Notes: generated by a model not told the origin, from the sequence alone. A stretch of DNA of 34,356 bases from Fibrobacter sp. (GCA_012515615.1 JAAYYB010000365.1:1-34356), one strand, 5' to 3'. Numbered from the stretch's first letter, positions 1-34,356 are shown. Translations and numbers: made by a program.

Positions 1-178
1 CTCTGAGGTGAAAGAGTGACTTAACTTGTTAAATGCTCCCTCGGGGGTCACAAAGTCACCTCTGAGGTGAAAGAGTGACTTAACTTGTTAAATACTTCCC
101 CCGGGGGTCACAAAGTCACCTCTGAGGTGAAAGAGTGACTTAACTTGTTAAATGCTCCCTCGGGGGTCACTGAGTCAT
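1..178. repeat. 60-bp direct tandem repeat, about 3 units
   Basis: Three head-to-tail units of 59-60 bp start at 1, 60 and 120, each beginning CTCTGAGGTGAAAGAGTGAC and ending in GTCAC plus a short tail. A fourth, decayed start (CTCTGGGGTGAG) follows at 179. Units differ by a few substitutions and one indel. GAGGTGA near each unit start is complementary to TCACCTC across the unit boundary, and GTGAC pairs with GTCAC within a unit, so the array could fold. There are no unique spacers, so it is not CRISPR. It may extend left of the window. Confidence 0.9.
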
Positions 179-204
179 CTCTGGGGTGAGTTAGCGACAT
201 GTTT

Positions 205-310
205 TGTAGATTCCCAAATTAATTCCCGAAAATGTTACGGAAATTTTAAATCCGGGAATAGCCCCCACAATTGTGCGGAAATTAGGTCTGAGATAATTTG
301 GGAACCTACA
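205..310. repeat. 106-bp inverted-repeat (MITE-like or structured) element
   Basis: The ends are 17-bp inverted repeats with one mismatch: TGTAGATTCCCAAATTA at 205-221 and TAATTTGGGAACCTACA at 294-310. A nested inverted repeat lies inside (ATTCCCG at 222-228 and CGGGAAT at 253-259), and ACAATTGT at 267-274 is self-complementary. No convincing coding frame is present. It could be a small non-autonomous element or a structured RNA. The flanks do not show a clear target duplication. Nothing further is recognised from 311 to the terminator near 500. Confidence 0.6.
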
Positions 311-499
311 CTACTTCAAGCATCCGATTCTTCCAAAACATTAACTCCCATGCTATAAATTACTGCCGTTATTCAAGTTACAGCTCCTCCAAATCCACCC
401 ATTCTTATCTAAAATCACAACATATCCCGAATTCATCGTAATACACCAATTCTGTAACAGTGAAAATTGTACTGATTATTTCAGAGGTGACCGAAATAC

Positions 500-549
500 C
501 ACAAAAACAAAAGGTGTGGATCGGTCCTGGTTTACCAATCCACACCTTT
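500..549 (-). terminator. Rho-independent terminator of the CBS gene
   Basis: AAAGGTGTGGAT (510-521) and ATCCACACCTTT (538-549) form a perfect 12-bp stem with a 16-nt loop. Read on the minus strand, the stem is followed by a T-rich run (TTGTTTTTGT). It lies 37 bp past the stop of the minus-strand CBS gene, which is where its terminator would be expected. Confidence 0.8.
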
Positions 550-585
550 CCTCAGTGATTAATTTATCCAACACCAATTTCAGGT

Positions 586-1032
586 TTAAGAACTGGTTCC
601 TGAAATGTAGGTTTTCATGGATTCATTTTCTACAAGGGCATGACGAAGCTGGTTTTTGACCACATCCCCGATAGAGATAACCCCGGTTAGTTTTCCATCC
701 TCCAGGACCGGTATATGGCGGATCCGCCTGGAGGTCATCAGCTCCATCACCAGGTCGATAGTGTCATTCTGAGATGCCGTTACAAGCTTCTCTTTTCCGG
801 TCATGATATCCTGAACTGTTATATTAAGGATAGAGCCATTGCGTTCACTGACAGCATGGAGAATATCTCTTTCGGTAATTATTCCCTCTATTTGATTCTG
901 CTCAGATGTAACCATTAGGGCACCGATTCTGTGCTGATTCATAACTTGAACGCACTCAAGTACCGGTTTGGTCTTACCAATGGTAAAAAGCTCGTTCTTC
1001 TTTGTTTTCAGCAGGTCTGAGACTGTCAGCAT
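586..1032 (-). CDS. CBS-domain-pair protein
   Basis: A 148-residue protein made almost entirely of two CBS domains, roughly residues 8-66 and 74-132. Typical CBS features are visible: HRIGALMVT, GIITERDIL in the first and IRHIPVLEDG, GVISIGDVV in the second. Stand-alone CBS pairs usually bind adenine nucleotides and act as sensors or regulators of a partner, but no partner is fused here. It is transcribed away from the hox operon, with a 536-bp divergent region between them, and is followed by its own terminator. The ATG at 1032 is preceded by AGAGGAGATC, a good ribosome-binding site. A link to hydrogenase control is only positional. The domain call is secure; the ligand and role are unknown. 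Confidence 0.9.
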   Translation of the reverse strand: MLTVSDLLKTKKNELFTIGKTKPVLECVQVMNQHRIGALMVTSEQNQIEGIITERDILHAVSERNGSILNITVQDIMTGKEKLVTASQNDTIDLVMELMTSRRIRHIPVLEDGKLTGVISIGDVVKNQLRHALVENESMKTYISGTSS

Positions 1033-1568
1033 GTGATCTCCTCTGATTGGGATTAGATATTGTGTAACTGACTATATACCGCCAATCTACTAAATTTATT
1101 TGTTTACCAATGTGGTTTGCAATATCCTGAGCCATTCTTCAAATATTTTATCTTTATTGGGAATTTCGTGTCATTTATTTGTACCTTTTTCACAAAACGC
1201 ACTGGACACCAGACTCTTTATTGTGAAAAAAATATCATTATTTCCTTGTGTTCTTGTTATAGAGAGTGTATTTTTCTTATTATAGTGTAGAAATCCAAAA
1301 TCCTCAAGGTAAAAGCATACATGAAACATTCTGTTCCAGAGACAAAAAGCCAACACGTTTCTGTTGCTGCCAAAATGATACCAACTCTACAATACTCTGA
1401 AGCTGAAACTGTTTTTAGATCAAAAAGCAATTTCATGCAGTCTTTTTCAAAAATAGTAAACTTAACAAAAAAACATACCTGTTTTGATTCCGAATTCCAT
1501 TCTGCGGCTTCCATAGCGGAGCCCAGTGCGGTATTTGGAAGAAAACCTCTACTTTAAGGTGCACAGAC
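1033..1568. other. Divergent intergenic region between CBS gene and hoxU
   Basis: This 536-bp AT-rich region holds the control regions of both flanking genes. One frame on the plus strand is open from an ATG at 1321 to a stop at 1555-1557, just before hoxU. Its product has no recognisable domain and only a weak AAGGT upstream, so I do not call it a gene. No clear sigma-54 site or riboswitch was recognised. Confidence 0.5.
1254..1283 (+). promoter_or_regulatory. Candidate sigma-70 promoter for hoxUYHW
   Basis: TTGTTA at 1254-1259 and TATTAT at 1278-1283 are separated by 18 bp and resemble -35 and -10 boxes. Transcription would start near 1290 and leave a leader of about 280 nt before hoxU. 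The region is AT-rich, so a chance match is quite possible. Confidence 0.3.
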
Positions 1569-2294
1569 ATGAGTGAAACCGTAAAAATTACAATCGATGG
1601 CAAGGAAATTGTCGCAGAAAAGGGTTCCTATATCCTTGCAGCGGCAATCAAAAACGGGATTTATATCCCTACTCTCTGCAATGTCGAAGGGATTAAACCC
1701 AGGGGCTCCTGCAGAATCTGTACTGTTAAGGTAAACGGCAGAATGATGACAGCCTGTTCCACACCGGTTGCAGACGGAATGAAGGTTGAAAATGACACGG
1801 AGGAAATCAGGGAGATCCGCAAGCAGATTATTGAACTTCTGTTTGTTGAAGGAAACCATTACTGCCCGGCATGCGAAAAGTCAGGAAACTGCGAACTGCA
1901 GGCGCTGGGCTACCGTTATGGTATGTTGGTGCCCCGTTTCACTTATGAGTTCCCCAACCGCGATGTCGATGCTTCCAACCCAAAAATCATCAAGGATCAT
2001 AACCGTTGCATTCTCTGCAACAGATGCATCAGGTTGATTAAAGATGAAAAGGGAAGAAGCATGTTTGTCCCCAGAAAACGCGGGCACAAAATGACAGTCG
2101 AGATAGATAACGAACTGGCCATGACTATCTCCGACGAGCTTGCGCAGAAAGCAGCTGAAATTTGCCCTGTCGGCTCTATACTCAAGAAAGAAAAAGGCTT
2201 TAATATGCCTATTGATTCACGAAAATTTGACAAGAAACCAATTGGCTATGATATCGAGCAAGGCAAAGAAGCTGCAAGCTCGAAGGAGAACTAA
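1569..2294 (+). CDS. hoxU: NAD-linked [NiFe] hydrogenase diaphorase subunit HoxU
   Basis: A 241-residue iron-sulfur electron-transfer subunit, related to the N-terminal part of NuoG, that passes electrons between the hydrogenase dimer and the NAD-reducing part of group 3d hydrogenases. The N-terminal [2Fe-2S] domain has C37, C48, C51 and C63. Next comes a His/Cys cluster site (H97, C99, C102, C108 in NHYCPACEKSGNCELQ). A [4Fe-4S] site follows with C147, C150, C153 and C199 (EICPVGS). The KFDKKPIGYDI tail is typical of HoxU. It starts at an ATG after AAGGTG and ends 2 bp before hoxY, so it belongs to one operon with hoxYHW. The usual partners HoxF (NAD/FMN site) and HoxE are not adjacent: the gene upstream is an unrelated CBS protein on the other strand. 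Confidence 0.93.
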   Translation: MSETVKITIDGKEIVAEKGSYILAAAIKNGIYIPTLCNVEGIKPRGSCRICTVKVNGRMMTACSTPVADGMKVENDTEEIREIRKQIIELLFVEGNHYCPACEKSGNCELQALGYRYGMLVPRFTYEFPNRDVDASNPKIIKDHNRCILCNRCIRLIKDEKGRSMFVPRKRGHKMTVEIDNELAMTISDELAQKAAEICPVGSILKKEKGFNMPIDSRKFDKKPIGYDIEQGKEAASSKEN

Positions 2295-2296
2295 AC

Positions 2297-2836
2297 ATGC
2301 AAAAACCAGTAGTTGCCACCACTTCCCTGGCAGGCTGTTTCGGGTGCCACATGTCAATTCTTGACATCGACGAAAGAATTCTGGACCTTATTGAGCTTGT
2401 CGACTTCAACAAGTCCCCCATCACCGACATCAAGACATTTACCCGTCAGTGCGATATCGGAATTATCGAAGGGGGATGCTGCAATAATGAAAACGTGCAT
2501 ATTTTGAAAGAGTTCCGGAAAAACTGCAAAATTCTCATCTCATGCGGCGAATGTGCTCTCATGGGTGGACTACCTGCAATGAGAAACGGTATTCCGGTAA
2601 AAGAGTGCCTTGAAGAAGCATATCTCAAGAGCCCGACAGTAGATGATAAGATCATACCCCAGGATGCAGAACTTCCCATTATTCTTGACAAAGTTTATCC
2701 CTGTCATGAAATTGTCAAGATTGACTACTTTCTGCCGGGATGTCCGCCCAGGGCCGATCTTATATGGGATGCGCTTACCGCTCTTCTCAGCGGAAAGCCT
2801 TTGAACCTTGAATACGAAACTTTAAAATACGACTGA
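2297..2836 (+). CDS. hoxY: [NiFe] hydrogenase small subunit HoxY
   Basis: A 179-residue small subunit, the usual HoxY length, carrying the proximal [4Fe-4S] cluster that takes electrons from the NiFe site. The expected Cys positions are visible: CFGC (C14, C17), SCGEC (first Cys C83) and PGCPPRADLIW (C149). There is no Tat signal peptide and no medial or distal cluster domain, which fits a cytoplasmic group 3 enzyme. It sits between hoxU (2-bp gap) and hoxH (17-bp gap). An additional GGCCNNEN segment (C61, C62) is also present. The call is firm. Confidence 0.95.
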   Translation: MQKPVVATTSLAGCFGCHMSILDIDERILDLIELVDFNKSPITDIKTFTRQCDIGIIEGGCCNNENVHILKEFRKNCKILISCGECALMGGLPAMRNGIPVKECLEEAYLKSPTVDDKIIPQDAELPIILDKVYPCHEIVKIDYFLPGCPPRADLIWDALTALLSGKPLNLEYETLKYD

Positions 2837-2853
2837 TTATTACTGGAGATAAC

Positions 2854-4317
2854 ATGCCAAAGAAAATCACTATCGAACCTGTAACCAGGGTTGAAGGACA
2901 CGGCAAGGTAACTATCCACCTTGACGATAACAATAGGGTCACCCAGAGCAGGCTTCACATTGTGGAGTTCAGGGGTTTTGAAAGATTTGTTCAGGGACGT
3001 CCCTACTGGGAAGCACCGGTGCTTGTGCAGCGTCTCTGCGGTATCTGCCCTGTCAGCCACCATCTGGCTGCTGCCAAGGCAATAGATATCATCGCTGGAG
3101 TAGGACCTGAGGGGCTCTCCCCTGCAGGTGAAAAGATGCGTCGTCTGATGCACTACGGACAGATATTCCAGTCCCATTCACTGCATTTTTTCCATCTGGT
3201 TTCACCAGATCTTCTCTTTGGAGTTGATGGTGACCCGGCGATACGTAATGTGATCGGTGTAGCAATGCAGAATAAAGAACTGGCTGTTCAGGGTGTTCTG
3301 ATGCGTAAATTCGGCCAGGAAATAATAAAGGCCACTGCAGGCAAGAAGATCCACGGAACCGGAGCAATCCCCGGTGGTATCAACAAAAACCTCTCTGTTG
3401 CAGAACGGGATTACTTCCTTGACGGCAAGGCTATACCCAATGTAGATCAGATGATCGATTGGTCACTGGCTACACTGGAATTTTTCAAGCAGTACCATGC
3501 GGCCAATAAGGATTTTATAGATAACTACGCCTCTTTTCCCTCAAGCCATATGAGCCTTGTCAGAAAAGACGGCGCGATGGACCTGTACCACGGTGTTTTA
3601 AGAGTGGTTGACAGCGAAGGAAAGAAGCTTCTTGATGATATCGATTACCAGGATTACCTGAGCTATATCGGGGAAGAAGTTAAGAACTGGAGCTACATGA
3701 AGTTCCCTTATCTTAAATCACTGGGTAAAGAAAAAGGATGGTATAGAGTTGGCCCGCTGGCAAGACTCAACACCTGCGATTTCATCCCTACCCCTCTGGC
3801 ACAGAAGGAATTTGAGATTTTCAGAGCCTACACAAAGGGCAAGCCTAACGGCATGTCGATGCACATGCACTGGGCAAGGCTCATAGAAATCCTGCACGCT
3901 GCGGAAATGATAAAGATTCTGCTGAAGGATCCGGATCTGCAGAGCACAGACCTGGTAAGAAGGGGAAAGAAAGCCTTTGAAGGTGTCGGTCTGCTGGAAG
4001 CTCCGCGAGGCACACTGTTCCATCATTACAGGATCAACGAAAACGATCAGATTACCATGTGCAACCTGATTGTTTCCACCACAAACAACAATGAGCCGAT
4101 GAACAGGGCCGTAACCTGGGTGGCACAGAACACTATCTCCGGAAAAGCAGAGGTCACAGAAGGCCTGCTCAACGGAGTGGAAGTGGCGATCAGGGCCTAC
4201 GATCCATGCCTGAGCTGCGCTACACATGCAATGGGCAAAATGCCTCTGCAGGTTTCGATTTTCGATAGTGAAGAAAACCTTATCTGCGAAGGATCGAGAA
4301 ATATTGATAACCAATAA
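2854..4317 (+). CDS. hoxH: [NiFe] hydrogenase large subunit HoxH
   Basis: A 487-residue catalytic subunit holding the NiFe(CN)2CO centre. The L1 motif is RLCGICPVSHH with C62 and C65. The L2 motif is DPCLSCATH with C452 and C455. The protein continues 29 residues past H458 (AMGKMPLQ...). In this family that tail is removed by HoxW after nickel insertion, so the gene encodes a precursor. RVEGHGKV near the N-terminus is also characteristic. GGAGATAAC precedes the ATG. The 3' end overlaps the proposed hoxW start by 14 bp. All metal ligands are present, so the enzyme should be active once matured by the hyp products encoded at 13185-18841. Confidence 0.96.
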   Translation: MPKKITIEPVTRVEGHGKVTIHLDDNNRVTQSRLHIVEFRGFERFVQGRPYWEAPVLVQRLCGICPVSHHLAAAKAIDIIAGVGPEGLSPAGEKMRRLMHYGQIFQSHSLHFFHLVSPDLLFGVDGDPAIRNVIGVAMQNKELAVQGVLMRKFGQEIIKATAGKKIHGTGAIPGGINKNLSVAERDYFLDGKAIPNVDQMIDWSLATLEFFKQYHAANKDFIDNYASFPSSHMSLVRKDGAMDLYHGVLRVVDSEGKKLLDDIDYQDYLSYIGEEVKNWSYMKFPYLKSLGKEKGWYRVGPLARLNTCDFIPTPLAQKEFEIFRAYTKGKPNGMSMHMHWARLIEILHAAEMIKILLKDPDLQSTDLVRRGKKAFEGVGLLEAPRGTLFHHYRINENDQITMCNLIVSTTNNNEPMNRAVTWVAQNTISGKAEVTEGLLNGVEVAIRAYDPCLSCATHAMGKMPLQVSIFDSEENLICEGSRNIDNQ

Positions 4318-4777
4318 TTCTTCGGTTCTCGTTTACGGTTTCGGTAATCCCGGGCGCAGTGATGATGCGCTTGGGATTCTTTTTTCTGAAAAACTGGAAG
4401 AGATGAACTTTTCCAACATCTCTTTTGACAGCAACTATCAGCTCAATGCCGAAGATGCTCTTCTTATCTCAGAATTTGATATCGTTATCTTTGCGGATGC
4501 ATCCCTCACCCCGGAGAGCTTCAGCTTGAAACGGCTGAAACCCGCCCCGGAAGTCAGCTTTACAACTCACGCCATGCACCCATCATCGGTTGTTGCACTG
4601 TGCAACCAGCTTTACAACAAACACCCGCTGTGTCTTCTCATGGAAATCAGAGGTTATGAATGGGAGATGCGGGAGATGGTGTCAGACAGAGCTATGGAAA
4701 ACTTGAAGGGAGCTCTGGAGTACACTATTCCATTATTAAAAGATAGAAGTCTCTTTGTAGCAGACGGGGAATTCTGA
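4304..4777 (+). CDS. hoxW: Hydrogenase maturation endopeptidase HoxW (HyaD/HybD family)
   Basis: A protease that recognises nickel in the large subunit and cleaves its C-terminal tail. The N-terminus has the family signature VLVYGFGNPGRSDDALG (the acidic metal-sensing region GRSDD), followed by an acidic strand FDIVIFADAS and the late His region THAMHPSS. I place the start at the TTG at 4304 because the signature then sits about 8 residues from the N-terminus, as in relatives, and GAAGGA lies about 10 bp upstream. That gives 157 residues. An upstream in-frame ATG at 4226 would add 26 residues read out of frame through the hoxH L2 region and has no homology. The 14-bp overlap with hoxH suggests translational coupling. 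Confidence 0.88.
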   Translation: MITNNSSVLVYGFGNPGRSDDALGILFSEKLEEMNFSNISFDSNYQLNAEDALLISEFDIVIFADASLTPESFSLKRLKPAPEVSFTTHAMHPSSVVALCNQLYNKHPLCLLMEIRGYEWEMREMVSDRAMENLKGALEYTIPLLKDRSLFVADGEF

Positions 4778-4784
4778 GTCCCCG
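4765..4784. terminator. Possible terminator between convergent hoxW and methyltransferase genes
   Basis: CGGGGA (4765-4770) and TCCCCG (4779-4784) form a 6-bp GC-rich stem whose loop contains the hoxW stop codon. On the plus strand it is followed by GCTTTATT, a weak T-rich tail. The two convergent genes end only 10 bp apart, so a shared terminator here is reasonable but the T-run is poor. Confidence 0.4.
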
Positions 4785-4787
4785 GCT

Positions 4788-5417
4788 TTATTCTGAACTG
4801 CAGGTCATTAAAAAAAGCGGATACTCCCTTTTCCCTTTACCCCCGTGTTCCCTGACCACCCGATCGATTGTCTGAAACTCGACATTTATGAAACCGGCTC
4901 TCTCAGCCTTTGATTCAAGCTCTTCTCTGTCAAAACCATGGTGTCCGGAAAAGCCCTCGCCGTGAAATGAACCATCTTCTTTGTCCAGATCTGCAATACA
5001 CAGATGACCGCCGGTTCTCAGCATAGAATGAAATTTCCGCAAAACTTCGGGGACATCACTTACATGATGCATCGCAAGGAGCGTATAAATGATGTCAAAC
5101 TGCTCCTCGGGCGGGTCCGATTTCGTGAGGTCAATCTCAATAGCAGTCATATTCATCACAGATGTTTTCTCAATTTTTGACCTCACCACCTCAAGCATCC
5201 CTCTGGAACTGTCAGCCATAACAATCCTTTTGAGAAAAGGCTGCAGAAAAAAACTGACCAGCCCGGTTCCACACCCATACTCAAAAGCGGTACATTCCTT
5301 AGACGGCTGCACCTTATTCATTATCGCCCCGGCTGCAATCTCCGCCCTTTTTTTCTTTTCAGGATCCAGATCCCAGTCTTTTGCTCTGGAATCAAAGTCG
5401 TTTTTATCGTGGTTCAT
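4788..5417 (-). CDS. Class I SAM-dependent methyltransferase (UbiE/MenG-like fold)
   Basis: A 209-residue protein with a Rossmann-type methyltransferase core. Motif I is FEYGCGTGLVSFFL (residues 45-58). An acidic motif II follows at MADSSRGML, and the motif IV region is FDIIYTLLAMHHV, followed by LRTGGHLCIADLD. These assign the class but not the substrate. I chose the ATG at 5417, which has AAGGGTGA immediately upstream. The frame stays open to 5507, but the extra 30 residues are Cys/His/Gln-rich and lack a ribosome-binding site. It converges on hoxW. The heptamer repeat array lies just upstream and may separate it from the helicase gene on the same strand. Confidence 0.85.
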   Translation of the reverse strand: MNHDKNDFDSRAKDWDLDPEKKKRAEIAAGAIMNKVQPSKECTAFEYGCGTGLVSFFLQPFLKRIVMADSSRGMLEVVRSKIEKTSVMNMTAIEIDLTKSDPPEEQFDIIYTLLAMHHVSDVPEVLRKFHSMLRTGGHLCIADLDKEDGSFHGEGFSGHHGFDREELESKAERAGFINVEFQTIDRVVREHGGKGKREYPLFLMTCSSE

Positions 5418-5535
5418 TTCACCCTTCATCCATCTCTGTTTTGCTGTTGATTCAAATTGATTTATGCATTCAAACCCGCGCTGTTTATGACACGCATGCC
5501 GCAGCACTGATCGCTTAACACTCCCTACTCCAGAT

Positions 5536-5908
5536 TTCTTACTTTCTACTTCCTACTTCTTACTTTCTACTTTCTACTTCCTACTTCTTACTTCCTACTT
5601 CTTACTTCCTACTTCCTACTTCCTACTCCCTACTCCCTACTCCCTACTCCCTACTCCCTACTCCCTACTCCCAACTTCCTACTTCCTACTCCCTACTTCC
5701 TACTCCCTACTTCCTACTTCCTACTCCCTACTTCCTACTCCCTACTCCCTACTCCCTACTCCCTACACCCTACACCCTACACCCTACACCCTACACCCTA
5801 CACCCTACTCCCTACTCCCAACTCCCAACTCCCAACTCCCAACTCCCAACTCTCTACTCCCTACTCCCTACTTGCAACTTTCGACTTGCGACTTTCGACT
5901 TGCGACTT
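5536..5908. repeat. Degenerate heptamer microsatellite array, about 50 units
   Basis: About 370 bp is built of 7-bp units with the consensus CTACTCC on the plus strand. Variants occur in blocks: CTACTTC/TTACTTC at the left, CTACTCC in the middle, a run of CTACACC near 5761-5810, then CAACTCC near 5815-5850, and CGACTTG/CGACTTT at the right end. The phase of 7 is kept almost throughout. The block pattern suggests local duplication of already mutated units. The array fills the gap between the helicase stop (5909) and the methyltransferase promoter region. It has no spacers and no reading frame of note. Confidence 0.95.
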
Positions 5909-7627
5909 TTACCCTATCCCCAACTTCCTCATCCTTGAGAAAATTGCGCCTCTGCTTCTCCCCATTTCCTCCGCAATTTTCTTTACCGGGCTCCCTTTTG
6001 TCGTAAGAAACCTCAGTCTGTCATCATCCTGCTGTCGCCAGTACTGTCCTGCATTCAGAAGTTTCTCTTTTTGAATTTCTTGCTTTCGCGCATTCTCTTC
6101 TGACTGTCTTCTGTTCCCACTCTTTACACTCTGACAGTATGGGCTATGCTCACCAAATATTGAATTCGGTACAGTGATTCTGCCCCTGCTTCTGCTGATT
6201 GCCACATAAAGCAGATTAATCTCTTCATTAAGCTGATCTTTCTCAGGTGCAGACAGTTCATTTTTTTCGGTCAACCGTATCAGTTTCTTTTCAGTTACAA
6301 AATCATCCTCCAGTGTGACACTGTCATACTCCAGTCCTTTACACTTGTGCACAGTCGAGAAGATCATTTCCGCCCTGTCTTTGCAACTGTCTTCAAGGTG
6401 GTTTTCCTTCAGCCTTTTCAGATAAAAGGGAAGCATTTTGCCATGCTCATCAACCATTATTGTCATCGCAAGCAGCTCAGCATCTTCTGCCAGTTCCGCA
6501 TATTCCCGAAGTTCCTCGAATGATCTCACCTTTGAGATCATAGGGTCGCGGATAAGATCTCTTTTTTCAGTGTAAAGATTAAAAACATCCCAGATCGACG
6601 CTCCTTCAGAAGCATAAGTATAGGTGGAAAGATTACCCTCGAAATAGATCTTTCTGTTACTGTTTCCAACGCATGTGAAATTAATCGCCTCGCGCAGCAG
6701 CGCAAGGTTGGTCCTGGCAATTGTTGCCCGGGAAGATACCGTCCTGGCCTTTTTTCCCAGTCCGCGGATATTCACATCAAGTGGATTTTTCAGATAAGTC
6801 TTCCACTGAAGGACTGCCATGGCAAGATCGGCGATTGTCTGCGGAAAACGAAAGCTTGCAGTAAGGGAGTATTCTTTGAAATCAACACCGGAGAGCGCAT
6901 TTACAGCATAACGCCAGGAATATATCTGCTGGTGGACATCCCCTACTATAAGCTTCACCGCATGATCCTGTTGCAGGAACACATCAAGCATTACCGGCGA
7001 TGCATCCTGACCTTCATCGAATAGAATAATATCATAAGCGAGTCGGGGTTTACAAAGCTGATATTTTTTAAGGTAAAATTCATGGGGAATCTCAATTTTC
7101 CCTGAATTCATCAACGCCAGAAACTTCCTGGTCCCATCGATGATTCTGTTGTAATTCTTTTTAACAAAACCGAGTGCCTTCTCATCCCTCACCCAGTCGG
7201 TGTAATCAAGGTCCTGCACCTTTTCCTGAGGCTGACTGCAGAACAGTGAAGCAAATCGCCCGATATGGCGTGCAATTAAAACAGATGTAAGCGGATCTTT
7301 CCCCAGGGGCTTTATTTTAAGCATCTCGCTTATTTCCCAGGGTTTATACGATGCCCGGACTTTGTATTGGAACTGTGGGACAATGCGGCTCCAGGCCAGA
7401 GAATGAGCCGTCTCAACACGTATATTGCTGAGCCCTTCACATTCAAATCTGCGCAGGGCTTCCAGTTTTACAGATTTATTGAACGCAATGTATAGAATGC
7501 GTTTGTTTTTCCCCCGATGTCTTGCGTACTCCAGCAGCGTGCTTGTTTTACCGCTTCCAGCCACTGCATGAATTTTGACATTTCCCGAACTGTCAAGAAT
7601 CACTTTCTGCTCATCGGTGAGCCGCAT
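5909..7627 (-). CDS. UvrD/Rep-family superfamily 1 helicase with C-terminal HTH-like segment
   Basis: A 572-residue SF1A helicase or ATP-dependent nuclease-like motor. The motifs appear in order: Q-motif region [10 protein letters not shown], motif [11 protein letters not shown] (residues 21-30), motif [12 protein letters not shown], motif [14 protein letters not shown], motif [14 protein letters not shown], motif [15 protein letters not shown] and motif [14 protein letters not shown]. It is shorter than UvrD (about 720 residues). The last ~35 residues ([20 protein letters not shown]) look like a small helix-turn-helix DNA-binding module. I prefer the ATG at 7627, which puts the Q-motif at the N-terminus. 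A GTG at 7657 would add 10 residues but has no good ribosome-binding site. No nuclease domain is fused. Its role in repair or replication restart is inference. Confidence 0.88.
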
Positions 7628-7800
7628 AATTACTTTCTTTGTCTGTTCTTTTTCCACAAGATAAAAATAGGTTCTGGCAGAGATGGCCTTGCAGGACTGA
7701 ATCAGGTAGCATCAGGATTCGTTCAAAGCCTTTATGCACAAGGGATAAGTGCAGTTCGCCCTGAACCGGGCGCATAAGTCAGGTTGTACGTAGATCTGCT

Positions 7801-7835
7801 GAAGAAAAGAAGATGCGCCCGCCAGAGGCGCATCT
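7801..7835 (-). terminator. Rho-independent terminator of the alpha-glucan operon
   Basis: AGATGCGCC (7811-7819) and GGCGCATCT (7827-7835) form a perfect 9-bp stem with a 7-nt loop. Read on the minus strand it is followed by TCTTTTCTTC. It lies 24 bp past the stop of the GT4 gene, the last gene of the operon. Confidence 0.8.
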
Positions 7836-7858
7836 GTGCATATATCAGAAGGTAATTG

Positions 7859-9016
7859 TCAACTGCAGTAGACGCCTAAGGTCTGGTCCGCTATAGTGTC
7901 CCAGGAAAAGGAGTTCTCAACCGCCTCACGTCCCTTGCTCCCCATCCATCTTGCATGTTCGAAGTTGGCAAACAGGGAACCAATACCCCAGGCAATAGAT
8001 TCTGTATTGGGGTAAACCTTGAATCCATTGACATTGTGCCAGACGAATTCGGTCCCGTTGTGAGTAGCGATAACCGGCTTGCCCGCAGCCCAGGCCTCAA
8101 GGACAACAATCCCGAATGGCTCATTTCGGCTTGGTACGGCTACACAGTCACAGGCACGATAGAGATCGATCAGCTCACCGCGCGGAAAAACACCATAGAA
8201 CCGGCAGGCATGAGCCACTCCCATGCTGCGGGCCATATTTTCAATGTGCCCCTTCATATCGCCTTCACCTGTAAAGATAAACTTGGCATTGGGATAAAAA
8301 CGCAGGACATGGGGAATCGCACTCACCAACAGGTCAGGCCCCTTCTGAGATGTGATTCTACCTACAAAAAGCACCGTGGGATCTACCGGCCCGATACTAT
8401 ATCTGGCCTTAACCCGTCCCGGGTCAATCCAACCGTCAAATGAATGATAGGAAATACCGTTTGCAATCACCGAAGCTTTCCAGTCAGGCACATTGTATAT
8501 CCACTTTATCTCATTTTTAAGGAGCTGGGAGACTGTGATAACTTTATCGGCACAAAAGGTGGCATGGCGCTCGTGGTCCATGATCCTCTGTGATCTTCCG
8601 CCGTAAAAATTATTTCCGCATCTTCCGTATTCTGTTGAATGGATGGTTATTATCCCTTTGCGACCACGTCCCTGTTTGATCCAGACCATCGCATTTGAAG
8701 CCATCCAGTCGTGAGCATGTACAATGTCAAACCCTGCACCCTGATAGCTTTCCTGATGATAGACAGCATCCACAAAGGATCTGCACATATTATTTACATC
8801 ATCAACGATATCGTGTGCTCCGGAATATGGAACACGGTGATAATGTACGCCATGAATTCTATCGTAATGCCAGTCACCGTTCCATCGCATTCTGGTGAAA
8901 ACGTGTACATCGTGTCCTTTACGTTCAAGCGCCGCGGCGAGCTCAGTGACATGCACCGCTACTCCGCCCAGTGAAACTGAGTGGAGTGACTCCCACGACA
9001 ACAAGGCTATTCGCAT
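7859..9016 (-). CDS. GT4 family glucosyltransferase (glycogen synthase-like)
   Basis: A 385-residue GT-B fold retaining glycosyltransferase. The N-terminal glycine loop is SLGGVAVHVTELA (residues 15-27), followed by HAHDW (100-104). The C-terminal half has donor-site residues R220 and K225 in GRITSQKG, and the E-x7-E motif E299/E307 in NEPFGIVVLEAWAAGKPVI. All catalytic positions are therefore intact. GT4 enzymes beside GH57 branching enzymes are commonly alpha-glucan or glycogen synthases (GlgA- or GlgM-like). The donor (ADP-glucose, UDP-glucose or maltose-1-phosphate route) cannot be told from the sequence. It is the last gene of a three-gene operon, 42 bp after the GH57 gene and followed by a terminator. 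AAGGAGTTTCAC precedes the ATG. Confidence 0.88.
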   Translation of the reverse strand: MRIALLSWESLHSVSLGGVAVHVTELAAALERKGHDVHVFTRMRWNGDWHYDRIHGVHYHRVPYSGAHDIVDDVNNMCRSFVDAVYHQESYQGAGFDIVHAHDWMASNAMVWIKQGRGRKGIITIHSTEYGRCGNNFYGGRSQRIMDHERHATFCADKVITVSQLLKNEIKWIYNVPDWKASVIANGISYHSFDGWIDPGRVKARYSIGPVDPTVLFVGRITSQKGPDLLVSAIPHVLRFYPNAKFIFTGEGDMKGHIENMARSMGVAHACRFYGVFPRGELIDLYRACDCVAVPSRNEPFGIVVLEAWAAGKPVIATHNGTEFVWHNVNGFKVYPNTESIAWGIGSLFANFEHARWMGSKGREAVENSFSWDTIADQTLGVYCS

Positions 9017-9058
9017 GTGAAACTCCTTTTTAAGATGAGATATTTTTCATGTCTGTTT

Positions 9059-10648
9059 TCAATCTGCAAAAACCTGATAATCCGCCTCAGGAAAAATACA
9101 ATCTAAAAGTTCAAGCGATGACAATTCATTTTCATCAAGGCTATCTTTTTCAATGCTGTCGGCCAGAAAATGAAACCTGCTGACATGATCACGAATCCGC
9201 CGTGATGCATACTGTTCTGCGGTTCCATTCGTAATTATAAAAGGCCAGTCTGAACACTGGGCAAGCAGAAGTTCCCTTACGCACTGATTGAGGGCACGTT
9301 TGACAAGAGGACGTTCTGGACCGGGTTTCTGAGATGCTGCCAGCTTTATCATTCTGCGGATGCATTCATAGACCTGAGTAAGAACCCAGTCAGTTTTTCC
9401 ATTGCACCATACATCAAAATAACCTTTGCTTCCCCAACTTGAAATACCCGGCACTCCATATTGATGAACCGGGTGAAGATTAAGGTAAGAAAGCGGTGAT
9501 ATCAGAGAGAACACATCCTGATCATACGCTGTCTTTCTGATAAGAAAGTCCAGAAACTGCGGGCCCTCAAACCACCAGTGGCCGAAGAGTTCAGCATCAA
9601 ACGTGGCCACTATAAGCGGCACGGTACTGCCCATAGTTGAGGAAATATGAGAAATCTGGTCAACGCGTCTCTGCATAAAGACTGCGGCATGTTCCGCGGC
9701 CTTTTCCCTGGCCTTGAAGGGATCATAATATTCCTTATGATGATATCCCCTTCCGGTAATGCGCCAGTATTTTATGCCAGTGTCAACTCTGATGTTCCCG
9801 GCCATGTAGGGCCTGATATACTCAAAATCGACTTCATGTCCGATGTCACGATAAAACTCGCGATAATTGGGATCTCCAGGGAACCCCTTGTTAGCTGACC
9901 ACACCTCCTCGGTACACCCCTGATCACGCGCAAGTACCGCCACCCCCGATGGCGTGTAGAGAGGGGCGTAGACACCATGAAGAGGAAGAACGCTGGCATG
10001 ATCGATCCCGTGCGACTCAAGGAAAAAATAGCGGATATCCTGCTCACGGAGGTACTCCTCGATTCCGGGAATATAGGCACACTCAGGAAGCCAGAACCCC
10101 TGGGGCTTTATGCCCAGCGCCTTCTCAAAAGCCTTCACCCCTTCACTTACCTGTGACCTTATCGCCCTGGGCTCAGATGCCAGCAGCGGCAGAACCGCAT
10201 GGGTAGCGGATGTAGTTATAAGCTGAACCGATTTCTGTCCATGCAACCAGGAAAATGCGCGGATCAGATGCCCGTCCCAGCTCTCAAATACCTCCAGTGT
10301 TTCTTTAAATGACTGGTGATAATTTGAGGCGAGCCACTGCAGATGTCCACTGTAACTGGTACGATCCTTTTCCTTTGCAGCCAGCTCTATGAGCTTCTCA
10401 AGATGAGACCTGTAACGCTGAATCAGAATAGGATCCTCCATCATGCAGATAAGAGTCGGTGAAAGTGAAATAGTGATCTCAAATGGAACCTTATCCTGTA
10501 CAAGCCTGCTCAGCACCTTTACAAGAGGTATATATGTCTCGGTCATCACTTCAAAAAACCATCTCTCTTCGAGGAAGGAATCGTATTCAGGATGCCTGAC
10601 ATATGGAAGATGAGCATGAAGGATTATGGCCAGATGCCCCTTAACCAA
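9059..10648 (-). CDS. GH57 family 1,4-alpha-glucan branching enzyme
   Basis: A 529-residue protein close to the length of characterised GH57 branching enzymes. It starts with LAIILHAHLPYVRHPEYDSF, which holds the conserved His motif. The catalytic nucleophile is E189 in FWLPECAY and the general acid/base is D351 in TFDAELFGHWW. The C-terminal third matches the helical (DUF1957) region of this subgroup. It would transfer alpha-1,4 chains to alpha-1,6 branch points in a glycogen-like polymer made by the neighbouring GT4 enzyme. There is no signal peptide, so it is cytoplasmic. The start overlaps the end of the upstream DUF4912-GT4 gene by 8 bp, which suggests translational coupling. Alpha-amylase or 4-alpha-glucanotransferase activity is the alternative within GH57. 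Confidence 0.92.
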   Translation of the reverse strand: MVKGHLAIILHAHLPYVRHPEYDSFLEERWFFEVMTETYIPLVKVLSRLVQDKVPFEITISLSPTLICMMEDPILIQRYRSHLEKLIELAAKEKDRTSYSGHLQWLASNYHQSFKETLEVFESWDGHLIRAFSWLHGQKSVQLITTSATHAVLPLLASEPRAIRSQVSEGVKAFEKALGIKPQGFWLPECAYIPGIEEYLREQDIRYFFLESHGIDHASVLPLHGVYAPLYTPSGVAVLARDQGCTEEVWSANKGFPGDPNYREFYRDIGHEVDFEYIRPYMAGNIRVDTGIKYWRITGRGYHHKEYYDPFKAREKAAEHAAVFMQRRVDQISHISSTMGSTVPLIVATFDAELFGHWWFEGPQFLDFLIRKTAYDQDVFSLISPLSYLNLHPVHQYGVPGISSWGSKGYFDVWCNGKTDWVLTQVYECIRRMIKLAASQKPGPERPLVKRALNQCVRELLLAQCSDWPFIITNGTAEQYASRRIRDHVSRFHFLADSIEKDSLDENELSSLELLDCIFPEADYQVFAD

Positions 10649-12434
10649 AGTAAACCCCCCTTCTGATTGCTACCGCACAGGCCCAGTAGGTTATATACAT
10701 GGCCGCTATGCACTCGGCTGTATTCAGCAGCTCAGGGTCCTCAACTGAACGCGGCAGAACAGGTATAGGCCTCGACATCATCTCCTTTACACCCCAGGCT
10801 ACTGAACCGGGATTGTCGTAAAACAGTAATCCGTTTACCCCATGGCGTACCTTATCATGGAGACCGGCCTGATGAGTGGTAATTACAGGCTTTCCAGCCT
10901 TGAGTGCCATCTCCGCAAGCCTCCCGTTTTGTCTGCTGCGGGCAGGGATAATTACCGAATCACAGGCATCGAGCAGTTTACTGAAGATTTCAGAGGGAAC
11001 ATCACCTATAAATCGGCATCGGTGAGCAATTCCTGAATGCCACACACGTCCCTCCATCTCCCCTTTAAGATATCCTTCACCCGCAAAAACAAACTGCCCC
11101 TGATGAAACTCACGGCAGATCCCCGGAAGAACATTGACAAGAAGATCCACTCCGGTATGATGAGCCATTTCACCCGCAAACAGATAAAGCGGTTCCTTGT
11201 CATTGAGGTAGTATTTACTGCAGATGTACTCTCTCTCATGGCTTGTATCAGGAGTCCGGACAAGCTTGTCTGCGACTACCACCACACGTTCGGGATCTTT
11301 TTTATAGTGTTGAATTATTGTCTGTCTTGTACTCTCCCTTGGAACAAGAATGTTTTCAGCCGTTGAAATCAGCTTGCTTTCCCACGATTCTATCTGCTGT
11401 GAAACCTGGTTTTTCAGGTCAAAGTTTGTGCGTTCAAGTTCAATAGAATGAAGAACGCCGGTGATCGGAAGCCCATTAACAGTCGCAGCTTCGATTGCGG
11501 CAGGTGCAGAATACCAGTCATGACACTGTATGCAGTTGAAGGATTTCCTGCTGTGGATCTGGGTAAACCTGTCAACCATCGACTTCGATGTGCTTTTCGC
11601 CCTGTTGACAAGGGACTGTGCCCCGTAATCATAAACCTGCTTGTTTCTTGGTGTAAGCAGATACGGCACAGCCCTCATGATTTTACACTTTGCCAGCACA
11701 GCTTCCAGAAAACCGCCTATGGGCCCACTGGCATTCTGGTTTTGCAGCACTGCAGCCTCATTAAGAAACACCGCAACTGAAAGCGGCGCGTTTCCGGTGT
11801 ATTCCAGTGACCGGTTCATCCTGTCAAAAACCGATCCGCAGACAGCATTCTCTACAGCAAAGATTCTGGTAAACCCATGGCTCACATACAATCCCGAGAA
11901 GTTGAACCTGGAGGACCTGCGCGGGCGGTCAAAATACATGTAGTTGGAACGCACACAGGCCTTAAAGCGATTATCTGAAAAGCGGAAACCCACCTCTGCA
12001 AGAAGATTACACTCAGAACGGTTAATGTTGAGATAGTAATTTCCCGTAAGATTGTTGATATCAATATCAAACTGGCTTAATGCATTGAACCCGTTGAATT
12101 CAACATTGCTGACATCATAAACCCTCAACACCAGCCGGCAGCCCCGATTAAACGCATCCCTCTCCTTTTCATTCAGACCTGCAACCGTCAGATCATTGAT
12201 ATGCCACTGTATAAACCCCAGATGCGGATTAACTGCCAGAAGCACCATCCCCTCCTGGCTCAGGGATGACGGGAAACGGGTTCCTGTATTCCAGCAAACA
12301 TCTCTCAGGACGTTTTGAGAAATAGGCTCCATTTCCACTTTTTTTTCCGATTTTGGGAATTTATTGTCATACTCGGAAACGGCAGGCATTTCAGCTTCTG
12401 AAACCAGAATCTGCTGGAGTGAATTGAATTGCAT
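10641..12434 (-). CDS. DUF4912 domain fused to a degenerate GT4 domain (probable pseudo-glycosyltransferase)
   Basis: A 597-residue two-part protein. Residues about 62-195 match the DUF4912 pattern (LLAVNPHLGFIQWHI, YYLNINRSECNLLAEVGF), a domain often found with carbohydrate-active genes. Residues about 220-590 are a GT-B/GT4 domain that aligns without gaps to the GT4 enzyme two genes downstream, at a constant offset of 202 residues. The four conserved GT4 donor-site residues are all replaced: R220 by E422, K225 by T427, and the E-x7-E glutamates E299 and E307 by R501 and M509. The fold core (DLLVNVLPG, FAGEGYLKG, AGKPVITTH) is kept. I infer a non-catalytic scaffold or regulatory partner for alpha-glucan synthesis. 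AGGAGG lies 7 bp before the ATG. It is the first gene of the operon. Confidence 0.8.
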   Translation of the reverse strand: MQFNSLQQILVSEAEMPAVSEYDNKFPKSEKKVEMEPISQNVLRDVCWNTGTRFPSSLSQEGMVLLAVNPHLGFIQWHINDLTVAGLNEKERDAFNRGCRLVLRVYDVSNVEFNGFNALSQFDIDINNLTGNYYLNINRSECNLLAEVGFRFSDNRFKACVRSNYMYFDRPRRSSRFNFSGLYVSHGFTRIFAVENAVCGSVFDRMNRSLEYTGNAPLSVAVFLNEAAVLQNQNASGPIGGFLEAVLAKCKIMRAVPYLLTPRNKQVYDYGAQSLVNRAKSTSKSMVDRFTQIHSRKSFNCIQCHDWYSAPAAIEAATVNGLPITGVLHSIELERTNFDLKNQVSQQIESWESKLISTAENILVPRESTRQTIIQHYKKDPERVVVVADKLVRTPDTSHEREYICSKYYLNDKEPLYLFAGEMAHHTGVDLLVNVLPGICREFHQGQFVFAGEGYLKGEMEGRVWHSGIAHRCRFIGDVPSEIFSKLLDACDSVIIPARSRQNGRLAEMALKAGKPVITTHQAGLHDKVRHGVNGLLFYDNPGSVAWGVKEMMSRPIPVLPRSVEDPELLNTAECIAAMYITYWACAVAIRRGVYFG

Positions 12435-12513
12435 TTTTTTCCTCCTGAATGGGAATGCAGTTTCTGAAAGTATGCTTGTAAAGCTATGTAACTATTCAGT
12501 TTCGTTGCTTTAT

Positions 12514-12679
12514 CCTAAAAGTCGCAGTTGGGGAGAATAAAAACTGTAAGAGGTTGAGATGATAAGGCTTGAAGGCATTGCAGGTCTTAACCGACCAGGT
12601 GATAAGATCAAGATGCCTGAAAGCCTTAGCGCTCAACAGATTACAATTTTTTCCTCATCCAACTGCGATTTTCAGGTTT
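12514..12679 (+). repeat. MITE-like palindromic repeat, family A copy 1
   Basis: A 166-bp imperfect palindrome running from CCTAAAAGTCGCAGTTGG to CCAACTGCGATTTTCAGG. The interior is also self-complementary: AAGGCTT...GGTCTTA pairs with TAAGATC...GAAAGCCTT. A second copy follows at 12833-13000 in the same orientation, and a third lies inverted at 25386-25560. It sits upstream of the DUF4912-GT4 gene. There is no transposase, so it would be non-autonomous. Confidence 0.85.
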
Positions 12680-12719
12680 GTTGAAGCCGCCAGGGAAAAG
12701 AACCCGCAAAAGGCTCTGG

Positions 12720-12836
12720 ATGGCGGAAAAACGGGCAGTTGAACTGTATAGTAACTATTTCAATAAGAACCTAAAGAGGCATGCAAGAACTATGCCTACA
12801 GCGCAGGGATCCCGGACGGACTTTCTTTTAACATAA
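12720..12836 (+). other. Short open frame between two family A repeats (possible gene remnant)
   Basis: An ATG at 12720 opens 38 codons (MAEKRAVELYSNYFNKNLKR...), and the stop lies in the first bases of repeat copy 2. The frame is also open upstream to the right end of copy 1. It has no ribosome-binding site and no domain I recognise. It may be the remnant of a gene trapped or broken by the two repeats, or chance. Confidence 0.2.
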
Positions 12837-13000
12837 AAGTCGCAGTTGGGGAGAATAAAAAACCGTTAGACGTTGAGATGATAAGGCTTGAAGGATCGCA
12901 GGTCTTATCGACAAGGTGATAAGATCAAGACGCCTGAAAGCCTTAGCGCTTAACAGATTACGATTTTTTTGCCTCATCCAACTGCGATTTTTAGATTTAA
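12833..13000 (+). repeat. MITE-like palindromic repeat, family A copy 2
   Basis: It has the same order of blocks as copy 1: TAAAAGTCGCAGTTGGGGAG at the left, GATAAGGCTTGAAGG in the middle, and CCAACTGCGATTTTTAG at the right. It is about 90 percent identical by eye, with small indels. The 184 bp from here to the hypB stop hold nothing I recognise. Confidence 0.85.
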
Positions 13001-13184
13001 CCGTTGCCTTTCTGCAGACATGTGGTAATATTTACCAGCTGTTCCTGTGGGGCCTTACAGAAATTTTAGAATCAGGGTTTAAACGGTGTCGATTTTTTGA
13101 GGAGAGTTGCAGATTAGGGCGCCAGCCGCATCAAAAAGTAAAGGTACGGTGACGCCCCTGTTCCACGTGCTAAACCTGCTTTGA

Positions 13185-13850
13185 TCAGCTCTTTTTAACT
13201 TCAGAAACAGAGTCGGCAAGCCAGTCTATCCAGCCCTCAAGCCCCTGCTCCGCACGGCATGATACCTCAAGAACAGGAACACGGCCGTTAAGCTTTTTGA
13301 CGCTGGAAATGTAGTAATCCTTATCAAAATCCGTAAACTGAATCAGATCGATTTTATTGAGCACAACAAGTCTGCATTCATTGAAAAGAAGCGGATATTT
13401 CTCCGGCTTATCGTGACCTTCTGTTGCAGAGGAGATAGCGATCTTGCAGTTCTCTCCAATATCAAATTCCGCGGGACAGACAAGATTTCCAACGTTTTCA
13501 ACAAAAATGATATCCGTTCTGTCAAGATCAAACTCATCAAGAGCCTTTCGAATGGTGATCGGTTCAAGATGACATGCTCCATCAGTATTGATCAAAGCAA
13601 TAGGTATATCGTACTTCTGCAGCCTGACAGCATCTTTATCTGTTGCAACATCACCTTCTATAACGGCAATTGAGAAACGTCCCTTCAAAGTGGCCAGAGT
13701 CTTTTCAAGCAACGTTGTTTTTCCGGAACCCGGAGAACCGATAAGGTTTACCATCAGGACATGCTTTTCCTTTAGATGATCCCTTATCTGCTGAGCCTGT
13801 CCCTCACAGGCATCCAGAATGTTTTTAATCACTTTGATTTCCAAAGTCAC
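13185..13850 (-). CDS. hypB: Hydrogenase nickel incorporation GTPase HypB
   Basis: A 221-residue SIMIBI-class GTPase that works with HypA to deliver nickel to the hydrogenase large subunit. The P-loop is GSPGSGKTT (residues 38-46), NKID is at 165-168, and the metal-binding residues of the G domain are C93-H94 (GACHLEP) and C125 (VCPAEFD). The N-terminal CxxCGC nickel site and His-rich stretch found in some HypB proteins are absent, so nickel storage is not expected. The start overlaps the hypA stop by 4 bp (ATGA type). It is the last gene of the hypFCDEAB operon. Confidence 0.95.
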   Translation of the reverse strand: MTLEIKVIKNILDACEGQAQQIRDHLKEKHVLMVNLIGSPGSGKTTLLEKTLATLKGRFSIAVIEGDVATDKDAVRLQKYDIPIALINTDGACHLEPITIRKALDEFDLDRTDIIFVENVGNLVCPAEFDIGENCKIAISSATEGHDKPEKYPLLFNECRLVVLNKIDLIQFTDFDKDYYISSVKKLNGRVPVLEVSCRAEQGLEGWIDWLADSVSEVKKS

Positions 13851-14188
13851 TCTCCTTCCATTGTATCTATTAAAAGTTCTTTCCCTTCGATTACATCGAC
13901 ATCTATTCCAGAGCAGCCTTCACAGATAAAAAAATTATCCTCAACGATAAACTCCCTGCCGCATGTACGGCAGACTGCTTTCGCCGGAACAAAAGTCATG
14001 CTTACTGATGCTGATTCGGCTATGGTGCCTTTTTTAGCGGTATCAAATGCAAATTGGAACATCTCTGGAACTATCTGACGAAGATTCCCGATTTTCAGAT
14101 GCACCCTTGTAACCCGCGACATTTTGTTTTCCTCAGCAACACTCTTTATGATGTCGAGGAGGTTTTCAACTATACTGAGTTCGTGCAT
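13847..14188 (-). CDS. hypA: Hydrogenase nickel chaperone HypA
   Basis: A 113-residue nickel metallochaperone. It starts MHELSIVENLL, with the N-terminal Met-His that binds nickel. The zinc site is two CxxC pairs, C73/C76 (CRTC) and C89/C92 (CEGC). This is the standard length and layout. It overlaps hypB by 4 bp downstream and is separated from hypE by 85 bp that contain a small heptamer repeat. Confidence 0.95.
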   Translation of the reverse strand: MHELSIVENLLDIIKSVAEENKMSRVTRVHLKIGNLRQIVPEMFQFAFDTAKKGTIAESASVSMTFVPAKAVCRTCGREFIVEDNFFICEGCSGIDVDVIEGKELLIDTMEGE

Positions 14189-14191
14189 GTG

Positions 14192-14229
14192 TCAGAGGAC
14201 AAAAGACAGAAGACAGAGGACAGAAAAAA
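14192..14229. repeat. Short heptamer repeat between hypE and hypA
   Basis: Five units of about 7 bp (AGAGGAC, AAAAGAC, AGAAGAC, AGAGGAC, AGAAAAA) form a small microsatellite just upstream of the hypA start. It is purine-rich on the plus strand, hence pyrimidine-rich in the hyp transcript. No obvious ribosome-binding site for hypA is visible in it, because the transcript here reads mainly TCTGTCC-type units. Confidence 0.75.
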
Positions 14230-14273
14230 GAAGATCCTGCTGTAATACTGTGTTCGGTCCAGATTCCTGCCTT

Positions 14274-15287
14274 TCAGCAGATCCGGGGAAGCTGGTCACC
14301 TGCAGGCATGCTGATGATTCTCCTGCCCCCGATCATTGTTTTCATTTCAACTATTCCTTTATCAGCGGTTACCCGCCCTATCACTGCGGCATCTGTGCCC
14401 AGTGGATTTTTTCTCATAGCCCCAAGAACCCTCTCTGAGTCTTTTTCCCTCACAGTCAATACTACTTTGCCCTCGTTGGCAATAAAGAGAGGATCAAAAC
14501 CAAACATATCACTCATACTCTTTACTGCATTACGTACAGGCAGGGCCTTTTCTTCAATTAAAATCCCTGCATTGCGGCTCTCAGCCAGCTCACAGATCAC
14601 CGTTCCAAGCCCCCCACGGGTGGCATCACGCATGAAGGTAACCTGATCTGTTGTATCAAGTATATCGGCAATAAGATGGTTCAGCGGAGCACAGTCACTC
14701 TTTACATCAGCACTGAAAGGCAACTCCTCCCTGGCTGCAAGAATTGCCATCCCGTGATCACCGATAAACCCATTTACAATGACCACATCACCCTCTTTGA
14801 CTTTTTCTCCGGGACCTATACCCGCCCTCTCCTGACGGATCGGCCCTATTCCTGAAGTGTTAATGAAGATCTTGTCGGCCATGCCCCTGTTGACCACTTT
14901 TGTATCACCGGTCACTATTGACACACCGGCCTCTTTTGCAGTGAGTGCCATAGACTCTGCAATTTTCTCCAGTTCATCAAAAGAGAACCCCTCTTCAATA
15001 ATAAACGATACACTTAGTGCCTGGGGAGTTGCACCGCTTACAGCCAGATCGTTCACTGTGCCGCATACAGCCAGCTTGCCGATATTTCCGCCGGGGAAAA
15101 AGATCGGGTTGACCACAAAAGAGTCTGTCGTAAATGCTACTTTCTGTCCGCTTACATCGATTACAGCAGAATCTGTACGCTGGTCAAGTACAGGGTTGGA
15201 GAATCGTGAACCGAAAATCGAATCGATTAACTGATGCGTCAATCGTCCGCCGCTGCCGTGGTTGAGAAGAACTTTCTTATTTTCCAT
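14274..15287 (-). CDS. hypE: Hydrogenase cyanide ligand synthesis protein HypE
   Basis: A 337-residue PurM/AIR-synthase-fold enzyme that dehydrates the carbamoyl group placed by HypF on its C-terminal cysteine into thiocyanate, the source of the cyanide ligands. The C-terminus PRIC ends in C337, as required. The N-terminus LLNHGSGGRLTHQLI and the later TDSFVVNPIFFPGG and RDATRGGLGTV segments are typical. I choose the ATG at 15287, which has GGTGAC just upstream and overlaps the hypD end by 11 bp. Frames open further upstream read through hypD and have no homology. Confidence 0.95.
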   Translation of the reverse strand: MENKKVLLNHGSGGRLTHQLIDSIFGSRFSNPVLDQRTDSAVIDVSGQKVAFTTDSFVVNPIFFPGGNIGKLAVCGTVNDLAVSGATPQALSVSFIIEEGFSFDELEKIAESMALTAKEAGVSIVTGDTKVVNRGMADKIFINTSGIGPIRQERAGIGPGEKVKEGDVVIVNGFIGDHGMAILAAREELPFSADVKSDCAPLNHLIADILDTTDQVTFMRDATRGGLGTVICELAESRNAGILIEEKALPVRNAVKSMSDMFGFDPLFIANEGKVVLTVREKDSERVLGAMRKNPLGTDAAVIGRVTADKGIVEMKTMIGGRRIISMPAGDQLPRIC

Positions 15288-16365
15288 TGTCACCATATTG
15301 AAAATAGGCCGAACAGGTACCTTCTGAGGAAACCATACAGGCGCCCACAGGATGATTCGGGGTACAGGCGGTCCGGAAAAGTTTACATTGATTTGGCTTT
15401 TTGATTCCTTTAAGAACATCACCGCAGATACATCCCGCACTCTCCCTGGTCTCTTCTATTTTAACCGGGATCATCTCTGCTGCATCAAAGCGGCTGTACT
15501 TCTCTGCAAGCTTCAAACCGCTTTTGGGTAAATTTCCAAGCCCGCGCCAGTAATCGTCCGAGGATACAAATACCTCTTCTATTACTTTCTGTGCTCTCAA
15601 ATTACCCTCTGGACGGACCGCCCGGCTATATTGGATTTCCACCCGGGCATCCCCGCTCTCAACCTGCTTTATTATCATCCAGATTGACTGAAGTATGTCT
15701 GAAGGTTCGAATCCTGAAACAACACAGGGTTTATGGTATTTACCTGCGATAGGCTCGTAAATACTGCTTCCGGTAATAACACTGACATGACCCGGGCAAA
15801 GGTAAGCGTCAATTCTAACCCCCTCATCAATAAGGGCCGTCATTGCCGGAGGCATCACCTTGTGGGAACTGAGAACAAAAAAATTGTCTGCAGATGCTTT
15901 TGCAGCCTCTATTACCGCTATTGCGGTCCCCGGAGAGGTCGTCTCAAATCCGATGCCCAGAAACACCACTTTGAGCCCGGGATTGGCCGATGCAAACGTA
16001 AGAGCCTCAAGAGCAGACCAGACCACCTTTACTGATGCGCCATTGGCCTTCTCTTTTTCTAAAGACGAAGTTGAACCCGGGACACGTATCAGATCGCCGT
16101 AAGTTGCAATCACTACACCCGGTTCCCGTGCAAGTGCAACAGCATGATCAATAAAACGAATATCAGAAACACAGACCGGACACCCGGGGCCTGAAATCAG
16201 GCTTACGGTTTCCGGCAGCAGTGACGGGATACCGTGCCGCTGAAGGGCCATCGTATGCCCGCCGCATACTTCCATGATTGAAACAGGAGTTCTGGATTCA
16301 AAACAGATCCGCTCTGCAAGTGCCCTGCAGTCACGCTGATTCCTGAAATCTTCCCGAAGGTTCAT
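15277..16365 (-). CDS. hypD: Hydrogenase Fe(CN)2CO assembly scaffold HypD
   Basis: A 362-residue [4Fe-4S] scaffold that, with HypC, receives the cyanide groups from HypE onto iron. Signature motifs are MEVCGGHTMALQRHGI, SGPGCPVCV and GFETTSPGTAIAV. The C-terminal cysteine cluster region is visible in GCICGDVLKG, CKLF, ACTPNHPVGACMVS and GTCSAYF. It overlaps hypC by 4 bp upstream and hypE by 11 bp downstream, so the operon is very compact. The call is firm. Confidence 0.96.
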   Translation of the reverse strand: MNLREDFRNQRDCRALAERICFESRTPVSIMEVCGGHTMALQRHGIPSLLPETVSLISGPGCPVCVSDIRFIDHAVALAREPGVVIATYGDLIRVPGSTSSLEKEKANGASVKVVWSALEALTFASANPGLKVVFLGIGFETTSPGTAIAVIEAAKASADNFFVLSSHKVMPPAMTALIDEGVRIDAYLCPGHVSVITGSSIYEPIAGKYHKPCVVSGFEPSDILQSIWMIIKQVESGDARVEIQYSRAVRPEGNLRAQKVIEEVFVSSDDYWRGLGNLPKSGLKLAEKYSRFDAAEMIPVKIEETRESAGCICGDVLKGIKKPNQCKLFRTACTPNHPVGACMVSSEGTCSAYFQYGDNGK

Positions 16366-16589
16366 TGCTCGCCTGAGCTTTCCGAAAGCTGCTTGAAAAG
16401 CGCCAGAGTCTGTTCTGCTTCAGCAAGATCCATTTTCTCCAGAATATATCCAGAATGCACGAGGACAAAGTCCCCGATTTTAAGCTCTTCGACAAGATGT
16501 GTGCCTGCTTCACAGACAACATCTCCAAAATCCACACCGGCCCGCTGGCCATCTATCCACACTACCTTACCTGGAATTCCAAGACACAT
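16362..16589 (-). CDS. hypC: Hydrogenase assembly chaperone HypC/HupF family
   Basis: A 75-residue chaperone whose N-terminal Cys2 (MCLGIPGKV) binds the iron precursor and later escorts it to the large subunit. GDFVLVHSGYILEKMD is the conserved C-terminal half. The ATG overlaps the hypF stop in a TAATG arrangement, and the gene overlaps hypD by 4 bp. It is the only HypC paralogue in the window, as expected for one hydrogenase. Confidence 0.95.
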   Translation of the reverse strand: MCLGIPGKVVWIDGQRAGVDFGDVVCEAGTHLVEELKIGDFVLVHSGYILEKMDLAEAEQTLALFKQLSESSGEQ

Positions 16590-18841
16590 TATTTCCTTCT
16601 TCTCCCGGCCGCAACAGCAGTCTGCCCCAGCGCTATTCCCCCATCATTACAGGGGATAAGGCTATGGGTATAAACCGTAAAGCCTGCAGTTTTCAATTCC
16701 TTGACTGCCCCTTCAAAAATACATCTGTTCTGAAAACAACCGCCAGACAAAACCACAGAATCCAGCCCTGTTTCAGTGCGTATTTTCAAGCAGATCTCTC
16801 TAATCACATCAAACAGTGTTTTGTGAAACCGCCCTGATATAACAGGCACAGGAACACCACTGAGTACATCTTCACAAATCATGCGTATTGACGGCCTCAG
16901 ATCAATAGTGCCGTCAAAATCCCATCTATAAGTTTCAAGCCGTTCGTCTTTCGCCGCACAAGCCTCAAGCCGCATTGCCGCTTCCGCCTCGAAACTGTTT
17001 ACTGTACATAGACCGGTAAGAGCAGAAACAGCATCAAAGAGCCGCCCGGCACTGGATGTAGGCACACAGCGGATCTTCTTTTCAAGCGCAAACACGACCG
17101 CCTCCAGCATCCGCTCTTCAACCCGGCTGAAAAACGGTTTGAATTCCTCTGCGAAACTCTTTCCCGAAAGGTCATACAGGTAAGCGGCGGCCATTCTCCA
17201 TGGCTCTTCTGAGGCCCTGTCCCCCCCAGGCATATTGACGTACCTAAAATGGGTGAAACGTTTTGAATTCTGAAGATCACAGATAAGAAACTCTCCACCC
17301 CACACCGCGCCATCATCTCCAAGGCCGGTACCGTCAAAAGAGACTCCGATTACCTCCCTGTCGATATTGTGCTCCGCCATGCAGGAAGCAATATGTGCAT
17401 GATGATGCTGTACCTCTTCAATGGGAAGCCCGGAGTTTCTCGCAAAAACACTGGAGAGGTAATCAGGATGCCTGTCACAGGCGAATAACCGGGGCTCAAC
17501 CCTGAACATCTTTGTAAATCGTTCAAAAGACTCTCTGAAAAAGGAAAATGTCTCAGCGTTTTTCAAATCACCTATGTGCTGACTGAGCAGAACCTTGTTT
17601 CCCTTACCCACAGCGAAACAGTTTTTAAGCTCGGCACCTACCGCTGCTATACCATCAACATCAAAAGAGAGACTGACCGGAGAGGGTACAAGCCCCCTGC
17701 TGCGCCGAAAAGTCACAGGATTCCCGGAATATACCGCGGTTACAGAATCGTCAACCCGGTTATATATGTCTCTATTGTAACAGAGAACTGCGTCTGCAAT
17801 CCCGCTGAATTTTTCGATGGCTTCACTGTCATCGATCACAACCGGCTCCTCAGAGATATTACCGCTGGTCATAACGAGTGCCGGGAAGGAAAGCTTCTCA
17901 AAAAGCATATAATGCAGCGGCATATAAGGAAGCATCACGCCAATGGTCCCCAAACCGCTGTTTACCTCGGGCAGAAGCTCAAGATGCTGCTTTAAAAGCA
18001 CAATCGGGCTCACCGGCGAGGATATCAGCTTTTCCTCTTCTTCGTTGATATATGCATATTCCTTCAGAGCTTCCACATCACGAAACATCAGCGCAAACGG
18101 CTTCCCGTCCCGTCTCTTACCTGTGCGGAGTTTTTCTAACGGCTCTTTCAAAAATGGATTGCAGGCAAGGTGAAATCCGCCTATACCCTTGATTGCAACA
18201 ATAGAACCATTCTGGAGCATTGATACTGTGGCATCTACAATCTCATTTATCCCGGTGATCTCATTGCCGCTCGGTAAATGAAGGGTATAAACGGGGCCGC
18301 AACTGTTGCAGGCCACTGGCTGTGCATGAAACCTGCGGTCTGAAGGATCAGCGTACTCCTCTGCACACTGGCTGCACATTCTGAACGGTGCCATCGTTGT
18401 TTTGGGCCGGTCGTATGGTACACCACTTATAATCGAAAACCTCGGGCCGCAGAATGTACAGTTAACAAAAGGATAATCGATCCGGTGCGGCTGTCCTTTG
18501 AGATCATCGAGACAGAGCTCACAGACCGCAATGTCCGGACTTACATCAGTCACTGAATTACTTAAGTCTGCGCTCTCTTTTATTAAAAACTCTTTCGATT
18601 CTGCTACATCGATCTCCTGAACTGTCACAGAATCTATTCTGGCCAGAGGAGGCGGATTACGCTTTATCTGCTCAATAAAAGATGCGAGGTCTATATCTGT
18701 CCCCTGGGCGCAGATTTCGACACAGTCAGAGAGGTTCTTTACATACCCTTTGATCCCGAACCGGGTGGCACTTTTATAAACAAACGGCCGGAATCCTATT
18801 CCCTGCACCAGACCTCTGATATGTACTAGTAAAGTCTTCAT
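16589..18841 (-). CDS. hypF: Carbamoyltransferase HypF
   Basis: A 750-residue multidomain enzyme that turns carbamoyl phosphate into a carbamoyl group on HypE. The N-terminal acylphosphatase domain has VQGIGFRPFVY (residues 12-22). Two zinc-finger units use C107/C110/C128/C131 and C156/C159/C178/C181. A YrdC-like domain follows (roughly 200-380), then a Kae1-like carbamoyltransferase domain with HHHAH near residue 478 and LSGGCFQNR near the C-terminus. The length is the usual one. GAAGGATAG precedes the ATG. It is the first gene of the hypFCDEAB operon; the 100 bp upstream should hold the promoter, but I could not pick boxes with confidence. Confidence 0.96.
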   Translation of the reverse strand: MKTLLVHIRGLVQGIGFRPFVYKSATRFGIKGYVKNLSDCVEICAQGTDIDLASFIEQIKRNPPPLARIDSVTVQEIDVAESKEFLIKESADLSNSVTDVSPDIAVCELCLDDLKGQPHRIDYPFVNCTFCGPRFSIISGVPYDRPKTTMAPFRMCSQCAEEYADPSDRRFHAQPVACNSCGPVYTLHLPSGNEITGINEIVDATVSMLQNGSIVAIKGIGGFHLACNPFLKEPLEKLRTGKRRDGKPFALMFRDVEALKEYAYINEEEEKLISSPVSPIVLLKQHLELLPEVNSGLGTIGVMLPYMPLHYMLFEKLSFPALVMTSGNISEEPVVIDDSEAIEKFSGIADAVLCYNRDIYNRVDDSVTAVYSGNPVTFRRSRGLVPSPVSLSFDVDGIAAVGAELKNCFAVGKGNKVLLSQHIGDLKNAETFSFFRESFERFTKMFRVEPRLFACDRHPDYLSSVFARNSGLPIEEVQHHHAHIASCMAEHNIDREVIGVSFDGTGLGDDGAVWGGEFLICDLQNSKRFTHFRYVNMPGGDRASEEPWRMAAAYLYDLSGKSFAEEFKPFFSRVEERMLEAVVFALEKKIRCVPTSSAGRLFDAVSALTGLCTVNSFEAEAAMRLEACAAKDERLETYRWDFDGTIDLRPSIRMICEDVLSGVPVPVISGRFHKTLFDVIREICLKIRTETGLDSVVLSGGCFQNRCIFEGAVKELKTAGFTVYTHSLIPCNDGGIALGQTAVAAGRRRK

Positions 18842-18940
18842 CTATCCTTCAGGTAATGAATCTACAAGAGTTAAGATAACCCGATATTTGAGATCCTGCA
18901 AAACTCTTTTAGACATTTAATTTATACTCTGCTGTTAACA

Positions 18941-18980
18941 AATAAAACGCCGGTGGCTGAGCCTGCCCACGCCACCGGCG
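18941..18980 (-). terminator. Rho-independent terminator of the RND efflux operon
   Basis: CGCCGGTGGC (18948-18957) and GCCACCGGCG (18971-18980) form a perfect 10-bp GC-rich stem with a 13-nt loop. Read on the minus strand it is followed by TTTTATTTGTT. It lies 33 bp past the RND transporter stop and insulates the hyp operon downstream. Confidence 0.88.
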
Positions 18981-19012
18981 AAAACTAAATTACCATAATG
19001 AAACAGGTAAAA

Positions 19013-22000
19013 TCAGTCTTGATGACCAAGCACATTTCTCTTGAGCCGACCTGTTGCCTTCTTGCTGAGTTTATCTACAGCACTGTAAAGAATCGGCACA
19101 ACAAACAGTGTGAAAATCGTGGATGAAAAGAGTCCGAAACCTACCACTGTTCCAAGCGGGCTCTGCATCTCCGCCCCCTGACCGGTACTGAAGGCCATAG
19201 GCAACACCCCGATAATAGTCGTCAGAGAGGTAATAAGCACAGGACGCACACGAAGAACCGAACCCTGAACGATTGCTTCTTGCTTCGGAACGCCCTCTTT
19301 ACGCAGGTCGTTTATAAACGATATCATCACGATACCGTTATTAACCACCACTCCGGCTAGAATAATTACCCCCATAAATGCCGGCACCGACAAAGGATGC
19401 CCCATGATCATCAAGCCTGCGATAATTCCTATAAACGCCAGCGGCACGGTAAACATAACCACAAAGGGCTGAGAGAAGCTCTCAAACTGAGCCGCCATAA
19501 CCATGTAAATAAGAATGATCGATATTACAAGTGCAAAGAGAAGGTCACCGAAGGTCTCCTGCATGTCCTTGTAGGAGCCGCCATACTCGATAAAATACCC
19601 GCTTGGCATGCTCATCTCCAGCGGCTTCAGTTCCGCCTGGACTTTCTCCATATAAGCCTGGATATTTCTCTCCTTTGTATTTGCCGATACAGAAACCCTT
19701 CTCACTCTGTTCTCCCTATCAATAGTGATGGGCCCTTCGGTTTTAACTACTTCACCAACATTACCGACCTGGCTTACAACACCCGACCGTGAAATCAGAG
19801 GCAGTGATGTGATACTGCTTTTGGTTGAACGATCAGCTTCATCAAGCCTGATCCTCACATCGTACTCATCACCGCTTTCCCTGTAACGGGTTACAACCTG
19901 CCCCAGATTGGCATATTTTATCGCATTACCTATATCAAGGATTGAAAGTCCCATGAAAGCCGCTTTATCACGATCCGGATAAATCCTCAACTCTGGTTTT
20001 CCATCACGCATCGATGTGTTTACATCATATAAACCATCAAGTTTTGCAAGCTTCTCTTTTGCGGAATCGGCATATGCTTTAAGCATGTCAAGATCTTTGC
20101 CGTAGAATTTAAGCTCTACTGGCTTTGAACTGCTCCCCATGCCGCCCATGGAAGGAAACTCAATGATAACATCATGCAGTTCTGGAACAGACTGTCTGAT
20201 CTCATTTACAACCTGTTTTGTTGTACGCTCTCTCTCTTCAAATGGTTTGAGACGGAAAAAAACCGATGCCTCATTGACATCACTGGCCCCGGAGCCGCCG
20301 CGGTCATTGACCCTTCCAACCATCACCGCAACACCCTCCATCTCCGGAATAGAGATGGCCTTCTTCTCTATCGCCTCTACCAGCCTGTTTGTTTCCTCAA
20401 GATTTGTTCCAACAGGCATCTTGACCGAGATCTGCCCCATGCCATCGTCACCCTCAGGCATGAATTCCCCGCCTATCACTTTGACTCCGGCAATACTTAA
20501 CAAGAAAAGAATAAAAGTACCCCCCAGCACCAAATACCACTTCTTGAGACTCCAGCGCAGCCCCTTCTCATACCCTTTAAGCATCAGACTAAACCACTTC
20601 CCACCATGGGCTTCAACGGTCTGTTCGCCCTTGTGGAATGTGCGTTTCTTAAATATCACAGATGCCATCATCGGTACAATCGTGACCGCGACAAAAAGAG
20701 ATGCCGCAAGCCCCGCGACTATCGTCAATGATAAAGGTCTGGCCATTTTACCGGCAAAACCACCAGCAAGAGATAGAGGCACAAAAACAGCCACTGTGGT
20801 CAAAGTTGACGCAGTGATAGCCAGAATCATCTGATTTGTTCCCTTTATCGCGGCACTGTTCCGATGCTCACCATTCTCAAGATGACGATAGATGTTTTCA
20901 ATCACCACAACGGCATTATCAACAAGCATACCTACCGCAAGTGCAAAACCTCCTATGGTAATAATATTGAAAGTATAGCCCAGAGCATACATGCCTATGA
21001 AAGTTGTAATGATCGATATCGGTATCGCCAGAGTGATAACCAGTGTAGGACGCCAGTTGCGCAAAAACAGCCACAAAATAAGCACAGCCAGAATACCGCC
21101 AATTACAGCGGAAGTAGCGGCATTTCCAGTCGCACTCTCAACCATTTCACCCTGATCAATAACTGTCATAAAATCAAGATCCTGGGGCATTGAGGGGCGA
21201 AGCTCATCCAGAAGCTCCTTTACACTGTTTACGGTAGTGAGAGTATTTGACCCGCTCTGCTTGGTAATAAACAGCACAACGCCATCTCTGCCGTTAAGCC
21301 TCATGTAATGACGTTGTTCCTTGAAAGTATCCTCAACCCTCGCAATATCCCCCACTCTTACGGGAGAACCATTCAAAACGGTTATTACAGTATTACTTAC
21401 CGACTTGACATCAGGGTATTCCCCCATGGTTCTTATGGTATACTCCTGGTGGCCGGCAAGGACATGTCCGCTCGATACATTGTAATTAGCGGAACCGATC
21501 GCACCCATCACCATTTCAGGACTGATCTTGTAAAGATCCAGGCGGGTTTTGTCAAGGTATACATTTATTTCCCTGTCCTTGCCGCCTGCAACAGTCACAC
21601 CTGCAACCCCGTTAAGTCTCTCTATCCTGGGAGCCAGAGTCTGCTCAAGATAATTTTTGAGCTCTGAAGTGCTGCTCATCCCGGAGACCCCGTAAAAAAG
21701 CACCGGCATCTGCGACATATCCATCTTTAAAACCATCGGATCATCTATGCCATCTGGCATATAGCTGCGTATGCGGCCGATGTTCTCCCGAATATCCTGA
21801 CCCGCGAAATCAAGATTTGTTCCCCAGTCAAAAGTAGCCGTAATAGTAGCCAGACCTTCAGTCGATGTAGAATTCAGTTTGTCAAGCCCTTTAATGGTTG
21901 ATATCACCTGCTCTACAGGACGGGTGACAAGCTGCTCGACATCCTCTGCAGCCGCGCCCGGATAGGAGATAGAAACTGTAAGGACCGGAAACTCCATTTC

Positions 22001-22114
22001 GGGCATCAGTTCAAGTCCCATTTTAGAAAATGCTATAACTCCAAACAGTATTATGATAAGCACAAGCATGCTTATCGTGACACGCTTGGTTACAGAAAAT
22101 TGCGAAAGTGTCAT
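19013..22114 (-). CDS. RND family efflux transporter permease (AcrB/HAE1 type)
   Basis: A 1033-residue inner-membrane proton-driven pump. The N-terminal transmembrane helix (SMLVLIIILFGVIAFSKM) is followed by the porter motif FPVLTVSISYPGAAAEDVE. Two clusters of membrane helices flank the large periplasmic loops (around residues 330-540 and 850-1020). The proton-relay helix reads AVGMLVDNAVVVIENI, with one Asp followed by Asn rather than the Asp pair of AcrB, a common variant. Substrates cannot be read from the sequence; drugs, detergents or lipids are possible. It follows the adaptor gene with 3 bp between stop and start, so they are co-translated. It is the last gene of tetR-tolC-MFP-RND. 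Confidence 0.95.
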   Translation of the reverse strand: MTLSQFSVTKRVTISMLVLIIILFGVIAFSKMGLELMPEMEFPVLTVSISYPGAAAEDVEQLVTRPVEQVISTIKGLDKLNSTSTEGLATITATFDWGTNLDFAGQDIRENIGRIRSYMPDGIDDPMVLKMDMSQMPVLFYGVSGMSSTSELKNYLEQTLAPRIERLNGVAGVTVAGGKDREINVYLDKTRLDLYKISPEMVMGAIGSANYNVSSGHVLAGHQEYTIRTMGEYPDVKSVSNTVITVLNGSPVRVGDIARVEDTFKEQRHYMRLNGRDGVVLFITKQSGSNTLTTVNSVKELLDELRPSMPQDLDFMTVIDQGEMVESATGNAATSAVIGGILAVLILWLFLRNWRPTLVITLAIPISIITTFIGMYALGYTFNIITIGGFALAVGMLVDNAVVVIENIYRHLENGEHRNSAAIKGTNQMILAITASTLTTVAVFVPLSLAGGFAGKMARPLSLTIVAGLAASLFVAVTIVPMMASVIFKKRTFHKGEQTVEAHGGKWFSLMLKGYEKGLRWSLKKWYLVLGGTFILFLLSIAGVKVIGGEFMPEGDDGMGQISVKMPVGTNLEETNRLVEAIEKKAISIPEMEGVAVMVGRVNDRGGSGASDVNEASVFFRLKPFEERERTTKQVVNEIRQSVPELHDVIIEFPSMGGMGSSSKPVELKFYGKDLDMLKAYADSAKEKLAKLDGLYDVNTSMRDGKPELRIYPDRDKAAFMGLSILDIGNAIKYANLGQVVTRYRESGDEYDVRIRLDEADRSTKSSITSLPLISRSGVVSQVGNVGEVVKTEGPITIDRENRVRRVSVSANTKERNIQAYMEKVQAELKPLEMSMPSGYFIEYGGSYKDMQETFGDLLFALVISIILIYMVMAAQFESFSQPFVVMFTVPLAFIGIIAGLMIMGHPLSVPAFMGVIILAGVVVNNGIVMISFINDLRKEGVPKQEAIVQGSVLRVRPVLITSLTTIIGVLPMAFSTGQGAEMQSPLGTVVGFGLFSSTIFTLFVVPILYSAVDKLSKKATGRLKRNVLGHQD

Positions 22115-22117
22115 TGT

Positions 22118-23215
22118 TTACTCCTTGCCCGAATTCTCAATTGAAGTAACCTCAATATCGGTTTTCTCAAGAAGACTGATGTTGTTATCTGTCAGCACCA
22201 CTGCACCCTCCTGCAGACCCGAGATAATCTCTGCAGACTCATCATTTACTATTCCCGTCTGAACCTTTACGATTTGAGGCTTTGTCTGAAATGGAGCTGC
22301 TTTATTTTCGACCGTAAAGACAATCTGTTCCCCGTCACGGTTAACAACGGCCGATGCCGGCACCACAACGACATCCTTTTTGGAACTGGTGGCAATCTTT
22401 ACACGCGCAAACATTCCCGGTTTGAGCCTGTTGCCGGGATTTCTGATCTCTATTGTAACGCGTGCCGACCTGCTCATACGGTTTAATGCAGGGTTAACAG
22501 TTGTAATCTTGCCCTCAAAAACTGTATCAGGCAAGGCATCGGTCCGGATCTCCACAGAAAGCCCTGTTCTCAAAAGCACAAACTCCTGCTCTGGTGCCAT
22601 AACCTCTATCTTCATCACTCCAAGCTGAGCCAGACCTACCACAGCCGCCACACCATCTACTCCAGGAGCTCCGTTATAAATCTCGCCCTCATTAAAATGC
22701 CTCCCGATAATCGTACCGGCATAAGGAGCACGAAGCTCTACTGAGTTTTTCAGGTTTTCATATCCAGCTTTTGAGGCTTCGTATGCAGCCTTTATCTGTC
22801 CGAACTGCTGGGCAGTTGCACTTCCACGCTCATACAGTGTCTTTATTCTCTGGTAATCCTCCTGGACCTGATTGAGATTGGCGAGAGCCTGCTGAAGCCC
22901 GTAATCATCCATTTTAGCCAGAAGCTGCCCTTCTTTGACATAATCACCCTCTTTGACAAAGATCTGCTTGATCCTTCCGGGGGCCAGAGGCGCTATGGAT
23001 GCCCGCTTTACTGCATCAATATTTCCGGAGAAATTCAGCGTCTGGGAGATTTCGCCCCTGACTGAAACCGCGGCTTTCACCGGAAGCACAATTTTCTCGT
23101 AATTGACATCTGATTCCACATCTTTTTTCCGATTACATCCAGGTAAAAAAACCATCAGCATCGAAACCGCTATACAGGATTTGAACAAACTTGACGAAGT
23201 TAACCTGCGATTCAT
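22118..23215 (-). CDS. RND efflux periplasmic adaptor (MFP family) lipoprotein
   Basis: A 365-residue membrane fusion protein joining the RND pump to the TolC channel. The signal peptide ends in a lipobox (FLPGC, C27), so it is a lipoprotein. The lipoyl-like half motif is IKQIFVKEGDYVKEGQLLA. A helical hairpin follows (LQQALANLNQVQEDYQRI to YENLKNSVEL), then the second lipoyl half (LRAPYAGTIIGRHFNEGE) and beta-barrel domains (LKPGMFARVKI). It sits between the TolC gene (24-bp gap) and the permease. AAAGGA lies about 10 bp before the ATG. Confidence 0.94.
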   Translation of the reverse strand: MNRRLTSSSLFKSCIAVSMLMVFLPGCNRKKDVESDVNYEKIVLPVKAAVSVRGEISQTLNFSGNIDAVKRASIAPLAPGRIKQIFVKEGDYVKEGQLLAKMDDYGLQQALANLNQVQEDYQRIKTLYERGSATAQQFGQIKAAYEASKAGYENLKNSVELRAPYAGTIIGRHFNEGEIYNGAPGVDGVAAVVGLAQLGVMKIEVMAPEQEFVLLRTGLSVEIRTDALPDTVFEGKITTVNPALNRMSRSARVTIEIRNPGNRLKPGMFARVKIATSSKKDVVVVPASAVVNRDGEQIVFTVENKAAPFQTKPQIVKVQTGIVNDESAEIISGLQEGAVVLTDNNISLLEKTDIEVTSIENSGKE

Positions 23216-23239
23216 TTCTTGACCGTCCTTTCGGTGTCT

Positions 23240-24544
23240 TTATTTCGAAGAGAAGAGATATTCAATGTCAGCACGCTTGGAATAATAATCACTGAGAGAC
23301 TTGTAATAGGCAATCTCAGACTGCAGCATTGTGCTCTGTGCCGTCATAAGCTCACTGTTAGGCACAACACCCTGCCCGAACTTGTCGTATGTTATGTCGT
23401 AGGCTCTTCTGGACTGCTCGATACTCTTGCGGGTAATCGCTATGTTGTCAAAAGCATCCTTGACAGCCAGATAACCTGTCTTTACAGCCAGCTCCATGTT
23501 TTTAGTAATTTCTTCCTTGGTTGTGTTAAGTTGACGTGCCTGCGAAAGCATCTGCTTCTTTTTCTGAAGCGCTGCTCCCCAGTCAAAAATATCCCATTTT
23601 AACGCCAGAGACAGTGACCAGGAATCCTGAAACTCCCTGTCATCAATTCCAATCACCTGACCCGAAAAACCGGCCGCCGTAAAGAGCATGGGCCAATATG
23701 CAGAACCGGCGATTTTTGCAGAAAGCTCAAGAATTCTAAGCTGATGATCCATCTGCTTCAGCTCAGGCATCTCAGTTCCTATTTTCCCTATCAAACTCTC
23801 GAGCTCAGGCAGGTCAAAGGAAACCGGTTCAACTATAGAATCTGTAACATTTACAGGCTCATTAATGCTCTTACCTATTAGAACCGCAAGCCTGCCCCGG
23901 GCCGCTGTCACCCCGTTTGCAGCCTGCTGACGAACCATTTTCTGATTTTGAAGCTGCACTTCGGCCTGAAGAAGCTCATGCTCCCCTCTCATTCCAACCT
24001 CAACAGCATTCTTCAGATCCTTTACAATCTGCTCAAGAAGGGCTATTGATGTGTCAAGCGCTACAAGACTCTTCCGGGCAGCCGTTACCGTATAATAAGC
24101 CTGCGTCACATCTCTGGTAACATCCTTGCGTGCTGCTTTTAACTGCCACTCCGAAACACACCTGGCCTGTTCAGCTATGCGGTAACCATTGACTATCTTT
24201 CCTCCCGCAAAAAGAGGCTGCGTAAAAGATGCCGATACACTGTAGTTATCTCTGGCAGAAGTCTGAATTTTCTGCACAGGCATCATGGGAATTTCCATTA
24301 TCATACTCGGAGCCTCAAGAAGCACCGAGACGCTTCCTGAACCACTGAGTTTGGGAAGAAACCCGGTTGCAGCTTCCTTTATAGCCGCCTCTTTCTCAAT
24401 TAGCTTCTCATCAGCTACAACAACCTTTGCATTTGCACTCAACGCGCTCTCAATGCACTGCTCAAGCGTCATCACCGGCTGCTCCTCCGCTCCTGACGGA
24501 GAAACCGCCGCAACCATAAACCCCATTAGAAGTAACCTTCTCAA
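23240..24544 (-). CDS. TolC-family outer membrane efflux protein
   Basis: A 434-residue outer-membrane factor forming the exit duct of the pump. After a signal peptide (RRLLLMGFMVAAVSPSGA), it has the first half-repeat MTLEQCIESALSANAKV and long amphipathic helices with YSVSASFTQPLFAGGKI and later LALKWDIFDWG, the two halves of the OEP duplication. I choose the TTG at 24544 because GGAGG lies 5 bp upstream. A GTG at 24556 is in frame, but its only AAGGAA is directly adjacent. The gene starts 17 bp after the tetR stop. Confidence 0.92.
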   Translation of the reverse strand: MRRLLLMGFMVAAVSPSGAEEQPVMTLEQCIESALSANAKVVVADEKLIEKEAAIKEAATGFLPKLSGSGSVSVLLEAPSMIMEIPMMPVQKIQTSARDNYSVSASFTQPLFAGGKIVNGYRIAEQARCVSEWQLKAARKDVTRDVTQAYYTVTAARKSLVALDTSIALLEQIVKDLKNAVEVGMRGEHELLQAEVQLQNQKMVRQQAANGVTAARGRLAVLIGKSINEPVNVTDSIVEPVSFDLPELESLIGKIGTEMPELKQMDHQLRILELSAKIAGSAYWPMLFTAAGFSGQVIGIDDREFQDSWSLSLALKWDIFDWGAALQKKKQMLSQARQLNTTKEEITKNMELAVKTGYLAVKDAFDNIAITRKSIEQSRRAYDITYDKFGQGVVPNSELMTAQSTMLQSEIAYYKSLSDYYSKRADIEYLFSSK

Positions 24545-24561
24545 TTTATCCTCCACTTCCT

Positions 24562-25209
24562 TTATGACACACTCTCTTTTATACCCAACCCATTACTGAT
24601 AAACGACATTATACTCTCAACACCCTCTTCTATATCACCCATACTGCCCTTTAAATACCAGCGCTGAAAAATACCTTTTATAAGAGCCTCAAGATGCCCC
24701 GCGATTTCCACGCTTTCCATACTGCTTGAAATTTTCCCATCCGCCTTTCCCTTGTCTACCAGATCAACCATTTCCTTCTCCATGGCAATCCTGAAATTTC
24801 TGAACTTTTCGATCTCCTCATGGTACTTATGAAAATCTGCCGGAATAACAGACTTACCAACTCCGGGATTGGAAACATTTATCAGAAAAGGAAAATGCTC
24901 ACCAAAAACAGACAGAACGGTCCTGATCATTACTTTCAGTGAATATAGAAAGCCACTGCATGTAGCTGTATTCTTCCGGACCTCCTCAAGAAGCCTCTCA
25001 TGCTCTCTAATACAAAGGTTGAGAAAAATCTCCTCTTTATCCTTGAAGTAGTAATAGAGGGCAGTCTTGGAAAAACCAGCCGCATCGGCAATATCCTCCA
25101 GCCTCGTAGCATGATAACCCAATCTGGCAAACACCCCGATAGAGGCATCCAGAATCAAGTTTGTCTTCGATTTTCGGACCGCGAGTTCTCTTTCTTCCTT
25201 TGAATTCAA
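24562..25209 (-). CDS. TetR family transcriptional repressor of the efflux operon
   Basis: A 215-residue regulator. The N-terminal TetR helix-turn-helix spans about residues 15-62 (ILDASIGVFARLGYHATRLE, FSKTALYYYFKDKEEIF). The C-terminal ligand domain is unremarkable. Unlike the classic divergent arrangement, it is the first gene of the efflux operon. It therefore probably represses its own promoter together with the pump genes until a substrate binds. The start is a TTG at 25209 with GGAG 9 bp upstream. The Shine-Dalgarno sequence lies inside the operator-like dyad. Confidence 0.92.
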   Translation of the reverse strand: MNSKEERELAVRKSKTNLILDASIGVFARLGYHATRLEDIADAAGFSKTALYYYFKDKEEIFLNLCIREHERLLEEVRKNTATCSGFLYSLKVMIRTVLSVFGEHFPFLINVSNPGVGKSVIPADFHKYHEEIEKFRNFRIAMEKEMVDLVDKGKADGKISSSMESVEIAGHLEALIKGIFQRWYLKGSMGDIEEGVESIMSFISNGLGIKESVS

Positions 25210-25215
25210 TTTTTT

Positions 25216-25247
25216 GACTCCAAATTCAAATTTTTTGATTCGGAGTT
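25216..25247 (-). promoter_or_regulatory. Operator-like dyad overlapping the tetR leader
   Basis: On the minus strand CTCCGAATCAAA and TTTGAATTTGGAG form an almost perfect inverted repeat around a central AAA, flanked by AACTCC and GGAGTC. It lies directly after the -10 box and contains the tetR ribosome-binding site, a classic position for TetR autorepression. The size (about 30 bp) suits a TetR dimer or pair of dimers. Confidence 0.6.
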
Positions 25248-25249
25248 AA

Positions 25250-25277
25250 AATATATTAATTGTGATTAAAATATCAA
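25250..25277 (-). promoter_or_regulatory. Sigma-70 promoter of tetR-tolC-MFP-RND
   Basis: Read on the minus strand, TTGATA (25272-25277) and TATATT (25250-25255) are separated by 16 bp. Transcription would start near 25243, inside the operator-like dyad, and leave a leader of about 35 nt before the TTG start. Confidence 0.6.
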
Positions 25278-25385
25278 GACTTTTTTTCCGGCTCATCCGT
25301 CCGGGCTTTGCATGTTAATGAACCGTTCAGTACTATTTTGAATTCTGCGGAGGATGATATATGGCACAAATAACTAACGTAGTGA

Positions 25386-25560
25386 TTTAACCTGAAAATC
25401 GTAGTTGGATGAGGCAAAAAATCGTAATCTGTTTAGCACTAAGTCTTTCAGGCATCTTGATCTTATCATCTTGTCGGATAAGACCTGCGATGTCTTCAAG
25501 CCTTATCATCTCAACACCTTACGTTTTTTTATTCTCTCCAACTGCGACTTTTAGGTTTAA
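25386..25560 (-). repeat. MITE-like palindromic repeat, family A copy 3 (inverted)
   Basis: This is the same element as at 12514 and 12833, in reverse orientation. It is bounded by TTAACCTGAAAATCGTAGTTGG and CCAACTGCGACTTTTAGGTTTAA-type ends, and is the best preserved copy. These ends suggest terminal inverted repeats of about 23 bp, including TTAA-type tips. It lies 110 bp upstream of the efflux promoter, in a gene-free stretch. From 25561 to 25746 I recognise nothing. Confidence 0.85.
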
Positions 25561-25746
25561 AGAAACGACTTCGTGACCAACGTGCGCAGGCCTGCTTTGA
25601 GGTTGGTACACTTGGTGGGTTGGTGGCCGTTATCCCACCGGTTGTCTTAAGCGCATTGATGCGCTCCTGATTTAGTAGATTCTTTGGTAAAATTTTGAAT
25701 ATAAATCCAGATTTGCTACACTTCTTATGATACAAGATGAGAATTT

Positions 25747-25920
25747 AAAACACAAAGTGCGCTAAGGACGCAGAGGGGTAAACGCTTCGCGTTTAGAAGA
25801 TCCCCGGTTCCATTGATTAGTGGATAATGTGACCTTTCATCCTGTAAAAGCTAAGCGTTTACCCTTTGCGACCTGTTTTAATCCTTTTCATCTCTACGTA
25901 CTCTGCGCACTTTTCGTTTA
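25747..25920. repeat. Palindromic repeat, family C (nested inverted repeats)
   Basis: The outer arms AAAACACAAAGTGCGC (25747-25762) and GCGCACTTTTCGTTTA (25905-25920) are complementary at 13 of 16 positions. CGCAGAG (25769-25775) pairs with CTCTGCG (25901-25907), and GGGTAAACGCTT (25776-25787) pairs perfectly with AAGCGTTTACCC (25853-25864). A small hairpin AACGCTTCGCGTT is inside the left arm. Similar cacaaagtgc...gacgcagag sequences occur in intergenic repeats of several bacteria. No coding frame is present. The rest to 26074 is unremarkable. Confidence 0.75.
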
Positions 25921-26074
25921 AATTCCGGTCTTTATTTCTGATTATTATTCTGTTAAACCGTTTACTATCCGCTTAACTACATCTTTTAGTTTTGCAACAT
26001 GATAAGTGATAATCAGTCCCGGTTTTTTATGGCTTACCGTAAGTATGATAATATTTTTTCTCTAGCCAGAGAGG

Positions 26075-27688
26075 TCAGGCAAACGCCGCAAGCGCATAGA
26101 TCAGCGCAGCGTTCCAGTTTATCGCAGTCTCATTTACACGGCAGTTCGCCTCGACATCTTCATAGTCAAGTGCATTATCAGCAGGCCCGCCAACAAGGTA
26201 GCCAGGCCATGGATCCTCTACCCCATCTGCCCCGCAGCGCCGGTCATGAGGGTGCATGGGAGGATTAAAACCCAGTGACGTAACAAATGAGCGGCAGAAA
26301 TGGTTTCTTCCAAAAACAAACCCCAGTGCATCAAGAGCAGTATTTACATATTTATAATCCGGGTTAATCCTGTATGCGGTGTTGAGTACCAGAACCTGAT
26401 CAAGAAGGTTGCTGTTTGCACCCCAGCAGTACCGTTCACCAAGCGGCCGCCCGTAACCATGAGCATCAGCCACCTCTGCCATCTGGTTTGCAGTAGAGAT
26501 AAAAGAAGCCGCAATCTCTTTTACAAGAGATTCATCCCGGTCCTTTCTCTTTGAGAACAGGAAGGTATCCATGGCCAGGTTTCTTACATCCTTCCAGTTG
26601 AAATCAAACTCAACTTTGGGGTTCATTTCTCCTGCGCGTTTCTGAAAATCTGCAAGGAACCTTTCTTCACCGGTTGTTTCCCAGAGCTCTGCGGCCGCCC
26701 ACAAACGGCCATCATGATCATTTGTTATATAGCCGCCGGTAAAGAAGCCTGAGAGATCGGGCTGGTGTTCTTCAGGATGTTCCTGAAGAAAACCGTAACT
26801 ATTTACAGCCGCATCCAGACATTTCTGACTGTAGGCACCATCAAATGGACCAAACACCCTTGCGGCAGCAGCCATCAGCGCGGTGAAATCCGCAGTTGCC
26901 GGGCTCCCCCATGGAGTAAAGTAACGCCGAGCAGTCTCCTGCTCAGGCATTATAAAAGGGCAGAAACGGATTGTGCTTATCTTATGCGAAACAGACCCGT
27001 CATCAAACTGCATCGTAAAAAGCCAGTCCATCTCCCATTTTATCTCCTGCAGCAGAGGCGGCAATTCTCCTGAAGGGTCGGGCAGATGGTTGATATTCTC
27101 GATTCTATTGCGGAAATGCTCCCAGGCCTTGATCATCATACCCACAGTAATCCCGGCATTAACTACATATTTATTGTAGTCGCCTGCATCGTGCCAGCCC
27201 CCTGTTGATTTTTTTACTCTTCCCGGACTGCCGGCATAATCAAGCAGCGCATCATTGAGATGACAGGCCTCATGACTGTACCTGCTACCATTGTGGGTAA
27301 CCGAAACCTCTGTTCCGCAACGCCAGAGATACATCGCCTGCATTGCCAGACGGTATGGCTCCCGATAGATATAATTCCCGATCTCAAAGCTGGCCGAGCG
27401 CCCCAGCCCTTCTACATATAAGTAGTATTCACCAGCGGTGTTTAATTTTGAGAAATCGGCAGTGTAGATTTCCTCACCGGTATCAGGGTTTAGCTGTGGC
27501 CCGAAAATCTGACCCGCAAAAATCTCCTCTCCGCTGATTCGATCGACCACTGTGAACCCTGTACAGGGAAAAGAGATCGATGCCCTCTTTTTCTGATTTT
27601 CCAGAAATCCGATAGAATTCAATCTTATACCAGTATTTACTTGAGCTCTTTCCAGATTTCCAGTTTTTACCATCAGTTCTTTTTCCAA
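26075..27688 (-). CDS. GH9 family glycoside hydrolase with N-terminal Ig-like domain, no signal peptide
   Basis: A 537-residue endoglucanase/exoglucosidase-type GH9 enzyme. Residues about 15-105 form the CelD-N Ig-like domain (IRLNSIGFLEN, TADFSKLNTAGEYYLYVEG). The catalytic (alpha/alpha)6 barrel follows. D167 and D170 in GGWHDAGDYNKYVV are the catalytic base pair, HPHDRR is the substrate motif, and E520 in RVNETAINWNAAL is the acid. All key residues are present. No signal peptide is seen, which suggests a cytoplasmic enzyme acting on imported cello-oligosaccharides, like intracellular GH9 glucosidases. The start is a TTG at 27688 with GGAG 9 bp upstream; an ATG lies 5 codons in. Confidence 0.9.
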   Translation of the reverse strand: MEKELMVKTGNLERAQVNTGIRLNSIGFLENQKKRASISFPCTGFTVVDRISGEEIFAGQIFGPQLNPDTGEEIYTADFSKLNTAGEYYLYVEGLGRSASFEIGNYIYREPYRLAMQAMYLWRCGTEVSVTHNGSRYSHEACHLNDALLDYAGSPGRVKKSTGGWHDAGDYNKYVVNAGITVGMMIKAWEHFRNRIENINHLPDPSGELPPLLQEIKWEMDWLFTMQFDDGSVSHKISTIRFCPFIMPEQETARRYFTPWGSPATADFTALMAAAARVFGPFDGAYSQKCLDAAVNSYGFLQEHPEEHQPDLSGFFTGGYITNDHDGRLWAAAELWETTGEERFLADFQKRAGEMNPKVEFDFNWKDVRNLAMDTFLFSKRKDRDESLVKEIAASFISTANQMAEVADAHGYGRPLGERYCWGANSNLLDQVLVLNTAYRINPDYKYVNTALDALGFVFGRNHFCRSFVTSLGFNPPMHPHDRRCGADGVEDPWPGYLVGGPADNALDYEDVEANCRVNETAINWNAALIYALAAFA

Positions 27689-27839
27689 ATCGCGCTCTCC
27701 AGGTACAATAGTCTTGTAGGCCTGAATTCAAAATAAATCGAGATAAAGTTGTGAGAAGTTCTCTTTGAAGAAGATCAGACAACAAGTCTATTTACTCTTT
27801 TATGTCGGAGTTCTTAAAAAACAAACCGTTTATTTAGGC

Positions 27840-28280
27840 TCAGAAGACAAATCTCAGGCCCAATCCCCCTGCCAGAGTCCAGTTTGTTTCAGGAATTACA
27901 GTCATTTCAGGAACTATTTCCACAAATGCACTCAAAGGTGGTCCTTCAAACAGATACTCCACACCAACAGGAATTCTTACCCCTAAAAATGAATTATCAG
28001 CAATCTGCAGCGTGGCACCAAGGCCAAAGAAAACGGGCAGTTGCCCGGGGTCGATCTCCGGCCAGAAATAGTGGTAATGGTAATCGGCTGAGAGATCAAG
28101 CGAAAATTCCCTGAAAGACCATCCGGCAGCGGCATTTACCGCACTCTTCTCAGTAAACCAGTATTTTGCACTGAGCCCGCTAGGTTCCCCTAAAATCACC
28201 CCCACCTCCCAGAGTGGTACTAAATCCTGGGATTTCACGGTAAAGATGCTTAAAATCAGTATCAGCAATGTTTTTTTCAT
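27840..28280 (-). CDS. Small outer-membrane beta-barrel protein
   Basis: A 146-residue protein with a signal peptide (MKKTLLILILSIFTVKS), then alternating amphipathic beta strands (VGVILGEPSGLSAKYWFT, FFGLGATLQIADNSFLGVRI, TLAGGLGLRFVF). It ends in Phe, the usual outer-membrane barrel signal. It is short for a barrel (about 8 strands). The family is not recognised and no function can be assigned. It lies 151 bp upstream of the GH9 gene on the same strand, perhaps co-transcribed, and is divergent from the large secreted GH9 gene. Confidence 0.75.
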   Translation of the reverse strand: MKKTLLILILSIFTVKSQDLVPLWEVGVILGEPSGLSAKYWFTEKSAVNAAAGWSFREFSLDLSADYHYHYFWPEIDPGQLPVFFGLGATLQIADNSFLGVRIPVGVEYLFEGPPLSAFVEIVPEMTVIPETNWTLAGGLGLRFVF

Positions 28281-28490
28281 ATTCCCCCCATCTTTTACAG
28301 GGTGATTTGTACTTCGGGTCTGTTAAAAGACCTCCACTTTGCACCCCAAACTCCTTCTCCCTGCAATAAAAGTGCCTCTGATTCTTCTGGAAATGAGAAA
28401 ATTCTGAGCCATTTACTATTATTTTATCACTAATATCAGTTACAGATTTTTTCCAGACATTTAAACCGTTTAACGAGACAGGGTAGCACA

Positions 28491-30977
28491 GTGATCAAAG
28501 AGAGAAACATAGTACTTATCCTTGGAATTTTCCTTTCCCTGCCCCTTTCAGCTGCAGTCCATATAAATCAGCTTGGATACGAATCGGAAGGACCCAAAAC
28601 CGCTCTCATAGAGAGTTCTTCAGCCATATCTTCAACTTCTTTTACCATCGAAACTGCCGCCGGCTCTGTGGTACACACAGGAACAAGTGGCCCCTCACAG
28701 ACTGTAGAAGGATGGATCGGACGTTTTTTTTCAGTCTGCGACTTTTCATCATTCACCACTCCAGGGAAATACATCTTCAAATCCGGAACAGAAGTTTCAG
28801 AACAGTTTGAAATCGGCAGCAATTTTCTCTTTAAAAAAACGGTCAGCGATCAGGTGGGCTTCTTTAATGGTATGCGATGTAAACTGGAAGACCGATCGAT
28901 CCCGAAATTCTCCTCAGGGGGAAGCTTCGATGTGCATGGCGGATGGAACGATGCGACCGGGGATCTTGGAAAGTATCTTTCCCATTTATCTTTTGCAAAC
29001 TACATGAACCCGCAGCAGATACCCATGGTAATCTATTCTCTTCTGCGCTCATGGGAACTGGATTCAACAAACCTTAAGACTATGAACACCGGGATTCTTC
29101 AGGAAGCCGCCTACGGTGCGGATTACCTCATGAGAATTCTCGATGCAGAAGGTTACTTTTACCAGATAATTTTCGACAGATGGGGCTGGGACGAGGCCCG
29201 AGAGATCTGTTCATGGGATTATGACAAAACTGTAACTCCTGAATATCTCCAGAGCGGGCACAAGGTTGCAGATTTACAGTCCGCTTTCAGAGAAGGCGGC
29301 GGAATGGCTATAGCGGCACTTGCCAAGGCCGCATCAATGAAAGTCTCCGGAGAGTTCACAGCAACCGCTTACCTTGACGGTGCCAAAAAAGGGTATACGC
29401 ACCTGAAAGCCAACAACACAAAATATTGCGATAACCGGGAAGAGAACATCATCGATGATTACTGCGCCCTGATGGCCACAGTTGAGCTTTATAAAGCCAC
29501 TACAGATGAAATATATCTTTCCGATGCGCGCATCAGGGCTGCATCCCTGATCGGAAGATTCGACTCCAGAGGTTTTTTCTTCTCTGATAACCGTAAACGC
29601 CGCCCCTTCTACCATGCCGCGGAAGAGGGACTTCCGGTTCTTGCGCTCATTAACTTTCTCTCAATCGATGAAACCTATTTACAGGAGATCAAATCACTAC
29701 TTAACAAATGGAGAGAAAAACAACTCTCTCTTAACGATCCTGCAGCAAATCCGTTCAGGTATGCGCGCATGACCTGGTCCCCTTTTGATCCATCCAAAAG
29801 CGGAGCGATAAACCCCGCAAGCAATCTGGCGGCCGGCAAAACCTTAACGGCGTCTTCAACCGAAAACGGGCATCCTGTAAACGATGCAGTTGATGGCAGC
29901 ATGACAACCCGCTGGGGAAGTGTGCTTTACAATGGCGCAGATCTTACCTGTCAGGAGTGGCTCGCTGTAGATTTAGGCGGTACCTACAACATTAACGAGG
30001 TAACGGTCGTCTGGGAAGCAGCACACGGAACCCAGTACACTATCGACATCTCACAGGATGGAAACAGCTGGACAAGTATCGCTACAGAATCTGCCGGAAA
30101 CGGCGGAACTGACGTTTTCCAGATCTCCCCCGCCGCTTCGGCAAAGCACGTAAGAGTTCATGCCACCAAAAGATCTCTTCAGTACGCAGGCGTTTCGATA
30201 TACGAATTTCAGGTAAAAGGAGCCGTTGGCGAACAGGATCCGGACATAGATCAGGAACCAGTGGTACTTAATACAAGTTTTTTCCAGCCGCACACAAACG
30301 AGACCGGCTACTGGTGGCAGGGAGAAAACGCCAGAATAGCATCGATGAGCGCGGCACTGCTTGCCGCAGAAGTCACCCTTAACCCCGGCTTTCGCTTTGG
30401 AGATAATGACATCTCTCATCTTGCAGTCTCACAGCTTGACTGGATACTGGGCAAAAACCCTTTTGATATCTGCATGATGTATGGATATGGTTATGAAAAC
30501 TACCCTGATTATCCCGGCAAACCGGACTACGCCTTCCCTAACGTTAAAGGCGGTATCTGCAACGGAATCACAAGCGACAGCATCAATGAAACCGATGTCT
30601 GGTTTATGCCCAATGGCGGAACCGATGCCGACTGGCGGTGGATCGAGCAGTGGCTTCCACATAATGCCTGGTACCTTTTAGCCGTCTCCAATCTCTCTTA
30701 TGTGCTCGAAAGACCTATCCTGGCCACGTTACCTTCTACTCCTGCAATCAATGCGTCACTCGCAAATATCAAATTGACAGGAAATAATATCAACTTCACC
30801 TCCGGAGGCAAAACAGCTGAGGTATCGATTGTTGATATCAAGGGAAGGGTCGTTGCCAGAAAAGCCATTTCAGGAAATGGCACAATCAGCCTGAAAAATT
30901 TCCGTTCGGGCGCTTATTGTGCGATAATCAAATCCGGCAACTCCAGAAAAACGCTCGGTTTTTCTGTGACAAAATAA
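28491..30977 (+). CDS. Secreted GH9 cellulase with inserted F5/8-type carbohydrate-binding domain and T9SS-like C-terminal domain
   Basis: An 828-residue secreted enzyme. The signal peptide is IVLILGIFLSLPLSA. It is followed by an Ig-like domain (HINQLGYESEGPKTALIE), then the GH9 barrel starting with HGGWNDATGDLGKYLSHL (about residues 148-165, with the catalytic Asp pair). Residues about 437-580 form an F5/8 type C (discoidin/CBM32-like) domain (NLAAGKTLTASS, AVDGSMTTRWGS, WLAVDLGGTYNINEVTV). It interrupts the GH9 barrel, which resumes at GYWWQGENARIASMSAALL and ends with RWIEQWLPHNAWYLLA, where the Glu near residue 719 is the likely acid. Residues about 744-828 resemble a type A T9SS sorting domain (VSIVDIKGRVVARK, LKNFRSGAYCAIIKSG). 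The start is GTG with CAGGG 8 bp upstream. Confidence 0.85.
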   Translation: MIKERNIVLILGIFLSLPLSAAVHINQLGYESEGPKTALIESSSAISSTSFTIETAAGSVVHTGTSGPSQTVEGWIGRFFSVCDFSSFTTPGKYIFKSGTEVSEQFEIGSNFLFKKTVSDQVGFFNGMRCKLEDRSIPKFSSGGSFDVHGGWNDATGDLGKYLSHLSFANYMNPQQIPMVIYSLLRSWELDSTNLKTMNTGILQEAAYGADYLMRILDAEGYFYQIIFDRWGWDEAREICSWDYDKTVTPEYLQSGHKVADLQSAFREGGGMAIAALAKAASMKVSGEFTATAYLDGAKKGYTHLKANNTKYCDNREENIIDDYCALMATVELYKATTDEIYLSDARIRAASLIGRFDSRGFFFSDNRKRRPFYHAAEEGLPVLALINFLSIDETYLQEIKSLLNKWREKQLSLNDPAANPFRYARMTWSPFDPSKSGAINPASNLAAGKTLTASSTENGHPVNDAVDGSMTTRWGSVLYNGADLTCQEWLAVDLGGTYNINEVTVVWEAAHGTQYTIDISQDGNSWTSIATESAGNGGTDVFQISPAASAKHVRVHATKRSLQYAGVSIYEFQVKGAVGEQDPDIDQEPVVLNTSFFQPHTNETGYWWQGENARIASMSAALLAAEVTLNPGFRFGDNDISHLAVSQLDWILGKNPFDICMMYGYGYENYPDYPGKPDYAFPNVKGGICNGITSDSINETDVWFMPNGGTDADWRWIEQWLPHNAWYLLAVSNLSYVLERPILATLPSTPAINASLANIKLTGNNINFTSGGKTAEVSIVDIKGRVVARKAISGNGTISLKNFRSGAYCAIIKSGNSRKTLGFSVTK

Positions 30978-31162
30978 GTGCGATTGCCTCTGTCGTATTT
31001 GTAATCGCGACACTAATCGTAATCGTAGTTCCAGGCCGTTGCAGATATCTGATAAAATATCCGCTACGGCCTCCCCCCTCTCTCAAATTACCCCTGTCCA
31101 CATCGGCAAAAGTTACTTTTTATCACAAGAATTTTCTTACATTCACTTCAAACATCATTTAA

Positions 31163-32206
31163 ATGAATCATAAAAAAATACTAACCACCGTGCTCTGTCT
31201 TGGTATGATGCTGATGAATGGCTGCTATCTGATTAAACAGGGCACATATATTCTCAGATACAACTCCAGGGCCCGGAAAGCCGAAAAGATGCTCAAAAGC
31301 CCTGATATCCCGCAGCACACAAGGGAGTTTCTGGAACTTGTTCAGGAGATCAGGTCGTATGCAGTTGACAGTATCGGACTGAATAAAAACAGAAATTACA
31401 CGACATATGTGGAAATTGATAAAGATTACCTGATTGATGTAGTCTCGGCGGCAGAAGATGCCAGTTTCAAACAGTACAAGTGGTGCTATCCGTTTTTTGG
31501 CTGTTTCCCGTACAAAGGCTACTTTGAAAAAGAAGACGCCCGTAAAGAAGCATCTCAATTGAAAGAAAAGGGTTACGATGTAAATATTGACAAGGTTGAC
31601 GGATTCAGCACCCTTGGTTTTCTCAAGGACCCTCTCTACAGTTTCATGAAGGGTTTTTCAGTCTACGGTATCGCATCACTGATAATTCACGAACAGACAC
31701 ACGCCACAGTATTTATAAAAAACAGGGTACAGTTCAATGAAGAACTGGCTACTTTTACAGGCAATACCGGGGCAATGAACTTTATCAAACAGAAGTACGG
31801 AAACGATTCGGAGGAATTCCGCAGCACAGTTCTTGCAAATCAGGATCGAGAGGCATATCTGAGCCTGTTAAGAGGCCTCTATGGTGAATTGAAGAAAGTT
31901 TACGACAGTCCAATCAGCAGAGATGAAAAGTTAAAAAGAAAAGCAGAAATCATTGCCGGATTCAGGGAAAAGGTCTCAAATGAATACGATCAGCTTTTCA
32001 AAACCCGAAACTACCGTCAATTGAGCAAAATTCCGATCAACAACGCCTATCTGGCGGTCAGGATGACCTATACAAATGATCTTGAGATATTCCAGGAACT
32101 TTATTCGCGTAAAAATGAAAACCTGAAGGATTTTATGGAAAGCATAAAAAAACTGAAAAAAGTAAAAACTGATCCTAAAGAGTATATCAGAAAAGAATTT
32201 CAGTAG
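31163..32206 (+). CDS. PF10023-type aminopeptidase-like lipoprotein
   Basis: A 347-residue zinc metallopeptidase-like protein. The signal peptide ends in a lipobox (LMNGC, C21), so it is a lipoprotein. The metal site is IIHEQTHATVF (H176, E177, H180), with a likely third ligand in FNEELATF (E193 or E194). Sequence features such as YNSRARKAEKML and the conserved WCYPFFGCFPYKGYF match the 'putative aminopeptidase' family, whose substrates are not known. The ribosome-binding site is weak. It is followed after 113 bp by the HAD gene on the same strand. Confidence 0.85.
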   Translation: MNHKKILTTVLCLGMMLMNGCYLIKQGTYILRYNSRARKAEKMLKSPDIPQHTREFLELVQEIRSYAVDSIGLNKNRNYTTYVEIDKDYLIDVVSAAEDASFKQYKWCYPFFGCFPYKGYFEKEDARKEASQLKEKGYDVNIDKVDGFSTLGFLKDPLYSFMKGFSVYGIASLIIHEQTHATVFIKNRVQFNEELATFTGNTGAMNFIKQKYGNDSEEFRSTVLANQDREAYLSLLRGLYGELKKVYDSPISRDEKLKRKAEIIAGFREKVSNEYDQLFKTRNYRQLSKIPINNAYLAVRMTYTNDLEIFQELYSRKNENLKDFMESIKKLKKVKTDPKEYIRKEFQ

Positions 32207-32319
32207 TTACTTTCTTCTGTTTTTATTTCTTTGTGATTCCTGCTTTTTCAGAAAGTATCTTTACATCCCGGTAAAACAGATACAGGTACAGATAAACTCA
32301 GGATAAACATTATTACTAT

Positions 32320-32976
32320 ATGAAAAATAAAGCTGTCGTTTTTGATTTTGACGGAGTGATTCTGGATACGGAAATATGCAGATATGAGTCCTGGAACAGA
32401 GTTTTTATTAAATACGGCCTGGAACTGCCTCTCGACGCCTGGGTCCAGAGCATTGGAAGGGCGCATTATGTTTTTGACCCTTTTGACATTCTTCAGGGAA
32501 TGGTAAAAGAAAAGCTTGACCGGGATCAGCTCCGGGCTCTTCACAAAGAATACGAACTTGAGATAGTAAAGACAACCCCGGTTCTTCCCGGAGTCAAAGA
32601 GCGGATTCTCGAGGCAAAATCCCTGGGTATTAAACTGGCCGTAGCATCCAGCTCATCAAGAAACTGGGTAGATGGCAATCTGAGTGACCGGGGACTGCTG
32701 CAGTATTTTGATGCTACAGTCTGCAGAGAAGACACTCAGCGGCACAAACCGATGCCTGATCCCTATCTGGCCGCCCTGCGCATTCTAAATTGTGAAGCAA
32801 AAGACGCGATAGCTGTTGAGGACTCACCGCCTGGAATTGATGCCGCTCTGGCTGCAGGTCTTACATGTATTGCAGTAGGATGCAGCCTCACGAGGCATCT
32901 TGATCTGAGCAAAGCCCATATCCGGCCTTTTTCTTTGAATGAGATCTCCTTCAAAGAAATCTTCTCATCAACATAA
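32320..32976 (+). CDS. HAD superfamily phosphatase/phosphomutase (beta-phosphoglucomutase-like)
   Basis: A 218-residue HAD hydrolase of subfamily IA with a helical cap. The catalytic Asp pair is D9/D11 in VVFDFDGVILDTE, motif II is VASSSSR, the motif III Lys is in HKPMPDPYLAAL, and motif IV is VEDSPPGIDAA. Substrate choice (sugar phosphate mutase or phosphatase) cannot be read. There is no signal peptide, so it is cytoplasmic. The cap sequence (YESWNRVFIKYGLEL) resembles the PgmB/YcjU group. A weak link to sugar metabolism comes from the neighbouring GH9 genes. Confidence 0.9.
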   Translation: MKNKAVVFDFDGVILDTEICRYESWNRVFIKYGLELPLDAWVQSIGRAHYVFDPFDILQGMVKEKLDRDQLRALHKEYELEIVKTTPVLPGVKERILEAKSLGIKLAVASSSSRNWVDGNLSDRGLLQYFDATVCREDTQRHKPMPDPYLAALRILNCEAKDAIAVEDSPPGIDAALAAGLTCIAVGCSLTRHLDLSKAHIRPFSLNEISFKEIFSST

Positions 32977-33015
32977 CCCTAACGACAATGTGACCCCTGG
33001 AGATAATGTTTTAAA

Positions 33016-33177
33016 GGGTACCTCTAAATATTCAGTTTTCAAGCCAGGCCGAGCGAGAATTCGCTGCGCCAGGCGCACTAAAGAGGCGAATCCGCTGTGA
33101 TTCGCCAGGTTGCAACGGTAGCTTAGTAGAATTAACAGCCGGGCCGCAGCGGAAGATGAATTTTTAGAGGAGTACCC
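33016..33177. repeat. MITE-like element, family B, with apparent TAAA target duplication
   Basis: A 162-bp element with imperfect terminal inverted repeats of about 20 bp: GGGTACCTCTAAATATTC at the left (33016-33033) and GAATTTTTAGAGGAGTACCC at the right (33158-33177). It is flanked by TAAA on both sides (33012-33015 and 33178-33181). Inside, GGCGAATC and GATTCGCC form a hairpin near 33095. It has no coding frame. The tips resemble insertion-sequence ends, but no parent transposase is in the window. Confidence 0.75.
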
Positions 33178-33282
33178 TAAAGTATTTACCTGCTACGTAT
33201 TAATTTTTCCGTTATTATACAAATACCAATAAAGGCGACTCACGCTGCAAGTTGCTAAAAATCATTCCATTAGTTGATATTC

Positions 33283-33310
33283 TTGCCACTTTTAACTTGT
33301 AAGTTATTAT
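33283..33310 (+). promoter_or_regulatory. Candidate promoter of the 33338 gene
   Basis: TTGCCA (33283-33288) and TATTAT (33305-33310) with a 16-bp spacer lie about 28 bp before the start codon, a suitable distance for transcription to begin near 33317. Confidence 0.4.
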
Positions 33311-33337
33311 TTTGTACTTCAGTACAAGGAGACTATA

Positions 33338-33691
33338 TTGGCAATTAATATCTCCACATATCTAAAATCGATTCTGTTTGGAACACTTACATTTCTGACC
33401 GTATATAATGCGGTCAAATACGAAATATATCTGCTCCTTAATCCTACATTGATCAAGGAGCAGACTTCCGAAAACACACTAATATCATCTGTGGATTATA
33501 AACTGTCAGTATGCAAGGCAAAGGGTTCAAATTCCCTGAAAGAGATCGGTAAAATTCTCGATGCATTTAATCTCTGCCCTATTATGAGTTATGAGGTCGA
33601 CAAACATCACGATCTCACAATTAACAATTTCAGCATCTTACCTTTAGATTCGAACACTGACCCTGGCCAGTCGGTCCGTCTTCGAATTTGA
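33338..33691 (+). CDS. Small hypothetical protein with possible N-terminal membrane segment
   Basis: A 117-residue protein of unknown family. Residues about 8-32 are hydrophobic (SILFGTLTFLTVYNAV, then YEIYLLLN) and could anchor it in the inner membrane; the rest is polar and probably extracytoplasmic. The start is a TTG with AAGGAG 6 bp upstream, and a candidate promoter lies just before. No motif is recognised. It is followed 83 bp later by the repeat protein on the same strand and could share its transcript. Confidence 0.6.
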   Translation: MAINISTYLKSILFGTLTFLTVYNAVKYEIYLLLNPTLIKEQTSENTLISSVDYKLSVCKAKGSNSLKEIGKILDAFNLCPIMSYEVDKHHDLTINNFSILPLDSNTDPGQSVRLRI

Positions 33692-33774
33692 GATTCAAAA
33701 CAAAAGCTTTCAGCAGTAATGATGTAATGTTAAAACCCGGTATTATCTTCATTCTTTCCATTTGAGGAGGAACT

Positions 33775-34356
33775 ATGCGATTCATTTCATTGTCACTTGT
33801 AGCGCTATTGTTTGCTACAACACTCTATTCTCAACAAAGCCAGTCTGAGCCTGTAAAAGCTGCTATAGTGAAAACAGAAGCGGCTGTAAAGGATGCATCT
33901 GTAAAGATTCAAACCGAAGAGGTCAAACCGGTCAAAGTTGAAATGAGTGCTCCAGCGACGGTCGTAAAACCTGAACCAGTCAAGGCTGAAGTTAAAGTTT
34001 CTGCAGCACCAAAGATTGAGGCTGTAAAACCAGATGCTCCCAAGGTTGAAGTTGTAGCTCCGGCTGCGCCAAAGATCGAAGCAGTAAAACCGGCTGCTCC
34101 TGCAGTTGATGTTAAAGCCCCGGAAGTTCCTAAGGTTGACGTAAAAGCTCCGGCCGCTCCTAAACTTGATGTAAAAGCTCCGGCAACTCCCAATGTTGAC
34201 GTAAAGGCTCCGGCTGCTCCTAAACTTGATGTAAAAGCTCCGGCAACTCCCAATGTTGACGTAAAGGCTCCGGCTGCTCCTAAACTTGATGTGAAAGCTC
34301 CGGCAACTCCCAATGTTGACGTAAAGGCTCCGGCTGCTCCTAAACTTGATGTGAAA
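33775..34356 (+). CDS. Secreted Lys/Ala/Pro-rich repeat protein (3' end beyond window)
   Basis: The first 194 residues of a gene that runs off the window. The ATG has a strong GAGGAGGA ribosome-binding site. The signal peptide is MRFISLSLVALLFATTLYSQ. A degenerate region (EPVKAAIVKTE, PKIEAVKPDAPKVEVV) leads into regular repeats of VKAPAAPKLDVKAPATPNVD, each a pair of 10-residue halves. Such Lys/Ala/Pro-rich stretches are extended and often span the periplasm or bind the cell wall (TonB-, TolA- or H1-like composition), but no known domain is visible in this part. The frame has no stop to the window end; the antisense frame (33909-34313) is only a mirror of the repeat. Confidence 0.85.
   Translation, partial: MRFISLSLVALLFATTLYSQQSQSEPVKAAIVKTEAAVKDASVKIQTEEVKPVKVEMSAPATVVKPEPVKAEVKVSAAPKIEAVKPDAPKVEVVAPAAPKIEAVKPAAPAVDVKAPEVPKVDVKAPAAPKLDVKAPATPNVDVKAPAAPKLDVKAPATPNVDVKAPAAPKLDVKAPATPNVDVKAPAAPKLDVK
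34141..34356 (+). repeat. 60-bp coding tandem repeat, at least 3.6 units
   Basis: Units start at 34141, 34201 and 34261, with a partial one at 34321. They differ by only a few synonymous changes (GTAAAA/GTAAAG/GTGAAA, GCCGCT/GCTGCT). Each has two 30-bp halves. The near-identity indicates recent expansion or gene-conversion-like homogenisation, and copy number probably varies between strains. Confidence 0.95.

Follow-up and report, generated by a model that had tools for sequence, protein, structure and literature searches.

Plant STARCH SYNTHASE 5 (SS5) is a nonenzymatic starch-synthase homologue that takes part in granule initiation (PMC10801857). In VldE, an active, OtsA-like C-N coupling enzyme, contact with the acceptor cyclitol is made by Asp158 and with the donor cyclitol by His182. 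The phosphates and the ribose are contacted by Arg290, Lys295 and Glu391, the last of which follows Asp383 by eight positions (PMC3441724). In mycobacteria, the alpha-1,4-glucosyltransferase Rv3032 and the putative GH57 branching enzyme Rv3031 belong to the methylglucose lipopolysaccharide cluster (PMC2674218, PMC6629080).

We analysed a 34,356-nucleotide stretch of DNA from Fibrobacter sp., called the window throughout, in which one gene joins a DUF4912 domain to a degenerate GT4 domain in a cluster with a GH57 branching-enzyme-type gene and an intact GT4 gene (Table 1). Like SS5, this fusion is GT-B and glycogen/starch-synthase-like and would stand beside active synthases in alpha-glucan metabolism; its donor-site residues are lost, so that it may share with SS5 the lack of enzyme activity. 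SS5, on the other hand, is a plant plastid starch-synthase homologue that has no DUF4912 and is not tied to a GH57 gene. By analogy, SS5 may be the nearest functional parallel of the fusion, as a parallel and not as membership. VldE and ValL share with the fusion the GT-B fold and the name of pseudo-glycosyltransferase (pseudo-GT), but VldE retains the Arg/Lys and the D-x7-E of the nucleotide site, which the fusion does not have. In streptococci, the GtfA/GtfB system consists of an active GT4-type enzyme encoded beside a GT-like partner and acts on Ser-rich adhesins; unlike the fusion locus, it includes no GH57 and no DUF4912. The mycobacterial cluster sets a precedent for encoding a glucosyltransferase together with a GH57 protein, as in the window, although the passages considered in those reports mention no pseudo-GT or DUF4912 fusion (PMC2674218, PMC6629080).

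Table 1. Features of the fusion gene and its neighbours, in positions of the window.
Feature	Position	Strand	Remarks
DUF4912 + degenerate GT4 (pseudo-glycosyltransferase) fusion	10641..12434	-	ORF of 597 aa
DUF4912 domain	11907..12251	-	residues 62-176 of the fusion; N69, L72, H78 and Y133 at the hallmark D, W, E and W
GT-B N-terminal (acceptor-side) domain of the fusion	11250..11789	-	about residues 216-395
GT-B C-terminal (donor-side) domain of the fusion	10770..11222	-	about residues 405-555
E422, replacing the donor-site Arg	11169..11171	-	E in 8/9 orthologues, Q in 1
T427, replacing the donor-site Lys	11154..11156	-	Lys replaced by T/S/N/A in 9/9 orthologues
R501, replacing the first Glu of E-x7-E	10932..10934	-	Glu absent in 9/9 orthologues
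M509, replacing the second Glu of E-x7-E	10908..10910	-	Glu absent in 9/9 orthologues
Overlap of fusion stop and GH57 start, 8 bp	10641..10648	-	TTGGTTAA
GH57 branching-enzyme-type protein, second paralogue in the genome	9059..10648	-	catalytic E189 and D351 kept
GT4 glycosyltransferase	7859..9016	-	R220, K225, E299 and E307 intact; next to the fusion at 10/10 loci

Both halves of the fusion are recognised by Pfam above the family cut-offs, with 74.8 bits against 29.4 for DUF4912 (PF16258, residues 62-176) and 64.9 bits against 26.4 for Glycos_transf_1 (PF00534, residues 408-556). The AlphaFold model (mean pLDDT 79) consists of a DUF4912 beta-sandwich and two Rossmann lobes, and the predicted lobes match the structures of MshA, GlgM and GlgA in Foldseek (E 5e-20 to 2e-16). 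The orientation of the lobes to each other is unreliable in this model (pTM 0.54), the MshA match (E 5e-20) having an rmsd above 13 Å over the whole chain. The Pfam match and the predicted lobes agree with a preliminary description of this DNA, which held that the GT fold is retained. That description also aligned the fusion with the adjacent GT4 without a gap, which is correct around all four donor-site positions but not over the full length, where the best pairwise alignment is interrupted by three small gaps, located around residues 289, 391 and 525. No RNA families were found within positions 5000-14500 of the window.

The replacements that the preliminary description had read from its alignment, R220 by E422, K225 by T427, E299 by R501 and E307 by M509, are exact at an offset of 202. 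Our search for fusion genes covered 61 genomes and yielded ten, of which nine are complete and one, in genome G013, is shortened; when 168 genomes of the phylum were scanned for DUF4912, no further frame with this domain was long enough for a fusion. All four donor-site residues are absent from all nine complete orthologues, drawn from two families whose species are related, so that these counts are not independent. The nine proteins read ETRM, ETKM, ESHR, ENPL, ESCA, ESPA, QTLN, ESKR and EARL at the four positions. Among 36 intact GT4s used for comparison, RKEE is kept in all 22 of the adjacent (16/16) and sister (6/6) proteins, and in the 14 more distant paralogues R, K and the first E are present throughout and the second E in 13, with Q in the remaining one. 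Divergence alone does not explain the loss, because the sister and more distant GT4s keep these residues. The change of Arg to Glu in eight of nine fusions would put a negative charge at the place of the pyrophosphate and would repel it. At the other three positions (the Lys and both Glu) the replacements vary freely among the fusions, as is expected once donor binding is no longer under selection. The glycine pair of the N-domain (GG loop) is gone in all nine as well; one G remains in three of them, and the second G is P in eight and R in one. Judged from these residues, the fusion very probably lacks ordinary nucleotide-sugar glycosyltransferase activity.

The acceptor side has kept its motifs. 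The H and W of HDW are present in 9/9 fusions and the D in 7/9 (H305-D306-W307 in the window protein, within HDWY), and HSxExxR retains its H, S, E and R in 9/9 (with H329, E332 and R335 in the window protein). H329 is the equivalent of the acceptor-side His126.

In the tree, the nine pseudo-GTs form one clade with support of 100/100, which joins the tree outside the group made up of the adjacent and the sister GT4s, with long branches involved. This position suggests that the clade branched off long ago and did not arise as a recent copy of the neighbouring gene. A recent tandem copy of the adjacent GT4 is unsupported, the clade lying outside its group, though the adjacent GT4 is the best BLAST match. 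Comparison of the orthologues places the loss of the donor site before the split of the window's family from the lineage of G031, unless the gene moved horizontally.

The other half of the fusion belongs to a wider pattern. Across 168 genomes of the phylum, presumably Fibrobacterota, DUF4912 lies directly upstream of the GH57 branching-enzyme gene, on the same strand, at 136 of 147 loci, with a median distance of 1.8 kb from domain to domain. Both are found in 130 genomes, GH57 only in seven, DUF4912 only in two and neither in 29; the Fisher value for this co-occurrence, 1e-23, overstates independence, the genomes being related. Five of the eleven exceptional GH57 loci, all from one genus, have a divergent DUF4912 upstream that is found by a family HMM. 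Two others (G008, G012) are genes broken between contigs, where DUF4912 precedes the other fragment, three (G130, G156, G159) are no more than 2.1 kb away from the start of a contig, and for the last (G121) a DUF4912 match sits at the edge of another contig. Counted by genome, five of the seven with GH57 only have a divergent DUF4912 upstream (four by family HMM, the fifth likewise), and both DUF4912-only matches (G098, G137) have a contig start less than 1 kb away, in the direction in which the GH57 gene would be expected. Genomes with both and genomes with neither are found side by side in several families, so that DUF4912 and GH57 come and go together. Among 14 control genomes outside the phylum, DUF4912 occurs in three and BE_C in three, two of them shared; plasmids of other phyla gave no DUF4912 match and two distant GH57 matches, and a search of further genome contigs gave a single relative, from the same phylum. 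We found no literature on this near-strict pairing, and in the open-access papers searched we found mention of DUF4912 in a cotton-callus transcriptome study only. In G031, which carries five DUF4912 matches including the fusion, two stand-alone DUF4912 genes (L041:5885-6781 and 13739-14398) flank the GT4/fusion/GH57 cluster.

Most canonical DUF4912 domains of the phylum carry the signature RDPxW...YWE, in place of which the fusions have xPxL/F...WH/Y. The signature D, W and E are replaced in 10/10 fusions, although the first W varies among canonical members too. Having lost the canonical residues, the DUF4912 of the fusion may have changed its partner surface. The model of a canonical DUF4912 matches FN3/Ig-like beta-sandwich domains in Foldseek, and no PDB sequence matches the DUF4912 profile. 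A predicted fold of this kind suits a module for protein binding or scaffolding no less well than one for carbohydrate binding; that DUF4912 is a known carbohydrate-binding module is unsupported, since Foldseek gives FN3 domains. Genus g11 (L132-L135) has DUF4912 genes with the motif KDPQNxFxYWE directly upstream of GH57, some of them followed by long low-complexity stretches rich in His, Asn and Gly.

DUF4912 being the regular upstream partner of GH57, the fusion can be understood as a modified member of the DUF4912-GH57 pair. In the window and eight relatives it is followed directly by GH57 on the same strand, and the 8-bp overlap noticed earlier is real and is exactly 8 bp at seven of the nine loci with both genes; G013 has an overlap of 11 bp, and in G004 the genes are apart. 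The overlap supports translational coupling, rather than the fixed stoichiometry that had been read from it. The GH57s of the window type (paralogue 2) form their own clade (100/99), keep the catalytic Glu and Asp, and branch in an order that resembles that of the pseudo-GTs. The closest solved relative of the window GH57, for the GH57 part alone, is the Thermotoga GH57 'alpha-amylase' 2b5d (E 2e-142). A canonical pair is found elsewhere in the window genome (G000), on contig C154 (L049:7498-9782), with a DUF4912 protein of 222 aa and a GH57 protein of 531 aa, and GlgA (GT5), GlgC and GlgP also lie elsewhere. With the classic glycogen genes and the canonical pair at other sites, the window cluster appears as a second glucan-type cluster, and the adjacent GT4 is at most a candidate for its glucan synthase.

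Taken together, the sequences are best read as those of a fusion that is probably a non-catalytic, glucan-acceptor-binding adaptor for a second alpha-glucan pathway. Of the scaffold, primer-binding or regulatory role suggested in the preliminary description, the non-catalytic part fits best, while the 'glucan synthase' partner and the 'fixed stoichiometry' are not supported. It is proposed that a DUF4912-GH57 gene pair was duplicated, that its DUF4912 member, in one copy, acquired a GT-B domain of the GT4 type, and that the nucleotide-sugar site of this domain was lost before the surviving lineages split. The DUF4912 domain would then dock on the GH57 enzyme, the product of the overlapping gene, and the GT-like domain, with its acceptor-side groove residues kept, would hold a growing alpha-glucan chain or primer and present it first to GH57 and then to the active GT4 encoded alongside. 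For this fuller version, an adaptor with DUF4912-GH57 contact, glucan binding and chain hand-over, we are about evenly divided between belief and doubt, and we offer it as a proposal only. Several points count against the adaptor reading: G008 has the fusion and GT4 with no GH57 beside them; DUF4912, as modelled, resembles FN3 and not a specific carbohydrate-binding module; its partner surface may have changed in the fusion; and the modelled orientation of the two GT lobes is unreliable.

The fusion might instead assist the active GT4 next to it through protein-protein contact, as a heterodimer subunit of the kind seen in GtfA/GtfB or other co-GT pairs, and not itself bind glucan, which we consider rather unlikely. 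In its favour, GT4 is the most constant neighbour. The preliminary description raised whether the fusion always occurs with GH57 and an intact GT4, and this is so for GT4 at 10/10 loci, G008 included, but for GH57 at nine of ten. GT4 stands upstream of the fusion, downstream of it or divergent from it, and the linkage is kept although the gene order is not. GT4 orthologues also occur without the fusion, and the fusion was never found without GT4. Nevertheless, the gene belongs to the DUF4912-GH57 pairing and its overlap with GH57 is conserved, and a plain protein partner would not need the conserved acceptor-side residues.

If the GT half were a structural remnant or spacer, the working part would be DUF4912 on the GH57 enzyme, which is the common unit of the phylum. 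The fusion of G013 (L042:6805-8010) is in line with this: a clean in-frame deletion of 507 bp removes the whole donor Rossmann lobe and leaves DUF4912, the N-lobe and the C-terminal helix, so that the donor lobe would be dispensable in G013 if the deletion, a single case in a single draft genome, is real. We think a remnant quite improbable, however, as the motifs ATHQ and NGLxxYDNxGS of the C-domain are conserved across nine fusion proteins, the acceptor-side motifs are conserved too, and dN/dS between G000 and G001 is about 0.06 for the C-domain, 0.09 for DUF4912 and 0.07 for the whole fusion gene, values that are rough since dS (1.5-2.1) is near saturation.

A fusion that is still an enzyme, working by other chemistry or residues as the pseudo-glycosyltransferase VldE does, is less probable again. 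The GT-B fold and the equivalent of the active-site His, H329, are kept, and by motif Asp158 and His182 of VldE would correspond to the Asp of HDW and the His of HSxE. Arg290, Lys295 and Glu391 would by the same comparison correspond to three of the lost positions: VldE keeps its phosphate and ribose residues, whereas in the fusion all four equivalents are gone together with the glycine pair, and the replacements vary freely at three of the four positions. VldE-type chemistry is therefore unlikely, the equivalents of the nucleotide-site Arg/Lys and D-x7-E being gone.

Decay of the gene, for which one could cite branches longer than those of the intact GT4s, the divergence of G008 and the shortening in G013, is refuted as a general explanation and so improbable that it could apply at most to G013 or G008 alone, because purifying selection, 73 invariant columns common to the nine complete proteins and a single old origin speak against it, as do the conserved overlap and a frame that is open in ten genomes, from six genera of the window's family and one genus outside it. 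The loss is thus fixed across the clade, in 9/9 complete orthologues, and not confined to one merely decayed copy, the outcome that had been named as fatal to the earlier claim.

Returning to the adaptor reading, pseudo-enzymes that steer storage glucan are known from plants (SS5), and the fusion, if the reading is true, would be a bacterial one and a tractable system for how polymer chains start and pass between synthase and branching enzyme. The pairing of DUF4912 with GH57, near-strict as it is, provides a first testable function for DUF4912, a domain of unknown function. More speculatively, DUF4912 could be a dedicated partner subunit of GH57 across Fibrobacterota, and one branch could have turned it into a bacterial counterpart of SS5, a DUF4912-pseudo-GT by which alpha-glucan chains are seeded or presented in a second, specialised glucan pathway; this we regard as possible and would not at present favour.

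Upstream of the cluster, on the same strand, window positions 13185-18841 hold a putative hydrogenase maturation run (hypB, hypA, hypE, hypD and hypF, assigned by eye). A MITE-like repeat, about 170 bp long and with terminal inverted repeats, occurs at window positions 12509-12680, 12827-12998 and 25389-25555, the first two copies lying shortly upstream of the fusion gene in direct orientation. The genome has more than 40 strong copies of this repeat, some of them immediately ahead of glgA (C164) and in the vicinity of a glgC-like gene (C175).
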